In this document: one piece after another, positions 1 through 64,000 of the stretch | Layout: every line of letters starts with the position of its first letter | Position numbering within the stretch: position 1 is the stretch's first letter | Made by a program: the position numbers and the translations under genes | The notes under the pieces: generated by a model | Database searches by the model: none | Told to the model about the DNA's origin: nothing | What the model saw: only the letters and a program-made list of their open reading frames with translations | From: Thermococcus onnurineus NA1 | GTDB lineage: Archaea > Methanobacteriota_B > Thermococci > Thermococcales > Thermococcaceae | Direction: 5' to 3' | Length of the DNA: 64,000 bases | Assembly: GCF_000018365.1 (NCBI RefSeq) | Contig: NC_011529.1 | Span: forward strand, 1,550,001 to 1,614,000

Positions 1-592
1 GCTTCGCGCCCCAGTCGTGGAGAATCTTTGCGGCTTCCTCCGCGGTCTCGGCTTTCGTTATCGTTAACGCCTCCCTCTCGTTGGGGAAGATAACCTCAAC
101 GCGCGAGACTATCTCCTTCATAAGTTTGGTTTTCCTCTTGTAGTCCTCCATGTAGGTCGGGTTGAAGTCAATGCTTATCCTTTTCCCTTCGAGCCTTTTG
201 ATGGCTTTCAGTTGTTCCCCTGGGGGAATGGGAGCTATGTGGAAGAGTTTGGCTTTGAGATATTCTTCGGGAATGGGTGTCTCCCCCATGGCCTGGGCAA
301 CTCCCATGTCAACGGGTGCATCCACGCTTCCGTCCTCATGGTATATCATGTAGATATGTATCGTCCTTCCCGGGAGAACCTGAACGCCTCTAACGTCAAG
401 GATCGATGAGAGTTTCTCCAGCCACTCTCCCGGGAAATCCTCGCCCACCTTGGTAACGAGGCCCACCTTGGCCCCTGCTAGAGCCGCAGAAGTCGCCACT
501 GCCGTTGCAGCTCCTCCCGGAAGGAGTATCTCTTCCTTGCCCGGAAACCTGAGATGATCTATTGAGACATGACCGAGCACGACGAGGTCCAT
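1..592 (-). CDS. PfkB-family carbohydrate kinase, C-terminus outside window
   Basis: This is the N-terminal part (about 197 residues) of a ribokinase/PfkB-fold sugar or nucleoside kinase running off the left edge. The start reads MDLVVLGHVSIDHL, the usual first strand with a substrate-binding Asp. It is followed by LPGGAATAVATSAALAGA, the glycine-rich PfkB signature 1 region, and then VGLVTKVGEDFPGEW, typical of the family. The region VIFPNEREAL near the edge is also family-typical. The ATP-binding signature 2 and the catalytic Asp would lie outside the window. Two in-frame ATGs exist (598 and 592). I prefer 592 because GGTG sits six bases before it. The substrate cannot be assigned from this part. 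Confidence 0.85.
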   Translation of the reverse strand, partial: MDLVVLGHVSIDHLRFPGKEEILLPGGAATAVATSAALAGAKVGLVTKVGEDFPGEWLEKLSSILDVRGVQVLPGRTIHIYMIYHEDGSVDAPVDMGVAQAMGETPIPEEYLKAKLFHIAPIPPGEQLKAIKRLEGKRISIDFNPTYMEDYKRKTKLMKEIVSRVEVIFPNEREALTITKAETAEEAAKILHDWGAK

Positions 593-748
593 CCTCATCA
601 CCGTCTTTTATTTTGGCCATCATTATGAACCGGTCTTTAAGCGATTTCCGGTTGAGTAATCGATTTCTACCCCTCCGTTCAGATGTTCATCGAAAAGATT
701 AAAAGAGCCTAATTCCAATGCTGAATCAAAGAGAGTGGGGTGGTTGCT

Positions 749-2248
749 ATGGAGGAAGTTTTCCAGAACGAAACCATCAAGCAGATTCTCGCCAAGTATA
801 GGCGCATCTGGGCCATTAGCCACGCCCGGAGCGTCCTTGGCTGGGACATGGAGGTTAACATGCCTAGAGAGGGCATATTCGAGCGCTCCGTTGCCCAGGG
901 TGAGCTGAGCGTTCTCAGCCAGGAGTTCCTCCTCAAGCCCGAGTTCGTCGAGCTCGTCGAGAAGGCGAAGGGAATCGAAGACCTCAACGAGTACGAGCGC
1001 GGCGTCGTTCGCGTCCTCGACCGCTCAATCAGGATAAGCAAGTCCTTCCCACCTGAGTTCCTCAGGGAGATGAGCGAGGTAACGAGCCAGGCAACGAAAG
1101 CATGGGAAGAGGCTAAAAGAACCAACGACTACTCCAAGTTCGAGCCTTGGCTCGACAGAATCATAGACCTCGCCAAGAGGGCCGCTGACTACCTCGGCTA
1201 CGAGGACGAGCCTTACGATGCCCTGCTCGATCTCTTTGAGGAGGGGACAACCACAAGAGACGTCGAAAGAATGTTCAAAAAGCTGGAGAAGGAGCTCAAA
1301 CCGCTCCTCGAAAAGATAATGGACGAGGGAAAGGTTCCGCAGAGCCACCCGCTCGAAAAGGAGAAGTACAAGAGGGAGCAGATGGAGCGCGTTAACCTCT
1401 GGATTTTGGAGAAGTTCGGCTTTCCGCTCGGCGTCCGCTCGAGGCTTGACGTCTCGGCCCATCCGTTCACCACGGAGTTTGGCATAAGGGACGTCAGGAT
1501 AACGACCAGATACGAGGGCTACGACTTTAGGAGGACCATACTGAGCACTGTCCACGAGTTCGGTCATGCCCTCTACGAGCTCCAGCAGGATGAGCGCTTC
1601 ATGTTCAGTCCGATCGCTGGAGGTGTCTCCCTTGGAATCCATGAGAGCCAGAGCAGGTTCTGGGAGAACGTAATCGGAAGGAGCAGGGAGTTCGCCGAGC
1701 TGATTCACCCAGTGCTCAAGGAAAACCTGCCGTTCATGGCCAACTACACGCCCGAGGATGTTTACCTCTACTTCAACATGGTCAGGCCGGACTTCATCAG
1801 GACAGAGTCTGATGTTGTAACCTACAACTTCCACATACTCCTTCGCTTCAAGCTCGAGAGGATGATGCTCAACGAGGGCGTCAAGGCGAAAGATCTCCCT
1901 GAGCTCTGGAACGAGGAGATGGAGAGGCTCCTCGGCATAAGGCCCAAGACCTACGCCGAGGGAATACTCCAGGACATCCACTGGGCCCACGGGACGGTCG
2001 GCTACTTCCCGACCTACAGCATCGGAACGCTCCTTTCAGCGCAGATATACTACCACATGAAGAGGGACATTCCGGACTTCGAGGAGAAGGTTGCCAGAGC
2101 CGAGTTCGAGCCCATCAAGGCCTGGCTGAGGGAAAAGATACACCGCTGGGGCAGCATCTACCCACCGAAGGATCTCTTAAAGAAGGCCATCGGAGAGGAG
2201 CTGAACCCGGAGTACTTCGTCCGCTGGGTGAAGGAGAGGTACCTCTGA
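749..2248 (+). CDS. Thermostable metallocarboxypeptidase, family M32
   Basis: A 499-residue zinc or cobalt carboxypeptidase of the Taq/Pfu type that removes C-terminal amino acids from peptides in the cytosol. The catalytic motif HEFGH is visible in the sequence TVHEFGHALYELQ near residue 270. It is followed by GIHESQSRFWEN, which supplies the third metal-ligand glutamate, and by HWAHGTVGYFPTYSIG, typical of M32. The length equals that of the well-known Pyrococcus enzyme as I recall it. An upstream GTG at 740 is in frame, but GGGGTGGT lies just before the ATG at 749 with five bases of spacing, so 749 is preferred. The gene stands alone on the plus strand. The protein probably contributes to peptide catabolism, the main growth mode of Thermococcus. 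Confidence 0.95.
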   Translation: MEEVFQNETIKQILAKYRRIWAISHARSVLGWDMEVNMPREGIFERSVAQGELSVLSQEFLLKPEFVELVEKAKGIEDLNEYERGVVRVLDRSIRISKSFPPEFLREMSEVTSQATKAWEEAKRTNDYSKFEPWLDRIIDLAKRAADYLGYEDEPYDALLDLFEEGTTTRDVERMFKKLEKELKPLLEKIMDEGKVPQSHPLEKEKYKREQMERVNLWILEKFGFPLGVRSRLDVSAHPFTTEFGIRDVRITTRYEGYDFRRTILSTVHEFGHALYELQQDERFMFSPIAGGVSLGIHESQSRFWENVIGRSREFAELIHPVLKENLPFMANYTPEDVYLYFNMVRPDFIRTESDVVTYNFHILLRFKLERMMLNEGVKAKDLPELWNEEMERLLGIRPKTYAEGILQDIHWAHGTVGYFPTYSIGTLLSAQIYYHMKRDIPDFEEKVARAEFEPIKAWLREKIHRWGSIYPPKDLLKKAIGEELNPEYFVRWVKERYL

Positions 2249-2316
2249 GGTTTCTCCTTTCTTTTCCTGTTTGTGAAGTTCTAAAAGAAATTTTGGATTG
2301 ATGTGCTCCTCATGGG

Positions 2317-2667
2317 TTATGGATTCTCTTCCCCAACCCACCCAACAGGCTCTACCTCTATCGCCGCAACACCGTACTTCTTCTCCTTATCCTCGCTGTA
2401 GAACTTTCTGTAAACCTTCACACCTTCCTCGATGCTCTTTACCCCTGGTAAGACGTTCTCAAGACCCTCCTTCCCCAGCATCTCTCTGAAGGAGGAGTAA
2501 ACCCTGATGTCCTTCACGACCACCATGAGCTTGTTCTCGAAGATTATCGTATCGCCCGGCTTTATCCCCTGCCTCTTCTCGTCGTAGAGCCTTCCCTCGA
2601 CCTTCTTCCTGCCCTCGGCTATCGCCTTGAGGTACTCCTCCTGAAGACCCATTCTCCACGTTACCAT
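2317..2667 (-). CDS. ASCH-domain (PUA-like fold) protein
   Basis: A 116-residue protein with the ASCH pattern: an early MGLQEEYLKAIAEGRKKVEGR segment (helix then KxxExR), a central KPGDTIIFEN strand-turn and a late VAAIEVEPV strand. ASCH proteins have a PUA-like beta-barrel thought to bind RNA or modified nucleosides; some cleave N4-acetylcytidine. The residues usually implicated (K in GRKKVEGR and the following E) are present, but substrate is unknown. The start ATG is preceded by GAGGTGGGAGT. It begins 9 nt after the stop of the upstream FAD reductase gene, so the two are probably co-transcribed, although no functional link is obvious. Confidence 0.75.
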   Translation of the reverse strand: MVTWRMGLQEEYLKAIAEGRKKVEGRLYDEKRQGIKPGDTIIFENKLMVVVKDIRVYSSFREMLGKEGLENVLPGVKSIEEGVKVYRKFYSEDKEKKYGVAAIEVEPVGWVGEENP

Positions 2668-2676
2668 ACTCCCACC

Positions 2677-3789
2677 TCACACGAGGTACCTGACGATGCT
2701 CGGGCTTATCCTCAGGAGCTTCGCAAGGAGCTTTGGCCTTCTAAGTATGGCTTTGGTGGTCTTAACATGGTCATCGAAGTCAGCTTGACTCTCTATTACC
2801 TCCCTTGCTTCCTCACTTCCGAGAACCTCAAAAATCTTTTCGATGTCGTCCTGACTCAGGCCCCTGAAGACTTTCCTGAAGCGAAGCCCAAAGGATATCT
2901 GTCTCTTTATGTTCTTGCACAGCTTTTCATATTCCTCGGGCCTGCCTTCGAGAAGGGCGCTTCTAAGGGCGTGGGCGCAGATCATCCCGAAGACTATTCC
3001 TCCCGCCGTCGTGGGCTTTATCTGAAGTGCCGCATCGCCTATAAGCGCCACATTCCCCCTTATCCAGGGCTTTCTCACGCCAAAACCGACGCTTCCTGCC
3101 TTGAACTCGACCACAGCGTTCGGCTTGAGCATCCGGATCTTGAGGAACTTGTAGAGTGCTTCAAGGCCTCCGAAGGTTCCGACTCTGGCCAGACTCTCGT
3201 TTACCGGCGCCACCCAGAAGAAAAACTCCTCGTTGATGTCCTTGTTCACCCATACCTCTACGAAGTCAGGCTTGAACTCACCAACGACCTCGACCTCGTA
3301 GCCGCTCAGGAACTCCGCCTTTGTCTGAGCTCTAATGGCTTTTGCCACGGTGCTGCTCACGCCGTCGGCACCAACGTAGAAGCCAGCTTCGATCTCAAAC
3401 CTCTCGCCAAACCTCTGAAGAACTGCCCTTCCGTTCTTGAAGCCTAAGAAAGTTGTGCTCATGTAATAGTCGGCTCCCCTCCTAACGGCTCTCTCGGCGA
3501 GGCTCTTCTCAAGGATTTTCCTGTCGACAAGGTAAGCCTGCGGTGATTTTCTCTCTATCTCGAAGCTCTGTATTCTGGAGTAGAAGACTGCTCCCCTGAG
3601 CTTGTTGAGGATGGCCTCCTCCGGGAGACCGAGCCTCTCGAAGTTCTCTGCCCCTATTATCCCGGTGCAGGCCTTTCCCCCGAAGGAGCCCTTCTTCTCC
3701 ACCACCGCTACTTTGAAGTCCCTCGCGAGCAGGTTAGCGAGATAATTGCCAACGGGTCCGCCACCGATTATAAGAACGTCGTACCTCAT
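2677..3789 (-). CDS. Geranylgeranyl reductase family FAD-dependent oxidoreductase
   Basis: A 370-residue flavoprotein. The N-terminal Rossmann motif IIGGGPVGNYLANLLA is followed by VVEKKGSFGGKACTGII, where the CxG pattern is typical of geranylgeranyl reductases. GNVALIGDAALQIKPTTAGG is the second FAD motif (GD plus the proline-containing loop). Family members hydrogenate polyprenyl chains, as in archaeal ether lipids or isoprenoid carriers. The genome may hold other paralogues, so a specific lipid substrate is inference. Two ATGs, 3795 and 3789, are possible. GAGGG precedes 3789 by six bases, so that one is preferred. It diverges from pcp with about 60 bp between, where both strands carry TTTAAA-type TATA elements. 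Confidence 0.85.
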   Translation of the reverse strand: MRYDVLIIGGGPVGNYLANLLARDFKVAVVEKKGSFGGKACTGIIGAENFERLGLPEEAILNKLRGAVFYSRIQSFEIERKSPQAYLVDRKILEKSLAERAVRRGADYYMSTTFLGFKNGRAVLQRFGERFEIEAGFYVGADGVSSTVAKAIRAQTKAEFLSGYEVEVVGEFKPDFVEVWVNKDINEEFFFWVAPVNESLARVGTFGGLEALYKFLKIRMLKPNAVVEFKAGSVGFGVRKPWIRGNVALIGDAALQIKPTTAGGIVFGMICAHALRSALLEGRPEEYEKLCKNIKRQISFGLRFRKVFRGLSQDDIEKIFEVLGSEEAREVIESQADFDDHVKTTKAILRRPKLLAKLLRISPSIVRYLV

Positions 3790-3850
3790 TCTCATCCCTC
3801 AAGCTGAGTGTGTTTTTAAACCTAAAAACCTAACCTTTTCGGTGGTCATC

Positions 3851-4453
3851 ATGAAGGTGCTGATTACTGGTTTCGAGCCCTTTGGTGGGGAGGAAATAAA
3901 TCCCTCGTGGGAGGCAGTCAGGAGGCTGCCGGACGAGATCGCCGGTGCAGAGCTGATAAAGCGCCAGCTTCCAGTTACTTTCAGGGGCGTTAGGGAGCTC
4001 CTGCCGAGGCTCATAGTGGAGACAAAGCCGGATCTGGTCATTCTGACCGGGCAGGCCGGCGGGAGACCGAACATCACAGTAGAGCGAGTTGCAATAAACG
4101 TCATGGACTCGACGATGCCCGACAATGAGGGATACACACCGGAAGACGAGCCGATTTTTGAGGGGGCACCGGATGCATACTTTGCCACACTTCCAATAAA
4201 GGCCATCGTGAAGGCTTTGAGGGAAGCAAAGATACCCGCGGCCGTTTCAAACACCGCCGGAACCTACGTCTGCAACACGGCTATGTACACTGTCCTCCAT
4301 ACGATAGCCGTCGCAGGAATGGAAACCAAAGCCGGCTTCATCCACGTGCCTTTCATCCATGAGCAGGCCCTCGATAAGCCGAGGCCTTCAATGGCCTTAG
4401 AAACGGTAGTGAAGGCCTATGAGGTTATCATTAAAACCTCGCTGAAAGCCTGA
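3851..4453 (+). CDS. pcp: Pyrrolidone-carboxylate (pyroglutamyl) peptidase
   Basis: A 200-residue cytosolic cysteine peptidase of family C15 that removes N-terminal pyroglutamate from peptides. Evidence: the N-terminus KVLITGFEPFGGEEINPSW is characteristic; GQAGGRPNITVERVAIN contains the catalytic Glu region; GTYVCNTAMYTVLH holds the nucleophilic Cys; FIHVPFIHEQ holds the catalytic His. An upstream in-frame extension from 3746 lies in the divergent promoter and lacks a ribosome site, whereas GGTGGTCATC directly precedes the ATG at 3851. TTTTTAAACC at about 3812-3821 is a plausible TATA element. Confidence 0.95.
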   Translation: MKVLITGFEPFGGEEINPSWEAVRRLPDEIAGAELIKRQLPVTFRGVRELLPRLIVETKPDLVILTGQAGGRPNITVERVAINVMDSTMPDNEGYTPEDEPIFEGAPDAYFATLPIKAIVKALREAKIPAAVSNTAGTYVCNTAMYTVLHTIAVAGMETKAGFIHVPFIHEQALDKPRPSMALETVVKAYEVIIKTSLKA

Positions 4454-4503
4454 TAACCTTTTTAAGACACCCCTCTAACTTTTTACAAAACCCTTTGAGG
4501 GTG

Positions 4504-6498
4504 GTGCCTATTCTAATCCTCGGAATTGACATAATAAGCGAGCATCCAAAGAGGTTTGCCGTCGTGAGCTGGTTCAACGGTAGAGTAGAGAGGAAGGGTG
4601 AGTTCACTCTGTACCGCTTAATCCGCTTCATCCAGAGCAAGAGACCGGATATGGTTGCCATGGACAGCGTTACCGAGCTGGGTGACGACCTGAGAAAGTT
4701 CCTCCGGGCACTACCCAGCGGAACGAAGCTTGTCCAGGTGACGGGGAGACCTGGGGAACAGCGCTCCCTCTGGGGCCTCGCGAGGGAGCATGGGATAAGG
4801 ATAACCGACAAGTTCGACCCCTACGAAGAAGCTAAAGTCTGCGCTCTCCTAGCTTCGAAAGGAATAGGTTATGAGGTTTTGGCTTTTGAGGACGAGGTTA
4901 TAATCAAGGTGACGCGGGGGAGGAGCCATGGGAAAGGCGGCTGGAGCCAGGACCGCTATAGAAAGCGTGTCCACAACCTGGTTAGAGACAAGGTTAGGGA
5001 GATAGAGGACAGGCTGAGGAGGGCCGACGTTCCCTTTGATTTAGAAGTTGAAGAGAAGGACTACGGTCTGGCGAAGGGCGAGTTTAAGGTCTACGCGAGC
5101 AGGGAAGAGCTGGCTGGCCTAATAAGACCCATGCGCGGCGGCGACGTCGAGGTTAGAATTTACCCTGTCGAGAGGGCCGAGCTGGGTTTTGCTCCTCTGA
5201 AGAGTGAGAGGGCCATAGAGGAGCGCAGAAGCATAATAGTCGGCATAGATCCGGGAATAACCGTTGGAATAGCGGCTATCGATTTAAGCGGAAACATAGT
5301 AGCTCTCCACAGCGAGAGGAACATGCCTGTCGGCGAGGTCTTCCGCTTCATAAGCGACGTCGGTCATCCGGTAATAGTGGCAACCGATGTTAATCCTGCC
5401 CCTGGTTTCGTCGAGAAGATAGCCCGCTCATTTAAGGCCCAGCTCTTCGTCCCGAGGGAGAGCCTCCGCGTGGAGGAGAAAAACGAGCTTTTGAGAAACC
5501 TCGGTGTAAGCGTTGAAGACGACCACCAGCGCGACGCCTTGGCTGCAGCCTATAAGGCCTACCTTCGCCTGAAGCCCAAGCTGGAGCATGTAGAGGCGAA
5601 GCTGAGGGAAGCCGGGCTGATCAAAAAGGCGGATGAGGTCAAGGCCCTTGTGATTCAGGGCTACAACCTCGGCGAGGCTATGCAGCGCGTAACCATCCGT
5701 GAGAGGCCAAAGAGGGAAGAGGAGAAGCCTGAGGAAAAGCCGAGTGTTGATCTCGAACCATACCTGAAGAGAATTCGCGAGCTTGAAAAGAGGATTGAGT
5801 TCCTCGAGAGGGAAAACGCTGAGCTGAGGGAAATCATAAAGGAGCAGAGGAAGACGATAGGGCGGCTCGAGCGCAGGCTTGTTGACTATGACGAGGAGGT
5901 CAGAAGGAAGGTTCTTCGCGAGAGGGAGCTTGAGGCTAAGGTCAAGCGCATAGAGATGCTTGAGAGGGAACTTAGAGAGGCCAAGGCGATAATTGAAAGG
6001 CTGAGCAGAGATTTGGCTCAAGTTAAGCGGATGAACGTCGTTGAGATACGGGGAAGTGCAGTTCCGCTCAAGGTCATGGAGGTTCTCAGTTGGCGCGAAC
6101 TCGAGAGGCTTGAGAGGGAGATAGGCATAAGGAGGGGTGACGTCCTCTTCGTAGTTAATCCCGCTGGAGCTGGAAAAGCCATAGCGGAGTCCCTGATCGA
6201 AAAGAAAATCCGTGCGCTGATAACCGAGAAGCCCCTGCCTCAAGCCGTCGCTGAGATTCTCAGAGAAGCTCACGTACCATTTTTCACCTCTGAAGAGCTG
6301 GACGTCAAGAGGGTTGACGAGTTTGCCGTCGTGGAGAGGGAAAGGCTGGAGAAGGCCATCGAGGAACTCTTGGCGAAGTGGGAGGAGGAAGACCGCGAAA
6401 GGGAAACTGAAAAGTTCCTCCGCCTTATTGAGGAGTACCGCATTGAGAGGGCCAAAGAGCTGATTAGAAAAGCTGAGGACGAGTCTAAATCTCGCTGA
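4504..6498 (+). CDS. DUF460/COG2433 protein with RNase H-like domain and coiled coil
   Basis: A large (about 664 residues) archaeal conserved protein. The N-terminal third starts with LGIDIISEHPKRFAVVSWF. A second RNase H-like segment reads IIVGIDPGITVGIAAIDLSG, with ATDVNPAPGFVEKIA and DDHQRDALAAAYKAY supplying acidic positions like those of RuvC/YqgF nucleases. Residues around 410-500 form a long charged coiled coil, followed by a small globular domain. Function is unproven; a nucleic-acid role is inferred. The start is uncertain. TTG 4495, GTG 4501 and GTG 4504 are in frame, but the best ribosome site (AGGGTGGTG, 4498-4506) would position a rare ATT at 4510. A TATA-like CTTTTTAAG lies at 4458-4466. 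Confidence 0.8.
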   Translation: MPILILGIDIISEHPKRFAVVSWFNGRVERKGEFTLYRLIRFIQSKRPDMVAMDSVTELGDDLRKFLRALPSGTKLVQVTGRPGEQRSLWGLAREHGIRITDKFDPYEEAKVCALLASKGIGYEVLAFEDEVIIKVTRGRSHGKGGWSQDRYRKRVHNLVRDKVREIEDRLRRADVPFDLEVEEKDYGLAKGEFKVYASREELAGLIRPMRGGDVEVRIYPVERAELGFAPLKSERAIEERRSIIVGIDPGITVGIAAIDLSGNIVALHSERNMPVGEVFRFISDVGHPVIVATDVNPAPGFVEKIARSFKAQLFVPRESLRVEEKNELLRNLGVSVEDDHQRDALAAAYKAYLRLKPKLEHVEAKLREAGLIKKADEVKALVIQGYNLGEAMQRVTIRERPKREEEKPEEKPSVDLEPYLKRIRELEKRIEFLERENAELREIIKEQRKTIGRLERRLVDYDEEVRRKVLRERELEAKVKRIEMLERELREAKAIIERLSRDLAQVKRMNVVEIRGSAVPLKVMEVLSWRELERLEREIGIRRGDVLFVVNPAGAGKAIAESLIEKKIRALITEKPLPQAVAEILREAHVPFFTSEELDVKRVDEFAVVERERLEKAIEELLAKWEEEDRERETEKFLRLIEEYRIERAKELIRKAEDESKSR

Positions 6499-6630
6499 GG
6501 ACCTTCTTCAACGTCGCTGGGTACTCTGTTATTTCCTTTGCTCCGTTTCCGTTATTTTAACTGTAGTTCTAGGTCTATCGGCGATTACCTTGTAGAACTT
6601 CGAGCACATCAAGCAGGCCTCTGAAGGAAC
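6485..6630 (-). pseudogene. Frameshifted small CxxC protein gene downstream of ttuA paralogue
   Basis: Right after the TAG stop of the minus-strand thiolase gene, the same frame continues open. It encodes VPSEACLMCSKFYKVIAD, then RPRTTVKIT, before ending in TAA. A shift to the neighbouring frame at about 6548-6553 (a short C/G run) continues as GNGAKEITEYPATLKKVLSE and I, then TAG at 6485. The joined product of about 48 residues reads like one compact CxxC protein, so a one-base deletion in a real gene is the simplest explanation. No good start codon remains at the 5' end; TTG-ATG near 6615-6612 is the only candidate. The 3' end overlaps the DUF460 gene tail by 14 bp. It could also be a sequencing error or chance. 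Confidence 0.4.
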
Positions 6631-6636
6631 CCTCTT

Positions 6637-7608
6637 CTATTCCATTCTGAAGGTCAGCCCCTTTTCCCTAGCCTTTCTCTCTACCTGTAACCTGAACTGG
6701 CAGGCCTTGCATATCTCGCCCGTTGTCGGCTGGCCGCATATCTTGCAGCGGTTAAGCTCGCTCGTCCGTTTGGTATAGGTTTTTGCTATGAGAGGGAAGA
6801 GTTTGTCGTAGCTCCTGAGAATCTGGTACTTGGTTCCTGGATGCTTCTCTTCCATCTCGTTGATCCAGTCCCTTATCTCGGCGCGGAAGGCTTCGACAGC
6901 GTAGGGGCACTCGCTCAAATCGACTTCAATCTCGTTCAGCACTGCGTAGAGTATTATCTCCTTCTCGGGAATCTCGCGGAGGGGCTTTATTCTTGGAACA
7001 AGCTCAGGATGAATCTCTTCGTAGTAAGGCCCGGTTCTGCCCAAGCGGGCAATGTCTCCCCTAAGTATGTTCATTATGAACATCTGAACCTCATCGTCGA
7101 GGTTGTGGCCGACGGCTAACTTATCAGCCTCCACCTCTTTGGCCGCGTGGTTGAGAAGCCACCTCCTCCAAACTCCGCAGTAGGAGCAGGCTCCGACTCT
7201 TTCACCCTTCTCAAAGCTTCCCATTATCTCAACTGTTTCGTCGAGGGTGAATCCTATGTATTCCTTGAACGAATAAATATGATGCTCTATACCGAGCTTC
7301 TCCGCGTTTCTTCTGGCTATCTCCACGCTCGGTGGACGGTAGCCGGCTATTCCCTCGTCTATCGTCACCGCCACCAGCTCGAAGGGGAACTTTTTCTGGA
7401 GCTTAGCAAGGAGATGGAGAAGAACAACGCTGTCCTTTCCGCCGCTCACGCCAACGGCTATCCTTTCACCCTTCTCTACGAGTCTGTACTTCTTAACGGT
7501 CTCCTTAAACTTCTTCTCTACCATCTCGTTGAAGTGCTTCTTGCAGTAGTACCTTCCCGTGTAGCGTGCATGGTAGACGGCTGGTCTCCCGCATTTAGAG
7601 CATCTCAT
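6637..7608 (-). CDS. TtuA/TIGR00269-type tRNA thiolation protein, paralogue 1
   Basis: A 323-residue ATP-pyrophosphatase of the TtuA/Ncs6 group, which activates a tRNA uridine by adenylation and adds sulfur. Motifs visible: an N-terminal zinc ribbon CSKCGRPAVYHARYTGRYYC; the PP-loop GVSGGKDSVVLL near residue 54; ACSYCGVWRR followed by KLAVGHNLDDEVQ; and a C-terminal zinc ribbon CKICGQPTTGEICKAC. A second paralogue lies at 35419-36336. Which one makes 2-thioribothymidine at position 54 and which thiolates another position cannot be told here, although the other paralogue looks closer to the structurally studied Pyrococcus TtuA. Confidence 0.88.
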   Translation of the reverse strand: MRCSKCGRPAVYHARYTGRYYCKKHFNEMVEKKFKETVKKYRLVEKGERIAVGVSGGKDSVVLLHLLAKLQKKFPFELVAVTIDEGIAGYRPPSVEIARRNAEKLGIEHHIYSFKEYIGFTLDETVEIMGSFEKGERVGACSYCGVWRRWLLNHAAKEVEADKLAVGHNLDDEVQMFIMNILRGDIARLGRTGPYYEEIHPELVPRIKPLREIPEKEIILYAVLNEIEVDLSECPYAVEAFRAEIRDWINEMEEKHPGTKYQILRSYDKLFPLIAKTYTKRTSELNRCKICGQPTTGEICKACQFRLQVERKAREKGLTFRME

Positions 7609-7714
7609 GCTATCCCTAAGTGGGTAATCTAGTGGGCTTAAAAAAATTCACATTGGAATCTATCCTAACGAAATATTAATATTGTTTAAATCGACAAAAG
7701 TATTGGTGGGGGGA

Positions 7715-8443
7715 ATGCTGAGCACTGGTATAAAGAAGTTTGACAAACTCATAGGTGGTGGGCTTTTAGAGGACTCTGTCTTGTTGATAGTTTATGATAC
7801 GTATTCCCTCGGATGGATCCTGGGTGCTAAAATTCTAAAAAATAGAATGGACATGGGTGATTTTGGGGTAATAATAAATACTGTCCTCCCTCTTTCTGCT
7901 CTTAACATGGAGCTAAACTTTGCTGGTATCGATATATACCATGAGGGAGAACGCGAAAATTTGGGTGTTATTGATATCTTTGCATCATATAACCAGTTGA
8001 GATACCCTTATCGTTACGTGCGTACCTTACCAAATTCGGATGTATCTACCTTCATTCCAAAGTATGTTGCGGCTTACAGGCAGCTGCTCAGGGAATATGT
8101 AAAAGACAGAAGGCCGGTGGGTTTAGTAGTAACATCCGACGGATTTGGATTTCTAATGGGGGAACGTACTTCAATCCGCCTAAATCAGAAAATTTTTGCA
8201 TTAAAAGAAACTGCAAGAATAACTGAAAACAGGAAGCGACCGATAAATATCTGGTTGCTAAACAAAGATCGTGTGTCAAAACGATACATGTCTTGGCTGG
8301 CATTGTACAGTCAGTATATTGTCGAGTTTCGTTCTGGTGACCTGAAATACGAAGAGATGATCATAAGAAAATCTCCACTACCTGACTTTGAGCCGGGAGC
8401 TTATAAATTCCGGATAAAAGGAGGTAAAATAAGGATATCTTAG
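7715..8443 (+). CDS. KaiC/RecA-like protein with degenerate Walker A
   Basis: A 242-residue protein whose N-terminus (LSTGIKKFDKLIGGGLLEDS) matches the first strands of archaeal KaiC-type RecA ATPases. Where those have GxPGxGKT this protein has IVYDTYSLGWILGAKIL, so no P-loop lysine or threonine remains. The C-terminus (EFRSGDLKYEEMIIRKSP, then a GAYKFRIKGGKIRI strand) resembles KaiC ends. It is therefore probably a non-hydrolysing member with a regulatory or scaffolding role. The start at 7715 is set by GGTGGGGGG just upstream; an earlier in-frame codon at 7682 lacks a ribosome site. The gene is AT-richer than its neighbours. Its stop overlaps the convergent M50 protease stop by 4 nt. Confidence 0.65.
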   Translation: MLSTGIKKFDKLIGGGLLEDSVLLIVYDTYSLGWILGAKILKNRMDMGDFGVIINTVLPLSALNMELNFAGIDIYHEGERENLGVIDIFASYNQLRYPYRYVRTLPNSDVSTFIPKYVAAYRQLLREYVKDRRPVGLVVTSDGFGFLMGERTSIRLNQKIFALKETARITENRKRPINIWLLNKDRVSKRYMSWLALYSQYIVEFRSGDLKYEEMIIRKSPLPDFEPGAYKFRIKGGKIRIS

Positions 8444-9579
8444 CCCATAATACCCCTTAAGGCCGGCCACAGGTTCAGCGCTAGGAGGAACAATCCGACT
8501 CCTATCGTGAAGTACCTTACGGGCTTGGCCACATTTTCCGGCAGATACGTCTTGACTACATCATCGAGCATCCTGCCGCCGTCCAATGGAACGAGTGGGA
8601 AGAGGTTCATGAGGCCGATTCCAAGGTTGAGCACGTATATCCAGTAGAACGTGAAGAACAGCGGAAAGATTATGTTCTCGTGTCCTACCTTTGAGACGTA
8701 GTGTGGTGCTGGATAAATACCAATATAACCTCTTTCCGGGTTATCCGGGTGCGCTCCGAGCTTCAGCTGGAGGTTTATTTCATTCCCGCCCCTCAATACG
8801 GTGATTGTCAGCACTTGGCCTGGCTTAGTCGTGTTCATGAAATTAATGAACTGCTCCATGTCCTTGATCTGCTGACCGTCCATTGCGATTATTACATCCC
8901 CCTGCTGGAGAACGCCGTAAGCGGGACCGTCTTCAAGGACTCCAGAGACGAGTATTCCTGCCGGCTGGAGAACCGGGGTTATTGCGAAGTTGATTATGAG
9001 AACCGCTATCAGAGCCGTCACTATGTTGGCGAGCGAGCCTGCGCCGTAAACCCTCAGCCTCGTTCTCAGTGGGGCTTTCTCAAGGGCCTCCTCGTCGGGC
9101 TCAACAAAGGCACCGGGGATTACGGCGAGAAGAACCAAGCCGACTGACTTTAGGGGCAGATTTTCAGCCCTTGCGACTACTCCATGACTCAGCTCGTGGA
9201 CGACCATGACAACTACAAGGGCTATCAGGCCGTATGAGAGGGGAATCGTAATGCCTGGTATCACAAGCTGGACTCCGGCCTGCTCGCCTCCGGTCTGTAT
9301 CGTATTCATCGCGGTCTTTAGGAGGGCGTAGAAGACATAGGCCATGCCAAGGAAGCCGAGGGCTATTCCTATATCTCCATAAACCCTCCAGAAGCGCTTC
9401 CATCTATGGGCGAGATTGTCTATAAAGCCTAACAGTTTCTTTGTTCGCCACATAGCTATGAAAAGGTCAACAGCCAAGCCCTCTTCATTCTCTTCGTCGT
9501 ATTTTCTCCCGAAGAGGGCGTAGAGCACGGCCCAAAATGCTAGGATGCCAATGATCATCATGGTGAGCGTGCTGTTCAT
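8440..9579 (-). CDS. Site-2-protease-type membrane metalloprotease (M50) with PDZ domain
   Basis: A 379-residue integral membrane zinc protease performing intramembrane proteolysis. An N-terminal membrane segment is followed by a soluble stretch and further helices. The zinc motif HELSH is in VVMVVHELSHGVVARAE. A PDZ-like domain spans roughly residues 210-290 (EDGPAYGVLQQGDVIIAMDG). The second active-site motif LFPLVPLDGGRMLDD is near residue 330. Relatives cleave anti-sigma or transcription-factor anchors; the substrate here is unknown. AGGTGA five bases before the ATG at 9579 selects that start over an in-frame GTG at 9588. Confidence 0.92.
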   Translation of the reverse strand: MNSTLTMMIIGILAFWAVLYALFGRKYDEENEEGLAVDLFIAMWRTKKLLGFIDNLAHRWKRFWRVYGDIGIALGFLGMAYVFYALLKTAMNTIQTGGEQAGVQLVIPGITIPLSYGLIALVVVMVVHELSHGVVARAENLPLKSVGLVLLAVIPGAFVEPDEEALEKAPLRTRLRVYGAGSLANIVTALIAVLIINFAITPVLQPAGILVSGVLEDGPAYGVLQQGDVIIAMDGQQIKDMEQFINFMNTTKPGQVLTITVLRGGNEINLQLKLGAHPDNPERGYIGIYPAPHYVSKVGHENIIFPLFFTFYWIYVLNLGIGLMNLFPLVPLDGGRMLDDVVKTYLPENVAKPVRYFTIGVGLFLLALNLWPALRGIMG

Positions 9580-9630
9580 TTGAGTCACCTAATAAAGCGT
9601 TTTCGAGCTGAGTTTAAAAAGTAATCGCAC

Positions 9631-10515
9631 TCACAGTCTGCCCAGGAACTTCAGGATGTATATCTTTGTTCTCACATCGAAAATAGAGCCGAGAACATCT
9701 TGGAGATTGCCCGTCATCGCGGGGTTAAGCTTGAAGGCCCTGAGTACATCCTTTTCACCCGTTCTGTCACCGCTGAACAGCTTTAGAATACCTATCTGGA
9801 GAAGGTGGTAGCTCAAAACTTGAGGGTCATGCCTTATGTCCCCATGCGCCTCTATCATTCTGTACCTGCCGGCCAGATATTTGGCAAAGGAGAACTGGCC
9901 AGAATGGATGGAGTAGTTTACGAGAGGTTCGTCTATTGCCTCGAAGAGACATACTCTTGACATCCTGAGCCACATATCCCAGTCTTCGCACGTTGGGAAG
10001 CTCATTCTGAATAGGCCCGCCCGTTTGAAGCACTCCCTTCTCACCATAATCGTTGACGTTCCCGTTATGTTGTCCTTCAGCAGGTGACGGTAAACGTTAC
10101 CCCTAGCCTTTGGCTTTTTAGTTCCAAGGATTTTGTTTCTCTCGAGATAGTAATAGTTGAATGCCGTGTATATGAGGCCGTATGTGGAGGGTAAGCTCTT
10201 AAAAAGCTCCATCTGGAGCCCGAGCTTTTCCGGAAGCCACTGGTCGTCGTCATCCAGAAAGGCTATGTACTCTCCCCGCGCTTTCTTAACGCCGAGGTTC
10301 CTCGCGTCGGCTATCCCCTTTCCTCTCTGCGGAATGTAGCGAAGCCTTCCATCCCCGTACGAGCGTACGAGTTCCCTCGTTGAATTGCTTCGCGCACCGT
10401 CTATTACGAGAACTTCGAAGTCGTCGAATCCCTGGCTTAGAACGCTTTCAATGGCCCGCGTTAAGAGCTTGTTTCGGTTATATGTGGGGATAACGATGGA
10501 AACAGCTGGCCTCAC
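9631..10515 (-). CDS. Glycosyltransferase family 2
   Basis: A 294-residue GT-A fold glycosyltransferase. It starts with VSIVIPTYNRNKLLTRAIES, the nucleotide-sugar strand. ADARNLGVKKARGEYIAFLD then DDD supplies the DxD-like metal site near residue 95, and FPTCEDWDMWLRMS the acceptor-side ED motif. It has no membrane segment. The GTG start overlaps the stop of the upstream sulfatase-like gene in a GTGA arrangement, so the two are translationally coupled. Position beside the glycan cluster implies a role in surface polysaccharide or N-glycan assembly; the sugar donor is not predictable. Confidence 0.9.
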   Translation of the reverse strand: MRPAVSIVIPTYNRNKLLTRAIESVLSQGFDDFEVLVIDGARSNSTRELVRSYGDGRLRYIPQRGKGIADARNLGVKKARGEYIAFLDDDDQWLPEKLGLQMELFKSLPSTYGLIYTAFNYYYLERNKILGTKKPKARGNVYRHLLKDNITGTSTIMVRRECFKRAGLFRMSFPTCEDWDMWLRMSRVCLFEAIDEPLVNYSIHSGQFSFAKYLAGRYRMIEAHGDIRHDPQVLSYHLLQIGILKLFSGDRTGEKDVLRAFKLNPAMTGNLQDVLGSIFDVRTKIYILKFLGRL

Positions 10516-11789
10516 TTGGCCACCCCCTTGCCTGCGAAGAGGCTTAGGTGTTTGACTATGAGCTTTTTGGCGATATTCCTGAACTCTTCTTCGTTTTCCG
10601 CGTTTATTTCTTCAAAGCACCAGTCCTCAACGTTGAAGACAGCCGTGCCATCCCTGTGGTAGAGCTTCAGCCTGTACTTCTCAAGCTCTTGGACGAGCTC
10701 CTTTTTATCCTTCGCCAGATTTGGATACGGATAGTGGGTGCCAAAGCTCTCCGCTATGGTGTACTCTGAGGTAAGGCTGAACTCCTTGCCTTGAATAATG
10801 CTTAAAATTAGGGGCTTTATCCTTGCAAGGCTGATGTATCCGTTCTCCTCCTTGGGGGGCTCTTTATTGGGCAATCTGATGAGAAGGGGAACTCTTAAAA
10901 GCTCGTCATGGAGAAAAACGCCGTGCCCAAGCTTTCCCCCATATTCCCCGAGCAGCTGGCCGTGGTCGCTAGTCACTATGGTTATGGAGTTCTCGAGTAT
11001 CCCCTTTTCCTGAAGGATACCGAGCATCTCCACGAGTCTTTTTTCAAGGTATTTAACCTGTTCTGGATACCCTTTCCTCCACTTCTCCACCAGCTCGGGC
11101 TCTTCCCCGAGGAGTCTGTTGACCACGGGGGCATCTGTGAACCCTTCAAAGAGGGAGTATGGCTCGTGGACTTCCATCAGGTTGATGAAGATGTAGGATG
11201 GAGCCTTAAAGTTGAGTTCCTTAAGGAGCTCGTTCGTAACTTTTGCACCCTTGTCCTTTGGCCATCCTTCTCCATATCTGCTTATGATTCTCCAAAGGAC
11301 TTTGAAAGGCAGGACGAACTCCTTATCTTTCATCAAGGCTTTGACAAGCTCCAGCCCATTTTTGGGCTGATACTTTTTGAGCACCTTGTTGAGCGCCTCT
11401 CTGTCCCGATCCTCGATGAGGGGTTTTAGCGTGTCGTGGAATTCGGAAAAGCCCTTTATCCCAAAGTCTGGCCCGATGAAGAAGTTTGCAGTGAAGAGGT
11501 AGGTCGTATATCCGAGGGAAGCTAAAACCTCTTGCAGGTACGTCCCATCCTCCCTGAACTTCACGTCAGGCACTTTCCTCTTCTTGCCCTCGTGCACACC
11601 GTGATAGAGGGGGTAGAGGCCAGTGAACATCGATGCATGACTCGGGATAGTCCATGGTGAGGGGGCTATTGCGTTCTCGTATCCTGTGAATCCGAACTCC
11701 TTAACCAGTTTATCCTCTATCCCATTGGAGTAGTCCTTTCTGAGGGTATCAAGGACTATTATGATTACATGGGGTTTATTCATATTCAT
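10512..11789 (-). CDS. Sulfatase/alkaline-phosphatase superfamily hydrolase or transferase
   Basis: A 425-residue cytosolic-looking protein of the alkaline phosphatase/sulfatase fold. HVIIIVLDTLRKDYSNG supplies the first metal-binding Asp. APSPWTIPSHASMFTGLYPL aligns with the sulfatase signature, but has Thr where type I sulfatases have the formylglycine-forming Cys. IVTSDHGQLLGEYGGKLGHG carries the second metal site (DH and GH). The Thr suggests a phosphodiesterase or phosphotransferase rather than a classical sulfatase. No signal peptide is seen. It shares an operon with the downstream GT2 gene. AGGTGAGGG precedes two in-frame ATGs (11789 and 11783); either may be used. Confidence 0.8.
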   Translation of the reverse strand: MNMNKPHVIIIVLDTLRKDYSNGIEDKLVKEFGFTGYENAIAPSPWTIPSHASMFTGLYPLYHGVHEGKKRKVPDVKFREDGTYLQEVLASLGYTTYLFTANFFIGPDFGIKGFSEFHDTLKPLIEDRDREALNKVLKKYQPKNGLELVKALMKDKEFVLPFKVLWRIISRYGEGWPKDKGAKVTNELLKELNFKAPSYIFINLMEVHEPYSLFEGFTDAPVVNRLLGEEPELVEKWRKGYPEQVKYLEKRLVEMLGILQEKGILENSITIVTSDHGQLLGEYGGKLGHGVFLHDELLRVPLLIRLPNKEPPKEENGYISLARIKPLILSIIQGKEFSLTSEYTIAESFGTHYPYPNLAKDKKELVQELEKYRLKLYHRDGTAVFNVEDWCFEEINAENEEEFRNIAKKLIVKHLSLFAGKGVAK

Positions 11790-11835
11790 CCCTCACCTTG
11801 GTTAAACTATTCCGATATTTAAATTGTCTGTATTG

Positions 11836-11856
11836 ATATGGCCCTTGAGGCCATAT
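11836..11856. repeat. Perfect 8-bp inverted repeat in divergent promoter
   Basis: ATATGGCC and GGCCATAT are separated by CTTGA in the 147-bp region between the minus-strand sulfatase-like/GT2 operon and the plus-strand glycan operon. The position between divergent genes fits a regulator-binding site; as RNA it would form a hairpin. TATA-like elements lie near 11812-11825 for the minus strand and 11892-11901 (ACTTAAATTG) for the plus strand. Confidence 0.5.
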
Positions 11857-11936
11857 GAAGTTGACCTGAAACATATTGGGTCATGCCAAAAAAACTTAAA
11901 TTGTAGTGAGCTCTCCAATATCATCGGGGAGAATGT

Positions 11937-13028
11937 ATGAAACGGGTTGTGATGACTCTCAGTAATCCCTTCAAACCGGATCCTCGAGTCTACAAAGAGG
12001 CATCCAGCCTCGTGAAAGCTGGATATGATGTTACTATAATTGCCTGGGATAGGGAGGAAAAATACCCCAAGATGGAGACTATGAATGGAATAAAAATCCT
12101 CAGGATTCACATTAAATCTTGCTATGGACTTCCACTGTGCTTTACTGTGGGTTTATTCCTGTTTTACCTGCGCTCTCTGTTTTTGTTAATGAAGATGGAC
12201 TTTGACATTATACACACCCATGACTTTGACACTGCAATTCTGGGATTTATTCTCAAAAAGATGAAAAATAAGGTGTGGGTGTATGATGTGCACGATCTGT
12301 ATGAGAGCATGGTCAAGCTGGTCTCAGGTGAGAAACTTGCTCGGATTGTGAGATATGTGGATTCATATTTTCAGAAAAATGCAGATTTGGTATTTACTGC
12401 GAGTCAGAAAGTTAAACAAGTGGTCCAAAGAAACAACAAGAATGTTTTTGTTATCTTAAACACAGTTAACCCAGATTATCTCAAAAATCTCCCGAAGTAT
12501 CCTACTTTCACGATTTTTTACGGAGGAGTACTGTCGGGAAACAGATTTCTTCTGGAGATGCTTAAGATTGCGGAACGCCTTGGCGTAACTTACAGGGTTG
12601 CGGGAAAGGGATGGGTTGATGTTGAAGAGATTTTGAAGAAACAGCTGGGAAAGAATTTCTTGGGGTTCATACCCCATGAGCAAATATTTGTTGAACTTGA
12701 GAGAGCACATCTAACCTTTGCGATCTATGATCCGCGTTTTGAAAACATCCGATTGAGTCTTCCCAACAAGGTATTTGAGGCTGCTAGTGTTAAGACTCCA
12801 ATTTTGGTATCCCGTGGGACAGCACTGGCTGAGCTTGTTGAAAGCATGAAAATTGGGTGGGCTGTGGAATATGAGGTAAGGGATGTTGAAAATATGGTGT
12901 TCTTTTTGTTAGCGAATCCAAAACATCTAAAAAAGGCTGGACATATAGGCCATAAAATTTATCTAAAGAAGTATACGTGGAATTTTGTTGAGCAGATTTT
13001 GTTTGGGGTTTATCCTTGGGGTGGGTGA
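11937..13028 (+). CDS. Glycosyltransferase, GT4-like (group 1)
   Basis: A 363-residue GT-B glycosyltransferase. The N-terminus KRVVMTLSNPFKPDPRVYKE has the glycine-poor variant of the acceptor-domain start. IIHTHDFDTAILGFIL and VYDVHDLYESMV are typical of family members, and a C-terminal nucleotide-sugar-binding part is seen in LSLPNKVFEAASVKTPILVS, with the ExxxxxxxP pattern. It begins the plus-strand glycan operon. GGGGAGAATGT precedes the ATG. The gene is AT-rich compared with the flanking chromosome. Donor and acceptor are unknown. Confidence 0.85.
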   Translation: MKRVVMTLSNPFKPDPRVYKEASSLVKAGYDVTIIAWDREEKYPKMETMNGIKILRIHIKSCYGLPLCFTVGLFLFYLRSLFLLMKMDFDIIHTHDFDTAILGFILKKMKNKVWVYDVHDLYESMVKLVSGEKLARIVRYVDSYFQKNADLVFTASQKVKQVVQRNNKNVFVILNTVNPDYLKNLPKYPTFTIFYGGVLSGNRFLLEMLKIAERLGVTYRVAGKGWVDVEEILKKQLGKNFLGFIPHEQIFVELERAHLTFAIYDPRFENIRLSLPNKVFEAASVKTPILVSRGTALAELVESMKIGWAVEYEVRDVENMVFFLLANPKHLKKAGHIGHKIYLKKYTWNFVEQILFGVYPWGG

Positions 13029-13113
13029 ATATTATGACGTGGAATTCTTGGAACATATATTTTAAGAATAAATTCAGACTAAACTGTCTTATAATGATTT
13101 AGAGGTGCTGGAA

Positions 13114-14316
13114 ATGGTATCTGCTTCTAGAAAACACCAGAGAAAGGTGAAAATATGCCTTTGGGGTAACAGGGGTTCGTTTTATGAGACCCATATTAGA
13201 CTCCTTAAATCGTGCAAGGATTACTCTGTAGTTTCAATAGGTTCCTCTGATGCCAAGGAAGTTGATATAGAACTGTTTGAATCATCTGATGAGGGGAATA
13301 TTCTACGAATATTTATGGGACTACTTGGAAGGCTATTTCGGGTTCCATTCCTCTTTTCAAAGCTCGATGCTTGGTGTGATGTGCATATCGTTCATTATTT
13401 GAATATCTGGTATCTTTTTGCATTGGCAGTTTTACCTCTTAAGAAACCTGTGGTGTATGTTCCTTATGGTACTGACTGGAAATTAAGAGAAAAAACTGGG
13501 AGAAAGAAGCCACGTATTTATCGGTTAATATTTAATTTTGTAGTAAAAAGAAAGCTCTCTCTGATTTTATTCGAATTCCATTTCAATTCAAAGTATTTTG
13601 CTGAAATATGGGAGATGCGTGACTCTCGAAAGATGTTCTTAACAATTATTTTTCCGATTAGGAGTCCCTTCTATTCTTGTAGAATAAACGCTATTCGGAA
13701 AAACCCGAGATACACTCTAATCTTCTCCCCAAGGGCGTTGCTACCTTTTTATAACCACCATTTGTTGGTGGATATATTGAGCAAGTCAGAGTTCAAGGAA
13801 CAACTTGTGTTGCTCTTCATTGATACATTCAATTTAAAGACAGTATATGCTCAGCATGTTGTCTCTAAAGCTAAAGAATATGGTATTAAAACCTCAGTTA
13901 TTCCACGATTTTTATCTGCTGAGGAAATGGCTAGGATGTTCCTTTTATCTGATTTTAACGTTAATATCCCTATGGATGACCAGTTTGGAATGTCTATAAT
14001 GGAAGGGGCATTGCTTTGTAGTGTTCCAGTCTTAAATAAAAATATATGGTCATACTATGATATTATGAGTTATAAGAATGCGATATTTGTTGATCCATAC
14101 TCTCCAGAGGAAGCTGCAAAGACCCTCGATAATGCGTTTTCCGATAAAAAATTTCAAAGAAAAATGTGCAGGATTAACAGAAAGATTTTTGAAAACCGCA
14201 GGGAATCAATAGTAATAGATAACCTGAGAACTGTAATCAACAGGATACTGAATGGTGGTGGTTTTGATGTCCACCCGGTTTATAGAATGGAGACCTCCCG
14301 AAATACAACATGGTAA
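13114..14316 (+). CDS. Putative glycosyltransferase (GT-B fold)
   Basis: A 400-residue protein with weak but recognisable GT-B features. VKICLWGNRGSFYETHIRLL is a possible first strand, VVYVPYGTDWKLREK resembles the donor-side hinge of family 4 enzymes, and PMDDQFGMSIMEGALLCSVP matches the C-terminal ExxxxG/A signature region. The start at 13114 follows GAGGTGCTGGAA. The 3' end overlaps the acetyltransferase gene by 50 bp in another frame. It is a member of the glycan operon and AT-rich. Specific activity is unknown. Confidence 0.7.
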   Translation: MVSASRKHQRKVKICLWGNRGSFYETHIRLLKSCKDYSVVSIGSSDAKEVDIELFESSDEGNILRIFMGLLGRLFRVPFLFSKLDAWCDVHIVHYLNIWYLFALAVLPLKKPVVYVPYGTDWKLREKTGRKKPRIYRLIFNFVVKRKLSLILFEFHFNSKYFAEIWEMRDSRKMFLTIIFPIRSPFYSCRINAIRKNPRYTLIFSPRALLPFYNHHLLVDILSKSEFKEQLVLLFIDTFNLKTVYAQHVVSKAKEYGIKTSVIPRFLSAEEMARMFLLSDFNVNIPMDDQFGMSIMEGALLCSVPVLNKNIWSYYDIMSYKNAIFVDPYSPEEAAKTLDNAFSDKKFQRKMCRINRKIFENRRESIVIDNLRTVINRILNGGGFDVHPVYRMETSRNTTW

Positions 14317-14704
14317 ATTAACTCGTTGGAACTGGATGGTTCAGTATCCTGAGGGTCTTAAACTGGGCAAATATACAGATATTGGAGCATTTACCTACAT
14401 AAATGCCAAATATGGTGTCACAATTGAAGATTACGTCCAAATAGGCTCTCACTGTTCGATTTATTCTGAATCGACCATAGATGGGAAGACTGGCCAGGTT
14501 ATTATCAAAAGAAATGCTAGGATTGGAAGTCATAGTGTGGTAATGCCTGGAGTTACAATCGGAGAAAACTCGATAATTGGTGCGTTCAGCTTTGTGAACA
14601 AGGATATTCCACCAAACGTCATAGCATTTGGTGTTCCAGTGAAAGTCTACCGGAGACTGACTGATGAGGAAATAGAGAAACTGATGGAGGGGATTAGTAA
14701 ATGA
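14267..14704 (+). CDS. Left-handed beta-helix (hexapeptide-repeat) acyltransferase
   Basis: A 145-residue acyltransferase with isoleucine/valine-rich hexapeptide repeats from about residue 30 to 115, for example IGAFTYINAKYGVTIEDYVQ and ARIGSHSVVMPGVTIGENS. The C-terminal PPNVIAFGVPVKVYRRLT is typical of sugar N- or O-acetyltransferases. The start is set by GGTGGTGG five bases upstream. It ends with an ATGA overlap with the DegT aminotransferase gene, so the pair is probably coupled. The likely job is N-acetylation of the amino sugar made by the next two enzymes, as PglD does for bacillosamine. This is inferred from context. Confidence 0.88.
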   Translation: MSTRFIEWRPPEIQHGKLTRWNWMVQYPEGLKLGKYTDIGAFTYINAKYGVTIEDYVQIGSHCSIYSESTIDGKTGQVIIKRNARIGSHSVVMPGVTIGENSIIGAFSFVNKDIPPNVIAFGVPVKVYRRLTDEEIEKLMEGISK

Positions 14705-15834
14705 AAATTCCCCTATTTAAAATCTATTGGGATAAGAATGACATAGCTGCTGTTGAAAAAGTGATTCGTTCTGGGATGCAATGGTGTATTGGGGAACAAG
14801 TAATAGAACTTGAAAGAAGAATCTGTGAGTATATTGGGACTAAGTACTGTGTGACATTCAATTCTGGTGGCTCAGCACTTCATGCACTTATGCTAACCTA
14901 CAAGTTTGGACCTGGAGATGAAATAATTGTTCCCTCGTTTACGTTCATCGCTACTGCTTATGCCCCTCTGTATGTAGGAGCAAGGCCGGTCTTTGCTGAT
15001 ATTGAAGAGAAAACTATGGGTTTGGATCCAGAGGATGTCAAGGAGAGGATAACTCCTAAAACAAGGGCGATACTAGCAGTTCATTATGGTGGGATGCCAT
15101 GTAAAATACGGGAGCTCAGGGAGATAGCTGAGGATTATAACCTTATATTGATTGAAGACGCCGCTGAGGCCTTTGGAGCCAGAGTAAAAGATAGACACGT
15201 TGGTACCTTTGGGGATGCTGCCATTTTCAGCTTCTGCCAGAATAAGATTTTCACGACAAGCGAGGGTGGGGCAGTGGTTACAAATGACAAAAATGTATAC
15301 GAACGGCTAAAACTTATTGCTTCTTATGGCAGGATTACCGAGAAAGACTACTTCACTTCTAGAGCAACGGTTGATTATGTGGAAGTTGGGTATAACTGGA
15401 GACTCTCAACCATTTTAGCTGCACTGGGATTGTCGCAGCTAGAGAAAGTCGACAGGCTAATTGAATTGAGAAGAAAAAATGCACATTTATTAAACAACGC
15501 TCTCAGGAAATTAAAAGGACTTTATGTGCTGGATGAACCTGAGGACTATTTTGCCGTTTACCAGCTGTATACACTAAGAGTTCTGGATAGAAACAAAACA
15601 AGGGACGCACTTATGGAATATCTATCAAATAGGGGGGTATCCACTAGGGTTTACTTTGAGCCAGTGCATAAGTACACAGTATTTAGAAGTTTAGGATATC
15701 ATAATGTTGATCTCCCTGTAACGGAAGAGATTTCCTCTCAAGTTTTGAGCCTACCAATGTATCCCCATATGACCAAGGGAGAAATAGATTACATAATCTC
15801 ATCGATTAAAGACTTCTTTGAGGGTGAAAACTGA
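14701..15834 (+). CDS. DegT/DnrJ/EryC1-family PLP sugar aminotransferase
   Basis: A 377-residue pyridoxal-phosphate enzyme that transaminates a keto-sugar nucleotide. Family landmarks: TFNSGGSALHALML for cofactor phosphate binding; EIIVPSFTFIATAYAPLYVG; ILIEDAAEAFGARVKDRHVG with the Asp that pairs with the pyridine nitrogen; and FSFCQNKIFTTSEGGAVVTN with the Schiff-base lysine. GGAGGGGATTAGTAA precedes the ATG. It overlaps both neighbours by a few bases (ATGA with the acetyltransferase, TGATG with the dehydratase). With those neighbours it likely forms a UDP-4-amino-4,6-dideoxy-GlcNAc-type sugar. Confidence 0.92.
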   Translation: MKIPLFKIYWDKNDIAAVEKVIRSGMQWCIGEQVIELERRICEYIGTKYCVTFNSGGSALHALMLTYKFGPGDEIIVPSFTFIATAYAPLYVGARPVFADIEEKTMGLDPEDVKERITPKTRAILAVHYGGMPCKIRELREIAEDYNLILIEDAAEAFGARVKDRHVGTFGDAAIFSFCQNKIFTTSEGGAVVTNDKNVYERLKLIASYGRITEKDYFTSRATVDYVEVGYNWRLSTILAALGLSQLEKVDRLIELRRKNAHLLNNALRKLKGLYVLDEPEDYFAVYQLYTLRVLDRNKTRDALMEYLSNRGVSTRVYFEPVHKYTVFRSLGYHNVDLPVTEEISSQVLSLPMYPHMTKGEIDYIISSIKDFFEGEN

Positions 15835-16859
15835 TGGAAGAAAACGTATTCAAAAATAAGAATGTTCTTGTCACGGGTGGTACAGGTAGCATTGGTAGGG
15901 AGATAGTTAGGCAACTCCTGAGGACTGAGGTTAACAAGGTTGTGGTGATGAGCAGAGATGAAATTAAACACTTCATCATGAGAAAAGAGATACTAGACGA
16001 TCGCTTGGAATTTGTGGTCGGTGATGTGAGAGACTTTCAAAGTGCCAGTAATGTATTTAAACTATATGACATTAATATCGTGTTCCATGCTGCCGCAATG
16101 AAACATGTGGTTATCTCAGAAGAGTTCCCTTTTGAGGCAGTGAAAACAAACATTATAGGAACTCAGAATCTTGTAGAATTGGCCCTCCATCATGGAACTG
16201 AAAAATTCGTTACAATAAGCACTGATAAAGCTGCAAACCCCACCACAGTCATGGGGGCTACAAAGTTCATTGCTGAAAGGATAACGTTGAATGCAAACAA
16301 GCTTGCCAAGAATGAAAGTGCATTTATGGTAGTGCGATTTGGAAATGTTGCCAACTCAAGGGGTTCAGTAATCCCTATTTTTATTACTACCTTAGTTAAC
16401 AAAAAAACATTGTTTGTCTCTGACCCTGAGGTTACACGGTTCATTATGAGGATTTCAGATGCTGTACGGCTTGTCTTTAAGGCTACTGAGCTAGCGGAAG
16501 GGGGTGAGTTATTCATACTGAAAATGAATGCCTTTAAACTGGGAGATTTAGTAGAGGTTATGAGAAGAGACATTGCCCCATTAGTCGGTATTGATCCTGG
16601 AGAGGTCACTGTGAAACTTATTGGCCTATCTCCGGGGGAGAAATTGCATGAGGACTTAATAAACGAAGTGGAAAGTCATTATATAGAGGACTTAGGAAAC
16701 ATGTATAGAATTAAAATTGGTGAACCCTCCTTGGGCGAAGTTCATTCCAATGTTGTAAAATATAGTTCAAAAGAGGCGCCAAAACTGTCAAGAAAAGAAT
16801 TAAGGGATATAGTTTTGGAATACCTCAGAATAGGGGGTCAGCATAATGGAGAGCAATAA
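15834..16859 (+). CDS. UDP-GlcNAc 4,6-dehydratase/5-epimerase-like (PseB/FlaA1/CapD type)
   Basis: A 341-residue extended short-chain dehydrogenase. NVLVTGGTGSIGREIVRQLL is the NAD(P)-binding motif. VFHAAAMKHVVISEEFPFEA is the typical polysaccharide-biosynthesis motif. TISTDKAANPTTVMGATKF carries the catalytic region with a Met in the Tyr position (Ser/Thr-Met-Lys triad), a known variant among UDP-GlcNAc C6-dehydratases. It likely converts UDP-GlcNAc to a 4-keto-6-deoxy sugar for the preceding aminotransferase. The short length shows it lacks the membrane domain of PglF/WbpM. It overlaps the sulfotransferase start by 14 bp. Confidence 0.88.
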   Translation: MEENVFKNKNVLVTGGTGSIGREIVRQLLRTEVNKVVVMSRDEIKHFIMRKEILDDRLEFVVGDVRDFQSASNVFKLYDINIVFHAAAMKHVVISEEFPFEAVKTNIIGTQNLVELALHHGTEKFVTISTDKAANPTTVMGATKFIAERITLNANKLAKNESAFMVVRFGNVANSRGSVIPIFITTLVNKKTLFVSDPEVTRFIMRISDAVRLVFKATELAEGGELFILKMNAFKLGDLVEVMRRDIAPLVGIDPGEVTVKLIGLSPGEKLHEDLINEVESHYIEDLGNMYRIKIGEPSLGEVHSNVVKYSSKEAPKLSRKELRDIVLEYLRIGGQHNGEQ

Positions 16860-17808
16860 GTCTCTTCCAAATTTTTTCATAGTTGGGGAGCCCAGAAGTG
16901 GCACGACTTCCCTATATCACTATCTTAGGCAACATCCTGAGATATTTATGAGCTGGATAAAGGAACCGAATTATTTTTGTAAGGACTTTCATGAGGAAGT
17001 CTTACAATTTTTTAAAGATGAAAAGGAACTCCTAGTTCGTTTTCCTTATCATGACTATCGCCGTTATGTTAGCTTATTTCAAAATGCTACTGGATATAAG
17101 GTAATTGGAGAAGCATCCGTGATATATCTGTACTCCAAAGTAGCCGCTCAAAATATCTATGAGTTTAATCCTGAGTCAAAAATACTTGCTGTTTTTAGGG
17201 AACCTAGTGACTTTTTATATTCCCTGTATCATGTGTTCCTTCGGGAACTTCATGAGACTATTGGGGATTTTAAAAAAGCGCTTGACATGGAGCCTCTTAG
17301 GAAACAAGGAAAATACATACCTAAATATGTCCTGTTCCCGTCGATGCTATATTATTCAGAATGGCCCAAATATTCTGAGCAATTAAGCAGGTACTATAAA
17401 TATTTTGACCCATCACAGGTTAAAGTTATAATATTCGATGACTTAAAATCGAATCTGGAGAAGACGTATCGTGAGATACTTCAATTCCTAGGGGTCAGTA
17501 CTAATTTCATTCCTAAATTTAAAGTATACAATTCGAATTCCACTTATCGATTCCCAGTTCTAAAGAGGTTCATAATTGAGGTCTCAAAAACATCGCTTCG
17601 CGGTGTAATCCCTGAACGGCTTAGGAAGCTCATTTGGCGCGAGTTTATTGTCCCCCTGAACAAGCTCAATATGAAACCTCTTCCACGTGAACCTCTGCCG
17701 GAGGATATTCGCTTTAGCCTAATGAAGCAGTTCAAGTCGGAGATCACGAGGCTTGGGGATTTGATTGGACGAGATTTAGAGCTTTTGTGGGGATATGAAA
17801 ACGTATGA
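16846..17808 (+). CDS. PAPS-dependent sulfotransferase
   Basis: A 320-residue soluble sulfotransferase. NFFIVGEPRSGTTSLYHYLR is the 5'-phosphosulfate-binding loop. AVFREPSDFLYSLYHVFLRE is the 3'-phosphate-binding Arg/Ser motif. The preceding text GEASVIYLYSKVAA is also family-typical. It would move sulfate from PAPS to a hydroxyl, most simply on the glycan built by this operon. Consistent with this, the facing minus-strand cluster encodes ATP sulfurylase and APS kinase, which together make PAPS. AGGGGGTCAGCATA precedes the ATG. It is the last plus-strand gene of the glycan operon, 42 bp from the convergent flippase. Confidence 0.9.
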   Translation: MESNKSLPNFFIVGEPRSGTTSLYHYLRQHPEIFMSWIKEPNYFCKDFHEEVLQFFKDEKELLVRFPYHDYRRYVSLFQNATGYKVIGEASVIYLYSKVAAQNIYEFNPESKILAVFREPSDFLYSLYHVFLRELHETIGDFKKALDMEPLRKQGKYIPKYVLFPSMLYYSEWPKYSEQLSRYYKYFDPSQVKVIIFDDLKSNLEKTYREILQFLGVSTNFIPKFKVYNSNSTYRFPVLKRFIIEVSKTSLRGVIPERLRKLIWREFIVPLNKLNMKPLPREPLPEDIRFSLMKQFKSEITRLGDLIGRDLELLWGYENV

Positions 17809-17850
17809 ATACATTGTGAGTGATCATTGCACATCTCAGATATGTGCGCT

Positions 17851-19401
17851 TCAATTGGTAAATGATACGAACCGCTCAATTAATCTGAGAAGTTTGCCCA
17901 AAAATGGAATATGGAACTTTTTTTCTATTGTCTTCATCAATTCTATATCTTCTATATCCACGCTTCTGCTCAGCAGGATCAGTATAAAGTAACTTCCCAT
18001 AAACAGAAGAAGTGTGAAAAAGACATGCAATATATCTCCTGTTTTAGGGTATAGAATTTTAATCAGTCCTAGCAAAACAATGCTGATAATTAATGACTTC
18101 ATGTAATTCCTGCTGAATGGATGTATTCCTGTTTTTTTGTAGAGCCAGTATGACTTAAGTATATTCACAATAAAATATGAGATTGTCGTGGCAAGTGCCG
18201 CGCCGTCCAGTCCATACACAGGAATAAGTATGATGTTCAAGACTATATTAAATACTGCAGCGAATATATTGCTGATCAGATTTGCATTTGTGTCTCCTAT
18301 GACAATCAAACTGAGTCCATTTAGACCAAGAAACGTGTGGAACATGAAACCCAGAGACAAAATCTGAAGAGCTAGGGCTGCTGGAACGTATCGGTTACCA
18401 AACAGGGAACTTATTATTGTTTCGGGGAAAAGTAACATCGCACTGAACAGAGGCAATGTTATTAAAAATGTCCACTTTGTTAAAATTTGGTACACTCTTC
18501 TCATGGCCTCTGTTTTCTCTTCAGCATACAATGTGGTTACAATAGGGGTATATATGGTGCTGGTGGAAGCTAGGACTATCGTAATGAGGCGTGCTAGGGG
18601 AGTGGCGGCGCTATATATCCCGACAACCTCAGAGGAGATGTAGTATCCCAACATCAGGGTATCAGTCCAGTTCATGATAAATCCCAAGATTCCAGTGAGC
18701 ATCAGGGGAATTGAGAAATTTATGAGGTCTTTTGCTATCTTTAGACTTATTAAAAATCTAAACTCGAAAAGCTTGACTTTTCTTACGTCAATACTTAGCG
18801 CTAAAAATGTAACTGTCTGTGAGAGTACATACGCGAAGAATACGTATGTAAATGGGAATTTCATAAGAATCCCTACCAATATAAGGATTAAAAACGCTAC
18901 TGGCGGGGCTATATTTTGAAAATATACCTTTTCCCGGACCCTGCCAAATCCGTGGGAAACAGAAATTACTGTTGTAGTTAGGGCAGAAAACGGGAGTGTA
19001 AACGCCATTATCTTCAAAGCTAGGTTTAGCCCGTCTTCATTGAAAATTCTAGAAATCCCTTCAGCTCCAAGAATTAAAATTGTCATCCAGACAACACTGT
19101 TGAGCGTTACGATAATCATGGCCGTTGAAATTAACTCTTTAATCCTTGAAGGCTTTCTTTTTTTATAAAAAGCAATCTCTCTCGGAAGAGAATTCTGAAA
19201 ACCAAGAGTGACAATAACAAGGACAACACTCAAAACTGTCAAAGCCAGATTAAACGTTCCATACTCTGAAGTTGAAAAGTACCTTGCTATAATAGCCCTA
19301 TTGAGGAATCCAAAAAACATCGAAATAACAGTCCCTATGAAAACTATTCCGGTACCTCTCGCGATCCTCTGGAGTGCTTGGCTCACCTCGCTCTTGGTCA
19401 T
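17851..19401 (-). CDS. Polysaccharide/lipid-oligosaccharide flippase (MOP superfamily, Wzx-like)
   Basis: A 516-residue membrane protein with about 12-14 hydrophobic segments. Examples are TGIVFIGTVISMFFGFLNR at the start and repeated long helices to LLFMGSYFILILLS near the end. YFSTSEYGTFNLALTVLSVV and the central LISLKIAKDLINFSIPLML are typical of Wzx/RfbX flippases that turn lipid-linked glycans outward. The ATG at 19401 follows GGTGGG with four bases of spacing. The upstream in-frame GTG at 19425 overlaps the TSUP stop and has a poorer context. It is the last gene of the sulfate-activation series, 20 nt after the TSUP gene, tying sulfation to glycan export. AT-rich. Confidence 0.9.
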   Translation of the reverse strand: MTKSEVSQALQRIARGTGIVFIGTVISMFFGFLNRAIIARYFSTSEYGTFNLALTVLSVVLVIVTLGFQNSLPREIAFYKKRKPSRIKELISTAMIIVTLNSVVWMTILILGAEGISRIFNEDGLNLALKIMAFTLPFSALTTTVISVSHGFGRVREKVYFQNIAPPVAFLILILVGILMKFPFTYVFFAYVLSQTVTFLALSIDVRKVKLFEFRFLISLKIAKDLINFSIPLMLTGILGFIMNWTDTLMLGYYISSEVVGIYSAATPLARLITIVLASTSTIYTPIVTTLYAEEKTEAMRRVYQILTKWTFLITLPLFSAMLLFPETIISSLFGNRYVPAALALQILSLGFMFHTFLGLNGLSLIVIGDTNANLISNIFAAVFNIVLNIILIPVYGLDGAALATTISYFIVNILKSYWLYKKTGIHPFSRNYMKSLIISIVLLGLIKILYPKTGDILHVFFTLLLFMGSYFILILLSRSVDIEDIELMKTIEKKFHIPFLGKLLRLIERFVSFTN

Positions 19402-19421
19402 GAGTCCCACCAGTTTTGCGT

Positions 19422-20165
19422 TCACCTATTCAGCAGTGTGAACACTCCTATCAGCAGGATTATGATGTTTATCACCCTTTTAAGCTTCTCCCTATCTGCC
19501 ATCGTGTTCACGTGGGTCCCAAAATAAACGCCGGGCAGCGTACCGAGGATCAGCGCAGCTGCAAGGTGATAATCCACGCTTCCCATGAGGGCATAGTTGA
19601 GGAAGCTGAAGGTCGAAAGGGCTAGCCCATAGACTATCGTAACGCCGACAACTTCTTTCGGATCAAGCCTCGCCACGTTCATCAGTGTGAAGCTCACTAT
19701 GACGCCAGCTCCGACGGAGGTGAACTGCACGGTAAGTCCAACGATGAAGCCGAGGAGATAAACGTAAGTCCACCTCGGCTTTATTGGAACGTGGAGCTCA
19801 CCCTTGAGGAGGCCCAGAACCGCGCTGATGACCAGAATAAGGCCGAGGAGAAGTGTTAGGTAGTCGTTGAGGACTTCCTTGTTTATCTCCCTGAGCATCA
19901 GTCCACCAAGGGCTATCGCTGGCAGGCTTCCTGCGAAAAGCCTCAGTGATACGTCATACCTTATCCTGCCCCTCCTGTGGTGGAAGAAGACACCAAAAAT
20001 CCGCGTTACGGTGGCGTAGAGCAGGTCTGTGCCTACCGCTATAAGCGGCTCCACGCCGAGGAATATAAGGGAGGGGGTCATTAGGGCTCCTCCACCTACG
20101 CCGGTTAACCCGACGAGGAAGCCCACGAGGAGGCCCAGACCGACGAAGATTATCAGCTCCTCCAT
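19422..20165 (-). CDS. TSUP family permease (TauE/SafE type)
   Basis: A 247-residue membrane protein with eight or so helices. Glycine-rich repeats typical of TSUP are present in both halves: FLVGLTGVGGGALMTPSLIF and VGLTVQFTSVGAGVIVSFTL. Family members move sulfite, sulfate or sulfur organic anions. Lying 18 nt after APS kinase in a PAPS-forming operon, it most likely handles sulfate or sulfite; direction and substrate are inferred. The start is the ATG at 20165 with GGGGGAAGGGC upstream. Confidence 0.85.
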   Translation of the reverse strand: MEELIIFVGLGLLVGFLVGLTGVGGGALMTPSLIFLGVEPLIAVGTDLLYATVTRIFGVFFHHRRGRIRYDVSLRLFAGSLPAIALGGLMLREINKEVLNDYLTLLLGLILVISAVLGLLKGELHVPIKPRWTYVYLLGFIVGLTVQFTSVGAGVIVSFTLMNVARLDPKEVVGVTIVYGLALSTFSFLNYALMGSVDYHLAAALILGTLPGVYFGTHVNTMADREKLKRVINIIILLIGVFTLLNR

Positions 20166-20183
20166 GCCCTTCCCCCGTGGGCG

Positions 20184-20729
20184 TCACGGCAGGTACTCAA
20201 GCTCCCTGGCCTTCTGAATAACGAGTTCAACTTCTTCCTCAGGCGTCATCTTTGAGCTGTCCACCTTTACCTCCGGGTTCTCGGGTTCTTCGTAAACGCC
20301 ATCATAGCCAGTGAGACCCTTTATTTCGCCGCGCAGGGCTTTTGCATAGAGCCCCTTCGGGTCGCGCTGTATTCTGACCTCCAGCGGGGCGTAGACGTAG
20401 ACCTCTATGAAGTTTCCTATCTCCTTTCTTGCGTGCTCTCTAACTGCTCTATACGGAGAGATCAGTGAGACTATCGCTATAACGCCGTTTCTTGAGAGGA
20501 GCTTGGCCATATGGATGACGATTCTGTTGTGCATCTCCCTCGCTTCCTTAGAAAAGCCGAGCTCCGGATAGAGCGTCTTCCTTATTGTGTCGCCGTCGAG
20601 TATTTCCACGCGGTAGCCCATTTCTCTGAGTTTCTTGGCAAGTTTGACAGCTAGAGTAGTCTTTCCGGCACCGCTCGGCCCCGTGAGCCAGATTGTAAAG
20701 CCCTTCTCTAGGTTCCTTAACCCGGACAT
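20184..20729 (-). CDS. cysC: Adenylylsulfate (APS) kinase
   Basis: A 181-residue kinase making PAPS from APS and ATP. GFTIWLTGPSGAGKTTLAVK is the Walker A region. VEILDGDTIRKTLYPELGFS includes the APS-binding DGD and phosphate-contact residues. IVSLISPYRAVREHARKEIG is the family lid signature, and KGLTGYDGVYEEPENPEV is the usual C-terminal motif. The product fits the nearby sulfotransferase. It lies 39 nt downstream of the phosphodiesterase-like gene in the same minus-strand series. Confidence 0.95.
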   Translation of the reverse strand: MSGLRNLEKGFTIWLTGPSGAGKTTLAVKLAKKLREMGYRVEILDGDTIRKTLYPELGFSKEAREMHNRIVIHMAKLLSRNGVIAIVSLISPYRAVREHARKEIGNFIEVYVYAPLEVRIQRDPKGLYAKALRGEIKGLTGYDGVYEEPENPEVKVDSSKMTPEEEVELVIQKARELEYLP

Positions 20730-20768
20730 TTCAACTCCCCCCGATTTCAGTGGTCAAAATTTGGGAAC

Positions 20769-22199
20769 TCAGAGGATGCTCCTCCCATGCATCCCCACCA
20801 GCGGCTCCTCTATTCCAAAGAGCCTGAGCACCGTTGGCGCGAAGTCGTAGATGGTCAGCTGGGTGTGCTTTGACTCGTCCATGCCCGGCAGGTACATGGA
20901 AAACACTCCAAGCTCCGAGTGGTTCGCATCATCTGGACCAGTGTCGTTCTCAGGTAAATAGTTGCTCGGGTGGCCGAGGGTCCCTGCTGCTCTCCAGTTG
21001 AGGTTGTCGAAGTAGACCATGATGTCTGGCTTGCTTCCCTTTGCGACGGGGTAGATGTCCTCAGGGTAGAAGACCTTCGTGTCCCATTTCTCGCCGTTCG
21101 GGCCGCGTATGGACTTTATCATCTCCGCAACCTCATCGCGGACGCTTTCGAACTTTGATAGGGGTATTCTGCCCTCCTTCTCCCTTCCGAGGACGTTGAG
21201 GAAGACACGCGAATAGTAGCCGCCCCATCCCCAGGCCGTGCTCTCCTTCCAGTCCACATCCAGCTGCTCGAAGCGGATTACCTTACCGCTGTGGATAACC
21301 TCCGGGTTCCTGACCTTCAGCAGGCCCTCTTCGATGAGCCACTGGTTGACGGCGAAGTTGCCGTGCATGCCTTTTATGCCGTGGTCGGAAACTATGAAGA
21401 CGGCCGTCTCGTCTAGGTCTATGAGCTTGAGCGTCTCGCCTATCTCCTTATCCAGTAGCTTGTAGTAGTCCGGAATGACGTTCTCGTATTTGTTTCCCTT
21501 CCCGGGGTAGAGGTGGTGGTTCTCGTCGAAGTAACGCCAGAAGGCGTGGTGAAGCCTGTCGAGGCCTATCTCGACGAAGTGGAAGTAGTCCCACTCCTTC
21601 TCCTGAAGGAGGTAGCGGATAACCTCGAAGCGCTTCTCCGTCATCTCCCAGATGTCTTCCTTGACCTCGTCCTTGGCCTCTTTCCTGAAGGGGACGTCGA
21701 AGATGTACTCGCCGACGAGCCTCTCTATCTCGCCCTTCAGCTCCTTCGGGTATGTGTAATCAACGCTCGCATCTGGTGTTATGAAGCAGCTAACTAGATG
21801 GCCCTTTATCGGCTTTGGCGGGTATGTTGGGGGAACACCAACTATTATCGATCTCTTTCCGCGCTCGCCGAGGTAGTCCCACACGGTCGGCTCCTTAACT
21901 TTCTTGCTGTGGGCTATCCAGTAGTCGGTGTAGCTGTAGCCCGTCCTGTGCCTGAAGCCGTAGAGACCGAGCTCACCGGCAGTTTTGCCCGTGACCATGA
22001 CCATCCACATGGGGATAGTGATCGCTGGGATGCCCGTCTTCATGGGGCCGTAAATTGAGCGCTCAAGGAGCCTCCTGACGTTGGGCATGTCGTCAAGAAA
22101 GCGCCCGAAGAGGAGTTCCGGCGGGGCCGAGTCAAGGCCTATCACAAAGACTTTCTTGGTCTCCGTCATACCCTCCCTAACCTTCTTCTCAAACTCCAT
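20769..22199 (-). CDS. Alkaline-phosphatase superfamily type I phosphodiesterase/nucleotide pyrophosphatase
   Basis: A protein of about 476 residues. KVFVIGLDSAPPELLFGRFL has the first metal-site Asp. MKTGIPAITIPMWMVMVTGK carries the Thr nucleophile typical of nucleotide pyrophosphatases/phosphodiesterases. FHFVEIGLDRLHHAFWRYF and AVFIVSDHGIKGMHGNFAVN give the remaining metal ligands. Within a PAPS operon it might act on a nucleotide by-product or on a phosphodiester in the glycan; neither is shown. The start is ambiguous. The ATG at 22199 follows GAGGTGAGAAGT and overlaps the DHH gene region closely, while ATG 22169 follows AGGGAGGGT. Confidence 0.85.
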   Translation of the reverse strand: MEFEKKVREGMTETKKVFVIGLDSAPPELLFGRFLDDMPNVRRLLERSIYGPMKTGIPAITIPMWMVMVTGKTAGELGLYGFRHRTGYSYTDYWIAHSKKVKEPTVWDYLGERGKRSIIVGVPPTYPPKPIKGHLVSCFITPDASVDYTYPKELKGEIERLVGEYIFDVPFRKEAKDEVKEDIWEMTEKRFEVIRYLLQEKEWDYFHFVEIGLDRLHHAFWRYFDENHHLYPGKGNKYENVIPDYYKLLDKEIGETLKLIDLDETAVFIVSDHGIKGMHGNFAVNQWLIEEGLLKVRNPEVIHSGKVIRFEQLDVDWKESTAWGWGGYYSRVFLNVLGREKEGRIPLSKFESVRDEVAEMIKSIRGPNGEKWDTKVFYPEDIYPVAKGSKPDIMVYFDNLNWRAAGTLGHPSNYLPENDTGPDDANHSELGVFSMYLPGMDESKHTQLTIYDFAPTVLRLFGIEEPLVGMHGRSIL

Positions 22200-22204
22200 A
22201 CTTC

Positions 22205-23140
22205 TCACCTCAGATATTCCTCAACGATTTTAAGCGCATCTTCGATTTTATCCCTCTCACATACGCAACCGAGGACTTCCCTCTTGCCGCCAGTGTTTGT
22301 CCCGAGGGTGCGGAGCCTCTCGATGACTTCTGCCATGTCTATCCTTTCGGCTTCCTCCTTCGAGACCCTAAAGTAGAGCTGAGCCTTCCCGTGGAAGTTC
22401 TTATTGACAACGACGGCACCTCTAAAGCCCATTTCCCAGACGAGCCTCCGTGCAACCTTGGAGATTATGTTGAACGGACTCTCGAACTCGACTATTGCGA
22501 AGCCGTTCCTCTCAGCTACACTTGAGAGGGTTTCCTCTATTGTGCGTCTTATCTCATCCGCTCTCCTAACCCACGGCTCGTATTCAAGGAGCTCTTTAGT
22601 TCCTTGACTGAGCAGAACTGCAACGGCTTTTTCAACGGCTCCTCTGTCCATGGCTATGTAGTTCGAGTCCATCAGCTCGACGAGCCTTAAAGCTTCCTCC
22701 CGTGATAGGCCTTCCCTATCGAGGAGCTCATTAACACGAGGAACCTCAAAAGCCCTCTCCCCGATGTCGCCGACTACGCCAAGGGCGCTCCAGGCGTTCC
22801 AGAGGCCGAAGTACTCGGAAACTACCAGCGAGGCCGATGGATAATATTCACCGTCGAGTGAGGGGTTAATCTGTTTGACCTTTGGGTTCCTTATCCTCGG
22901 CTGCGTGTGATGGTCTATGAAGAGTGTTTCGATATTTACCTTCTCCACCTCACCCGGAACGTTGAAGTCCATCACGTAGAGCTTTTCAGCCCCTTCTATT
23001 GCCTTCCGGATCCTCTCATCGAAGCGGAACTCGCCTATTGATGCTGTCATATTTGTGAAGTCTTCTAAACAGAGTGCTCTGACGAGCAAAGCCGCTGAAG
23101 TTATTCCGTCCGTGTCCCAGTGATGAACTATTAGATGCAC
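22205..23140 (-). CDS. DHH-family phosphoesterase
   Basis: A 311-residue RecJ/NrnA-type phosphoesterase. The N-terminal HLIVHHWDTDGITSAALLVR and LYVMDFNVPG are metal-binding motifs I and II, and ETLFIDHHTQPRI is the DHH motif. The C-terminal part, ending REVLGCVCERDKIEDALKIV, resembles a DHHA1-type substrate domain. NrnA-type relatives hydrolyse pAp, the by-product of PAPS-dependent sulfotransfer, and the location between ATP sulfurylase and APS kinase genes makes that role attractive. Direct single-strand nuclease activity is the alternative. GTG start at 23140 after GGTGAGTTAG. Confidence 0.85.
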   Translation of the reverse strand: MHLIVHHWDTDGITSAALLVRALCLEDFTNMTASIGEFRFDERIRKAIEGAEKLYVMDFNVPGEVEKVNIETLFIDHHTQPRIRNPKVKQINPSLDGEYYPSASLVVSEYFGLWNAWSALGVVGDIGERAFEVPRVNELLDREGLSREEALRLVELMDSNYIAMDRGAVEKAVAVLLSQGTKELLEYEPWVRRADEIRRTIEETLSSVAERNGFAIVEFESPFNIISKVARRLVWEMGFRGAVVVNKNFHGKAQLYFRVSKEEAERIDMAEVIERLRTLGTNTGGKREVLGCVCERDKIEDALKIVEEYLR

Positions 23141-23169
23141 CTAACTCACCCCGCAAAAATAAAAGGAGC

Positions 23170-24309
23170 TCACTCCACGAAGGGCTTCTCAAAGCTCCTT
23201 ATGACCTCGTAAACCTCGGGCCTCATCATGTATTCTGGCGGCTGCTCGCCGGCCATTATCATCTTCCTGAGCTTGGTGCCGCTGATTCTGACGTGGAACT
23301 CCTTTGGATGGGGACATATCTTGGCGTTGACCATGCCGCCGCACTTCCTGCAGTAGAAGGCCTCTCTGATGAACATCGGGGTTATGCCGAGGTCAGGGAA
23401 GTTCTCGAACATATCCCAGGCCTCGTAGGGCCCGTAGTAGTCGCCGACTCCAGCGTGGTCTCTTCCCACGATGAAGTGCGTTGCTCCAAAGTTCTTCCTC
23501 ATGATGGCGTGGTGGATGGCTTCCCTCGGGCCAGCATACCTCATTTCATAGCGGACGGTCGCTAAGGTCGCGGCGTTCTTTGGGTAGTAGTGCTCAAATA
23601 GCGTCTCGTAGGCCTTGATTATGACCTCATCCTTATAATCGCCCTTCTTCTTTTTACCGAGGACGGGGTTGATGAAGAGGCCGTCTACAAAGGTTAGCGC
23701 CGCCTTCTGGACGTACTCGTGCCCGACGTGGGGGGCGTTCCTCGTCTGGAAGGCAACGATGGTCCTCCAGCCGCGCTCCTTGAAGAGGACCCTCGTCTCG
23801 ACGGGTCTGAGGGTGTACTTGGCGAAGGGATTTGGAACTTCATTGAGGAGCTCTATCTCACCGCCGACGAGGTATTTACCCAGGGAATAAACCTTGGCAA
23901 CGCCCGGATGATTTGGATCGGTGGTCTTGAAGACTTTCTGGGCAAACTCTCTCTTGTCGTAGGTGTATATTTCCTCAACGTGCATCCTTGCAATAGGTAT
24001 GTCTTCGTAGTAGAGCAAAACCGCGTCTCCCTCATCAAAGGTCTTTTCCACAATGTCGATCACTATCGGAATAGTCCAAGGGGTATCATCGCTCAGACGC
24101 ATGTGGTCGAGTACACTTTGGAAATCATCACTTGTGAGAAAGCCTTTCAGGGGAGAATAGACACCATGGGCGATGTTCTCGAGGTCTATCGCCCTTCCGT
24201 GGTCGATCTTAACGGAGGGATACTCCTTCTGCTCGCTCAGAATTCTCTCGCGGGTTCTCTCTGCGACGAGCCTTCTGACTAACTTGCCTCCATGGGGCTT
24301 CGAGACCAT
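23170..24309 (-). CDS. sat: Sulfate adenylyltransferase (ATP sulfurylase)
   Basis: A 379-residue homomeric archaeal/bacterial-type Sat making APS and pyrophosphate from ATP and sulfate. VAFQTRNAPHVGHEYVQKAA holds the QTRNPxHxxH-like nucleotide motif. FIVGRDHAGVGDYYGPYEAW is the GRDHAG motif. The C-terminal CRKCGGMVNAKICPHP is a zinc site found in thermophilic forms, followed by HVRISGTKLRKM. GAGGTGGTAGC precedes the ATG. Thermococcus is not known for assimilatory sulfate reduction, so the APS is more likely used for PAPS through the operon's APS kinase. Confidence 0.96.
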   Translation of the reverse strand: MVSKPHGGKLVRRLVAERTRERILSEQKEYPSVKIDHGRAIDLENIAHGVYSPLKGFLTSDDFQSVLDHMRLSDDTPWTIPIVIDIVEKTFDEGDAVLLYYEDIPIARMHVEEIYTYDKREFAQKVFKTTDPNHPGVAKVYSLGKYLVGGEIELLNEVPNPFAKYTLRPVETRVLFKERGWRTIVAFQTRNAPHVGHEYVQKAALTFVDGLFINPVLGKKKKGDYKDEVIIKAYETLFEHYYPKNAATLATVRYEMRYAGPREAIHHAIMRKNFGATHFIVGRDHAGVGDYYGPYEAWDMFENFPDLGITPMFIREAFYCRKCGGMVNAKICPHPKEFHVRISGTKLRKMIMAGEQPPEYMMRPEVYEVIRSFEKPFVE

Positions 24310-24334
24310 GCTACCACCTCAAAAATTTGGGGAA

Positions 24335-24562
24335 TCAGTCGAGGTAGCCCAGAGCCCTGAGCCTCTCTTTGACCTTCTCCTCTTCCTCCTCGGTGAAGAC
24401 TTCTTCCTTCTCCTCCTCTTCGAGGCTCGCCAGAACCTCACGGAGAACGTAGGTAACGTAATCTGAGACTGAAGTGAAACCAGTACCCTCTATCCTCTTT
24501 TTAATCTTGTCATAGAGGGGCTTTGGTATGGAAACTGTCGTGTACTTCTTTTCGTCGGCCAT
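24335..24562 (-). CDS. Ribbon-helix-helix (CopG-like) transcriptional regulator
   Basis: A 75-residue protein. The N-terminal KKYTTVSIPKPLYDKIKKRI is the beta-strand and first helix of an RHH DNA-binding domain, followed by GFTSVSDYVTYVLREVLASL as the second helix. The tail is a very acidic helix rich in Glu. The ATG at 24562 follows GGAGGTG with six bases of spacing. It is the first gene of the sulfate-activation series, 25 nt before sat, so it probably controls that operon and itself. Three 10-bp direct repeats at 24579-24608 lie exactly where an operator should be. Confidence 0.85.
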   Translation of the reverse strand: MADEKKYTTVSIPKPLYDKIKKRIEGTGFTSVSDYVTYVLREVLASLEEEEKEEVFTEEEEEKVKERLRALGYLD

Positions 24563-24578
24563 TCCACACACCTCCGTC

Positions 24579-24608
24579 TTTAATGATATTTAATGACATT
24601 TAATTAAG
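24579..24608. promoter_or_regulatory. Three 10-bp direct repeats, candidate RHH operator
   Basis: TTTAATGATA, TTTAATGACA and TTTAATTAAG follow one another without gaps just upstream of the RHH gene. A one-helical-turn period is what adjacent RHH dimers need. The repeats also contain the AT-rich stretch (TTAAATAT on the minus strand) that would serve as the TATA box, so binding would block transcription of the sulfate-activation operon. Confidence 0.6.
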
Positions 24609-24685
24609 GCGGCTGTTCTAATATTTAAGGATTTCTATTCTCCGTGGGAATACCGTGCGGTGATAGTATACCCTCTTGGAAAGCA

Positions 24686-24692
24686 TTTTAAG
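24686..24692 (+). promoter_or_regulatory. TATA-like element of first C/D sRNA
   Basis: TTTTAAG lies 31 bp before the C box of the first sRNA. The same heptamer occurs 30 bp before the C box of the second sRNA, so this is probably the promoter of a separate sRNA transcript. Confidence 0.55.
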
Positions 24693-24715
24693 CCCTTGGA
24701 AGAAATTCAAAGCGC

Positions 24716-24768
24716 GATGATGATTGATGGGCGAACCGACCGATGAGGAAGGAAAGGTGATCGCTGAG
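24716..24768 (+). ncRNA. C/D box sRNA, rRNA 2'-O-methylation guide
   Basis: C box ATGATGA (24717-24723), 12-nt guide (24724-24735), D' like CCGA (24736-24739), C' like ATGAGGA (24743-24749), second guide, D box CTGA (24764-24767). The C-to-D span is 51 nt, identical to the neighbouring sRNA. The first guide TTGATGGGCGAA can pair with UUCGCCCAUUAA, which I recall from the archaeal 23S A-loop, with one G-U pair. The fifth-nucleotide rule then points to C2558 (E. coli numbering). The D' and C' boxes are imperfect. The RNA would act with L7Ae, Nop5 and fibrillarin. Confidence 0.7.
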
Positions 24769-24774
24769 CAACTC

Positions 24775-24781
24775 TTTTAAG
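24775..24781 (+). promoter_or_regulatory. TATA-like element of second C/D sRNA
   Basis: TTTTAAG, 30 bp before the C box of the second sRNA and 8 bp after the D box of the first. This suggests two independently transcribed sRNA genes in tandem. Confidence 0.55.
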
Positions 24782-24803
24782 GCCCATCCCCTACCTTTTC
24801 TGG

Positions 24804-24856
24804 GATGATGATTTCAGCCTTGTCTGAGACTCGTGATGATGGAGTGACGGACTGAC
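24804..24856 (+). ncRNA. C/D box sRNA, 16S rRNA 2'-O-methylation guide
   Basis: A textbook archaeal C/D sRNA: C box ATGATGA (24805-24811), 12-nt guide, D' CTGA (24824-24827), 5-nt spacer, C' GTGATGA (24833-24839), 12-nt guide, D box CTGA (24852-24855). Guide TTTCAGCCTTGT pairs with ACAAGGCUGAAA-like sequence before the conserved AAACUUAAAGG of archaeal 16S, placing the modified base at G902. Guide TGGAGTGACGGA pairs over 11 nt with CCGUCACUCCA near the decoding site, pointing at U1406 (E. coli numbers, from memory). Flanking CUG and CAG could close a short terminal stem. A T-rich stretch follows. Confidence 0.88.
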
Positions 24857-24985
24857 CGCAGGTCTTATTTTTATGGTTCTTTGATTAGGCTTCCCGAATA
24901 AAATTGGAAAACCTAATAAAGTTTGGTGCTAATCCGGAATGGAAATGTTCAAATGTTGTGTTCATATGCGTGACTTTGGGGTGAT

Positions 24986-25849
24986 ATGTTGGAGGAAATC
25001 TACAAGCCGCTATGGGTCAGCATCATAGGCAATGTTCTTCTTGCCTTCATTAAGCTAATCGCGGGTTTCCTGTACTCGAGCATAGCCCTCATATCGGACG
25101 GTGTTCACTCCCTCAGCGACGTGGTGACGAGCGTCATCGGCTACCTCGGCATAAAGATATCATCCAAGCCTCCCGACAGGAGTCACCCCTTCGGCCACTC
25201 TCGCTTTGAGCCTCTCGTAGCTTTTCTCATTGGTGAGGCTCTAATAATAGTCGCCTACGAGATCGGGCGGGATGCTGTTGGGAGAATGCTTCGTGGGGAA
25301 GTCATCGAGGTCAATTCCGTAATGTTGGCGGTTACGATTCTCTCGATCCTCGTGAAGGAGGCCATGTTCCGCTATTCCGTTCACGTCGGCAGAAAGCTCA
25401 ACAGCCAGATTATCATTGCCGATGCGTACCATCACAGGAGTGATGCTCTCAGCAGTGTTGCGGTTCTCTTTGGTCTCGGGACGCAAAAACTTGGCTTCCA
25501 GTATGGCGATGCACTAGCTGGCTTTATAGTGGCGCTCTTCCTGGTGAAGGTCTCCTTCGATATAATCCTAGAGAACGTGGGTTACTTGACCGGCCAGGCG
25601 CCACCATTCGAAGTCTGCGAGGAGATAAAAAGGCGCGCTTTGAGCGTTCCCAACGTCCTCGGCGTCCATGACCTAAGAGCCCACTACGTTGGGAGCAAGC
25701 TCCACGTCGAGCTTCATATAGAGGTTCCGCCTGAGCTGACGCTGAAGGAAGCTCATGACATCAGCGAAGAAGTGAGGGAGCGCATCGAGGAGATAGAGGA
25801 CGTTGACAGGGCCTTCGTTCACGTGGACATAAAGGGAGTCACCGAGTGA
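24986..25849 (+). CDS. Cation diffusion facilitator (CDF) metal/proton antiporter
   Basis: A 287-residue membrane protein with about six helices and a C-terminal cytosolic domain. ALISDGVHSLSDVVTSVIGY supplies the first metal-binding HxxxD, and IADAYHHRSDALSSVAVLFG the second. RSHPFGHSRFEPLVAF is the family loop. The last 85 residues form the ferredoxin-like dimer domain ending AFVHVDIKG. It exports divalent metal such as Zn, Mn or Fe. GGGGTGAT lies directly before the ATG. The stop overlaps the convergent decarboxylase by 11 bp. Confidence 0.92.
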   Translation: MLEEIYKPLWVSIIGNVLLAFIKLIAGFLYSSIALISDGVHSLSDVVTSVIGYLGIKISSKPPDRSHPFGHSRFEPLVAFLIGEALIIVAYEIGRDAVGRMLRGEVIEVNSVMLAVTILSILVKEAMFRYSVHVGRKLNSQIIIADAYHHRSDALSSVAVLFGLGTQKLGFQYGDALAGFIVALFLVKVSFDIILENVGYLTGQAPPFEVCEEIKRRALSVPNVLGVHDLRAHYVGSKLHVELHIEVPPELTLKEAHDISEEVRERIEEIEDVDRAFVHVDIKGVTE

Positions 25850-26990
25850 TGATTTCCTGCAGATCCCTTAGAAACTCCTCTAGGTGTTCTCTTCTAACGT
25901 GGGGCATCATGACGATCCTAATGTAACCACGATGGGCGCTTATTCCCCAGCCGCGCCTTTTGAGCTTCTCCTCGACTTCTTCCAGGTTCGTTGTGCCAAA
26001 GGAGACTATGTTGAGCATGGGCTCCCTGATGAGGTAAACGCCGGGTATCTTTTTCAGCTCTCCCGCGAACCATCTGCTCAGCTCCATTGCCCCCTTCACT
26101 ACCTCCTTGTAGCCCTCGAAGCCGAGGTGCTTTATCATGGCCCACACAGCCAGAGCGTTTGCTCCAGGCCGTGTTCCGGTTATTGTTGCCTGCCACACTT
26201 TGCCTCCCGCCAAGTAGGGGGCGGGAACACTTATGGCCTCTAGGAACTTCTTCTTCCTGAATATTATCCCACCTGCCGGGATGGGCACCATACCCATCTT
26301 GTGGGGGTCTATGGTTATGCTCTGAACGCCTTTAAGCCTGAAGTCGAAGTCGGGTAGGTCATAACCCAGCTCCTTTGCGAAGGGTATGACGAAGCCTCCA
26401 AAAGCTGCATCAACGTGCAGAGGAAGACCGTAGTCAATGGCTAGGTCACTCAAGGCAGGAATGTCGTCAACTACTCCTAGACCAGTGGTTCCGGCTATAC
26501 CAACGATGCCTATCGTGTTGTCCGTTATCTTTCTTTCGACATCATTGACATCGACGGAGTAGTCCTCTTTAAGCTCGGCCCAGACAAGCTTGACGCTGAG
26601 CATCTCGCTCGCCTTGAGGAAGGAGAAGTGGGCGCTCCTTGGGAGGATTAGCTCCGGCTTTTCGACGTCGGCGAGGTTGCGGAAGGCTCTAACGGCCAAG
26701 ATGTTGGCCTCAGTTCCTCCGGAGACTATGTTCCCGTAGCCCTTCTCAAGGCCGAGAAGGTTGGAGAGCATCTGGATGGCTTCTTCCTCAATCTTCTGAC
26801 TGCCGACGTGAAGGCCGGGGTCGCCGAGGTTTCTGTCGATGTAGAGGGAGATTACCTTCCGAGCGAAGGGATGGGGATATGTGCACATTGAACCTAAAAT
26901 CCGTCCGGAATCGAAGGTTAAATCCTCCGCCGTTTTCTCCTCCAGCTCTGCTAAAACTTCTTCCTCGCTCGCGCCTTTCCTCGGGAACAT
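25839..26990 (-). CDS. mfnA: MfnA-type PLP decarboxylase (L-aspartate/L-tyrosine)
   Basis: A 383-residue group II decarboxylase. GNIVSGGTEANILAVRAFRN binds cofactor phosphate, LHVDAAFGGFVIPFAKELG has the cofactor-contact Asp, and SITIDPHKMGMVPIPAG holds the Schiff-base lysine. In methanogens MfnA decarboxylates tyrosine for methanofuran; in Thermococcales, which lack methanofuran, the homologue is known to decarboxylate aspartate to beta-alanine for coenzyme A. The second role is therefore favoured. The start follows GGTGAGACC. Codon use is typical of the chromosome. Confidence 0.9.
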   Translation of the reverse strand: MFPRKGASEEEVLAELEEKTAEDLTFDSGRILGSMCTYPHPFARKVISLYIDRNLGDPGLHVGSQKIEEEAIQMLSNLLGLEKGYGNIVSGGTEANILAVRAFRNLADVEKPELILPRSAHFSFLKASEMLSVKLVWAELKEDYSVDVNDVERKITDNTIGIVGIAGTTGLGVVDDIPALSDLAIDYGLPLHVDAAFGGFVIPFAKELGYDLPDFDFRLKGVQSITIDPHKMGMVPIPAGGIIFRKKKFLEAISVPAPYLAGGKVWQATITGTRPGANALAVWAMIKHLGFEGYKEVVKGAMELSRWFAGELKKIPGVYLIREPMLNIVSFGTTNLEEVEEKLKRRGWGISAHRGYIRIVMMPHVRREHLEEFLRDLQEIITR

Positions 26991-27027
26991 GGTCTCACCA
27001 GCCTGGCACTACTCCACACCCCTCAAT

Positions 27028-28203
27028 TTAAGCTTTTGCCCTTTTGATGTAGGTCTTAAAGAACAGCGGCGTCGTTAAGGCTGTCATCATGGAGACGACT
27101 ATGACGCTCGCGAAGATGGTCTGATCGATGAGCCCGGTGTTGAGGCCAAAGGTGAGTATCGCCAGCTCCAGGCTTCCCCTGCCACCCATGCCTATACCAA
27201 CGAGGATTGAATCCTTCCAGCTCAGGCCGAAGAGCCTGCTCCCCAGCCCACAGCCGAGAAGCTTTCCAAGCACTGCCGCGAGGTAGAGGGTTCCTATCAG
27301 AGCAAGGCTTATTCTAGCCAGCGGTGGGTTGAACATCAATCCGACGTAGATGAAGAACAGCGGAATGAAGAACTCCGTAAGAACGACCTGGAGGTCTTCG
27401 ATGAGTTCGTTGAGCTTTATCCTGGTCACAACGAGAGGATCTTTTCTCTCACGCAGTCTGCTTATCGTCAGTCCCGCAAGGTAGGCGCCGATTATCTGGT
27501 TGAGACCGACCTTTTCGGCTATTATTGCCAGGGCGAAAGTTAATATTAGCGTGAAGGTGAAGAAGACGTTTAGGTTCTTGACTATTGAGTAGAACCAGCG
27601 GGAGCGCTTGAAGACGAACTCCGAGATTAATAAGGTGGCTCCTATGAAAAGGAATATCTTGACGGTCAGTATTCCCAGGGAAAGCGCGTCGAGACTCCCC
27701 TTGGCCATTGCGGTGATTATACCTATCAGGTAAACCGCCAGTATGTCGTCAACGAATGCAGCTCCCATGAGAATGGATGAAATCTCTCTTTTAACGCGCT
27801 CCTTAACGAGGACGCCGCTCGTCACCTCTATTGCGGTGTTTCCGAGGGTAACGCCGACGAAGATCGCCGCCGAAGTGCCTTTGTCGAAGAACTCTACCGT
27901 GGTAAAGCCGAGAATGAACGAGAAAGCCACTCCAAGGACGGCAACGACCACAGCTTTTTTCGTGTTCTGGGCTATGGCTGAAAAGTTGCTGGTGAGTCCC
28001 ATGTAGAGCATCATCATTATGAGCCCGAACTCGGCCAGGACGCCGAGCTGATCGGTTGGTTCGATGGCTCCAAGAACAAAGGGTCCCAGCACGATTCCTG
28101 TGAGCACGTGGGCAATAATCGGGTGTATCCCAACTCTCTCGAAGAGCCACTCGATGCTCTTGGCAGTCACGAGCAGAATCGCGAGCGCCGCTAGAAAGTC
28201 CAC
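27028..28203 (-). CDS. CPA2-type Na+/H+ (or K+/H+) antiporter
   Basis: A 391-residue transporter with about 12 helices, starting LAALAILLVTAKSIEWLFER. LTGIVLGPFVLGAIEP and GLIMMMLYMGLTSNF are typical, and AAFVDDILAVYLIGIITAM carries the DD motif for proton/sodium exchange. The GTG start at 28203 follows GGAGGGG with five bases of spacing. It begins 1 nt after the stop of the upstream small membrane protein, so the two are in one operon. A similar antiporter is encoded at 38554-39696. Confidence 0.9.
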   Translation of the reverse strand: MDFLAALAILLVTAKSIEWLFERVGIHPIIAHVLTGIVLGPFVLGAIEPTDQLGVLAEFGLIMMMLYMGLTSNFSAIAQNTKKAVVVAVLGVAFSFILGFTTVEFFDKGTSAAIFVGVTLGNTAIEVTSGVLVKERVKREISSILMGAAFVDDILAVYLIGIITAMAKGSLDALSLGILTVKIFLFIGATLLISEFVFKRSRWFYSIVKNLNVFFTFTLILTFALAIIAEKVGLNQIIGAYLAGLTISRLRERKDPLVVTRIKLNELIEDLQVVLTEFFIPLFFIYVGLMFNPPLARISLALIGTLYLAAVLGKLLGCGLGSRLFGLSWKDSILVGIGMGGRGSLELAILTFGLNTGLIDQTIFASVIVVSMMTALTTPLFFKTYIKRAKA

Positions 28204-28204
28204 G

Positions 28205-28453
28205 TCATCCCCTCCTTGCGAGCAGAGCTCCTATTATCCAGAATGCCATCATAATTATCGCAAGAATCATCGCGAGCGTTGCACCTCGACCGGTGCCAAA
28301 GACTATTGGGAAGGGGCCTATCATTATCACCCCGCCGCTTTCGACTTCTGCCTCTCCGCCCATAGCCGAGAAGAGAGTTCCAATAAAGACTAGGAGGAAT
28401 CCGAGGAATATCATTCCCATGCCGAGTGCTATGAGCAGGGTTCCTTTGTCCAT
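28205..28453 (-). CDS. Small two-helix membrane protein, TIGR00304/DUF131 type
   Basis: An 82-residue protein with two hydrophobic helices (LLIALGMGMIFLGFLLVFIG and MILAIIMMAFWIIGALLA), separated by a short acidic and glycine-rich loop with PFPIVFGTGRG. This matches a small archaeal family of unknown function. No Shine-Dalgarno is visible, and TTTAAAAG lies about 28 bp upstream, so the mRNA may be leaderless. The coupling to the antiporter gene suggests an accessory role in ion exchange; this is inference. Confidence 0.75.
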   Translation of the reverse strand: MDKGTLLIALGMGMIFLGFLLVFIGTLFSAMGGEAEVESGGVIMIGPFPIVFGTGRGATLAMILAIIMMAFWIIGALLARRG

Positions 28454-28526
28454 ACATTAGGAGCTTTCTTTTCCTCTTTTAAACCTTAACCCAAAGAATT
28501 AAAATATCGCCTTCCAATCCGCTAAC

Positions 28527-29225
28527 ATGCTTGTGCTCGTTGATCTCGACGATACCCTCTGCAACACCTGGGATGCCGGAAAGTACACGCTCCTCCGTCT
28601 TATACCCTTCCTTCTCAGAAGGAGGAAGTTCAAGTCTTTCTTCTACATAATCACTGCCCGCTACAGGGAGCTCGAGCAGTCGCGGGAGTTCCACATGATG
28701 GATCTTGACAAAATCGTTGAGAAGCTTCTCGGAAAAGTTTACGCCAAGATAACCCCTGAGGAGTTTGAGGAGATAATGGACCTAGTTGATAGAGTCTTCT
28801 TCTCGAACCTCAAGCTCTATCCTGACGCCCTTCCGTTTCTTCAGGGACTCAAAGAAATGGGGGCAAAGATAGTGCTCATAACGGACTCCTCGAGCCACTG
28901 GCAGAGGAAGAAGCTCGAGTATCTCGGGATAAAGGACTACTTCGATGCGCTCATAATCAGCGGCGAGACCGGCCACAGCAAGCTTGATCCCCACAACTTC
29001 CGCCTGGCAACGAGTATGTTTCCCCACGAAGAGGAGATCTATATGGTCGGTGACAGGGACGACACTGATATGAGGGGTGGCAAAGATATTGGGGCTACAA
29101 CCATCCTCGTGAAGCGGGGTTATTTCAAGGGAAGGCGCCCAAAACACGCCGATTACATTGTCAATGATCTGCTGGAGGCCTTGGAGGTGATTAAAAATGA
29201 GCATGAAAAGCGAGCTAAAGCGTAA
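28527..29225 (+). CDS. HAD-superfamily hydrolase (phosphatase)
   Basis: A 232-residue HAD enzyme. LVLVDLDDTLCNTW is motif I (DxDxT). KIVLITDSSSHWQRKKLEYL has the motif II Ser/Thr. GHSKLDPHNFRLATS carries the motif III Lys. YMVGDRDDTDMRGGKDIGAT holds the motif IV acidic residues. The cap is helical, type C1. No Shine-Dalgarno is present, and TTAAAATAT lies about 25 bp upstream, so it is probably leaderless. It overlaps the following dolichol-kinase-like gene by 29 bp. The substrate is unknown; a phosphorylated sugar or lipid precursor is possible from context. Confidence 0.88.
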   Translation: MLVLVDLDDTLCNTWDAGKYTLLRLIPFLLRRRKFKSFFYIITARYRELEQSREFHMMDLDKIVEKLLGKVYAKITPEEFEEIMDLVDRVFFSNLKLYPDALPFLQGLKEMGAKIVLITDSSSHWQRKKLEYLGIKDYFDALIISGETGHSKLDPHNFRLATSMFPHEEEIYMVGDRDDTDMRGGKDIGATTILVKRGYFKGRRPKHADYIVNDLLEALEVIKNEHEKRAKA

Positions 29226-29826
29226 GTCCCTCCACATCGTGGGATTGTCGGTTCCAGTCTCGTACCTCATCTTCGGGAGAGATGTAACGCTTGCTCTTAT
29301 CGGATTGGCCTTCTTCATCTTCGTGGTTCTGGAGCCCTTCAGGATAATTGAGGCTTTGAGGGATAAAATCAAGGAAAAACTCCGGCTCTACGTTTACGAT
29401 GACGTCATTGAGCGCGTGGAGATGCTGGAAAAGCAGATAGACGAGATAACCCGCGAGCACGAGCGCTACCGCGTCGCGGCGCACATATACTTCTCAGCGG
29501 CAGCATTCATCGTGGTGTACTTCTTTCCTGAGGAAATAGCCATTGGAGCAATTGCCGTTGCTACCATTGGTGATGCCCTCGCGGCCATAATCGGGAAGTC
29601 GTTCGGAAGACACCGCTTTAAGAATGGCAAAAGTGTTGAGGGGAGTCTGGCTTACTTCATTTCAGGCCTGCTGATTCTGTGGCCTCTTGTGGGGCTTCCC
29701 TTAGCAGTCCTCGGTTCCCTTGCAGGTATGCTGGCCGAATTCTACAACCTTCCGCCAGATGACAACTTCTCGAACCAGCTGGCGATAGCGACGGTGCTGT
29801 ATTTGGCCGATATTCTCGTCTTTTGA
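29197..29826 (+). CDS. Dolichol kinase/CTP-dependent polyprenol kinase-like membrane protein
   Basis: A 209-residue membrane protein of the SEC59/DGK1/phosphatidate cytidylyltransferase group. LKRKSLHIVGLSVPVSYLIF is the conserved N-terminal RKxxH motif. ATIGDALAAIIGKSFGRHRF with KNGKSVEGSLAYFISG is the CTP-binding GD...GKSxEG signature. A charged coiled segment separates the first and later helices. It might phosphorylate a polyprenol used in glycan or lipid synthesis. GGAGGTGATT precedes the ATG, which lies inside the end of the HAD gene. Confidence 0.8.
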   Translation: MSMKSELKRKSLHIVGLSVPVSYLIFGRDVTLALIGLAFFIFVVLEPFRIIEALRDKIKEKLRLYVYDDVIERVEMLEKQIDEITREHERYRVAAHIYFSAAAFIVVYFFPEEIAIGAIAVATIGDALAAIIGKSFGRHRFKNGKSVEGSLAYFISGLLILWPLVGLPLAVLGSLAGMLAEFYNLPPDDNFSNQLAIATVLYLADILVF

Positions 29827-29866
29827 AGCCCCAAATAGATAAAGAAGGACAGAAAAGGGGAGAGGC

Positions 29867-32800
29867 TCACTCTATCGTAACCTTTACGAAGGTGGTGAAG
29901 TTATCTGCGTCGGTCCACTCCTCTCCCGGCGCTCTGTCGTGAATGCTCGGGTCGTCTGGGAGGCTGTCAACTGCTGAGTCTCCAGCTCCCTGACCGGTCA
30001 CGTAGGCGACGATGTATATCTCAGAGGGCTTTCCTCCGAGGGCCTTCCACGGAATGGCTATCTCGAGAGTCTGTAGTCCGTTCTCAGCGCCGCCGATGTA
30101 GGCGTAAAAGCCTGTCCACTTGAGATCGTTGTATATCCAGGAGCTTCCGTTCCAGAGCACGAGCTGGGCGCTGGAGATATTATTTGTTCCCTTGTCTTGG
30201 TCGAACGGCCCGTTCCAGTAGAAGTAGAGCTGGGCATCAATGCCCCTGCTGAAGCTGACCTTCCTGGCCCAGCTGTCCTGGCCAGTGGTGTAGCCGCCCT
30301 CCTTGTAGTCGAGGGAAATACCGTAGGCAACTCTCCATGAAGCCTTGTTCTCCGTGGTGAGTGCTATGTAGAGGAACTGGTCGTCGTAGTCAACGTAGAG
30401 CGCCTTGAGGTTCGCACCATCCTGGCCGAAGCCGGTGGTGTCCTCAGCAACTGGCTCGACGCTCCAGTCGTCAAGGTTGCCGTCTATGGTCTTGGTGAGA
30501 TTCTTGGCGAGCTCCTCCATCTCTCTCTTCTTCTCCAGCTCACCGCTCTTGGCCTTCTCGATCATAGCCTCAAGGTCTCTCACCATTTTCTTGAGGCCCG
30601 TGTAGGAGCGGTATATCTTGAGCGAGGCACTGAAGGCGTAGTTCGGCAGGTCTATCATGGACTTGCCCTCATTGTAAAGCTTCAGCAGATCCATCAGCTC
30701 GGAATCGTACTGCTCGAGCTTCTTCCTTATGTCATCCGTTAGCGGCATGTTCCTGAGCTCGCTGGCGAGCTCCTGGTAGCGGGCGTAGTCCTTCTCGAAG
30801 TTTCTTATGCCGTAGAACTTGTTGATCATGACGAAGGTGTTCTGGTACTGGATGAGTCTCTGCACCTTGACACTAACAAGGCCAGCGCTCTCGATGATGT
30901 TGTCCATGGTTACGCGAACGTAGTAGTCCGGGATGTTGTCCACCAGCTCCTGGGTGGTGGTTGGCTCAATGGTAATGGTGTCAACGATATCGCTGTTACC
31001 GTCGTTGGCGAATGGGTCTCCGAAGTTCCAGACGGCCGGGCCATAGCTGAAGCCGGTGGCAACTTGGAAGTTGAAGTTCCTCGCACCATCAAAGACGCTC
31101 AGGGGAACTCTCACTTCGACGGTGTTCTTGGTGAGGTCAACTCCAACGAGAGCCCCGTCCACGGGGATAACGTTTCCTTCGGGGTCAACGAAGTAGAGCA
31201 GTGATGTGACGCTGTTGCCGGCTGAAGCCACGGCCTGCTCCTGGCCAACGTATTCGCTTCCGCCAAGGTTCACCGCCATCTGAATGTCCCACGCTATGAC
31301 AGTGTTGGTGTCCATTTCACCGGCGAACCAGTATGCCCCGCCATCCTTGTAGTCTATCGGAACCGCTATGAAGGTCGCGCCGTTGTCCCCTATCTTGATG
31401 TTGCTCATATCCGCGAACTTGAAGAGGAAGTAAACGTACCTATCGTCTTTGGTTACGCCAACCTCTGTGAGATCGGCGTGCGATGAGCTTCTTCCCGGCA
31501 GGTATGGGTCTTTATCATGCCTCTGGTCATCGACGGGGTCGCTCCAGATGAAGAATCCGTTCTGGACGGTGTATGAATTGGGTTCAATGGTAATTGCCAA
31601 CCAGTCGTTGGGGTTTCCGTCAACGTCGATGTTGCCGACCCACACAACGTCAACGTTCATAACGAATTCGTTGTTGTCCTCGTTGGCTTCGGCTATGGTG
31701 TTCTCCTCGTCAACGACGGCCCTTATGGTGTAAGTTCCGGTAGCGTTGGGCGTCCAGTTGAAGAGGAACCACTTCTCCTCTCCTGCTCCAAGGTCCGCCG
31801 TCCAGTTGGTGTAGAGGTTGCCGTCGATGTAGACCTTGACCGTTGCTCCAGTCACGGGCAGGGAGCCCTTGTTCTTGACAGTAACATTGTAGTTGCCCAC
31901 CCTGTTGAGGCCAACTACGCCGGGTCCGGTGATGCTGACGGTCAGGTCTGGCATGAGGAACCATTCGCCGACGAGCAGGTTAGTGAAGGTGTCGGTGTCG
32001 CCCCATTCGTTCCCGATGTTGGTGTAGTCTATTGCCGGGTCAACGGGGAGAGAATCAACCGCGCTTCCACCACTTCCAGTAACCCAGGCCATTATTGCGA
32101 ACTTTGAGCGCTTTCCTCCGAGGGCGCTCCATGGTATTGCTATCTCAAGCGTCTGGAGACCAGTTGATGTGTTCCCTGTGTAAGCGAAGCTTCCACCAAC
32201 GCTGCTTATGCTGTTGTAAGTCCAACCACTTCCAGTCCATGTGTTAAAGTTGTCGGTACCCATTCCGGTGTCCCAGCCCCACCAGAAGTAGATTTCGTAA
32301 TCAATCGCGTACCCGGCTCCAAACTCCACGCTCCTACCCCAGGAGTCCCCACCAGTAGTGTAGCCGTTTCCGGTTCCTGGATCAACGTCAATACCAATAC
32401 CATAAGCAACATCCCAGCTTGCGGTGTTGTTGGTATTAATGGCTATGTAGAGATAGGTGTCATCCCAGGAAACGTACATCCTGCCAAGATTGGCTCCGGC
32501 TTGGCCGTTGTCCTGACCAATGACCAGGAGGTCCGACGGGCCCCAGTCGCTGAGGTTGCCGTCTATGGTCTTGGGGGCGACGTAGATTTCGGCGAGGTTG
32601 GTGAATGTATCGGCATCTCCCCATTCGTTCCCGATGTTGGTGTAGTCTATCGCAGGATCCACCGGGAGACTGTCAACTGCCGAACCGCCGCTTCCAGTCA
32701 CCCAAGCGATAATTGCTACCTTGTCCGGCCTTCCTCCGAGTGCCTCCCAAGGCACCTTGATTTCAAGGGTTTGTAATCCAGTTGATGTGTTCCCTGTGTA

Positions 32801-33280
32801 AGCGAAGCTTCCACCAACGCTGCTTATGCTGTTGTAAGTCCAACCACTTCCGGTCCATACGTTGAAGTTGTCGGTACCCATTCCAGTGTCCCAGCCCCAC
32901 CAGAAGTAAATCTCATAATCAACGGCATAACTGTTTCCGAAGCTTATGCTCCTCCCCCAGGAATCGCTGGTTCCAGTGTAGCCGTTTCCAGTTCCTGGAT
33001 CAACGTCAATACCAATACCATAAGCAACATCCCAGCTCTGAGTGTTGCCTGTTGTTATTGCTATGTAGAGGTAGTTATCGTCCCAGGCAATGTACATCCT
33101 GCTCAAATTTGCACCTGCCAGCCCGTTGTCCCATCCGGCGGTTATGAGGTCCGAGGACGTCCAGTCGCTTAAATCTCCGTCGATTATCTTGGTTCCGTAC
33201 ATAGCGCTTACCATTTTAGTCGCTGGAACCAAACTTAAAAAAAGCAAAACCACCATCAAAATTCCAAGGCCTTTCCTCAT
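29867..33280 (-). CDS. Large secreted multidomain repeat protein, probable polysaccharide-binding
   Basis: A 1137-residue exported protein. MRKGLGILMVVLLFLSLVPA is a signal peptide likely cut after VSA. Four copies of a beta-sandwich module start with a variant of IDGNLSDW (about residues 30, 238, 548 and 930); the first two are nearly identical. A CARDB-like domain (VKNKGSLPVTGATVKVYIDG) lies near 450-545. A charged helical segment runs from about 790 to 925. There is no C-terminal anchor. The modules resemble the C-terminal domains of archaeal amylopullulanases and glucodextranases. Divergent placement from GH57 glucanotransferase with shared TGM sites suggests starch or maltodextrin binding. 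AGGTGA five bases before ATG 33280 sets the start. Confidence 0.85.
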   Translation of the reverse strand: MRKGLGILMVVLLFLSLVPATKMVSAMYGTKIIDGDLSDWTSSDLITAGWDNGLAGANLSRMYIAWDDNYLYIAITTGNTQSWDVAYGIGIDVDPGTGNGYTGTSDSWGRSISFGNSYAVDYEIYFWWGWDTGMGTDNFNVWTGSGWTYNSISSVGGSFAYTGNTSTGLQTLEIKVPWEALGGRPDKVAIIAWVTGSGGSAVDSLPVDPAIDYTNIGNEWGDADTFTNLAEIYVAPKTIDGNLSDWGPSDLLVIGQDNGQAGANLGRMYVSWDDTYLYIAINTNNTASWDVAYGIGIDVDPGTGNGYTTGGDSWGRSVEFGAGYAIDYEIYFWWGWDTGMGTDNFNTWTGSGWTYNSISSVGGSFAYTGNTSTGLQTLEIAIPWSALGGKRSKFAIMAWVTGSGGSAVDSLPVDPAIDYTNIGNEWGDTDTFTNLLVGEWFLMPDLTVSITGPGVVGLNRVGNYNVTVKNKGSLPVTGATVKVYIDGNLYTNWTADLGAGEEKWFLFNWTPNATGTYTIRAVVDEENTIAEANEDNNEFVMNVDVVWVGNIDVDGNPNDWLAITIEPNSYTVQNGFFIWSDPVDDQRHDKDPYLPGRSSSHADLTEVGVTKDDRYVYFLFKFADMSNIKIGDNGATFIAVPIDYKDGGAYWFAGEMDTNTVIAWDIQMAVNLGGSEYVGQEQAVASAGNSVTSLLYFVDPEGNVIPVDGALVGVDLTKNTVEVRVPLSVFDGARNFNFQVATGFSYGPAVWNFGDPFANDGNSDIVDTITIEPTTTQELVDNIPDYYVRVTMDNIIESAGLVSVKVQRLIQYQNTFVMINKFYGIRNFEKDYARYQELASELRNMPLTDDIRKKLEQYDSELMDLLKLYNEGKSMIDLPNYAFSASLKIYRSYTGLKKMVRDLEAMIEKAKSGELEKKREMEELAKNLTKTIDGNLDDWSVEPVAEDTTGFGQDGANLKALYVDYDDQFLYIALTTENKASWRVAYGISLDYKEGGYTTGQDSWARKVSFSRGIDAQLYFYWNGPFDQDKGTNNISSAQLVLWNGSSWIYNDLKWTGFYAYIGGAENGLQTLEIAIPWKALGGKPSEIYIVAYVTGQGAGDSAVDSLPDDPSIHDRAPGEEWTDADNFTTFVKVTIE
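32160..32298 (-). repeat. Near-identical internal DNA repeat, copy B
   Basis: Within the secreted repeat protein gene, this segment is almost the same as 32778-32916. The first 70 or so bases are identical (starting CCAGTTGATGTGTTCCCTGT), with only scattered changes after that. The two copies are 618 bp apart and encode the same part of modules 1 and 2. Identity at synonymous sites points to recent duplication or gene conversion. Confidence 0.8.
32778..32916 (-). repeat. Near-identical internal DNA repeat, copy A
   Basis: Partner of the repeat at 32160-32298. It encodes the SSVGGSFAYTGNTSTGLQTL region of module 1. Confidence 0.8.
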
Positions 33281-33283
33281 AGG

Positions 33284-33300
33284 ATTCACCTCTGGTGATA
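33284..33300. promoter_or_regulatory. TGM-like operator 1
   Basis: ATTCAC-N5-GTGATA compared with the Thermococcales glycolytic motif TATCAC-N5-GTGATA: the right half is perfect, the left half 4 of 6. It lies in the leader of the secreted-protein gene and overlaps its ribosome site. Confidence 0.55.
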
Positions 33301-33303
33301 CCT

Positions 33304-33320
33304 GTTCACCATTGATGATA
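33304..33320. promoter_or_regulatory. TGM-like operator 2
   Basis: GTTCAC-N5-ATGATA, an imperfect TGM (4 of 6 and 5 of 6), 20 bp from operator 1. It covers the expected minus-strand transcription start, a repressing position. Confidence 0.55.
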
Positions 33321-33329
33321 CCTGTGCAT

Positions 33330-33345
33330 AAAATATTTATATACC
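33330..33345. promoter_or_regulatory. Bidirectional TATA region between secreted protein and GH57 genes
   Basis: AAAATATTTATATACC reads as TTTATATA on the plus strand and TATATAAATA on the minus strand. It is centred between the TGM sites at 33304-33320 and 33354-33370, about 25 bp from each. Each TGM thus sits at the start site of one direction. Confidence 0.7.
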
Positions 33346-33353
33346 TTTTCCAA

Positions 33354-33370
33354 TATCACCGGTAGTGATA
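33354..33370. promoter_or_regulatory. Perfect Thermococcales glycolytic motif (TGM)
   Basis: TATCAC-CGGTA-GTGATA fits the consensus exactly. It lies downstream of the plus-strand TATA element and 20 bp before the GH57 start codon, where TGR/TrmBL1 is known to repress glycolytic genes when sugar is scarce. Confidence 0.85.
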
Positions 33371-33390
33371 ATAGTTTTGGGGGTGCATCG

Positions 33391-35349
33391 ATGGTCAATT
33401 TCATCTTTGGAATACACAACCATCAGCCTCTTGGCAACTTTGGATGGGTGTTTGAGGATGCTTACAACCGTTCTTACCGTCCTTTCATGGAGATTCTGGA
33501 GGAATACCCCAATATGAAGGTCGCAGTTCACATAAGCGGGCCTTTGCTGGAGTGGCTTGATGAGAACAAGCCTGACTACATCGACCTCCTCCGCTCGCTG
33601 GTGAGTAAGGGTCAGCTTGAGATAGTCGTGGCAGGTTTTTACGAACCAGTCCTGGCTGCCATCCCAAAAGAAGACCGTATAGAGCAGATCAAGCTTTTGA
33701 AGGACTTTGCCAAAAAGCTGGGCTACGATGCCAAGGGCGTCTGGCTCACCGAGCGTGTCTGGCAGCCGGAGCTGGTTAAGAGCCTCCGCGAGGCGGGGAT
33801 AGATTACGTCATAGTTGACGACTACCACTTCATGAGCGCGGGTCTGTCAAAGGAAGAACTTTTCTGGCCCTACTACACCGAGGACGGTGGTGAGGTTATA
33901 GCAGTCTTTCCGATAGACGAGAAGCTTCGCTACCTCATCCCATTCAGGCCGGTGGAGAAAACGCTGGAGTACCTTCACAGCCTTGATGACGGCGATGAGA
34001 GCAAGGTTGCGGTCTTCCACGACGACGGCGAGAAGTTCGGCGTCTGGCCTGGAACCTACGATTGGGTATATAAGAAGGGCTGGCTTAAGGAGTTCTTCGA
34101 CAGGGTTTCGAGCGACGAGAGGATAAACCTCATGCTCTACTCGGAGTACCTCCAGCGCTTCAGGCCTAAGGGCCTTGTTTACCTCCCAATCGCTTCATAC
34201 TTCGAGATGAGCGAGTGGTCACTGCCAGCTAAGCAGGCAAAGCTCTTCGTGGAGTTCGTTGAGAAGCTGAAGGAGCACGGCCAGTTCGAGAAGTACCGCG
34301 TCTTCGTCCGCGGCGGCATCTGGAAGAACTTCTTCTTCAAGTATCCTGAGAGCAACTACATGCACAAGCGCATGCTGATGGTGAGCGGACTCGTTAGGGA
34401 CAACCCTGAGGCGAGGCACTTCATCCTTAAAGCCCAGTGCAACGACGCTTACTGGCACGGCATCTTTGGTGGTGTTTACCTCCCCCATCTGAGGAGGACC
34501 ATCTGGGAGAACATCATTAAGGCGAACAGCTACGTTTTCACTGGAAGTTTCGTCAGAGATATAGACTTCGATGGCCGTGAGGAGGTCTTCATTGAGAGTG
34601 AGAACTTCTTCGCCGTATTCAAGCCCGCCTACGGTGGGGCGCTCTTTGAGCTCAGCTCCAAGAGGAAAGCGGTGAACTACAACGACGTTTTGGCGAGGAG
34701 ATGGGAGCACTACCACGAAGTCCCAGAGGCGGCAACCCCTGAGGAAGGGGATGGCGAAGGAGTTGCCAGCATTCACGAGATTGGAAAGAAAATACCCGAG
34801 GAGATAAGGCGCGAGCTTGCCTACGACAGTCACCCAAGGGCTATCCTCCAGGATCATTTCCTGTCCCCTGAAACGGGCCTCGACGACTACCGACTCGCGC
34901 GCTATGAGGAGCTCGGTGACTTTCTGACCGGCGCATATGACTACAGCCCCCTCGAGGGCGGCATAACCCTCTGGAGGGACGGGAGCGTTTCAGGAAAACC
35001 GGCGCGCGTGGAGAAATCCCTTCGCCTGACTGATGATGGCTTTATCGTGGACTACACGGTCAAGAGCGGGGCTAAGGTGCTCTTCGGCGCTGAGCTGAAC
35101 CTAGCGGTTCACAGCGTCATGGAGGAGCCGGATGAATTCGAAGCTACGGCGATAGAAGTGAACGATCCATACGGCATCGGAAAGGTGGAGATAAAGCTCG
35201 ACAGAAAAGCTAAAGTCTGGAAGTTCCCGATAAAGACCCTTTCCCAGAGCGAGGCCGGCTGGGACTTCATCCAGCAGGGCGTCAGCTATACGGTGCTCTT
35301 CCCGGTTGATGGAGAGCTGAAGTTCAGGCTCCGCTTTAAGGAGTTGTGA
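33391..35349 (+). CDS. 4-alpha-glucanotransferase, GH57
   Basis: A 652-residue retaining enzyme that transfers alpha-1,4-glucan segments and can form cycloamylose. GIHNHQPLGNFGWVFEDAYN is the GH57 N-terminus. WLTERVWQPEL contains the nucleophile Glu121, and AVFHDDGEKFGVWP the acid/base Asp212; these match Glu123 and Asp214 of the T. litoralis enzyme with a two-residue offset. The C-terminal 350 residues are the beta-sandwich domain. No signal peptide, so it acts inside the cell on maltodextrins. GGGGGTGCATCG precedes the ATG. Regulation by TGR is suggested by the perfect TGM at 33354-33370. Confidence 0.96.
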   Translation: MVNFIFGIHNHQPLGNFGWVFEDAYNRSYRPFMEILEEYPNMKVAVHISGPLLEWLDENKPDYIDLLRSLVSKGQLEIVVAGFYEPVLAAIPKEDRIEQIKLLKDFAKKLGYDAKGVWLTERVWQPELVKSLREAGIDYVIVDDYHFMSAGLSKEELFWPYYTEDGGEVIAVFPIDEKLRYLIPFRPVEKTLEYLHSLDDGDESKVAVFHDDGEKFGVWPGTYDWVYKKGWLKEFFDRVSSDERINLMLYSEYLQRFRPKGLVYLPIASYFEMSEWSLPAKQAKLFVEFVEKLKEHGQFEKYRVFVRGGIWKNFFFKYPESNYMHKRMLMVSGLVRDNPEARHFILKAQCNDAYWHGIFGGVYLPHLRRTIWENIIKANSYVFTGSFVRDIDFDGREEVFIESENFFAVFKPAYGGALFELSSKRKAVNYNDVLARRWEHYHEVPEAATPEEGDGEGVASIHEIGKKIPEEIRRELAYDSHPRAILQDHFLSPETGLDDYRLARYEELGDFLTGAYDYSPLEGGITLWRDGSVSGKPARVEKSLRLTDDGFIVDYTVKSGAKVLFGAELNLAVHSVMEEPDEFEATAIEVNDPYGIGKVEIKLDRKAKVWKFPIKTLSQSEAGWDFIQQGVSYTVLFPVDGELKFRLRFKEL

Positions 35350-35353
35350 GAGG

Positions 35354-35411
35354 CCTCAGCTAGGGAGGCCCTCATCACCCATCAGAGCCCGAAAGGCTCA
35401 CCTCATCGGCC
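35354..35411 (-). ncRNA. Candidate C/D box sRNA in the ttuA 3' region
   Basis: On the minus strand: C-like CCGATGA (35409-35403), a 17-nt guide, D' CTGA (35385-35382), 3-nt spacer, perfect C' GTGATGA (35378-35372), a 12-nt guide, and D box CTGA (35359-35356). GGCC flanks both ends and could close the RNA. The C'-to-D half is textbook; the C box first two bases are off consensus and the D' guide contains a GAGCC/GGCTC hairpin. It starts within 15 nt of the ttuA stop, so it may be processed from that mRNA. No rRNA target was recognised. Confidence 0.55.
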
Positions 35412-35418
35412 CTTGCCG

Positions 35419-36336
35419 TTAATCTTTTCTTACCCTGAAGTCCAGCGGCTCCTCAAGGCGCCAGAAGCGGCAGAAGGAACATACCTCACCGCTCGACGGC
35501 ATGCCGCAGACTTTGCACTCCCTCAGCTCTACCTCTTCAAGCTCGGCCTCGAAGATGTGCTTCTTCCTCAGGTAGCCCTTCACGAAGTTTATCTTGGTTC
35601 CCGGTCTCTTCTCCTCCATCTCGTTGAGGACTTCCTTGAACTCAAGTGTTGTTGCTCCGCGAGCGTGCGGGCACTCCTCAATATGATACTCTATGCCGTT
35701 GGCAAGTGCATAGGCAACAACTTCTCTCTCGGTGAGCTCGTAGAGGGGCTTAATTTTCTTCACGAATTTGCCCTCGCCGGGGGTTAGCGGTCCCTGTTTG
35801 GCCAGATACTGCGTATTCCAGTGCATCAGGTTGGAGAATATGAAGCTTGCCTCGTCGTCGAGGTTGTGGCCGGTGGCGACTGCATCGAAGCCGTTGTCGT
35901 AGGCGAACTTGTTGAAGATGTAGCGCTTCGTTAAGCCGCAGTAGGAGCATGTGGGTCTTCTCGTCCTTACTTCACCAATTCCGTGACCCAAGAGCTCCTT
36001 AACGCGGACTATGTGGAGCGGAACTCCCAAAGCCTCGCACTGCCTCTTTGCATATTCTTCGCTCTTCTCCGAGTACTCCCCTATGCCGAGGTTTATGTGG
36101 AGGCACTCTATATCGTAGCCAAGCTTCTTGAGGACGTAAGCAGTAACGGCTGAATCCTTTCCCCCGCTCACAACGACTAGAACTCTCTCGTCGGGCTTCA
36201 GCAGCTTGTATCTCTCTATTGTGCGCTTGACCTTCCTCTCGAAGTATTCCGTGAAGTGCTCGGGGCAGAGGTACATTCTTGGGTAGTGAAGCTTAATGAA
36301 AGCTGGTTTCTCGCAGAACTTGCATCTCATAGGCAT
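35419..36336 (-). CDS. ttuA: tRNA-5-methyluridine(54) 2-sulfurtransferase-like, TtuA
   Basis: A 305-residue thiolase closely matching the structurally known Pyrococcus TtuA. An N-terminal zinc ribbon (CKFCEKPAFIKLHYPRMYLC) is followed by the PP-loop VVVSGGKDSAVTA, the RRPTCSYCGLTKRYIFNKF segment, AVATGHNLDDEASFIFSNLM, and a C-terminal zinc ribbon CKVCGMPSSGEVCSFC. TtuA makes 2-thioribothymidine at tRNA position 54, stabilising tRNA at high temperature, using an Fe-S cluster and a ubiquitin-like sulfur carrier. The start ATG lies seven bases after GGTGA. A paralogue is at 6637-7608. Confidence 0.93.
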   Translation of the reverse strand: MPMRCKFCEKPAFIKLHYPRMYLCPEHFTEYFERKVKRTIERYKLLKPDERVLVVVSGGKDSAVTAYVLKKLGYDIECLHINLGIGEYSEKSEEYAKRQCEALGVPLHIVRVKELLGHGIGEVRTRRPTCSYCGLTKRYIFNKFAYDNGFDAVATGHNLDDEASFIFSNLMHWNTQYLAKQGPLTPGEGKFVKKIKPLYELTEREVVAYALANGIEYHIEECPHARGATTLEFKEVLNEMEEKRPGTKINFVKGYLRKKHIFEAELEEVELRECKVCGMPSSGEVCSFCRFWRLEEPLDFRVRKD

Positions 36337-36377
36337 TCTCTCTCACCAAAGGCTGAAAAGAGGAAGAGGTTAAAAAG

Positions 36378-37832
36378 CTAATCCTCCATAGTTTCTATCA
36401 TGTGCCTCCAGTTGCCGGGCTTCCTGAAGTCCTTCTCCGTGTAGAGGCCCTCCTTCTTGAGTATGCCCCTCGCGGCCAGAAGACCCGTCGCGGCGGCATT
36501 GACTATGTCCCTGCTGAGGCCCGCACCATCTCCAGCGGCGAAGATTCCCTCTATACTTGTTTCGAGGTTCTCATCAACCTCGGCGCGCATGGCGTAGTAC
36601 TTGATCTCAGGTGCGTAGAGCAAAGTATGGTCACTGGCAACCCCGGGCAGAACCTTGTCGAGCTTCTCCAAGCCTTCTAAGATGTTAGTGACGACCCTGT
36701 GAGGTAGGGCCATCGCGATGTCTCCTGGAGTAACGTGCTTGAGTGTTGGCTCGACATCGCTTCTCTTTATTCTGCTCCATGTACTCCTCCTTCCACGCCT
36801 TAAATCGCCGAGCCTCTGGAGGAGGGGCTTTCCTCCGCCTATGGTCGTGGCTAACTGCGCTATGCTCTTTCCGTAGGCTGTTGTGTCTTCAACTGGTTCT
36901 GTGAGTTCAATCCTGCTCAGGAAGGCGAAGTTGGTGTTGTTGCTCTTCTTCTCATGCATGGAGTGGCCGTTTACTCCAACGTAGCCGTCGTAGCGTTCTT
37001 CGACGACGAAGCCGTTTGGGTTGGTGCAGAAGGTTCTCACGAAGTCGTCGTAGGTGTCCGTATAGATGTGAAACTTGGGGTCGTGGTTTATGCTCGTTAT
37101 GGGCTCCATCACTATGGCAGGAACCTCGACACGGATGCCTACATCGATGGGTCCGTGCTTTGCTTTGAGGCCTATCTTCTTGGCCACGTCGTGGAACCAG
37201 TCCGCTCCTCCCCTTCCGGGAGCGACGATGATATAACGGGTGTTTATGATGAAGATGTCCTTCCCGCGCCTGACCTTCACCCATCCCTGGCCGAACTCCA
37301 GAGCTTTCGTCCAGAGAAGGAACTCAACGCCTTTGCCCTCCAGGTGCTTTTTTATGTCACCGATGACTTCTGGCGTTCTGTCCGAGCCGATGTGCCTCTG
37401 GATGATGGGGATGAACTTGACGCCGGCCTGAGCGGCTCTCTGCTCCCAATACTTTACCTGCTCGGGATTGCCTTTGAACAGATTTTTTGGGGCCTTGTGT
37501 TTCAGAAAAATCTGGTCGACTTCCCAGACGAGCTGCCAGGCGTAGTTCTCGTCGTTTGTGAGCTCTCTTAGATCACCGCCTATATCCGGGCGGAGATTGA
37601 TGGTGCCGTCGCTCAGTCCTCCCGCACCGCCAACGCCGCTCATTATGTGGCAGGGCTGGCAGCCAATGCAGTAGCCGAGCTCATACATGGGACAGACGCG
37701 CTGATTAATGTCTCCGCCCTCGTCTATTATTAGAACCTTAAAATCGCTCTTTTCTACCAGTTCATAGGCTGCGAAAAGACCTGCTGGGCCGGCTCCGATG
37801 ATCACAACGTCGTACCTCTTTCCAGAAACCAT
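36378..37832 (-). CDS. FAD-dependent dehydrogenase (COG2509 type)
   Basis: A 484-residue flavoprotein. YDVVIIGAGPAGLFAAYELV is the dinucleotide motif. CPMYELGYCIGCQPCHIMSG is an unusual cysteine-rich insertion characteristic of this uncharacterised family, and GLSDGTINLRPDIGGDL follows. The C-terminal GIFAAGDGAGLSRDIVNAAA is the second FAD motif, with the catalytic-type IVAPGRGGADWFHDVAKKIG between. Its substrate is unknown. It lies 41 nt upstream of ttuA on the same strand and may be co-transcribed. Start context AAGGGAAAT. Confidence 0.85.
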   Translation of the reverse strand: MVSGKRYDVVIIGAGPAGLFAAYELVEKSDFKVLIIDEGGDINQRVCPMYELGYCIGCQPCHIMSGVGGAGGLSDGTINLRPDIGGDLRELTNDENYAWQLVWEVDQIFLKHKAPKNLFKGNPEQVKYWEQRAAQAGVKFIPIIQRHIGSDRTPEVIGDIKKHLEGKGVEFLLWTKALEFGQGWVKVRRGKDIFIINTRYIIVAPGRGGADWFHDVAKKIGLKAKHGPIDVGIRVEVPAIVMEPITSINHDPKFHIYTDTYDDFVRTFCTNPNGFVVEERYDGYVGVNGHSMHEKKSNNTNFAFLSRIELTEPVEDTTAYGKSIAQLATTIGGGKPLLQRLGDLRRGRRSTWSRIKRSDVEPTLKHVTPGDIAMALPHRVVTNILEGLEKLDKVLPGVASDHTLLYAPEIKYYAMRAEVDENLETSIEGIFAAGDGAGLSRDIVNAAATGLLAARGILKKEGLYTEKDFRKPGNWRHMIETMED

Positions 37833-37988
37833 ATTTCCCTTGTCGGGATTTAAGGTTAATCCCTTAAAAACTTTTTGGCAAATTTTTGGTTAATATCACT
37901 AAATTATTGGGAAATTTTGACATTTGAATTTTAAATAATTTCCCGAAACCTTTAAACAGAATTGAGTAGTACAACTTTCAGTGGGAGC

Positions 37989-38534
37989 ATGGCCGGAGAG
38001 AAATCGGATAAAGCCAAGGCAAATAAGATAAAGATAATCCACAGCAAGAGAAAGCTTCTCCAGCTCCGGAGAAAGGAGGAGCTGAGCCACAACATTCGCT
38101 ACATAGAGAAGGTTCCAGTTAGAATAGTGATGGACAAGGACTTTCTCAAGCTCCGTCCTAGTGATTCTCTCGTAACCCTTATCGAAAGTATGAGCGAGGA
38201 GGAGAGCTCTGCGGTTGTTGTAGATGACGAGGGCAGGTTGATTGGCTTCGTAACTATGAAGGACATACTTCACTTCTTCGACCCGCCAAGGAGACACTCA
38301 ATAGTGGGCTTTGGGTTGCTGAAGAGGTACTCCATGACTAGAGCCACAAAAGTTGAGGATATAATGGTAACCAAGCCGATAACGATCAACGTGAACGATG
38401 ATCTTGGTCACGCAATACGGCTGATGATTGAAACCGGAAAGCATCACCTGCCTGTTGTGGACGAAGAGGGAAAGGTTCATGGTATCCTCGAGGTCAAGGA
38501 CATAATTCGGCTTATCCGCCTAGTTTCTTTATAG
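37989..38534 (+). CDS. CBS-domain pair protein with basic N-terminus
   Basis: A 181-residue protein. A lysine/arginine-rich head (residues 1-35, KSDKAKANKIKIIHSKRKLL) precedes two CBS motifs. The first has SDSLVTLIESMSEEESSAVV, the second INVNDDLGHAIRLMIETGKH with HLPVVDEEGKVHGILEVKDI. CBS pairs bind adenine nucleotides and regulate partner proteins. The stop lies 19 nt before the antiporter gene, so it could be that transporter's regulator. GTGGGAGC precedes the ATG; TTTAAATAA upstream is a TATA candidate. Confidence 0.85.
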   Translation: MAGEKSDKAKANKIKIIHSKRKLLQLRRKEELSHNIRYIEKVPVRIVMDKDFLKLRPSDSLVTLIESMSEEESSAVVVDDEGRLIGFVTMKDILHFFDPPRRHSIVGFGLLKRYSMTRATKVEDIMVTKPITINVNDDLGHAIRLMIETGKHHLPVVDEEGKVHGILEVKDIIRLIRLVSL

Positions 38535-38553
38535 CCGAACGATGGGGATTGAA

Positions 38554-39696
38554 ATGGACGTCTTCCTAGAGCTGGCAGTGATCCTAATAACGGCAAAGCT
38601 CGCCGGATACATTAGCTCGCGTCTCGGACTTCCAGCTGCATTGGGTCAGATAGTTGGTGGAATACTTCTTGGCCCTTCACTTCTCAATTTTGTCACGTAT
38701 GATGAGGGCATTAGGCTGATAGCTGATTTGGGTGTGGTAATGTTGCTCTTTTTGGCAGGACTTGAAACCGACATCGAGGAGTTCAAGCGTGTGGGACTGC
38801 CCGCATTTCTCATAGCTGTTCTGGGTGTCGCGATTCCATTCCTCCTCGGCTACGCAATAGCCTTTAAATGGGGCTATCCTCAGATGCAGGCCCTCTTTCT
38901 TGGTGGTGTCATGACTGCAACCAGCGTAAGCCTGACCGTTAACGTCCTGATGGAGCTCAAGAAGCTCCGCACAAGGGTCGGAACCACTATCCTTGCAGCC
39001 GCCGTTGTTGACGATGTCTTGGGTATAATAATCCTTACAATCCTTGTGGCCATCAATACGAAGGGCACAGTCTATGCGAAAGACATAGAAATAATCCTCA
39101 TGGAAATAGCAGCATTTTTTGTTTTGAGCTATCTGTTTGGTAAGAGAGCCATTAAAAAGCTCTTGAATACTTCTCATAGGATAAACCTCCCTGAGACTGT
39201 CACCACGGTTGCACTTGTCGTGATGCTCTTCTTTGCATATCTGGCAGAATACTTCCAGATAGCAGCCATAACCGGGGCATACTTGGCCGGAATCCTCGTT
39301 GCCGGGAGTGGGGATGCCCGTAAGATAACGGACAAAATAATCACCATTGGCTATGCATTCTTTATCCCCATCTTTCTTGTAGGGGTAGGCGCAGAGACCA
39401 ACGCCAAGGTCATTTTCACTGCGGGAACTTTCGCTTTCGTTTATTCCCTCCTGGCAGTCATCGGCAAGGTTCTTGGCTGCGGTGTTGGAGCGCTTCTTTC
39501 AAAATTCAAGCCGGAAGAAGCCCTCCAGATTGGAATTGGTATGATTCCACGCATGGAGGTTGGTCTGATCATGGCCAACATAGGTTTGGTGGAGGGGGTT
39601 CTCGATAGAGCAGCCTTTTCAATGGCAATAGCAATGGTAATGGCAACGACTCTCGTGACGCCGCCCCTACTCAAGTGGGCCTTTACGAGGGACTAG
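38554..39696 (+). CDS. CPA2-type cation/proton antiporter
   Basis: A 380-residue membrane protein with about 12 helices. LAVILITAKLAGYISSRLGL, GGILLGPSLLNF and DLGVVMLLFLAGLETDIEEF are family landmarks. AAAVVDDVLGIIILTILVAI has the DD ion-exchange motif. It is similar in design to the antiporter at 27028-28203. Start at 38554 is preferred over 38542 because of the GGGGATTG context and family N-termini; this is uncertain. Probably co-transcribed with the CBS protein. Confidence 0.88.
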   Translation: MDVFLELAVILITAKLAGYISSRLGLPAALGQIVGGILLGPSLLNFVTYDEGIRLIADLGVVMLLFLAGLETDIEEFKRVGLPAFLIAVLGVAIPFLLGYAIAFKWGYPQMQALFLGGVMTATSVSLTVNVLMELKKLRTRVGTTILAAAVVDDVLGIIILTILVAINTKGTVYAKDIEIILMEIAAFFVLSYLFGKRAIKKLLNTSHRINLPETVTTVALVVMLFFAYLAEYFQIAAITGAYLAGILVAGSGDARKITDKIITIGYAFFIPIFLVGVGAETNAKVIFTAGTFAFVYSLLAVIGKVLGCGVGALLSKFKPEEALQIGIGMIPRMEVGLIMANIGLVEGVLDRAAFSMAIAMVMATTLVTPPLLKWAFTRD

Positions 39697-39835
39697 ATAG
39701 CCAACCGAATGCTCTTCATCCTCCAGTCAGCGCCGGTTGTTCAAAGAGAGTGTAGTGGTTCTAAGAGAGCGCAGCGCATCATCGCGTGCACACTTTAGGG
39801 CATAGATTTATAAAATCCCTGCCGGAGGAAAGGCT

Positions 39836-40453
39836 ATGAGTGAGTTCACGGCGATACTGAGTTCGGCCCTCTTCATGCTCATAATGATAGACCCAAGCGA
39901 TAAGATCCTCCTGGTTAGCCTGCTGCGTGAAGACTTCCACATAGAGGATATAAGGGCGCTCATCGTGAGGGCAAACCTCATAGGGTTTCTTCTCCTCTTC
40001 CTATTCGCGGTTTCCGGCCAGATAATCCTCCAGGAGATTTTCCACATAGACCTCAATGCCCTCCGTGTTGCGGGTGGATTTGTCCTCTTCAAGATAGGTC
40101 TTGAGGCCCTCGAAAGCGGCGGCATGATAACCCTCAAGAAGGAGAAAAACATCCTTGCTCTGGCTGCCGTACCGGTGGCTACTCCGTTGATAGCCGGCCC
40201 GGCGGCAATAACAACGGCAATAACCCTCACAGCCGAGAAGGGAATCTACCACGCCACCGCTGCTATATTCCTTGCTATACTCCTTACAGCCCTCGTGATG
40301 TTCCTTACTCTATACGTTATCAAGAACATCAGCAAAACAACGCTTGGTGTCTTCATAAGGATAATCGGTATGTTCACGATGGCCATTGGAGCGCAGATGA
40401 TGGTTCAGGGAGTTGTTGGCATCTATCTGCTCATGACTTCGGTTTCGCCATAA
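39836..40453 (+). CDS. MarC-family integral membrane protein
   Basis: A 205-residue protein with six hydrophobic segments in two repeats, as in MarC/UPF0056. [20 protein letters not shown] and [20 protein letters not shown] (with the PLxxGPAAI motif) identify the family. The function of MarC proteins is unknown; the name reflects a discarded link to antibiotic resistance. GGAGGAAAGGCT precedes the ATG, and TTTATAAAATCC at about 39808-39819 is a close TATA element. Confidence 0.9.
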
Positions 40454-40515
40454 CGAAAAATTTTTTGGGCTAACCTTTTAACCCCATATTCTTTTTCCAG
40501 AGCGGAGGGTTGAGG

Positions 40516-41829
40516 ATGAATGTTAGACTCGAGAAGGTAAAGGGAACGCGAGACCTCTTGCCAGAGGAGATGGCGAAGAGGAGATGGGTCTTCGAGAGAA
40601 TAAGGGACGTCTTCGAGCGCTACAACTTTCATGAGATACTCACACCGACCTTCGAATACACCGCCCTCTTTCAGCTGAGGAGCGGTGAGGAGGTTGTGGA
40701 GCAGCTCTATGCCTTCGAGGACAAGGGCGGGAGGAACCTCTCACTGAGGCCTGACATGACGTCGAGCGTAGCACGCCTGTTCGTCAACCAGTTCCAGAAC
40801 GCACCAAAGCCAGTGAAGTGGTACTACATTGCCAACATGTTCAGATATGAAGAACCTCAGAGCGGCCGTTATAGAGAGTTCTGGCAGGCTGGAGTCGAGC
40901 TCATCGGTAGCGACAAGGTCGAGGCCGACGCTGAGGTCATAGCCCTCCTCGTTGAGAGTTACCTTGCAACTGGCCTGAAGGAATTCACTGTGAACATTGG
41001 CGACCGCGTTCTGCTTGACGAGTTCGCGAAGATGCTTGGCGTTAGTGATGACATTGGTTTGATGAGGCTCATCGACAAGAAGGACAAAATGAGCAGGGAA
41101 GACTTTATAGGATCTCTGAAAGAGTTTGGTCTAAGCGACGAGGGCATCGGGAAGGTTCTGGCGCTGATAGAGATAAAAGGGAAGCCTGACGATGTTCTCC
41201 CGAAGGCGGAGGAGCTCTTCACGAGTGAGAAGGCAAGGGAGGAAATAAAACGCCTCTACGAACTTGTGGAGCTCCTCAAGGCTTACGGCGTCTACGACTT
41301 CATACTCATAGATCTCGGCATAGCCAGGGGCTTCGACTACTACACGAGCGTTGTCTTTGAAGCGATAGCGCCAAACGACCTTGGGATAGGCTCGATAGGT
41401 GGAGGTGGCCGCTACGACAACCTCATAGAGGTCTTCGGCGGAAAGCCAACTCCGGCGACGGGCTTTGCCATAGGAATAGAGCGCCTCATCCCGATCCTTG
41501 AGTGGAGGGGCCTGATTCCAGAGCCGAAGCTCAGGCCAGACGTCTACGTGATTCCAATCGGTAAAGAGCTTGAGCTCAGGGCGAAGGCCATTGAAATAGC
41601 TCAGAGCCTTAGGAAGAAAGGCATCACGGCCGACTACGACCTCATGGGCAGGAAACTCAAGAAGGCCTTAGATTATGCAGGAAGGCTTGGCGTGCCCTAC
41701 GTCATCTTAGTCGGCAAGAAGGATCTGGCTGAGGGCAAGGTCACGATAAGGGACATGGAGAGCGGTGAACAGATAGCCGTTAAAATTGAAAGGGTCTCGG
41801 AAGAGCTCTCGCGGCTTCTCAGGGGATAA
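40516..41829 (+). CDS. hisS: Histidyl-tRNA synthetase
   Basis: A 437-residue class II synthetase attaching His to tRNA-His. VKGTRDLLPEEMAKRRWVFE is the N-terminus. Motif 2 is MFRYEEPQSGRYREFWQAGV, and the histidine-specific GIARGFDYYTSVVFEAIAP and GGGRYDNLIEVFGGK follow. Motif 3 is TGFAIGIERLIPI. The last 95 residues form the anticodon-binding domain (PDVYVIPIGKELELRAKAIE). The ATG at 40516 follows GGAGGGTTGAGG; the in-frame TTG at 40510 is less likely. Confidence 0.96.
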   Translation: MNVRLEKVKGTRDLLPEEMAKRRWVFERIRDVFERYNFHEILTPTFEYTALFQLRSGEEVVEQLYAFEDKGGRNLSLRPDMTSSVARLFVNQFQNAPKPVKWYYIANMFRYEEPQSGRYREFWQAGVELIGSDKVEADAEVIALLVESYLATGLKEFTVNIGDRVLLDEFAKMLGVSDDIGLMRLIDKKDKMSREDFIGSLKEFGLSDEGIGKVLALIEIKGKPDDVLPKAEELFTSEKAREEIKRLYELVELLKAYGVYDFILIDLGIARGFDYYTSVVFEAIAPNDLGIGSIGGGGRYDNLIEVFGGKPTPATGFAIGIERLIPILEWRGLIPEPKLRPDVYVIPIGKELELRAKAIEIAQSLRKKGITADYDLMGRKLKKALDYAGRLGVPYVILVGKKDLAEGKVTIRDMESGEQIAVKIERVSEELSRLLRG

Positions 41830-41833
41830 CTCC

Positions 41834-41953
41834 TCATCTTCTCTTTACCTCGAATTTATTCGCCTTTCTTTTCATCCTCCACTCTTCGAGCTTTCTGACG
41901 AAGGGGCAGCGGGAGCGCCACTTCCAGTAAATCTTCTTCAGTGACTCAAACAT
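41834..41953 (-). CDS. Small basic protein, 39 residues
   Basis: MFESLKKIYWKWRSRCPFVR then KLEEWRMKRKANKFEVKRR: very basic and tryptophan-rich, with one Cys. The reading frame is exactly 40 codons, with GGTG six bases before the ATG and CTTTAAGCCC about 30 bp upstream as a TATA candidate. It sits between hisS (convergent, 4 bp from its stop) and the lipoprotein gene on the same strand. I do not recognise the family. A nucleic-acid or membrane-surface role would suit the composition, but this is a guess. Confidence 0.5.
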   Translation of the reverse strand: MFESLKKIYWKWRSRCPFVRKLEEWRMKRKANKFEVKRR

Positions 41954-41992
41954 CTTCAACACCGAAAAAAGTTGAGAGCAGGGCTTAAAGCC

Positions 41993-42745
41993 TTAGCGGA
42001 TGCTCCAGAAGTAGTTAATCAGGCTCTGGGCGAGATCTTCGGAGACTATTTTGATGCTGACCTCGTGGTTCCAGTAGAGGGCGCTCTCGCTCCAGTTGTG
42101 ACTCCCGAGGAAGACTGTCTTCCCGTCTATCACCACCACCTTAGCGTGAAGCGTCGTTTCGGGCGAGTCAAAAGAAACATCCACGCCGTTGGCTTTCAGG
42201 TAATCGTAGGCGGCCTGATTGATGTCCGAGGAGTCCTCGAGGAGGACATGAACGCTGACTCCCCTCTTTTCGGCCTCCGCCAGGGCTCTTATGAGATCGT
42301 TTGCCCAGTCGAAGCTGTCCGCGGGGTCGTACTTCATGGAGAACATCATTACATAGATGCTCTCACCGGCGTTGTTTATGGTGTTGAGAACCTCATAGTA
42401 GTATTCATTATCGAGGAGTATTTCAAAACCTGCCTCATTTCCAAGGGCCTGCTGAATCAGACAGCTCTGGTATTTGGCCTTCAACGAGCTGAGCTCTCCT
42501 TCCTCTTCGGCCAATGTGGAGTTGAGCTCGGAGAGCTTTGAGACGCACAGGCTAAGATTCTCGGTCAGCTCGGTGACGTTGATTCCAGGCTCTATCACTT
42601 TCACCTCGGTATGGGTTTCGGTTACGGTTTCGGTGAGTGTGTGGTTCTGGATTTCAGTTACGGTGGTTGTCACGGTTTGAGTTCCACCAAGACAGCCCGC
42701 TGATAGAACAGTTATGATGAGCAGAAATACCAGAGCTTTCTTCAC
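41993..42745 (-). CDS. Lipoprotein with phospholipase D-like (HKD) domain
   Basis: A 250-residue lipoprotein. The GTG start follows GGTGGTACGC and gives MKKALVFLLIITVLSAGCLG with a lipobox ending at Cys18. A Thr/Val/Glu-rich linker and a short coiled coil follow. The C-terminal 130 residues are a single PLD domain with HAKVVVIDGKTVFLGSHNWS (HxKxxxxD plus GSxN). Single-HKD proteins dimerise to make one active site and may act as phosphodiesterases or nucleases. It would act outside the cell. Upstream in-frame codons to 42775 lack good ribosome sites. Confidence 0.88.
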   Translation of the reverse strand: MKKALVFLLIITVLSAGCLGGTQTVTTTVTEIQNHTLTETVTETHTEVKVIEPGINVTELTENLSLCVSKLSELNSTLAEEEGELSSLKAKYQSCLIQQALGNEAGFEILLDNEYYYEVLNTINNAGESIYVMMFSMKYDPADSFDWANDLIRALAEAEKRGVSVHVLLEDSSDINQAAYDYLKANGVDVSFDSPETTLHAKVVVIDGKTVFLGSHNWSESALYWNHEVSIKIVSEDLAQSLINYFWSIR

Positions 42746-43025
42746 GCGTACCACCATCCAATGGTGTACATCCAACTTGTGAATTTAACCTTAACGTAGG
42801 GCAACCGTTAAGACTCTCATATTTTTGAGACTGAAATCGCATAATAGTGGGTTCCGTTGTTGAATAAGATTATTTCCAATTCATCCTCTGGCTCCATTAG
42901 TATACATCCATGATTTGCCCATCAATTATCGCCATATAATTAAACGTGGCAAGTAACTTAGGGCATCTGAGAATTAAAAGTACTCCATACCTTACTAATC
43001 AACAACAGCACTTACAGTTAACCTC

Positions 43026-43280
43026 ATGCTGACCTTTGAAAGAACTTGGGACAACAGGCTTACCACTGCTAACATACTCTTAACCATCAGTTTGAGCCTG
43101 ACCATAATCATCCTTGGCTTGAAACCCACCACCCCAGACCTGGTGACCAAAATAGTCACCTACTCCTTCCCAGCACTATACTCACTCATAATCACCACTT
43201 ACAACCTAATGCACAACAAGAACTTTGTAAAAGCTATAAAAAAGAAAGGGTTCAACCCCCAAACCTCACCCACTGAGTAA
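43026..43280 (+). CDS. Small two-helix membrane protein
   Basis: An 84-residue protein with two hydrophobic segments (TANILLTISLSLTIIILGL and VTYSFPALYSLIITTYNLM) and a basic C-terminus. No recognised family. No Shine-Dalgarno precedes the ATG, so start and expression are uncertain. It belongs to the CpG-free block, and its 3' end overlaps the convergent transglutaminase-like gene by 15 bp. Confidence 0.55.
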   Translation: MLTFERTWDNRLTTANILLTISLSLTIIILGLKPTTPDLVTKIVTYSFPALYSLIITTYNLMHNKNFVKAIKKKGFNPQTSPTE

Positions 43281-44894
43281 CCTCTTAAAACCCCTAATCA
43301 AAAGGTCAATGATACTCTCCCCACCACTGCCATTATCATTTTCCTTTTCCAATCTAGTCATATACTTCACAATCCTCTCTTTAAGCCAAGGAGGTGCATT
43401 CTCCAAAGTAAACACAGGCTGAGGATTCTTGAGGATTTCAGGAGGCTCACCCTTATCAATAATGAAATTAATCTCCCTGTACTGCCCCTTCTTAATCAAA
43501 TCCTCCTTGAGACCCTCCACAGTGACAGTCCTCCCATACCACTCCTTAACCCTGTACACATAAGGGTCTTCAGGAGTGGGGAGCTTGCTCAAATACACCT
43601 TAATTGGAAAATCCTTGTACTCCTCATATATCTCCTCATCAGTGGGAGTATGCCCAAGCCCCAGAGAGGAACTACCCCACTTCCCAGCAAGGAATATGTA
43701 TATGAAACCACCATGTTCTAGGTTGCTGTGCAAGTACCAGTAAAGTGCTTCTTCAAAACTGTTGAACTGGAGCTTGCCAGCTGGCAGGTACACTTGTGGG
43801 GGCTTCAGCCTCCCCCAGTCCACTGCAAATGTGAGACCAATTTTGAAGTAGGTGCTAAGCTTTTTATCCCCTTCAGAGTAGCCAACTATGGCTTCTTTAG
43901 TTTGACTAAACCTCTTGTAAGCTTCAAGGTTAATGTCCTTGCTAGTGTACCTGTAAAAGTACTCTGTCACTGCACTTGCACTGTAAATTTCCCATTTACC
44001 AGTTTCTGGGTAGTAGACAAACAGTTCAGCATGACCCACTGGGTTCACTTTACCATTAATCACACCATTTAAACCCACTAAATAATACTCTGCCTCAATC
44101 CCCATGAGCTTATTCAAGTGATAAAGAAAGGCATACCTGTACAGCACTATACCATCACAGTCAATTCCTTCTTCCCCCTTGATAACCTTGGAAGGAAGCT
44201 GAGGGTCATTATTAAAACCTGAACCTAATTTCATAAACATGTCAATGTTTGATTCTAAATAGTGCCTCATGACTTCTGGAGTGTAGGGAAGTCCCAGCTC
44301 ACCAATGTCTACAAGCTTATTAAATGCTCCAACTGGGTTGAAGTCCTCACACCAACCATTATCACACTCTCCTTGCATTTTTGTGTACTTGATGAAGATT
44401 TCCCTGTCCTCCTCATCAAACTTACCATACATTGCATCCAGGCTCAGCTTGAACACTTCAAGCACTGGTTCACTGTACAGGTCTTTCACAAGGTCTTTGG
44501 CATCAAAACCATACCAGCCTTCTGCAACTGAGTAGCCTCCCTTAAAGGTGAAGTTTTCCACCACTGGGGACTTCTCAGGGTTCAGGGGCTTGTAGTACTT
44601 GTACTTCTCACCCTGGAATTCAAAGTAGCTCTCAACATACCCAGGAGGCACTTGGGGAGCAGAGTAATCATAACTCTCCCCACCAGTCTCATCAAGACCA
44701 GCATCACTCCTGTCCAGCCTGTACTTCAAGTTCTCAAAAGGCACTACTATAAACTTACCAATGTGGTAGAATGTTCCCATGACTCCATCAACTTGGACAT
44801 CATCCTCAGTAAGCTCAGCAGGAGCAGTAAGATTACCCACTATGAGGAAGAGAATGAACATGAGGGCAAAGAGTTTGAGAATGTACCTGAACAT
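43266..44894 (-). CDS. Exported transglutaminase-like protein (degenerate triad)
   Basis: A 542-residue protein with an N-terminal membrane anchor or signal (YILKLFALMFILFLIVGNLT). A transglutaminase-like core near residues 245-310 has EGIDCDGIVLYRYAFLYHL with the candidate Cys and NPVGHAELFVYYPETGKWEI with the candidate His. The Asp usually found in the following strand is replaced (WEIYSAS), so activity is doubtful. The C-terminus is basic. GGAGGT lies nine bases before the ATG, and TTAATAAAC upstream is a TATA candidate. It contains no CGN arginine codon and no CpG. The family is not otherwise recognised; extracellular location is inferred. Confidence 0.75.
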   Translation of the reverse strand: MFRYILKLFALMFILFLIVGNLTAPAELTEDDVQVDGVMGTFYHIGKFIVVPFENLKYRLDRSDAGLDETGGESYDYSAPQVPPGYVESYFEFQGEKYKYYKPLNPEKSPVVENFTFKGGYSVAEGWYGFDAKDLVKDLYSEPVLEVFKLSLDAMYGKFDEEDREIFIKYTKMQGECDNGWCEDFNPVGAFNKLVDIGELGLPYTPEVMRHYLESNIDMFMKLGSGFNNDPQLPSKVIKGEEGIDCDGIVLYRYAFLYHLNKLMGIEAEYYLVGLNGVINGKVNPVGHAELFVYYPETGKWEIYSASAVTEYFYRYTSKDINLEAYKRFSQTKEAIVGYSEGDKKLSTYFKIGLTFAVDWGRLKPPQVYLPAGKLQFNSFEEALYWYLHSNLEHGGFIYIFLAGKWGSSSLGLGHTPTDEEIYEEYKDFPIKVYLSKLPTPEDPYVYRVKEWYGRTVTVEGLKEDLIKKGQYREINFIIDKGEPPEILKNPQPVFTLENAPPWLKERIVKYMTRLEKENDNGSGGESIIDLLIRGFKRLLSG

Positions 44895-44967
44895 GCCCCT
44901 ATTACCTCCTCAACTTAGTATTACCTGTGAAAAGTTTATTAAGCCTTTCTGTGGGATTGGGTAAGGA

Positions 44968-45000
44968 TATATAAATATGCATCTGCATCAGTATGCATAC
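44968..45000 (+). promoter_or_regulatory. TATA box and TGCAT-repeat operator candidate of the RHH gene
   Basis: GATATATAAATA (44967-44978) is a strong TATA element. Immediately after it come ATGCAT (44977-44982), TGCAT (44984-44988) and the perfect palindrome GTATGCATAC (44991-45000), covering the expected transcription start. RHH antitoxins often bind such repeats in their own promoters. Confidence 0.5.
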
Positions 45001-45012
45001 TAGGTGATTTCT

Positions 45013-45256
45013 ATGACAGAGAAAGTGAGAACAACTGTACTTACATCTATAAGAACTTCACCAAAGGACAAAGGAAAAGGGCATAAATTTGAGCAGGCTT
45101 CTTGAAAGGGCCTTAATGATAGAGCTAGAACTTCTAGAAAGCATTGACTTGAAAATAGAAGAGCTTCTGAGACAAAGACTCTTAGAGGATAAAGTTAAGA
45201 GTGGGGATGAAAAACCCACTGGTGGGATGATGAGTCTGGAGCCCCCTGATTGGTGA
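45013..45256 (+). pseudogene. Frameshifted RHH (CopG/CcdA-like antitoxin type) gene
   Basis: The ATG at 45013 follows GGTGAT and begins MTEKVRTTVLTSI, the N-terminal strand of an RHH domain. At about 45052 the frame breaks. One base later the neighbouring frame continues ELHQRTKEKGINLSRLLERA, then LMIELELLESIDLKIEELLR, and ends EPPDW at TGA 45254-45256. The joined product of about 80 residues has the helix-turn-helix order and length of small archaeal antitoxin-like regulators. No toxin gene is adjacent. The shift may be a real mutation or a sequencing error. It lies inside the CpG-free block. Confidence 0.65.
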
Positions 45257-45280
45257 GGAGGTTTCGCGGGGCTGACCGCT

Positions 45281-45577
45281 ATGGTAAAGCGCTGGCTGTG
45301 TAAAGACCTTTATGATGAGATTGAGAGGCTTGAGCGTTCCATCATTGAACTGGAGGAGCAGATAGTCGAGCTTCGAATGCAGCTCAACATGAAGGTCGAC
45401 GAGGCTAATAGGCTCGCCATAGAGAACACCAGTCTGAGACACAAGGTTGAGATAATGGAGCGTCGCGAGAAGCGCCTTAAGGAGCTCCTTGCAAAGCTCA
45501 AAGTCCCTCTTGTTGTCGTTGATGAGGAGCAGTTTGAGGATGTGGACGTTGACCTCGAAGCTGATTTGAAAGACTAA
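45281..45577 (+). CDS. Coiled-coil protein, function unknown
   Basis: A 98-residue protein. Residues 8-75 form a continuous charged coiled coil (for example LYDEIERLERSIIELEEQIV), followed by a short PLVVVDEEQFEDVDVDLEAD acidic tail. No known family recognised. The ribosome site is weak. It lies 58 bp before alaS on the same strand, outside the CpG-free block, and codon use is normal for the chromosome. Confidence 0.7.
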   Translation: MVKRWLCKDLYDEIERLERSIIELEEQIVELRMQLNMKVDEANRLAIENTSLRHKVEIMERREKRLKELLAKLKVPLVVVDEEQFEDVDVDLEADLKD

Positions 45578-45635
45578 CAAAAACCTTAATTAGGCTCCGG
45601 CTCTTTTTACTTCAGCTTAAAAAGAGGTGATGCTC

Positions 45636-48365
45636 ATGAGCATGGACATGACCACGCGCATGTTTAAAGAGGAAGGGTGGATGAGAAAACAGTGCCCTAA
45701 GTGCGGAAAGTTCTTCTGGACGCTCGACCCAGAGAGGAAAACCTGCGGGGACCCTCCGTGTGATGAGTATGGATTCATCGGTAAGCCTGGCATTCCAAAG
45801 AAGTACACCCTCGACGAGATGCGCGAGAAGTTCCTGAGCTTCTTTGAAAAGCACGGCCACGGAAGGGTGAAGCGCTATCCTGTTCTGCCAAGATGGAGGG
45901 ACGACGTTCTCCTCGTTGGTGCTTCAATCATGGACTTCCAGCCGTGGGTAATCAGCGGTGAAGCCGATCCTCCAGCCAATCCGCTCACCATCTCACAGCC
46001 CTCGATTCGCTTTACCGACATAGACAACGTTGGAATAACCGGCAGGCACTTCACGATATTTGAGATGATGGCGCACCACGCCTTCAATTACCCCGGCAAG
46101 CCGATATACTGGATGGACGAGACGGTTGAGCTCGCTTTCGAGTTCTTCACCAAGGAGCTCGGTATGAAGGCCGAGGACATAACCTTCAAGGAGAACCCCT
46201 GGGCTGGCGGTGGAAACGCCGGACCTGCCTTCGAGGTCCTTTACAGGGGTCTTGAGGTTGCAACGCTAGTTTTCATGCAGTACAAGAAAGCTCCTGAAAA
46301 CGCTGACCCAAGTCAGGTCGTTGAGATAAAGGGCGACAAGTATGTCCCGATGGAAACGATGGTCGTTGATACCGGTTACGGCCTTGAAAGGCTTGTCTGG
46401 ATGAGCCAGGGTACTCCCACAGCCTACGATGCCGTCCTCGGCTACGTCATAGAGCCACTCAAGAGGATGGCTGGAATAGAGAAAATAGACGAGAGAATCC
46501 TGATGGAGAACTCTAAACTGGCCGGAATGTTTGACATCGAGGACATGGGAGATTTGAGAGTTCTCCGCCAGGAAGTTGCCAAACGCGTCGGCATAAGCGT
46601 TGAGGAGCTGGAGAAGCTGGTAAGGCCCTACGAGCTTATCTATGCGATAGCCGACCACACCAAGGCCCTAACATTCATGCTCGCTGATGGAGTCATCCCG
46701 TCCAACGTCAAGGCGGGCTACCTTGCAAGACTCCTCATAAGGAAGAGCATAAGGCACCTCCGTGAGCTTGGTCTGGAAATGCCGCTGGCGGAGATCGTTG
46801 CCATGCACATCAAGGAGCTTTCGCCGAGCTTCCCTGAGTTTAAGGAGATGGAGGATGTAATCCTTGACATCATCAACGTTGAAGAGAAGCGCTATCAGGA
46901 AACCCTCCGGCGCGGAAGCGACTTGGTGAAGCGCGAGATAGCCAAACTCAAGAAGAAGGGTGAAAACGAGATTCCGCTTGAAAAGCTCATCCTATTCTAC
47001 GAGAGCCACGGACTGACGCCGGAGATAGTGGCGGAAATAGCTCAGAAGGAGGGTGTTAAGGTCCACATACCCGACAACTTCTACACTCTCGTCGCCAAGG
47101 AGGCCGAGAAGGAAGAAAAGAAGGAGGCCGCCCAGTACGTCGTTGACTTCGAACTCGTGAAGGACTTGCCCGACACGAGGACACTCTACTACGAGGATCC
47201 GTTTATGAAGGAGTTCGACGCGGAGGTTCTCAGGGTAATCGATGACTGGGTCGTTCTTGACCGGACCGCATTCTACCCCGAGGGCGGCGGTCAGCCCTAC
47301 GACACGGGCGAGCTGAACGGAGTTAAAGTTACCAACGTCCAGAAGGTCGGAAAGGTTATCCTCCACAGGGTTGAGGAGCCCGAGAAGTTCAAGGAGGGCA
47401 TGACCGTCCACGGAAGGATCAATTGGGACAGGAGAATCCAGCACATGCGCCACCACACGGGAACCCACGTCCTCATGGGTGCCCTGGTTAGGGTTCTCGG
47501 AAAGCACGTCTGGCAGGCTGGTTCTCAGCTTCATACCGACTGGGCCAGGCTGGACATATCCCACTACAAGCGCATAACCGAGGAGGAGCTCAGGGAGATA
47601 GAGAGGCTCGCCAACAGGATAGTTATGGAGAACAGAAGGGTAGCCTGGGAGTGGCTTCCAAGGACTGAAGCCGAGATGAAGTACGGCTTCAGGCTCTATC
47701 AGGGCGGAGTTGTGCCGGGCAGGATTATCAGGGTGCTCAGGATAGAGGACTGGGATGTCCAGGCCTGTGGTGGAACCCACCTGCCGAACACCGGCCTTGT
47801 AGGTCCGATTAAAATCCTGAGAACCGAGCGCATACAGGACGGTGTTGAGAGGATAATCTTCGCCGCGGGAGAGGCCGCCGTAAACTGGATGCAAGAAACT
47901 GAGAGAATCCTCAAGAGAACAAGTGAGGTCTTCCGCGTCCCGCCCGAGAAGTTGCCAGAGACTGCCGGGAGATTCTTCAACGAGTGGAAGGAGGCAAGGA
48001 AGGAAGTTGAGAGGCTCAGGAAGGAGCTGGCGAAGCTCCTCGTTTACGAACTTGAGGACAGAATCGAGAGGGTCGGGGAAGTCGAGTTCATTGGCGCAGT
48101 CGTTGAGGGAACCATGGACGACCTCCGCGAGGCGGCAAACAAGCTCAGGAAGGATAAGAGAGTTGTCCTCCTCATCAGCAGGGAGGGCCACTTCGTCGTT
48201 GCCGTTGGCGATGGCCTCGACCTTAAGGCCGGCGAGCTTGCGAAGGTGATAACAAGCGTTGCCGGCGGTGGCGGGGGTGGAAGAAAGGAGCTCGCCCAGG
48301 GCAGGATAAAGAACCCCCTGAAGGCCGAGGAGGCTATAGCCGAGGTGAAGAAGCGCCTCGGCTGA
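45636..48365 (+). CDS. alaS: Alanyl-tRNA synthetase, archaeal type
   Basis: A 909-residue class II synthetase. An archaeal N-terminal zinc-type segment ([18 protein letters not shown]) precedes the catalytic domain with [40 protein letters not shown] and [15 protein letters not shown]. The editing domain has [13 protein letters not shown] and [13 protein letters not shown] zinc ligands for clearing Ser- and Gly-tRNA-Ala. The C-terminal [12 protein letters not shown] is the C-Ala signature. The ATG at 45636 is chosen because GAGGTGAT precedes it; the in-frame GTG at 45627 lies in that ribosome site. Confidence 0.97.
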
Positions 48366-48382
48366 TTTTTAAACTTTTCTTG

Positions 48383-48772
48383 GTGGTCAAAATCAAGGTC
48401 AAGACCCTGACCAGGCAGGTTGTAGAGTTCTGCTCTGAACTCGGGCTAACTGCTATCCCTGAGTACAGGACTCCAGACGGGACGAGGATAGACGTGGCGA
48501 TTCTGAATGGCGGACAAAAGCTCCTCGCCATCGAGCTTGAGGCTTCCTTCAAGTGGTTTCCTCAAAGGCTCCTCTACGACGTTGTCAAGGCCCATAGGGC
48601 GGGGTTTCCGGAGCTTTGGGTTGTAACGCCTTTTAGAAACGTGAAGCCGGGTTGGGTTCTGAACTACGCTGAGGAGTTAGGTGTGAGACTTAAGGTGCTC
48701 CCCCCCAGAAGAGCTGGAAAAGGAAATAGCTGGAATCAGGGCTTCCTCTCTTCTTTCCAATACTTGACGTAG
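48383..48772 (+). CDS. Small protein with possible PD-(D/E)xK nuclease fold
   Basis: About 129 residues. RIDVAILNGGQKLLAIELEA has the spaced Asp and ExE pattern of restriction-nuclease-like folds, followed by SFKWFPQRLLYDVVKAHRAG and ELWVVTPFRN, typical of the third strand and helix. The catalytic Lys is not clearly placed, so activity is uncertain. The start is uncertain: TTG 48380 and GTG 48383 lie in what looks like the ribosome site GGTGGT, so initiation could be lower. The 3' end overlaps the convergent anchored-protein gene by 37 bp. Confidence 0.6.
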   Translation: MVKIKVKTLTRQVVEFCSELGLTAIPEYRTPDGTRIDVAILNGGQKLLAIELEASFKWFPQRLLYDVVKAHRAGFPELWVVTPFRNVKPGWVLNYAEELGVRLKVLPPRRAGKGNSWNQGFLSSFQYLT

Positions 48773-49203
48773 ATTACGTCTTCAGCGTGCCAGACTGGTA
48801 TCTTGTCTCCCTTTATGGTTATCTCCACCTCCCCGTTCTCATAGATGAGTTTCTTTGTTACGTCTTGTGGGAGCTGAAACTGGATGTAGACTTCATCGGG
48901 CACGGTGTCTTTGTCTATGGTGACTTTGAACTCGTTGGTGCCTTTGTAGTTTTCATTCCCGTATCTGATGAGGTATGAGGTCCCCTCTGGGAACTTTATT
49001 GTCAGCTCGAAGGAGTTCACGTGGGGACTAATCTTCATAGTAAAGAGCCCGACGCCGTCCTTTGTGATGAACGTAACGCTTTGGTTGTTGGTGTAGAAGA
49101 CTTCCCTGTACTCTATGCTCGCAGGGGGAATTTGTGACGTACTGAGGGCGTAGGCCGCGAGCGCTATTGTAATTATTGCCATTATTGTGAGCGCCTTGTT
49201 CAT
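48736..49203 (-). CDS. Membrane-anchored or secreted beta-rich protein
   Basis: A 155-residue protein with an N-terminal hydrophobic segment (LTIMAIITIALAAYALSTSQ) and a beta-rich exterior domain (FELTIKFPEGTSYLIRYGNE, EVEITIKGDKIPV). No cleavage lipobox. No recognised family. The start follows GGGGTGATACC. Overlaps the convergent nuclease-like gene. Confidence 0.75.
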   Translation of the reverse strand: MNKALTIMAIITIALAAYALSTSQIPPASIEYREVFYTNNQSVTFITKDGVGLFTMKISPHVNSFELTIKFPEGTSYLIRYGNENYKGTNEFKVTIDKDTVPDEVYIQFQLPQDVTKKLIYENGEVEITIKGDKIPVWHAEDVIYVKYWKEERKP

Positions 49204-49284
49204 GGTATCACCCCAGAATATTTTGCTCCTGCCGTTATTAACCCTTTTGTGTAAGTGTTTACAATAGAGAAAAAACAGGCGGGC

Positions 49285-50040
49285 TCAAAGTCCAGTTGGC
49301 TCGTCGATGAAGAAAACCTCAACGTCGAACTTCTCTTTAACGAGCGGCATCAGCGCCTTTACGCCGAGCGTTTCTGTCTTGTAGTGGCCGGCAACCGCGA
49401 CGCTTATCCCAAGATCCAAGGCGGTTAAATAGTTGGCGTGTGTAAACTCTCCGAGAACGAATAGGTCAACGTTCTTTCTCTTTGCTTCCTCCAGTGCAAA
49501 GCCGCCAGCGCCTGTTATGGCTCCAACGCGTCTTATCTCCCTCACCCCGAACTCGTAGGTCTTAACTGTCGTGTCCAGCTTCTCCGCGAGAACCTGTGCC
49601 ACTTCCTCCACCGGCTTTGTCTCCTCAAACTCCCCGATATAACCTATCGTGACCCCTCCGTACTCGCCGAAGGGCTCCTTCGGTTCAAGCCCGAGAAGTT
49701 TGAGTAGTTGGACGTTGTTTCCGACCTCAGGGTGGGCATCTAAAGGCACGTGGGCGACGTAGAGGTTTATGCCAGCATCGAAGAGCGCCTTAAGCCTGCG
49801 GTATGTCACTCCAGTCACGTAGTCTATGCCACCCCATATCATGCCGTGGTGGACTATCATCATGTCAGCTTTGGCCCTGGCGGCTCTCTTTATCGTTCTG
49901 AGCGTCGTGTCAACGGCAAAGGCTATCCTCTCAACTTCCTCCTTTCCCTCTACCTGGAGACCGTTCTTTGACTTGTCAGGGAAGGCATTAATGTTGAGGT
50001 ATTCGTTGAGAAATGCGACTATCTCGTCTCGCGCGACCAT
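49285..50040 (-). CDS. Nif3-like dinuclear metal-centre protein
   Basis: A 251-residue member of the NIF3/DUF34 family. MIVHHGMIWGGIDYVTGVTY is the first metal-binding motif, NLYVAHVPLDAHPEVGNNVQ the second, and FVLGEFTHANYL with VAVAGHYKTETLGVKALMPL the last. Some bacterial relatives act as GTP cyclohydrolase-like or general metal-dependent hydrolases, but the core role is unknown. GGTGGTCGAA precedes the ATG at 50040; the in-frame extension to 50052 is unlikely. Confidence 0.92.
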   Translation of the reverse strand: MVARDEIVAFLNEYLNINAFPDKSKNGLQVEGKEEVERIAFAVDTTLRTIKRAARAKADMMIVHHGMIWGGIDYVTGVTYRRLKALFDAGINLYVAHVPLDAHPEVGNNVQLLKLLGLEPKEPFGEYGGVTIGYIGEFEETKPVEEVAQVLAEKLDTTVKTYEFGVREIRRVGAITGAGGFALEEAKRKNVDLFVLGEFTHANYLTALDLGISVAVAGHYKTETLGVKALMPLVKEKFDVEVFFIDEPTGL

Positions 50041-50172
50041 TTCGACCACCAAACTTAATCCCCGCGAGAGCTTTTAACGTCTCCGTATTCACTATACTGA
50101 ATATCTCGGGCAACATCTCCGACCAGCTAACCTTTTAAAAGGCCTGCCCAACTCGCTCCGAGAGGTGTTGGT

Positions 50173-51951
50173 ATGGGTGGGAGTGACAACTTCAGGCGAG
50201 CGGTTGAGGAGCTTGCGAGGGCAGTTTTGGCGGGCGAGATTAAAACGCGGGACGAGCTTAACCGCTACAAGATAATCGTCTCTAGGAAGTATCACCTCTC
50301 CAAAATTCCCGGCAACTCGGACATCTTGAAGGCTATACCTGAGGAAGAGCGCGACCGCTTTAGGGATCTGCTCCGGAGGAAGCCAACCAGAACGATAAGC
50401 GGCGTTGCAGTCGTTGCCATGATGACCAAGCCTTTCCCCTGTCCCCACGGACGCTGCATCTACTGCCCGGGCGGTCCGAGCGTTGGCTCTCCTCAGAGCT
50501 ATACTGGAAAAGAACCTTCCGCTCTGAGGGCCGTCCAGAGCGCTTACCACCCCTATATCATCATGATGCGCAGGCTAAAGCAGCTCACTGACATAGGCCA
50601 CGACGTGGACAAGGTCGAGGTCATAATCCAGGGTGGAACTTTTCCAGCGGTTGATCTGGATTACCAGGAATGGTTCATCAAGTGCGCCTTCAAGGCCATG
50701 AACGACTTCCCGCACTTCAGGGACATAGAAAACCTCGAGGAGAAGCTTGTCCGCCTGATAGTCCACGGAGATAAGTCCGTCCTTGACGAGGATCCGAAGT
50801 TCAAGGAGGCCTGGGAGAAGACGCACAGAAAGCCCTACTATTATCTCGAAGATGAGCAGAGGAAGAACGAGAAGGCTAATGTGAGGATGGTCGGATTAAC
50901 GATAGAGACCCGCCCGGACTGGGCCTTCGAAAGGCAGATTGACAGGATGCTCAAGCTGGGAACGACGCGCGTTGAGCTCGGTGTTCAGACGATTTTCAAC
51001 TTCATCCACGAGAGGACCAAGCGCGGCCACGGTGTTGAGGAGATAGTTAAGGCTACCCAGCTCCTCCGCGACGCTGGGTTGAAGATAAACTACCACATAA
51101 TGCCTGGTCTGCCCGGGAGCAACTTCGAGAGGGATTTGTACACCTTCAGAGCAATATTCGAGGATGCTCGCTTCAGGCCGGACATGCTGAAGGTATACCC
51201 GACCCTTATTACCGCCGACGCTCCTCTCTACCGCTGGTGGAAGGAAGGTAAATACCGGCCATACCGCACGGAGGAAGCCGTTGAGCTTCTCGTCGAGGCC
51301 TACAAGCTCTTCCCCAAGTGGGTTCGCGTCATGAGAATCCAGCGCGACATCCCGGCAAAGCTCATCGTCGACGGCGTCAAGCACTCCAACCTTGGACAGC
51401 TTGTCTTCAACGAGCTGATTAAGAGAGGAATTCGTCCGAGGGAGATTAGGTTTAGAGAGGTTGGCCATATGATGCAGAAGTTCGGTGTGGAGCCCGAGAT
51501 GGAGCACATCGAGCTTCTTAGGGAGGACTACGATGCAGCTGGCGGTAAAGAGATATTCCTCAGTTTTGAGGATACGAAGAATGACATCCTCATAGGCTTC
51601 CTCCGCCTGAGGATTCCGAGTGAAAAAGCCCATCGGAAGGAGATAAACTGCTGTCCTTCGGCCATTGTCAGGGAGCTCCATGTCTACGGTCCGCTCGTGC
51701 CGATTGGCGGGAAACCGAAGTACGAGTGGCAGCACCGCGGCTATGGACGGGAGCTTCTTGCTGAGGCGGAGAGGATTGCCCGCGAGGAGTTTGACGTCAA
51801 GAAAATGCTTGTCATAAGCGGCGTAGGTGTGAGGGAGTATTACCGTAAGTTTGGCTATCGGAAGAACGGTCCGTACGTTGCCAAAAGGCTTGACAAAAGC
51901 TACGCAGACTTTGGCAAGAGCAAAAGCTTCGATGCACACTTAAACACTTAA
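50173..51951 (+). CDS. elp3: Elp3, tRNA U34 carboxymethyl radical SAM/acetyltransferase
   Basis: A 592-residue enzyme that makes cm5U at the tRNA wobble position without an Elongator complex, as in other archaea. PFPCPHGRCIYCPGGPSVG gives the radical SAM CX4CX2C cluster. QGGTFPAVDLDYQEWFIKCA and TIETRPDWAFERQIDRML follow. The C-terminal GNAT domain has IVRELHVYGPLVPIGG and WQHRGYGRELLAEAERIARE for acetyl-CoA binding. A strong GAGAGGTGTTGGT precedes the ATG. Downstream is a hairpin at 51978-51997. Confidence 0.95.
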   Translation: MGGSDNFRRAVEELARAVLAGEIKTRDELNRYKIIVSRKYHLSKIPGNSDILKAIPEEERDRFRDLLRRKPTRTISGVAVVAMMTKPFPCPHGRCIYCPGGPSVGSPQSYTGKEPSALRAVQSAYHPYIIMMRRLKQLTDIGHDVDKVEVIIQGGTFPAVDLDYQEWFIKCAFKAMNDFPHFRDIENLEEKLVRLIVHGDKSVLDEDPKFKEAWEKTHRKPYYYLEDEQRKNEKANVRMVGLTIETRPDWAFERQIDRMLKLGTTRVELGVQTIFNFIHERTKRGHGVEEIVKATQLLRDAGLKINYHIMPGLPGSNFERDLYTFRAIFEDARFRPDMLKVYPTLITADAPLYRWWKEGKYRPYRTEEAVELLVEAYKLFPKWVRVMRIQRDIPAKLIVDGVKHSNLGQLVFNELIKRGIRPREIRFREVGHMMQKFGVEPEMEHIELLREDYDAAGGKEIFLSFEDTKNDILIGFLRLRIPSEKAHRKEINCCPSAIVRELHVYGPLVPIGGKPKYEWQHRGYGRELLAEAERIAREEFDVKKMLVISGVGVREYYRKFGYRKNGPYVAKRLDKSYADFGKSKSFDAHLNT

Positions 51952-51977
51952 AGGAACAGATAAAAAGGCTTATGTGG

Positions 51978-51997
51978 CTGGGGCATCCCTTCCCCAG
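51978..51997 (+). terminator. Hairpin after elp3, possible terminator
   Basis: CTGGGG and CCCCAG are separated by CATCCCTT, 27 bp after the elp3 stop, followed by a T-rich stretch (CTTTTATAATACTCC). Archaeal termination mainly needs T-tracts, so the role of the stem is uncertain. The rest of the 276-bp gap to the next gene shows only short AT-rich promoter-like sequence and no supported gene. Confidence 0.4.
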
Positions 51998-52227
51998 GAC
52001 TTTTATAATACTCCTTTGAGCATCATGAACAGCCAGCCGTTGTGAGTGTTGCAAATATCAGCTCAATCGCCGGTATACCCAGTTTCTCCTGACGTCTTCC
52101 TGCTCCATCGTATCGTCTTCATTTGGTATTTAAAATTACTCTAATGCATTTGAAGACTTTGTCCAAACTTTTTCAAGACCGTAAATCTTTTGAACATTGA
52201 TAATCTACTTTGGGCAGGTGGTTCAAA

Positions 52228-52803
52228 ATGGAAAAGAAAAGGAAGATACGCATTCCCTACGAAATATCTTTCAGGGTAAAAGTGCTCTTCATGACCTTGC
52301 TGTTTGGAATAGCAATATTCTTCATCGTGTACTACCCGCTTATCTCTCATCAGGTTAATCCGTTTGATGTTGTTGCCCCAAAGGGCCAGATAGTCCTTGC
52401 TCAAAACTTCACGTTTGGATCTGTGAACTACACAAACGCCATCGCAATGACGTCCCAGAACAACATTCTGGTCTTAAAGGGAAACGATAACATGGGCGAT
52501 ACGCTTACGATGAAGATGGTTACCTCTGACTGGTGCCTCGATCTCTGGGTCTGGGGTGGTTCGAACAACGGCTGGCAGCTGAAGTACAACTGTTCTCGGG
52601 AAATCCAGATAAGCGAGTACGCTTTCAGAAGAGTCCCGGCTCATGAGGCACGGGAAATATTATACTGGTACCTTGAGTCTGGCTATATAATCGTGCTCCA
52701 CAAGACAGGGCCAGTGCAGAACTATGAACTTGTGAACTTTACGGTAACGTACGGGGATACGACCGGAAACGGCTCCCTGAAGGTTGCCCTTGGTAAATCC
52801 TGA
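52228..52803 (+). CDS. Membrane-anchored extracellular protein, tandem paralogue 1
   Basis: A 191-residue protein with a basic head (MEKKRKIRIPYEI), one membrane helix (VLFMTLLFGIAIFFIVYYPL) and a beta-rich outside domain. APKGQIVLAQNFTFGSVNYT, SDWCLDLWVW and NYELVNFTVTYGDTTGNGS also occur, little changed, in the next gene. Two Cys (WCLD and NCSRE) may form a disulfide. Function unknown. AGGTGGTT four bases before the ATG sets the start. Confidence 0.75.
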   Translation: MEKKRKIRIPYEISFRVKVLFMTLLFGIAIFFIVYYPLISHQVNPFDVVAPKGQIVLAQNFTFGSVNYTNAIAMTSQNNILVLKGNDNMGDTLTMKMVTSDWCLDLWVWGGSNNGWQLKYNCSREIQISEYAFRRVPAHEAREILYWYLESGYIIVLHKTGPVQNYELVNFTVTYGDTTGNGSLKVALGKS

Positions 52804-52824
52804 TCCATGTTTGGAGGTGATCCT

Positions 52825-53352
52825 GTGAGGATTTCCTACGAGACCGAGTCGGCCATTAAGATCCTCGCCGCTGTTGCGATCATTGCAGTGGTTGTCCTTT
52901 ACTATCTTCTTGCTCCCATAGTTACCTATAAGCCCGTGCCCTACGGTGTCGCTGCCCCAAAGGGTCAAATAGTGCTGCTTGAAAACATAACCATTGGTGA
53001 TTACGCTTGGAATAACGCTGTTAACCTCCAGAGGTATCTCCTCATAAAGGGCAGCGAGGACTATGGGGACTCCGTAACGCTGAGGCTCCAGGACCCTGAC
53101 TGGTGCCTTGACGTCGTCATCTGGGAGGGGCAGAAGTACGTGAGGACCGAGGAGTGTATCCGGGAACTTGTCATACCTAAATATTTGTTCGAGATAAGTA
53201 GAGCTTTTTACTGGTACGTGGGGAGTGGCTACTATATAATAATCTATAAACCTGAAGGCGCTCCGGAAAACTACGAACTGGTGAACTTTACTGTCACCTA
53301 CGGCGAAGAAACCGATTGGGGTGCTTTTAAGGTCGCATATCCCAGGGACTAA
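52825..53352 (+). CDS. Membrane-anchored extracellular protein, tandem paralogue 2
   Basis: A 175-residue paralogue of the preceding gene. After the membrane helix (IKILAAVAIIAVVVLYYLLA) come APKGQIVLLENITIGDYAWN, PDWCLDVVIWEG with TEECIRE, and NYELVNFTVTYGEETDWGAF. The conserved pair of Cys supports a disulfide. The ribosome site GGAGGTGATC is perfect and points to a GTG start at 52825; the ATG at 52807 has no such site. Probably a duplication within one operon. Confidence 0.75.
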   Translation: MRISYETESAIKILAAVAIIAVVVLYYLLAPIVTYKPVPYGVAAPKGQIVLLENITIGDYAWNNAVNLQRYLLIKGSEDYGDSVTLRLQDPDWCLDVVIWEGQKYVRTEECIRELVIPKYLFEISRAFYWYVGSGYYIIIYKPEGAPENYELVNFTVTYGEETDWGAFKVAYPRD

Positions 53353-53383
53353 ACCCTTTTAAGGGTTCCCCATAACTTTTTTC

Positions 53384-53905
53384 ATGCGCTTTAAACCAAA
53401 ACCCTTCAAGGAGCCCGTAAAGTTCAGGTGTCTCTACTGCTTGGACTGCTGCAGGGGGAGGTTCATCTATCTAACCCTTAAGGATATACAGAAAATAGCC
53501 GAGGCTGGCTACGACCCGCAAGACTTCGTTCTTATGGTTCCCGGCGGTGATAAGGTTCGCTTCGTCATGGCCTACCGTGAATGGGACCTCGGCTGCGTCT
53601 TTCACGACCCTGAGACGGGCAAGTGCAGAATCCATGACAGAAATCCCGTAATCTGCCGCATATACCCGTTCATGGTCTCCAGAAAGCCCCTGGGAGTTGA
53701 GGGGGAGGAGCCCTTCGAGTATAAAGGCGAAAGGTTTTGGCTCTACTACGATGAGAGCTGCCCCGGAATAAACTCGGAGGAACCTGAGATGGTCATAACC
53801 CCGGAGGAGATAGCTGGGCTTGGCATCGAGTTTGAGCATGAATTAGAGACGACGGATATGGAGGGTTTTCTCAAACTGCTTGAGGAACTCGACCGAGAAG
53901 ATTAA
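53384..53905 (+). CDS. YkgJ-type cysteine-cluster protein
   Basis: A 173-residue protein with Cys pattern CLYCLDCCRG near residue 17 and later CVFHDPETGKCRIHDRNPVI with CRIYPF, the CxxxCC...C...C signature of the YkgJ/UPF0153 family, thought to bind zinc or an iron-sulfur cluster. No Shine-Dalgarno; TTTTTAAGGG lies about 26 bp before the ATG, so it is probably leaderless. Function unknown. Confidence 0.88.
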   Translation: MRFKPKPFKEPVKFRCLYCLDCCRGRFIYLTLKDIQKIAEAGYDPQDFVLMVPGGDKVRFVMAYREWDLGCVFHDPETGKCRIHDRNPVICRIYPFMVSRKPLGVEGEEPFEYKGERFWLYYDESCPGINSEEPEMVITPEEIAGLGIEFEHELETTDMEGFLKLLEELDRED

Positions 53906-53937
53906 CCCTTATAAACGGCTTCTCCGAGTTATGACCG

Positions 53938-54447
53938 ATGTCGATGAGTGAACTCCGCTACAGGCGAGCCTCCGCATGGGAGTATGACCTGATCCTCCGC
54001 GAGGCGGAGAAGTACGGTGAACTTAAGCACCACACCTTCGCGATAGTCGAAGGAAAATTTCGGGACGTTTATGCGGTAAATGAGAGAGTTTGGCGGGAGA
54101 TAGAGAATCTCAAGATCAGGCCCTACGCCTACGGCACCTTTGTCGGCACTATCAAGGTTGACAAAAACCTCGTTGAGAAGTTCTATCCCAACGTCGAGTT
54201 CTTTTATTTTGTCGACATCCAAAAGAACTACGCGGTTCTGAGCCCAAAGGCCGGCTTTCTCTTCACAACCGGCAAAGATGTCCCGAGGAGCGGTGTCAGG
54301 AAGTATGGCTGGCAGGGGACTAAAAAGCTGGTTGTTTTTGACGAGAACGGGATAATCCTTGGTATAGGAAGGATAAATCCAGAGGGCCGGAACAAGTTCA
54401 TCCTGAACGTCACGGACGTGGGCGAGTTCTTGAGGAGGAAGAGATAA
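53938..54447 (+). CDS. Nip7-like PUA-domain protein, ribosome assembly factor candidate
   Basis: A 169-residue protein. The N-terminal part ([20 protein letters not shown]) and the C-terminal PUA domain ([20 protein letters not shown] with [15 protein letters not shown]) match the archaeal counterpart of Nip7, which helps pre-rRNA processing. Length fits. TTATAAACGG lies about 25 bp before the ATG, and no Shine-Dalgarno is visible, so leaderless expression is likely. The gene is followed by a long inverted repeat. Confidence 0.8.
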
Positions 54448-54454
54448 CGGTAGC

Positions 54455-54483
54455 AACCTCCCTTAACCAGTTAAGGGTAGGTT
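54455..54483. repeat. 13-bp inverted repeat between convergent genes
   Basis: AACCTCCCTTAAC and GTTAAGGGTAGGTT are separated by two bases and pair along 13 positions with one bulged A. It lies between the 3' ends of the Nip7-like gene and the minus-strand lipoprotein gene, so it could terminate transcription from both sides or bind a dimeric protein. Confidence 0.6.
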
Positions 54484-54545
54484 GTGCAGTTATAATCCTT
54501 TAGCAGGTTGCAGAGGACAGACTAAAAATTGAAAGAATGGACGAA

Positions 54546-55454
54546 TTATCCAAGTGTCACGACTATGACATAGCCGTCGGTCGTTTTAAGTCCTGTCACC
54601 TTTATTGTTCCCTTTTGGGTATTGGGGTCATAGTTAAGTGAGATGTCCACGTCCCCCGAGAGAACATTAGTTGGAATCGCCACCACCGCGAATCTCTGTT
54701 GCTTCGGAGGACCACCAACGACGGCATTGTTTAATGCTCCTTGGAGCTCAATCTCGTTCCAGAGTTTTGCCCTTAGAATGGGTATTACCTCTCCCGTGTA
54801 GAGCGTATCGCTTGAGCCTGTTCCTCCGCTCTGGAGCGTGAAGACCCTGTAGAGCTCCTCGAACTTTTCTGAATCGTTGAGTTTTGGATAACCGTTGATT
54901 ACCTCGTCTATGGTTATTCCCTTTGCGAGCTCGCTAAGCGGGACCTTCCTTGCCACTCCAAAGTCCGAAGGCATTTTGTCAAGAGATTCAAAAGATGGCA
55001 GTCCGTTCAGCAGTTTTCTGTACTCGTCTGGAATCTTTTTCACACCAAAGGTCTCTGAGACAAGGTTGTCGCCGTGGATTTCCTTAGCCTTGAATGTGAA
55101 GCCCTCACTGGACTCCAGCTTTTCAACGCGAACCACGTTGTTGGGCTCAATCCAGAAGGCCCACAATTCTTTCTGCGTTATTGATGCCTTGTCCCCCTTT
55201 ATCTCAAGTCCAACCGAGTACTGCTCCGGAACTACGAGAATATCGGCGTTGTCTCTCACCGTTAGATACGCGTTGTGTATCTCGTCATTGGTTACGATCA
55301 GGAGAATGGTTGTACTGCCGATCTCCCCGGAACCTGAGTCTGTCGGTTTATCCTGGCTGTTTGAGGTGTTGGCCTTTGTTCCTCCGCCCGTGCAACCGCT
55401 TGCAATCACAGCAAGGGCAATAAGGAGAAGGAAAAGGAGGGTTTTCACCCTCAT
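54546..55454 (-). CDS. Lipoprotein of unknown function
   Basis: A 302-residue lipoprotein. RVKTLLFLLLIALAVIASGC is the signal with lipobox, followed by a low-complexity Ser/Asp/Gly linker. The mature domain has GEIGSTTILLIVTNDEIHNA and, towards the C-terminus, GDVDISLNYDPNTQKGTIKV. I do not recognise the family. It lies 9 nt after the stop of the DUF996-type membrane gene, so the two are in an operon. AAGGTGGAAAT precedes the ATG. Confidence 0.8.
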   Translation of the reverse strand: MRVKTLLFLLLIALAVIASGCTGGGTKANTSNSQDKPTDSGSGEIGSTTILLIVTNDEIHNAYLTVRDNADILVVPEQYSVGLEIKGDKASITQKELWAFWIEPNNVVRVEKLESSEGFTFKAKEIHGDNLVSETFGVKKIPDEYRKLLNGLPSFESLDKMPSDFGVARKVPLSELAKGITIDEVINGYPKLNDSEKFEELYRVFTLQSGGTGSSDTLYTGEVIPILRAKLWNEIELQGALNNAVVGGPPKQQRFAVVAIPTNVLSGDVDISLNYDPNTQKGTIKVTGLKTTDGYVIVVTLG

Positions 55455-55463
55455 ATTTCCACC

Positions 55464-56114
55464 TTACTTCCCAGTGAGTCCCCAGAGTATCCAGGCTATT
55501 GGCTCAAGGGTGAACCATGCAACAAAGGCTAATGCAATTCCGATTACCGCTATGACGAGCCTTCCAAGGAAGTGTGTCTCTCTATCTGCAATAATGGTTC
55601 TGCCTCTCCGGGTATCGTTTATCACCACGTATCCACTTCCATCGGCGTTGATGATTTCCGCGTCCACCCCTGCATATGGGTTTATCGCCCACGCAACTTT
55701 TCTGTATACTGCCCCGATGATTCCAAATATCTTGGAGACGTGGGTAGTATATGCGTAGACGTCCTTCTTGGTCCAGATGAGCAGGCCTATGAAGGCGAGC
55801 ACGAGGAATGCCCCTATGCTCGATTCGGGCTTCAGCCACAGGAATAACATCGCTAGGATATAGGTTATGAGGGTCGCCCAGGCGAACTTCGTCGTTTTCT
55901 CCTTGATCGGGATGTTGTAGTGGTGGGCGAGCGACGTCAGCCCTATCATCAATGCCAGGACGCTTCCAATCCCGAGAATCACCATAGCCAATGTGAATCC
56001 TATGCCCACTTCGCTTGGGTCAAGAACGGCACCAAGTCCTGCTATGGAAAGTATGACTCCAATGTTCCCGAGGCCCCCGAGTACGCCGGCGAGTTTCCTA
56101 TCAACAACCAGCAA
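55464..56114 (-). CDS. DUF996-type membrane protein
   Basis: A 216-residue membrane protein. The first 120 residues have four helices (for example LGGLGNIGVILSIAGLGAVL), followed by a soluble stretch (NADGSGYVVINDTRRGRTII) and a final helix (LVIAVIGIALAFVAWFTLEP). The first half resembles archaeal DUF996. The start is a TTG at 56114, three bases after GGAGGTGAT. Upstream, this same ribosome site occurs three times in a 16-bp tandem repeat (56115-56162). Confidence 0.78.
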   Translation of the reverse strand: MLVVDRKLAGVLGGLGNIGVILSIAGLGAVLDPSEVGIGFTLAMVILGIGSVLALMIGLTSLAHHYNIPIKEKTTKFAWATLITYILAMLFLWLKPESSIGAFLVLAFIGLLIWTKKDVYAYTTHVSKIFGIIGAVYRKVAWAINPYAGVDAEIINADGSGYVVINDTRRGRTIIADRETHFLGRLVIAVIGIALAFVAWFTLEPIAWILWGLTGK

Positions 56115-56162
56115 TTTATCACCTCCTTACTTTATCACTTCCTTACTTTATCACCTCCTTAT
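56115..56162 (-). repeat. Three tandem 16-bp repeats containing a Shine-Dalgarno
   Basis: On the minus strand, GTAAGGAGGTGATAAA is repeated with one change in the middle copy (GGAAGTGAT) and one at the outer end. Each outer copy contains a perfect GGAGGTGAT. Only the copy next to TTG 56114 has usable spacing. It may reflect slippage or provide standby ribosome sites. Confidence 0.85.
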
Positions 56163-56316
56163 AAATGTTGTGGATAATGCACTCGAGTACAGTAATGTGC
56201 ATCTTGCCCATTGGAACAGAAACCCTGCTGGACTTTCCTAACCTGTCGTAACTTTTTTAAGACCTATTGCGTAGGCATAATTGGTAACAAAAGGTAACTA
56301 AAGGGGGTGACGCCCG

Positions 56317-57063
56317 ATGATTAGGAGGGTGAAGACGGGCATCCCTGGAATGGATGAGGTTCTCCACGGGGGAATTCCCGGGAGGAATGTGGTTCTGCTC
56401 AGCGGCGGCCCAGGAACGGGCAAGTCTATCTTCAGCCAGCAGTTCCTCTGGAACGGCTTACAAAACGGCGAGCCTGGAATATATGTGGCTCTGGAAGAGC
56501 ACCCCATCCAGGTCAGGCAGAACATGGCCCAGTTCGGCTGGGACGTCAGGAAGTACGAGGAGGAAGGTCTTTTTGCCATGGTTGACGCCTTCACAGCTGG
56601 AATCGGTAAGAGCAAGGAGTATGAGAAATACATCGTCCACGACCTTACCGACATCCGCGAGTTTATAGACGTCCTCAGAACGGCCATCAAGGACATCGGT
56701 GCCAAGAGGGTCGTTATAGACTCGGTTACGACCCTCTACATCAACAAGCCTGCCGTGGCGAGGAGCGTGGTTATGCAGCTCAAAAGGGTTTTGGCTGGCC
56801 TGGGGGTTACGAGCATACTCGTCAGTCAGATAAGCGTCGGTGAGCGCGGCTTTGGTGGACCCGGTGTTGAGCACGGTGTTGATGGAATAATCCGTCTTGA
56901 CCTTGACGAGATAGACGGCGAGCTGAAGCGCTCACTTATTGTCTGGAAGATGCGCGGAACGAGCCACTCCATGAGGAGGCACCCCTTTGAGATAACCGAC
57001 AAGGGAATAGTCGTCTATCCCGACAAGGTTCTGAAGAGGAAGACAGTTGTTGAGCTCGAGTGA
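56317..57063 (+). CDS. KaiC-domain RecA-superfamily ATPase
   Basis: A 248-residue single-domain KaiC-like ATPase. [20 protein letters not shown], the Walker [16 protein letters not shown], catalytic EE in [11 protein letters not shown], Walker [11 protein letters not shown] and a C-terminal strand pair are intact. Archaeal members are of unclear function, perhaps signalling or DNA-related. GGGGGTGACGCCCG precedes the ATG. The region upstream has GGTAAC repeated with 4-bp spacing. The stop overlaps the reading frame of the next gene, a DNA-binding partner. Confidence 0.92.
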
Positions 57064-57083
57064 AAACTGAAAGGGGTGAGAGC

Positions 57084-57692
57084 ATGGAGGTGCCACTGAA
57101 CCCGCTTGGAAGGGAGGAGATACACAGGCTTGAGAGTGTACTGCTCTTCGCAACCCTCTTCAGGCCCGAGGTGATAGAGCTCATCAAGGATCCGGCCGAG
57201 AGGCTCACCTGGGTCGACAGCCTGGCCGTTGCAGCCGGGGCGATAGCCAGAGAGAAGGCCGGCATGACAGTGAGAGAGATTGCTGATGAGCTCGGCAGGA
57301 CGGAGGCAACCGTTAGAAAGCACCTCAAGGGTGAAACCAAAGCCGGCCAGCTCGTCAGGGAGACTTATGAGCTCATCAAACAGGGCAAGCTCGACGAGCT
57401 TGTGAAGAACGTCGAGGTCTTGGCCAAGGGCGGCCAGCTCATTGCCCTTGAGGAGTACGAGAAGCTCAAGAAGGAGAAGGAAAAGCTTGAGGCCAAAGTG
57501 GGTGAACTTGAGAGGGCACTGAGGGATGCTCTGGCTGAGAAGGATGAGCTTGAGAAGAAGGTTAGGGAGTTCGAAGGGTTGGCGGACGAGCTCAGAAGTG
57601 AGAACGAAGAGCTTAAGAACAAGCTCGAGAAGGTAAGGGAGGTAACAACCACCCTGGAGAAGAAGATAGAAGAGATTAAAAGTCTACTCTGA
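57084..57692 (+). CDS. KaiC-associated HTH regulator with coiled coil
   Basis: A 202-residue protein. Residues 1-75 include a helix-turn-helix (AGMTVREIADELGRTEATVR, KHLKGETKAG), matching the regulatory domain often encoded with archaeal KaiC. Residues 115-200 are a long coiled coil (EKLEAKVGELERALRDALAE). It might sense the state of the adjacent KaiC ATPase. ATG 57084 follows GGGGTGAGAGC; the 21 nt between the genes suggests one operon. Confidence 0.82.
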   Translation: MEVPLNPLGREEIHRLESVLLFATLFRPEVIELIKDPAERLTWVDSLAVAAGAIAREKAGMTVREIADELGRTEATVRKHLKGETKAGQLVRETYELIKQGKLDELVKNVEVLAKGGQLIALEEYEKLKKEKEKLEAKVGELERALRDALAEKDELEKKVREFEGLADELRSENEELKNKLEKVREVTTTLEKKIEEIKSLL

Positions 57693-57695
57693 GGT

Positions 57696-58121
57696 TCAGC
57701 TCTTCTCATCTCCGTTCTTTCTCTCGAGCTTCTCTTCCCAGGTAAGAATCATGTGGGTGAAGGTCTCGTCGTCCTCCTCGATACCTCTCTTGATCTCTGA
57801 AACGTGAGCATACTGGGCCTTTATCTTGTCGAGGATGTAGTCAACGGCTTTTTCCGGATCCGCGGTGGTTCCACAGGTGTAGACGTCGAGAGCGGCGTAG
57901 CCCTTCTCCGGCCAGGTGTGAATCGAGATGTGGCTCTCTGCAACTATGACCACTCCGCTGACACCGGTCGGTGAGAACTTGAAGAAATAGCTCGCTTTGA
58001 CCTCCATTTTGCCTACTTTGGCAGCCTCGAGGAATATCTGTCTTATCTTGTCAGCGTTACCGAGGATCTCTGGATCGCAGCCTGCAGCCTCAACCACGTA
58101 GTGAAACCCTATCGTCTCCAT
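57696..58121 (-). CDS. speD: S-adenosylmethionine decarboxylase proenzyme
   Basis: A 141-residue class 1b AdoMetDC. VIVAESHISIHTWPEKGYAA has the processing site Glu62-Ser63, where self-cleavage forms the pyruvoyl group, and the catalytic His. DVYTCGTTADPEKAVDYIL supplies the Cys proton donor. It makes decarboxylated SAM for spermidine-type and long polyamines, abundant in hyperthermophiles. AGGTGAGAGGCC precedes the ATG. It is convergent with the KaiC-operon HTH gene, with stops 3 nt apart. Confidence 0.95.
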   Translation of the reverse strand: METIGFHYVVEAAGCDPEILGNADKIRQIFLEAAKVGKMEVKASYFFKFSPTGVSGVVIVAESHISIHTWPEKGYAALDVYTCGTTADPEKAVDYILDKIKAQYAHVSEIKRGIEEDDETFTHMILTWEEKLERKNGDEKS

Positions 58122-58428
58122 GGCCTCTCACCTGTTGTTCCAGTAGAACCTACCCTTTTTAAAGTTAAGCCCTGAAGCGAAGAGACCTGGGCGGGTCTTT
58201 CGAGCGTTGAACTGTTCAGAACGGGTTTTGAATGTATCAAACTGACAGTTACTTGCCGTTTTTGAAGTTTCCCGTTGGTTACTGCATAAATGAACTTTCT
58301 ACGATTCATTTGGCACATTTATCCGTTTTGGTGAACAGTGGCCATCTTTAAGCCTTGAACCACTAATTTTAAAACTCGTCAAGCGAACTAACGACAAGTT
58401 TTACAAAAACTCAGAACGGGGTGAAGGT
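58122..58428. other. Intergenic region between speD and secF
   Basis: No supported gene. TTTTTAAAG near 58156 could be the speD promoter, and AATTTTAAAAC at 58365-58375 the secF promoter. AAATGAA (58288-58294) and TTCATTT (58305-58311) form an inverted repeat of unknown meaning. A minus-strand open frame (58109-58318) is likely chance. Confidence 0.5.
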
Positions 58429-59346
58429 ATGTCGAAGTCTAAAACCAAGGACATTCCCACCGCCGGGGAAGCTGTCCGCGCTAAAAAGCGACAGAAGCTG
58501 AGCTTCCTCGCAAGAATGGAATACAAAAAAATGATTACCTACCCGATGGTGGTCTTTATAGTCGCCCTGATTCTTCTCGCAATTAACTTCCCTACGTTGG
58601 GAATAGACCTCCAGGGCGGTGTGGTGGTTACGGCCTATGGAATAGACGCAAACCCTGACGAGCTGGCTAAGTACATAAGCGACCAGATCGGCGTCGACGT
58701 GAGGGTTGAGAGCTTCACCGGCGTTGATACCAATGGTGTCAGGGTTTACGCTCCGGTTGGAACAGACGCCCTCAAGATAATCGATGTGATGAAGGTCAGA
58801 TATCCAGACGCGGAGTACACACACAGCGAAGTTCAGCCAACCTTTGGTAAGATTTCGCAGCAACAGGGAATAAGGGCCCTTATCTTTGCGTTCATTGCAA
58901 TGGCTGTCGTTGTGTTCCTGTTCTTCAGGAACCTCGTCCCGTCGCTCACGATAATCTTCTCGGCCCTCTCGGACATGACAATAGCGGTTGCTATGATGGG
59001 GATTTTTGGGATCCAGCTCACCACCGCGACGATAGCTGCACTGCTCATGCTCATTGGTTATACTGTCGATAGCAACATCCTCCTTACCACGAAACTCCTT
59101 AAGAGGAAGGAGGACACTATTGAGGATGCATACCTCGCGGCGGTCTCCACTGGATTCACCATGAGCACAACGACTCTCGGTGCACTCTTTATCCTCTGGC
59201 TCATATCAACATCCCAGACCATAGACAACATAGCGATAGTCCTCATCTTCGGTCTCCTCGCGGACTTCATGAACACATGGATGCTCAACGCCGGAGTGTT
59301 GAGGTGGTACCTTGACAGAAACACCGTCAGGGGTGGTAACGAATGA
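58429..59346 (+). CDS. secF: Protein-export membrane protein SecF
   Basis: A 305-residue Sec accessory subunit with six helices. The first helix (TYPMVVFIVALILLAINF) is followed by GIDLQGGVVVTAYGID, an outside domain, and helices with FLFFRNLVPSLTIIFSALSD and IGYTVDSNILLTTKLLKRKE. The latter is the archaeal SecF form of the VDxxI motif. With SecD it uses ion gradients to help late protein translocation. GGGGTGAAGGT precedes the ATG. It overlaps secD by 4 nt. Confidence 0.94.
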   Translation: MSKSKTKDIPTAGEAVRAKKRQKLSFLARMEYKKMITYPMVVFIVALILLAINFPTLGIDLQGGVVVTAYGIDANPDELAKYISDQIGVDVRVESFTGVDTNGVRVYAPVGTDALKIIDVMKVRYPDAEYTHSEVQPTFGKISQQQGIRALIFAFIAMAVVVFLFFRNLVPSLTIIFSALSDMTIAVAMMGIFGIQLTTATIAALLMLIGYTVDSNILLTTKLLKRKEDTIEDAYLAAVSTGFTMSTTTLGALFILWLISTSQTIDNIAIVLIFGLLADFMNTWMLNAGVLRWYLDRNTVRGGNE

Positions 59347-60866
59347 AGAGAAGAACCAAAAATCTCTTCCTTAACTGGAGGATAATCCTCCTCACCCTAG
59401 TTCTCATTGGTTCAATTGCAACGCTCGCGGTTAGGCCGCTCACCTTCGGTATAGACATCGCCGGTGGTGTGGCCATTGTGGCTCAAACTGAACATCCCGT
59501 CGACGCTGACACCATGCAACTTGTTGTTGATTCCCTCCAGAAGAGGCTGAACACCCTTGGTGTTAAGGACATAACCGTGGAGGCTCAGGGAGACCAGATA
59601 GTGCTCGTCAAAGTCGCCAACGTGACTACTCCTGAGGAGGCCAACCAGATCAAGAACGTCATCGAGAGCCAGGGTGTCTTTTACATGGAGTTTGGGGGTG
59701 TAATCTTCGGAACCGGCCGGGACGTTGAGTACGTTGGTATATATCAGATAAAGTCCGACAACACATGGGCCGTGCCCTTCAGGATATCCAAGAGCGCCGC
59801 TGAAAAGTTTGCCGAGCTGGCCAGGGATAAGGCCGGCTGGCCCGTTGACATGTTCCTTGATCCGCCCGTTAACTCCCTCATTATCGTTTCAGAGAGCGTT
59901 TACAAAACCATGAACAGTTCGGAATTCAACGCTCAGGCTCCGGAAGCTCCGACTCTCATGGAGAGGATAACGAAGGCCTTCAACATAACCGTCGTCACCT
60001 ACGCCAACCAGAGCGCTGATGAGATTGCCAAACTCGCTGAGAGTAAAGAGAAGATCGTTCTCGTGGACGTTCCTCAGGAGCTCCAGGCTGAGCTGGAGAA
60101 CGTGAATGTTACCGTGAGGTTCGTCCCGAGGAACCCGGGAGAGAGCGATCACTCTCTCATCGTCAGGGTCCTCGGACTTTATGGCCCATATTCGGTCGGT
60201 GAAGGTCTTGCAACCGGCGCTCCTCAGCAGGACGTTCAGATAACCGGAACTGCCCCGGACAGGCTCACCGCCGAGCAGGAAGCTAGCACCATCTACACTG
60301 TCCTCAAGAGCGGTTCGCTCCCGGTCAAGCTCACCGTTGTTGGCATGGAGTTCATTTCACCGAGGCTTGGTGAGGGCTTCAAGAATCAGGCTCTCTACGC
60401 TGGAATAGGCGCCCTCATAGCGGTACTCCTCATAGTCTACTTCCACTACAGGAACTGGAGGATAGCCCTACCAGTTGCCTCGACAAGCCTTTTCGAGGCC
60501 ATAATCATCCTTGGCTTTGCAGCGCTCATCCAATGGAACCTTGACCTTCCGAGTATAGCCGGTATCATCGCCGCAATCGGTACGGGTGTTGACCAGCAGA
60601 TAGTCATAACCGACGAACTCCTCGGAGGAGAGAAGACTACGAAGATAACCAGGCGTTCCAGCGTGCTCAAGAGGATGGGTAGGGCGTTCTTCGTCATATT
60701 CGCCTCGGCAGCGACGACCATAGCGGCCATGAGCTTCCTGCTGGTCTACTTCGTCGGAACGCTCAAGGGTTTTGCCTTCACGACGATACTCGGTGTACTC
60801 ATTGGAATCTTCATCACGAGGCCGGCATATGCTGAAATAGCCAAATACATCCTCGGTGAGGACTGA
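59343..60866 (+). CDS. secD: Protein-export membrane protein SecD
   Basis: A 507-residue partner of SecF. The first helix and PLTFGIDIAGGVAIVAQTEH are typical, as is a large P1-like outside domain to about residue 330, and five more helices. IAAIGTGVDQQIVITDELLG carries the conserved D in helix 4 needed for ion-driven action. The start overlaps the secF stop (ATGA), giving the archaeal order secF-secD. The stop overlaps the TrkA-type gene by one base. Confidence 0.94.
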   Translation: MKRRTKNLFLNWRIILLTLVLIGSIATLAVRPLTFGIDIAGGVAIVAQTEHPVDADTMQLVVDSLQKRLNTLGVKDITVEAQGDQIVLVKVANVTTPEEANQIKNVIESQGVFYMEFGGVIFGTGRDVEYVGIYQIKSDNTWAVPFRISKSAAEKFAELARDKAGWPVDMFLDPPVNSLIIVSESVYKTMNSSEFNAQAPEAPTLMERITKAFNITVVTYANQSADEIAKLAESKEKIVLVDVPQELQAELENVNVTVRFVPRNPGESDHSLIVRVLGLYGPYSVGEGLATGAPQQDVQITGTAPDRLTAEQEASTIYTVLKSGSLPVKLTVVGMEFISPRLGEGFKNQALYAGIGALIAVLLIVYFHYRNWRIALPVASTSLFEAIIILGFAALIQWNLDLPSIAGIIAAIGTGVDQQIVITDELLGGEKTTKITRRSSVLKRMGRAFFVIFASAATTIAAMSFLLVYFVGTLKGFAFTTILGVLIGIFITRPAYAEIAKYILGED

Positions 60867-61558
60867 TGTTCGTCGTGATAATGGGTGCCGGAAGGGTTGG
60901 TTACCTCGTGGCGAAGATGCTCGAGGAAGAGGGTCACGACGTCACCATAATCGAGATGGACAAGGAGAGGGCCAAGGAGCTCTCCCTTCTTATTAACGGT
61001 CTCGTTATCGAGGGTGATGCGACAGATCCGAAAACGCTTGAAGAGGCCAACATAAAGCAGGCCGATGCATTCGCGGCTCTAACAGGTAAGGATGATGCAA
61101 ACCTGCTGGCGTGCATACTGGCGAAGCACCTTAATCCAAAAATCAAGACCTCCCTCAGGATAGGAAACCCCAAGAACAGGCGCATCTTCGAAGAAGTGAC
61201 TGACCTCAAAAGGTACTTCGACTTCGTCATATCCCCAGAGGAGATAGCGGCTGAGTACATAAGCAGAAACATTGTCACTCCGGGCTTTGACAGGGTGCTC
61301 TTCCCCAAGGAGGGAGCAGAAATAGTGCGCTTCACTATAGAAAAGGGTAGCGAGATAGCTGGAAAGCTTGTCAAGGATCTCAATATACCCAAGGATGCCC
61401 TCATAATAGCCATCTATGATGAAAAAGGCAACCTGATGATACCCTCTGGCGATACGAAGCTGCCAGAGAGAGGCCAGGTAATTGTCTTTGCCAAGAGCAG
61501 TGTTCTTGACGATGTGAAGGAGCTTCTGGAGAAGAAGTCTACTGAAAAGCTGGAGTAA
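60866..61558 (+). CDS. TrkA-type potassium channel/transporter regulatory subunit
   Basis: A 230-residue protein with an N-terminal RCK domain (VVIMGAGRVGYLVAKMLEEE, VIEGDATDPKTLEEANIKQA) binding NAD(H) or nucleotide. The C-terminal TrkA-C domain has DALIIAIYDEKGNLMIPSGD. It would gate a Trk/Ktr-type K+ transporter. No TrkH-like gene is next to it; it is instead coupled to secD through a TGATG overlap. Confidence 0.9.
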   Translation: MFVVIMGAGRVGYLVAKMLEEEGHDVTIIEMDKERAKELSLLINGLVIEGDATDPKTLEEANIKQADAFAALTGKDDANLLACILAKHLNPKIKTSLRIGNPKNRRIFEEVTDLKRYFDFVISPEEIAAEYISRNIVTPGFDRVLFPKEGAEIVRFTIEKGSEIAGKLVKDLNIPKDALIIAIYDEKGNLMIPSGDTKLPERGQVIVFAKSSVLDDVKELLEKKSTEKLE

Positions 61559-61687
61559 GTTTGTGTTTTCTTTTTACTCTTTGATTATCCATAAACTACC
61601 ATACTTACCATAAACTATTTAAACCAATTAGGGAAGCCAAAGTTGGCGTGAGGAACACCTGTTTTCAGGGTCATTGGGGGGCTCATC

Positions 61688-61999
61688 ATGGAGGATGTCA
61701 TCAAACAGATTGTTGACGCTGAAAAGCAGGCCGAAGAGAGGATTGAAAGGGCAAAGGAAGATGCTAAGGTCATAGTCCTTAAAGCAAAGGAAGAGGCAAA
61801 GCTCATTGAAAGCAAAATAATCGAGGAGGCCGAGGAGAGGGCAAAGGCCCTCATTGAAAAGGCCCGCCTAGAGGGTGAGGAAGAGGCCAAGAAAATTCTC
61901 GAGGAGGGTGGGGCTGAGGTCGAGGAGCTCAAGATAAGGGCCACCACAAACTTTGAGAGGGCCATCTCCGCTGGCATAGAGCTTGTAAGAGGGAGCTGA
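61688..61999 (+). CDS. ahaH: A-type ATP synthase subunit H
   Basis: A 103-residue alanine/glutamate-rich helix (IKQIVDAEKQAEERIERAKE, AKLIESKIIEEAEERAKALI) forming the peripheral stalk with subunit E. It begins the ATP synthase operon. A TATA element (CTATTTAAACC) lies near 61613-61623, and CCATAAACTA occurs twice just before it. GGGGGCTC precedes the ATG. Confidence 0.92.
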   Translation: MEDVIKQIVDAEKQAEERIERAKEDAKVIVLKAKEEAKLIESKIIEEAEERAKALIEKARLEGEEEAKKILEEGGAEVEELKIRATTNFERAISAGIELVRGS

Positions 62000-62000
62000 G

Positions 62001-63980
62001 ATGTTCAGGCCCGAAGAGATGGTCAAAATAGAGGTAATCACGCTCAACCGTTACAAAGATGCCTTACTGACTTACCTTCATGAGCAGGGTGTTGTGGAAA
62101 TCAGGGAGCTGGAAGTCAAGGTTGCCCAGAAGGATTCCCCCAACGAGTACCACAGAAAGGCTGCCTCGTACAGCATAACTATTTCCAGGCTGGTTGATTT
62201 TCTTAAAACCTACAGAAAGGCAAATGGCGGAGGAATAAGGGAGTTCTTCTTCCCACCCGAGAGGGCGAAGAAGACTTACAAATATGAAGGAATCGAGAGG
62301 CTCATAAAAGACGTTGAGGACTTTTTAAGCGTCGTCGAGCCCGAGATAAAGGCCGTCGAAAGTAAAATCACTGCGACTCAGACTGAGATCGAGAGGATAA
62401 AGGCGGACATAACGATTCTGGAGCTTCTTTCGGCGCTTAACCTTGACGTTTCCTATCTCAGGCCCACAGATATGGTCGAAATAGTCGTCGGAACCGTCGA
62501 CAGGAACAAGTTCACTCCTCTCATTGAGGAGGTAAAGAAGGCCACTGAGGGCAGGGTTGTCTTTGTCTCCAAGGATTTCAAAGACAAAGTTCTGGTCGTG
62601 TTCGCCTTCCTCAAGAGGGACTACGAGAAGGCCAATCCAGTCTTAGCCAAGTACTCCCTCGAGAGGGTTGAGGTTCCAGAGGGAGAGGGAACCCCACGGG
62701 AGCTCATAAAGGTCTACGAGGAGAAGCTTAGGGCTAAGGAGAGGGAGCTTGAGAAGGCCAAGAAGGATGCAGAAACGCTTGCAGAGAAGTACTACGAGGA
62801 CGTGGTGTTCTACCAGGAGCTCATGGAGAACGAGAGGGACAAAGCGACGGTTCTTCCAATGCTCGCTAGAACCAACATGACATTTGCCATGACCGGCTGG
62901 CTCCCGAGGAGCGAGGTTCCGGAAGTTCTGGAGGGCATAAAGAGAGTCACCAACGGTAAGGCCTACATCAACATTATGGAACCGAGCAAGGAGGAGCTCG
63001 ATGAGATTCCAATCAAGCTCAAGAACCCCGGCTGGGCGAGACCTTTCGAGATGCTTACCGAGATGTACGGGGTCCCCAAGTACAACGAGATTGATCCGAC
63101 GCCGATAATAACCTTCACATATTCGTTCTTCTTTGGTTTCATGCTCACCGACTTTATGTACGGCCTTATAATAGCCATAGTCGCCGCACTGCTTGTCAAG
63201 GGTCACAAGAAGTTCAACGATGGTACCTACAAGTTTGCCTACACTCTGCTCATTAGCGCGGCCTTCACCATGATTATGGGTGTCCTCTTCGGCAGCTACT
63301 TCGGCAACGCCCTTGACTTGGCGGGCTTCAACGTCTGGCGCAAGTGGGACAGCATGACAGACGCGCTGGTAGTCCTCCAGCTGGCGCTGGCGATAGGCCT
63401 AGCTCACCTCTTCACTGGCTATACAATAGGCTTCATAGTCAAGGTGAAGAACGGCGAAGTCAAAGACGCAATCCTCGACCAGCTCTCATGGATGCTCATA
63501 ATACTCGGTGTTGTCTTCCTCGCGCTCGGAATGACCGGCAAGGAAGCCCTCACCCTTCCGGGCAAGGCTCTCTTCGGGGCTGGCCTAGTGCTCTTCACAA
63601 TCGGCGAGTTCAGGAACGGTGCATTGGCTGTGCTGTTGACCATCTCGGACTTCTTCGGCTTTGTCGGCAGCTGGCTCAGCTACGCAAGGCTGATGGCACT
63701 GGCCTTAGCTACCGCTGGAATAGCGATGGTCATCAACATCCTCGTCCAGATGGTCTGGGGTGTTAGCATAGGTCCAGTTCCGATAGGCATAGTCATTGGT
63801 CTCATCCTCTTCGTTGGCGGCCAGCTGTTTTCGGTCGCCATCAACGCCCTCGGAGCGTTCGTCCACTCGCTCCGTCTCCAGTACGTTGAATTTTTCGGGA
63901 CGTTCTACTCAGGTGAAGGCAAGCCTTTCGAGCCTTTCAAGGCCAAAAGGGAGATCTCAAAGTTAGAGTTTGAAGCTTAA
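62001..63980 (+). CDS. atpI: A-type ATP synthase subunit I
   Basis: A 659-residue subunit with an N-terminal cytosolic stalk domain rich in coiled coil (VEDFLSVVEPEIKAVESKIT) and a C-terminal membrane domain of about seven or eight helices. PTPIITFTYSFFFGFMLTDF and SWLSYARLMALALATAGIAM hold the helix with the proton/sodium channel Arg. It couples ion flow to the rotor ring. Only 1 nt separates it from subunit H. Confidence 0.95.
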   Translation: MFRPEEMVKIEVITLNRYKDALLTYLHEQGVVEIRELEVKVAQKDSPNEYHRKAASYSITISRLVDFLKTYRKANGGGIREFFFPPERAKKTYKYEGIERLIKDVEDFLSVVEPEIKAVESKITATQTEIERIKADITILELLSALNLDVSYLRPTDMVEIVVGTVDRNKFTPLIEEVKKATEGRVVFVSKDFKDKVLVVFAFLKRDYEKANPVLAKYSLERVEVPEGEGTPRELIKVYEEKLRAKERELEKAKKDAETLAEKYYEDVVFYQELMENERDKATVLPMLARTNMTFAMTGWLPRSEVPEVLEGIKRVTNGKAYINIMEPSKEELDEIPIKLKNPGWARPFEMLTEMYGVPKYNEIDPTPIITFTYSFFFGFMLTDFMYGLIIAIVAALLVKGHKKFNDGTYKFAYTLLISAAFTMIMGVLFGSYFGNALDLAGFNVWRKWDSMTDALVVLQLALAIGLAHLFTGYTIGFIVKVKNGEVKDAILDQLSWMLIILGVVFLALGMTGKEALTLPGKALFGAGLVLFTIGEFRNGALAVLLTISDFFGFVGSWLSYARLMALALATAGIAMVINILVQMVWGVSIGPVPIGIVIGLILFVGGQLFSVAINALGAFVHSLRLQYVEFFGTFYSGEGKPFEPFKAKREISKLEFEA

Positions 63981-63995
63981 GGAGGTGTTTGAGAA

Positions 63996-64000
63996 ATGGA
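63996..64000 (+). CDS. Start of next gene, probably A-type ATP synthase subunit K
   Basis: GGAGGTGTTTGAGAA then ATG-GA at the right edge. In Thermococcales, the proteolipid subunit K follows subunit I, so this is likely its first codon. Only five bases are visible. Confidence 0.6.

Follow-up and report, generated by a model that had tools for sequence, protein, structure and literature searches.

The question raised by this locus is why more than 2 kb of the Thermococcus onnurineus NA1 chromosome should contain no CG dinucleotide at all. In the window, by which we mean the whole 64-kb stretch of DNA that was analysed, neighbouring CGs occur at positions 42945 and 45265, and the 2320 bp between them contain none, where 104.6 would be expected from composition. 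This bears out a reading of the letters alone, which had reported no CG between 42946 and 45265 against an expectation of about a hundred. The second-longest gap without CG in the window measures 226 bp. As host background we used 400 kb, taken as 20 evenly spaced stretches of the 1.85-Mb chromosome (a sample of ~22%; 464 kb with the window). In this sample, 99.9% of CG gaps were no longer than 144 bp and the maximum was 399 bp, so that chance was rejected as the cause; the chance probability of the gap between 42945 and 45265 is at most 3e-40. Long zero-CpG windows are not common in this chromosome, with none above 399 bp elsewhere in the 464 kb examined. The 399-bp gap itself (4241-4640 of G000:C1:580001-600000) lies in an ordinary AT-rich stretch. 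AT-richness was rejected as well, because host 1-kb windows below 44% GC (n = 29) have a median CpG observed/expected ratio (O/E) of 0.73 and a minimum of 0.56. A protein-driven effect, which the earlier reading had also discounted, fails because distant paralogues of the 542-aa gene in the block show normal CpG.

The final 43 bp of the gap (45223-45265) belong to a host sRNA gene, and the foreign CpG-free block is therefore approximately 42946-45222; it contains no GATC either. The corresponding site of a close relative (genome G026) is unoccupied, ~21 other bases standing in place of window positions 42810-45222, which identifies the block as an insertion; a search for empty sites in relatives was one of the checks proposed from the sequence. 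The left portion of the insertion, ~135 bp at 42810-42945 with four CGs, is likewise missing from the empty site. On the right, an attachment core, TGGGATGATGAGTCTGGA (45223-45240, + strand), which recurs nearly identically at both ends of the complete elements described below in genomes G082 and G004, overlaps the integration target, the host C/D-box sRNA gene sR23 (RF01138; 45225-45277, +; Rfam 75.4 bits, E 9e-18). The site is flanked by a host gene for a PLD-like protein (41993-42775, -), a homologue of which also flanks the intact G004 element, and, downstream of sR23, by a host coiled-coil protein gene (45281-45577, +) followed by alaS (45627-48365).

Three genes occupy the insertion. The first (42978-43280, +) encodes a small multi-TM protein that is truncated at its N terminus, with 77% identity to residues 46-132 of a 132-aa protein in G016, and was seen only in islands of this kind. 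The second (43266-44894, -) is intact and encodes a 542-aa protein with a membrane anchor and a transglutaminase-like domain. The third (45013-45256, +) is a ribbon-helix-helix (RHH)/CcdA-like gene, here a pseudogene with a 1-bp insertion at 45050; in the complete G082/G004 element this gene stands at the right end, and a similar gene terminates the G058 element. The suggestion that the block ends at gene borders holds only in part: its left edge cuts into the truncated membrane-protein gene, and its right edge is the sRNA gene. Because the block has no integrase gene and no left attachment site, and its RHH gene is frameshifted, we regard it as a relic rather than a complete element. A further CpG-free remnant, in G097 (C5, ~16050-16200), ends at an sR23 that is fused to the middle of alaS through a shared GGGGCTGAC; this is either a deletion or a misassembly.

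A hydrophobic anchor lies at the N terminus of the 542-aa protein, which also has a C-x-D-G...G-H pattern of transglutaminase-like type (Cys246, His288). A Pfam search with it returned no match. An AlphaFold2 model built from four sequences (mean pLDDT 65) has weak similarity to vasohibin-, LapG- and NAT-like folds (E ~0.01 or worse); the predicted fold agrees with the transglutaminase-like cysteine peptidase superfamily without proving membership. Homologues were found in only 5 of the 115 Thermococci genomes searched, all of them Thermococcus, and four of the five copies are CpG-free. The islands around the homologue in G032, G023 (Thermococcus sp. HyVt-34) and G003 have zero CpG over 1.8 kb, and that in G016 has a CpG O/E of 0.15. 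G032 and G023 carry the gene at one locus, adjoining rlmI and the sRNA gene sR43. In G023 (C32, 2212-3868) the homologue is frameshifted and contains stops, and the island is still at zero CpG. In G016, a 77-aa gene (11352-11582) lies beside the membrane-protein gene; its product, possibly histone-like, has weak similarity (30-39%) to small proteins of ~50 Thermococcaceae genomes. No intact element bearing the 542-aa gene was found among the genomes searched. Its product and the small multi-TM protein encoded beside it are probably cargo.

Complete elements were nevertheless found. The proposal that the block belongs to a class of Thermococcales elements that avoid CpG is borne out by CpG-free islands with the same genes or the same insertion site, and by three different complete integrated elements of 17-22 kb, almost or wholly without CpG. 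The first, located through the RHH gene, occupies the sR23 site in G082 and G004 as copies of 16.9 kb flanked at both ends by direct repeats of the attachment core GGGATGATGAGTCTRGA. It has 7 CpG where ~625 are expected and carries genes for a 714-aa integrase, an MCM helicase (27% identity to that of pTN3), a type I restriction-modification (R-M) system, and KwaA/KwaB-like, GmrSD-like and YgjP-like proteins. The two copies are 98% identical and their hosts belong to two Thermococcaceae genera, a near-identity that suggests present mobility. The second element, in G058, is 19.3 kb long with 1 CpG (633 expected), uses the same sR23 site (empty in G059), and encodes an integrase 31% identical to that of G082/G004, a primase-helicase and a type 4 BREX system. 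The third, in G006, is 22.3 kb long, has no CpG (673 expected), and is inserted in sR43. It encodes a 998-aa membrane protein, several small hydrophobic proteins, an AAA ATPase, a Cas4-like nuclease and a resolvase, and looks virus-like from its gene content; the selected G006 proteins that we scanned matched no capsid family.

In all three elements the integrase gene lies at one end, and the target is either the sR23 gene that precedes alaS or the sR43 gene close to rlmI. The integrases of G082 and G058 match PF00589, and that of G006 matches it weakly, below the cut-off, in addition to phrog_1. Searches of plasmid, phage and IMG/VR collections with the 542-aa protein, the island DNA, the MCM, the integrase, the primase-helicase and two G006 proteins returned no close relative. 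That elements bearing an MCM or an integrase are CpG-free in general was rejected, since all others examined, G058 excepted, have ordinary CpG. A relic of G082-type cargo (type I R-M, Kiwa-like, GmrSD-like and YgjP-like genes) lies away from sR23 in G015 (C1, 8819-19024), with CpG O/E of 0.2-0.46.

The history of the missing dinucleotide can be followed in pairs of copies. For each pair, we placed its own substitutions at random and counted the CpG expected to result. The G032 and G023 islands differ by 353 substitutions, which should have produced 38.8 CpG; none is present. The G082 and G004 elements differ by 305 substitutions, with 38.6 CpG expected and 7 seen (6 of them shared), and the primase regions of G058 and G006 by 1155, with 76.7 expected and none seen. 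The relics behave differently: in G015 (86% identical) 72 CpG were seen against 78.9 expected, in G050 36 against 42, and in G044 12 against 36, and the G015 relic has regained GATC too. Because apparently fresh copies gain almost no CpG while relics regain it near the neutral rate, CpG avoidance appears to belong to the mobile phase and to end after capture. We take the G015 difference to be a gain in the relic, although the other lineage may have contributed by losing CpG. We also infer that neutral divergence in situ does not account for the differences between the G032 and G023 islands, which were probably acquired as separate copies. A process acting in situ on the chromosome was rejected, because the G015 and G050 relics regain CpG near the neutral rate.

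We consider it likely that the block derives from a family of Thermococcales mobile elements whose mobile phase undergoes restriction-type selection against CG, and that it is a recent remnant in decay. Such elements would insert by a tyrosine recombinase into the C/D-box sRNA genes sR23 or sR43. While mobile, their DNA would be under very strong selection from a putative restriction-type activity that recognises the CG dinucleotide itself, with further words also selected against: the type II-like GATC and, in G006, CATG, GCWGC, GAGCTC and GGWCC. Fixation in the chromosome would end the pressure, and CpG would return. Among the causes that the sequence-only reading had listed, a CpG-specific defence is best supported, in the form of restriction-like avoidance.

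The other missing words bear on whether any CG-specific agent is needed. In all three elements GATC occurs 0-3 times where 47-80 are expected (0 and 1 against 47-48 in G082/G004; 0 in G006), and G006 additionally lacks CATG (0, with 69 expected), GCWGC, GAGCTC and GGWCC. The purged 4-mers are self-complementary, and the avoided words are palindromic and nearly absent relative to a Markov expectation. We rejected GGWCC avoidance as a family trait, since the host avoids this word too and G058 does not. The host also avoids CTAG (O/E 0.48), which the G082, G058 and G006 elements do not. Several purged palindromes, in a set that varies between elements, are what one would expect if very many R-M systems with CG-containing sites of 4-6 bp had jointly stripped nearly every CG. 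We think this improbable: CpG is missing in every context, non-palindromic NCGN included; of the other 4-mers, GATC alone is purged in every element; and two plasmids wholly without GATC, pTN3 (KF527230; 0 against 58 expected) and pEXT9a (0 against 20), keep ordinary CpG. Loss of GATC thus recurs in the Thermococcales mobilome.

A mutational purge, in which cytosines of the element, in CpG and elsewhere, become methylated in one host or another and are then quickly deaminated at 80-100 C, which turns CG into TG or CA, strikes us as a little less probable still. The predicted excess of TpG/CpA, proposed earlier as a check, is indeed present in islands and elements (O/E 1.2-1.3, with 1.28 in the islands, against 0.91), and the CpG codon test in G006 leans towards conversion (lnL -83), although neither model fits there. 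The same test favours avoidance in G082 (lnL +14) and G058 (lnL +18), as does replacement at GATC in G082, G058 and G006 and at CATG in G006 (lnL +18 to +33); the CATG test is informative for G006 only, because G082 and G058 hardly avoid CATG. To leave 0 of 673 and 1 of 633 CpG, decay would require a far stronger sink than known methyl-CpG decay, and CATG and GAGCTC are lost from G006 just as completely. The element proteins that were scanned included no recognisable C5 methyltransferase, and m5C is below detection in T. kodakarensis (PMC13385129). The earlier suggestion of methylation plus hot deamination is thus favoured by the TpG/CpA excess and the G006 codons, and opposed by the G082 and G058 codons and by GATC in all three elements. 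We judge selection to be much likelier than mutation, though not proven.

Very unlikely is occasional arrival from a donor with a CpG-free genome, despite the elements' GC content of 35-39% (host ~52%) and their indifference to the host-avoided CTAG, because integration is into sRNA genes of Thermococcales, two Thermococcaceae genera hold near-identical elements, and plasmids of Methanocaldococcus, which could plausibly serve as a hot donor pool, show CpG O/E of 0.31-0.42 rather than zero.

Restriction-type selection on the mobile phase remains our preferred explanation, and CG joins the list of restriction-site words only if the putative agent recognises the dinucleotide itself. Elements of 17-22 kb with almost none of the more than 600 CpG expected imply a selective agent against the dinucleotide. 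With somewhat more doubt than belief, we suggest that some Thermococcales cells carry a surveillance of DNA for bare CG that purges whole mobile genomes, an archaeal discrimination of self from non-self based on CpG. An agent that targets a dinucleotide would, if real, represent a new kind of defence in prokaryotes; we know of no restriction enzyme with the site CG. The pressure is not general in Thermococcales, because eight known plasmids keep ordinary CpG O/E of 0.49-0.84. The regain of CpG in relics offers a clock for the time since an element was trapped, and CpG-free stretches are a simple, homology-independent means of finding these elements and their BREX, Kiwa-like and R-M cargo.

There is precedent for integrative elements, for defence cargo and for site avoidance. 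In a partial search of the literature, where absence is no proof of novelty, we found nothing relevant on CpG-free archaeal elements or complete CpG purge, nor on integration into C/D-box sRNA genes, and a review of archaeal tyrosine recombinases is without such targets. Vertebrate genomes show a mutational methyl-CpG depletion that is incomplete (~0.2) and accompanied by TpG/CpA excess. The elements share the deficit and the excess, but their CpG loss is complete and comes with the loss of other restriction-type words. Viruses and plasmids avoid type II restriction sites as an answer to R-M systems (PMC6286503); as there, palindromic sites are wholly lost, and in the CpG-free elements they return once the element is immobile. 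The words in that study are the recognition sites of annotated enzymes, whereas here CG, the shortest possible self-complementary word, is missing from whole genomes of 17-22 kb. Like pTN3/TKV4 (Yamaviridae) and other integrated Thermococcales elements, the CpG-free elements have a tyrosine integrase and, in G082/G004, an MCM helicase, and pTN3 shares the lack of GATC. The CpG-free elements differ in targeting C/D-box sRNA genes and in their CpG, which is normal in pTN3 (0.84), and no capsid or packaging gene (DJR capsid or packaging ATPase) was seen in those proteins of G082 and G058 that we scanned. Finally, the cargo resembles that of defence islands on integrative plasmids, with HsdM/S/R, KwaA/KwaB-like and GmrSD-like proteins in G082/G004 and BrxP, BrxC, PglZ and BrxL in G058; what sets these elements apart is that their DNA is CpG-free and that two distinct cargo sets occupy one sR23 site.

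Follow-up and report, generated by a model that had tools for sequence, protein, structure and literature searches.

A tandem array of complete Shine-Dalgarno sites, different in copy number between two species, in front of a membrane-protein gene of Thermococcus onnurineus NA1

Introduction

Repeats of variable copy number in the leaders of genes are a known phenomenon. In the 5' untranslated region of Moraxella catarrhalis genes, an AGAT repeat is found at uspA2 and a G tract at uspA1; as summarised in the source, the AGAT repeat comprises 6-23 copies across strains, and its copy number is linked to expression (PMC4679880). A further case is msp1a of Anaplasma marginale, where a 5'-UTR microsatellite between the Shine-Dalgarno (SD) site and the ATG varies between strains, and the msp1a mRNA levels of the genotypes are unequal in E. 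coli (PMC2741432). Marine Beggiatoaceae carry TAACTGA direct repeats before start codons, with about 170 sets in one genome (PMC4679880).

Here, we describe a locus of the archaeon Thermococcus onnurineus NA1, located in a stretch of 64,000 nucleotides (NC_011529.1, positions 1,550,001 to 1,614,000; the window in the following), where a 16-bp repeat containing an SD site runs up to the start codon of a membrane-protein gene. As at uspA2 and uspA1, a tandem repeat of variable copy number lies between promoter and start codon. However, the repeat unit there is short and simple, whereas here it is a whole ribosome-binding site, and strain variation together with its effect was demonstrated there, whereas our locus offers a difference between species only. 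The strain-varying repeat of msp1a sits at the ribosome-binding site as well, but it alters the distance between a single SD and the start, while in our case this distance stays constant and it is entire SDs that are repeated. The TAACTGA repeats likewise stand immediately before start codons, and a translational role is suspected for them; their unit hardly resembles an SD and is present in many sets, in contrast to the one locus with a maximal SD reported here. A targeted literature search, which was of incomplete coverage, returned repeats of other units in leaders (PMC4679880, PMC2741432) and no published array of whole, maximal SDs.

Results

Anatomy of the repeat array

Reading of the sequence confirmed a 16-bp direct repeat at 56115-56162 on the minus strand that extends up to the TTG start; the minus-strand sequence of the array is ...CAACATTTATAAGGAGGTGATAAAGTAAGGAAGTGATAAAGTAAGGAGGTGATAAA, followed by TTG. 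Tandem Repeats Finder describes it by a period of 16, 2.9 copies, 93% match and a score of 87, which is the highest among the 27 arrays of the window (runner-up: 61). The sequence GGAGGTGATAAA, allowing for at most one mismatch, occurs five times in the window, including three times at the array, with 0.37 occurrences expected. A full-strength SD site is found inside each repeat unit, weakened in the middle copy. In the register of the original prediction, copy 3 matches exactly, GGAAG stands in place of GGAGG in copy 2, and in copy 1 an A replaces the first G because this copy runs into the TATA box. The coordinates of all features are given in Table 1.

At its 3' end, the 16S rRNA of the organism has the sequence CGATCACCTCCT, and AGGAGGTGAT, present in copies 1 and 3, is a perfect match to it over 10 nt. 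Matches of this length precede just 3 of the 239 SD-preceded genes in 304 kb of sampled genome sequence. The gap of 3 nt between the last SD base and TTG is the modal one in a 304-kb sample, tied with 4 nt (63 genes each). For copy 2, the duplex with the anti-SD amounts to about -10.7 kcal/mol at 37 C, versus -17.3 kcal/mol for an intact SD. Sequence, repeat finder and 16S match thus bear out what had originally been predicted, a triplicated 16-bp SD repeat before a TTG start.

The unit can be written as AAGGAGGTGAT-AWA-GT, i.e., an SD followed by a 3-nt spacer and by the GT of GTG. The last copy in the window differs from the unit AAGGAGGTGATATAGT at the start codon alone, where it has TT for GT. 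Since only the first two bases of a start codon belong to the unit, the upstream SDs face GTA at the start-codon position, and the next GTG is 11 nt off, within the following SD. Judged by this composition, the unit appears to have arisen through duplication of the SD, the spacer and the two first start-codon bases. The whole array could be obtained without any other sequence, because simple tandem duplication of that segment suffices.

Table 1. Features of the locus, in coordinates of the window.
Feature	Position	Strand	Remarks
Accessory cassette	54448..56233		~1.8 kb, two genes and array; boundaries approximate, from blastn
Predicted lipoprotein, 302 aa	54546..55454	-	second cassette gene; 65% identical in orthologous cassette
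Predicted membrane protein, 216 aa	55464..56114	-	TTG start; no known family
Repeat copy 3, AAGGAGGTGATAAATT	56113..56128	-	SD serving the gene, 3 nt before TTG start
Repeat copy 2, AAGGAAGTGATAAAGT	56129..56144	-	SD one base weaker; from sequence
Predicted transcription start	56136	-	T/G pyrimidine-purine step inside copy 2, 35 nt from BRE motif start; alternative 56133
Repeat copy 1, AAGGAGGTGATAAAGT	56145..56160	-	perfect SD; from sequence
Predicted BRE+TATA element, ACAACATTTATAAG	56158..56171	-	abuts and overlaps copy 1; 11.24 bits
KaiC-like ATPase gene	56317..57063	+	divergent; conserved neighbour anchoring the locus in both species

An orthologous array with 14 copies

Among 61 genomes of the genus and 94 of the order, the membrane protein has a single relative, encoded in genome G005; a first protein scan of genome contigs and a tblastn search against plasmids revealed none. 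The two proteins are 56% identical. In G005, the gene lies beside the equivalent KaiC-like gene and is followed by the lipoprotein gene. The alignment of the orthologues starts at residue 1 and therefore supports both the TTG and the GTG start. The leader in G005 consists of 14 identical, perfect copies of AAGGAGGTGATATAGT at L005:1276-1499, directly before the GTG start. Copy number is therefore 3 in T. onnurineus NA1 and 14 in G005, as counted in two species with one genome per species. In both carriers, the repeat is located between the predicted TATA box and the start codon, and its copy number is unlike between these related genomes, which are two of the properties of a 5'-UTR VNTR.

Within each genome the copies are homogeneous, while the proteins have diverged widely. 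Near-identical copies in spite of this divergence suggest that the arrays are young, or have been kept alike through turnover, and their homogeneity would speak for ongoing turnover, through slippage or unequal recombination. The proposal that the array varies in copy number holds up as far as the comparison between species reaches.

In 115 genomes of the phylum, GGAGGTGAT occurs twice within 3-25 nt only at the array and at the orthologous locus, where about 0.45 such pairs are expected by chance in total. Looser pairs of 8-mer SDs were found elsewhere at chance frequency (5 versus 5.2 expected). With a single locus and 8-mer pairs at chance level, a general habit of SD arrays in the genus or phylum was rejected.

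Promoter and predicted leader

A 14-bp BRE+TATA promoter model with the motif GAAAagcTTATAAA was learned from 354 upstream regions of both genomes. Its best motif in the leader of T. onnurineus, the element listed in Table 1, belongs to the top 0.04% of genomic positions. In G005, the best leader motif is AAAAGCTTTTTAAG with 14.35 bits, likewise abutting copy 1. A single published start site, 1,182,769 (PMC5316973), served to calibrate the distance of 35 nt from motif to start; in contig coordinates, a promoter motif of 15 bits begins exactly 35 nt before this site, and an ATG with an SD follows 33 nt after it. Applied to the array, the model predicts a start in copy 2; the start predicted for G005 is a T/G step, too, in a repeat phase identical to that at 56136. 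In T. onnurineus NA1, the TATA box lies between -30 and -20, and transcription starts strongly favour a pyrimidine-purine step (PMC5316973).

Under this placement of the start, copy 1 would sit between the TATA box and the transcription start, outside the mRNA, and the mRNA would hold n-2 SDs, which means one SD in T. onnurineus and about twelve in G005. The predicted leader is 22 nt long in the former and about 198 nt in the latter. Upstream of the serving SD, no additional complete SD is predicted in the mRNA of T. onnurineus, and about 11 are predicted in that of G005. A leader of 198 nt would be unusual, because 84.6% of T. onnurineus leaders have at most 50 nt (PMC5316973). Secondary structure is predicted to be almost absent from the leader in both species. 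Transcription might also begin from a further minus-strand motif at 56268 (9.8 bits), which mirrors the KaiC promoter; the mRNA would then be longer and contain all three SDs.

The original prediction had placed two perfect sites and a weakened one in the leader, which is probably wrong, given a predicted start in copy 2 and one SD in the mRNA. It had named a start inside the array, with a single SD left in the mRNA, as the finding that would speak against it; this is what is predicted for T. onnurineus.

The accessory cassette

In the closest relative, G026, the flanks are 93% and 95% identical and the cassette is missing, with a clean junction. Because G026 has the flanking genes without the cassette, the gene pair is, on this comparison, a cassette that was gained or lost. 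At its downstream edge, we observe an inverted repeat, CAACCTCCCTTAACCAGTTAAGGGTAGGTTG (54454-54486), which is possibly a terminator or the end of a mobile element. Two other genomes (L227 and L245) carry a similar sequence, CAACCCCCCTTAACCAGTTAGGGGGGGTTG, upstream of their KaiC gene.

Neither the membrane-protein gene nor the lipoprotein gene has a match in Pfam or NCBIfam. The assignment of the former to DUF996, which was made in the original prediction, had to be given up: neither orthologue matches PF06195 at E values up to 10, and profile comparison assigns the array gene a probability of 12.9% only. A search of the own genome with PF06195 detected two true DUF996 genes, both located elsewhere, and the array gene is not among them. 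For the membrane protein, structure prediction yielded a helical model of low confidence that matches no PDB entry at E below 0.001; the model for the lipoprotein was unusable.

Similar arrays in other genomes

A pattern scan for three SDs in a row across 84,980 genomes reported 112 stretches (80 of them read), in addition to 51 viral matches. According to the 80 of 112 genome stretches that were read, the matches are mostly in-frame coding repeats or GC-rich repeats. Two were kept, as their SDs lie right before an open frame. The first (L060, 3826-3866, minus strand) comes from Alicyclobacillus kakegawensis and has three exact 16-bp copies of ACAGGAGGTGATAAAG directly before an ATG; the gene behind it encodes a Cys-rich bacteriocin precursor of the heterocycloanthracin/sonorensin type (TIGR03601). 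This array of three 16-bp copies is a convergent and clear analogue. As in T. onnurineus, triple 16-bp SD copies lead into a start codon, but the carrier is a bacterium and the gene is unrelated, and the array was identified by the pattern scan. The second (L068, 1087-1145) is found in a Candidatus Bipolaricaulota bin, where an ORF of 528 aa is preceded by three irregularly spaced GGAGGTGAT in an intergenic position. In the Hymenobacter genomes L081, L108, L121 and L126, we observed several 16-bp tandem arrays of GGAGGTGATGGGGTGA that apparently have no link to start codons.

Discussion

We interpret the array as a ribosome-binding-site VNTR that probably affects the output of the membrane protein to a moderate extent, and give this interpretation about an even chance. 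It would have arisen by tandem duplication of the 16-bp segment made up of the SD, the 3-nt spacer and the two first start-codon bases, and replication slippage or unequal recombination may have shifted the copy number to the 3 and 14 copies seen in the two species. Translation would be driven by the last copy only, the sole one with a start codon at working distance. With the TATA box abutting copy 1, copies 1 and 2 would act as the spacer between TATA box and transcription start. Three copies would then be the minimal array that gives a leader with one intact SD, since with two copies the leader would be 6 nt long and lack an SD. If just one SD is transcribed, the triplication in T. onnurineus would matter chiefly for spacing in the DNA. 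Each extra copy would add 16 nt of unstructured leader and one 30S docking site that lacks a start codon, and extra copies would probably change membrane-protein output moderately. The eleven extra copies in G005 may thus be start-less 30S sites that feed, queue or trap subunits. Against the VNTR interpretation stand the calibration of the start on one published site, the second promoter motif at 56268, the presence of the locus in only two genomes, and the decay of the middle copy in T. onnurineus, as a spacer or neutral sequence would be expected to show.

Neutral turnover is the main and a serious rival, with an appreciable chance of being correct that we place somewhat short of even. It holds that a ribosome-binding site was duplicated by chance and that slippage expands and contracts the repeat, while extra copies are tolerated without regulatory meaning because the last copy always retains SD, spacer and start codon. 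The accessory nature of the gene (2 of 94 genomes), the damaged SD of the middle copy and the 14 identical copies in G005, which fit a recent expansion, are in agreement with such a history. The occurrence of the array in both known carriers despite 56% protein identity, as well as the similar array before a start codon in Alicyclobacillus, would argue for more than chance, but both are compatible with neutrality, too.

Standby sites make up for structured start regions. A standby or loading array had been suggested originally as well; in such an array, 30S subunits bound at the upstream SDs would move along to the start codon, so that initiation rises. We regard it as unlikely. The suggestion loses ground in T. 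onnurineus, where just one SD is predicted in the mRNA, and stays alive in G005, whose predicted leader contains some twelve perfect SDs, each of which is predicted to bind the anti-SD with about -6 kcal/mol as extrapolated to 80 C. With the leader predicted to be unstructured in both species, however, the start region would not be sequestered and there would be nothing to bypass, and start-less upstream SDs could equally act as decoys that lower initiation.

That the repeat acts in the DNA, as a reiterated operator or as weak promoters whose SD likeness is incidental, is very improbable: copies 1 and 2 do lie in the promoter by prediction and each unit attains a weak BRE+TATA score (4.1-5.5 bits), but this is far under the abutting TATA boxes (11.2 and 14.4 bits), a 16-bp period does not bring the sites onto one face of the helix, and an operator needs neither a 10-nt anti-SD match nor an exact stop at the start codon nor the modal spacing.

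Returning to the ribosome-binding-site VNTR, what is new, as far as the targeted literature search shows, is a repeated unit that forms a whole and maximal ribosome-binding site. With 3 and 14 copies, the two species provide a natural copy-number series for the question of what start-less upstream SDs do, i.e., whether they recruit, queue or trap small ribosomal subunits. A more far-reaching idea, which we consider rather doubtful, is an archaeal contingency device whose repeat unit is a complete ribosome-binding site: copy number would set both the distance from TATA box to start codon and the SD count of the mRNA, from an SD-less leader with two copies over one SD with three to a long multi-SD leader with 14, and would so grade the expression of the membrane-protein/lipoprotein cassette. 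The locus would also be a candidate for phase-variation-like behaviour in an archaeon.
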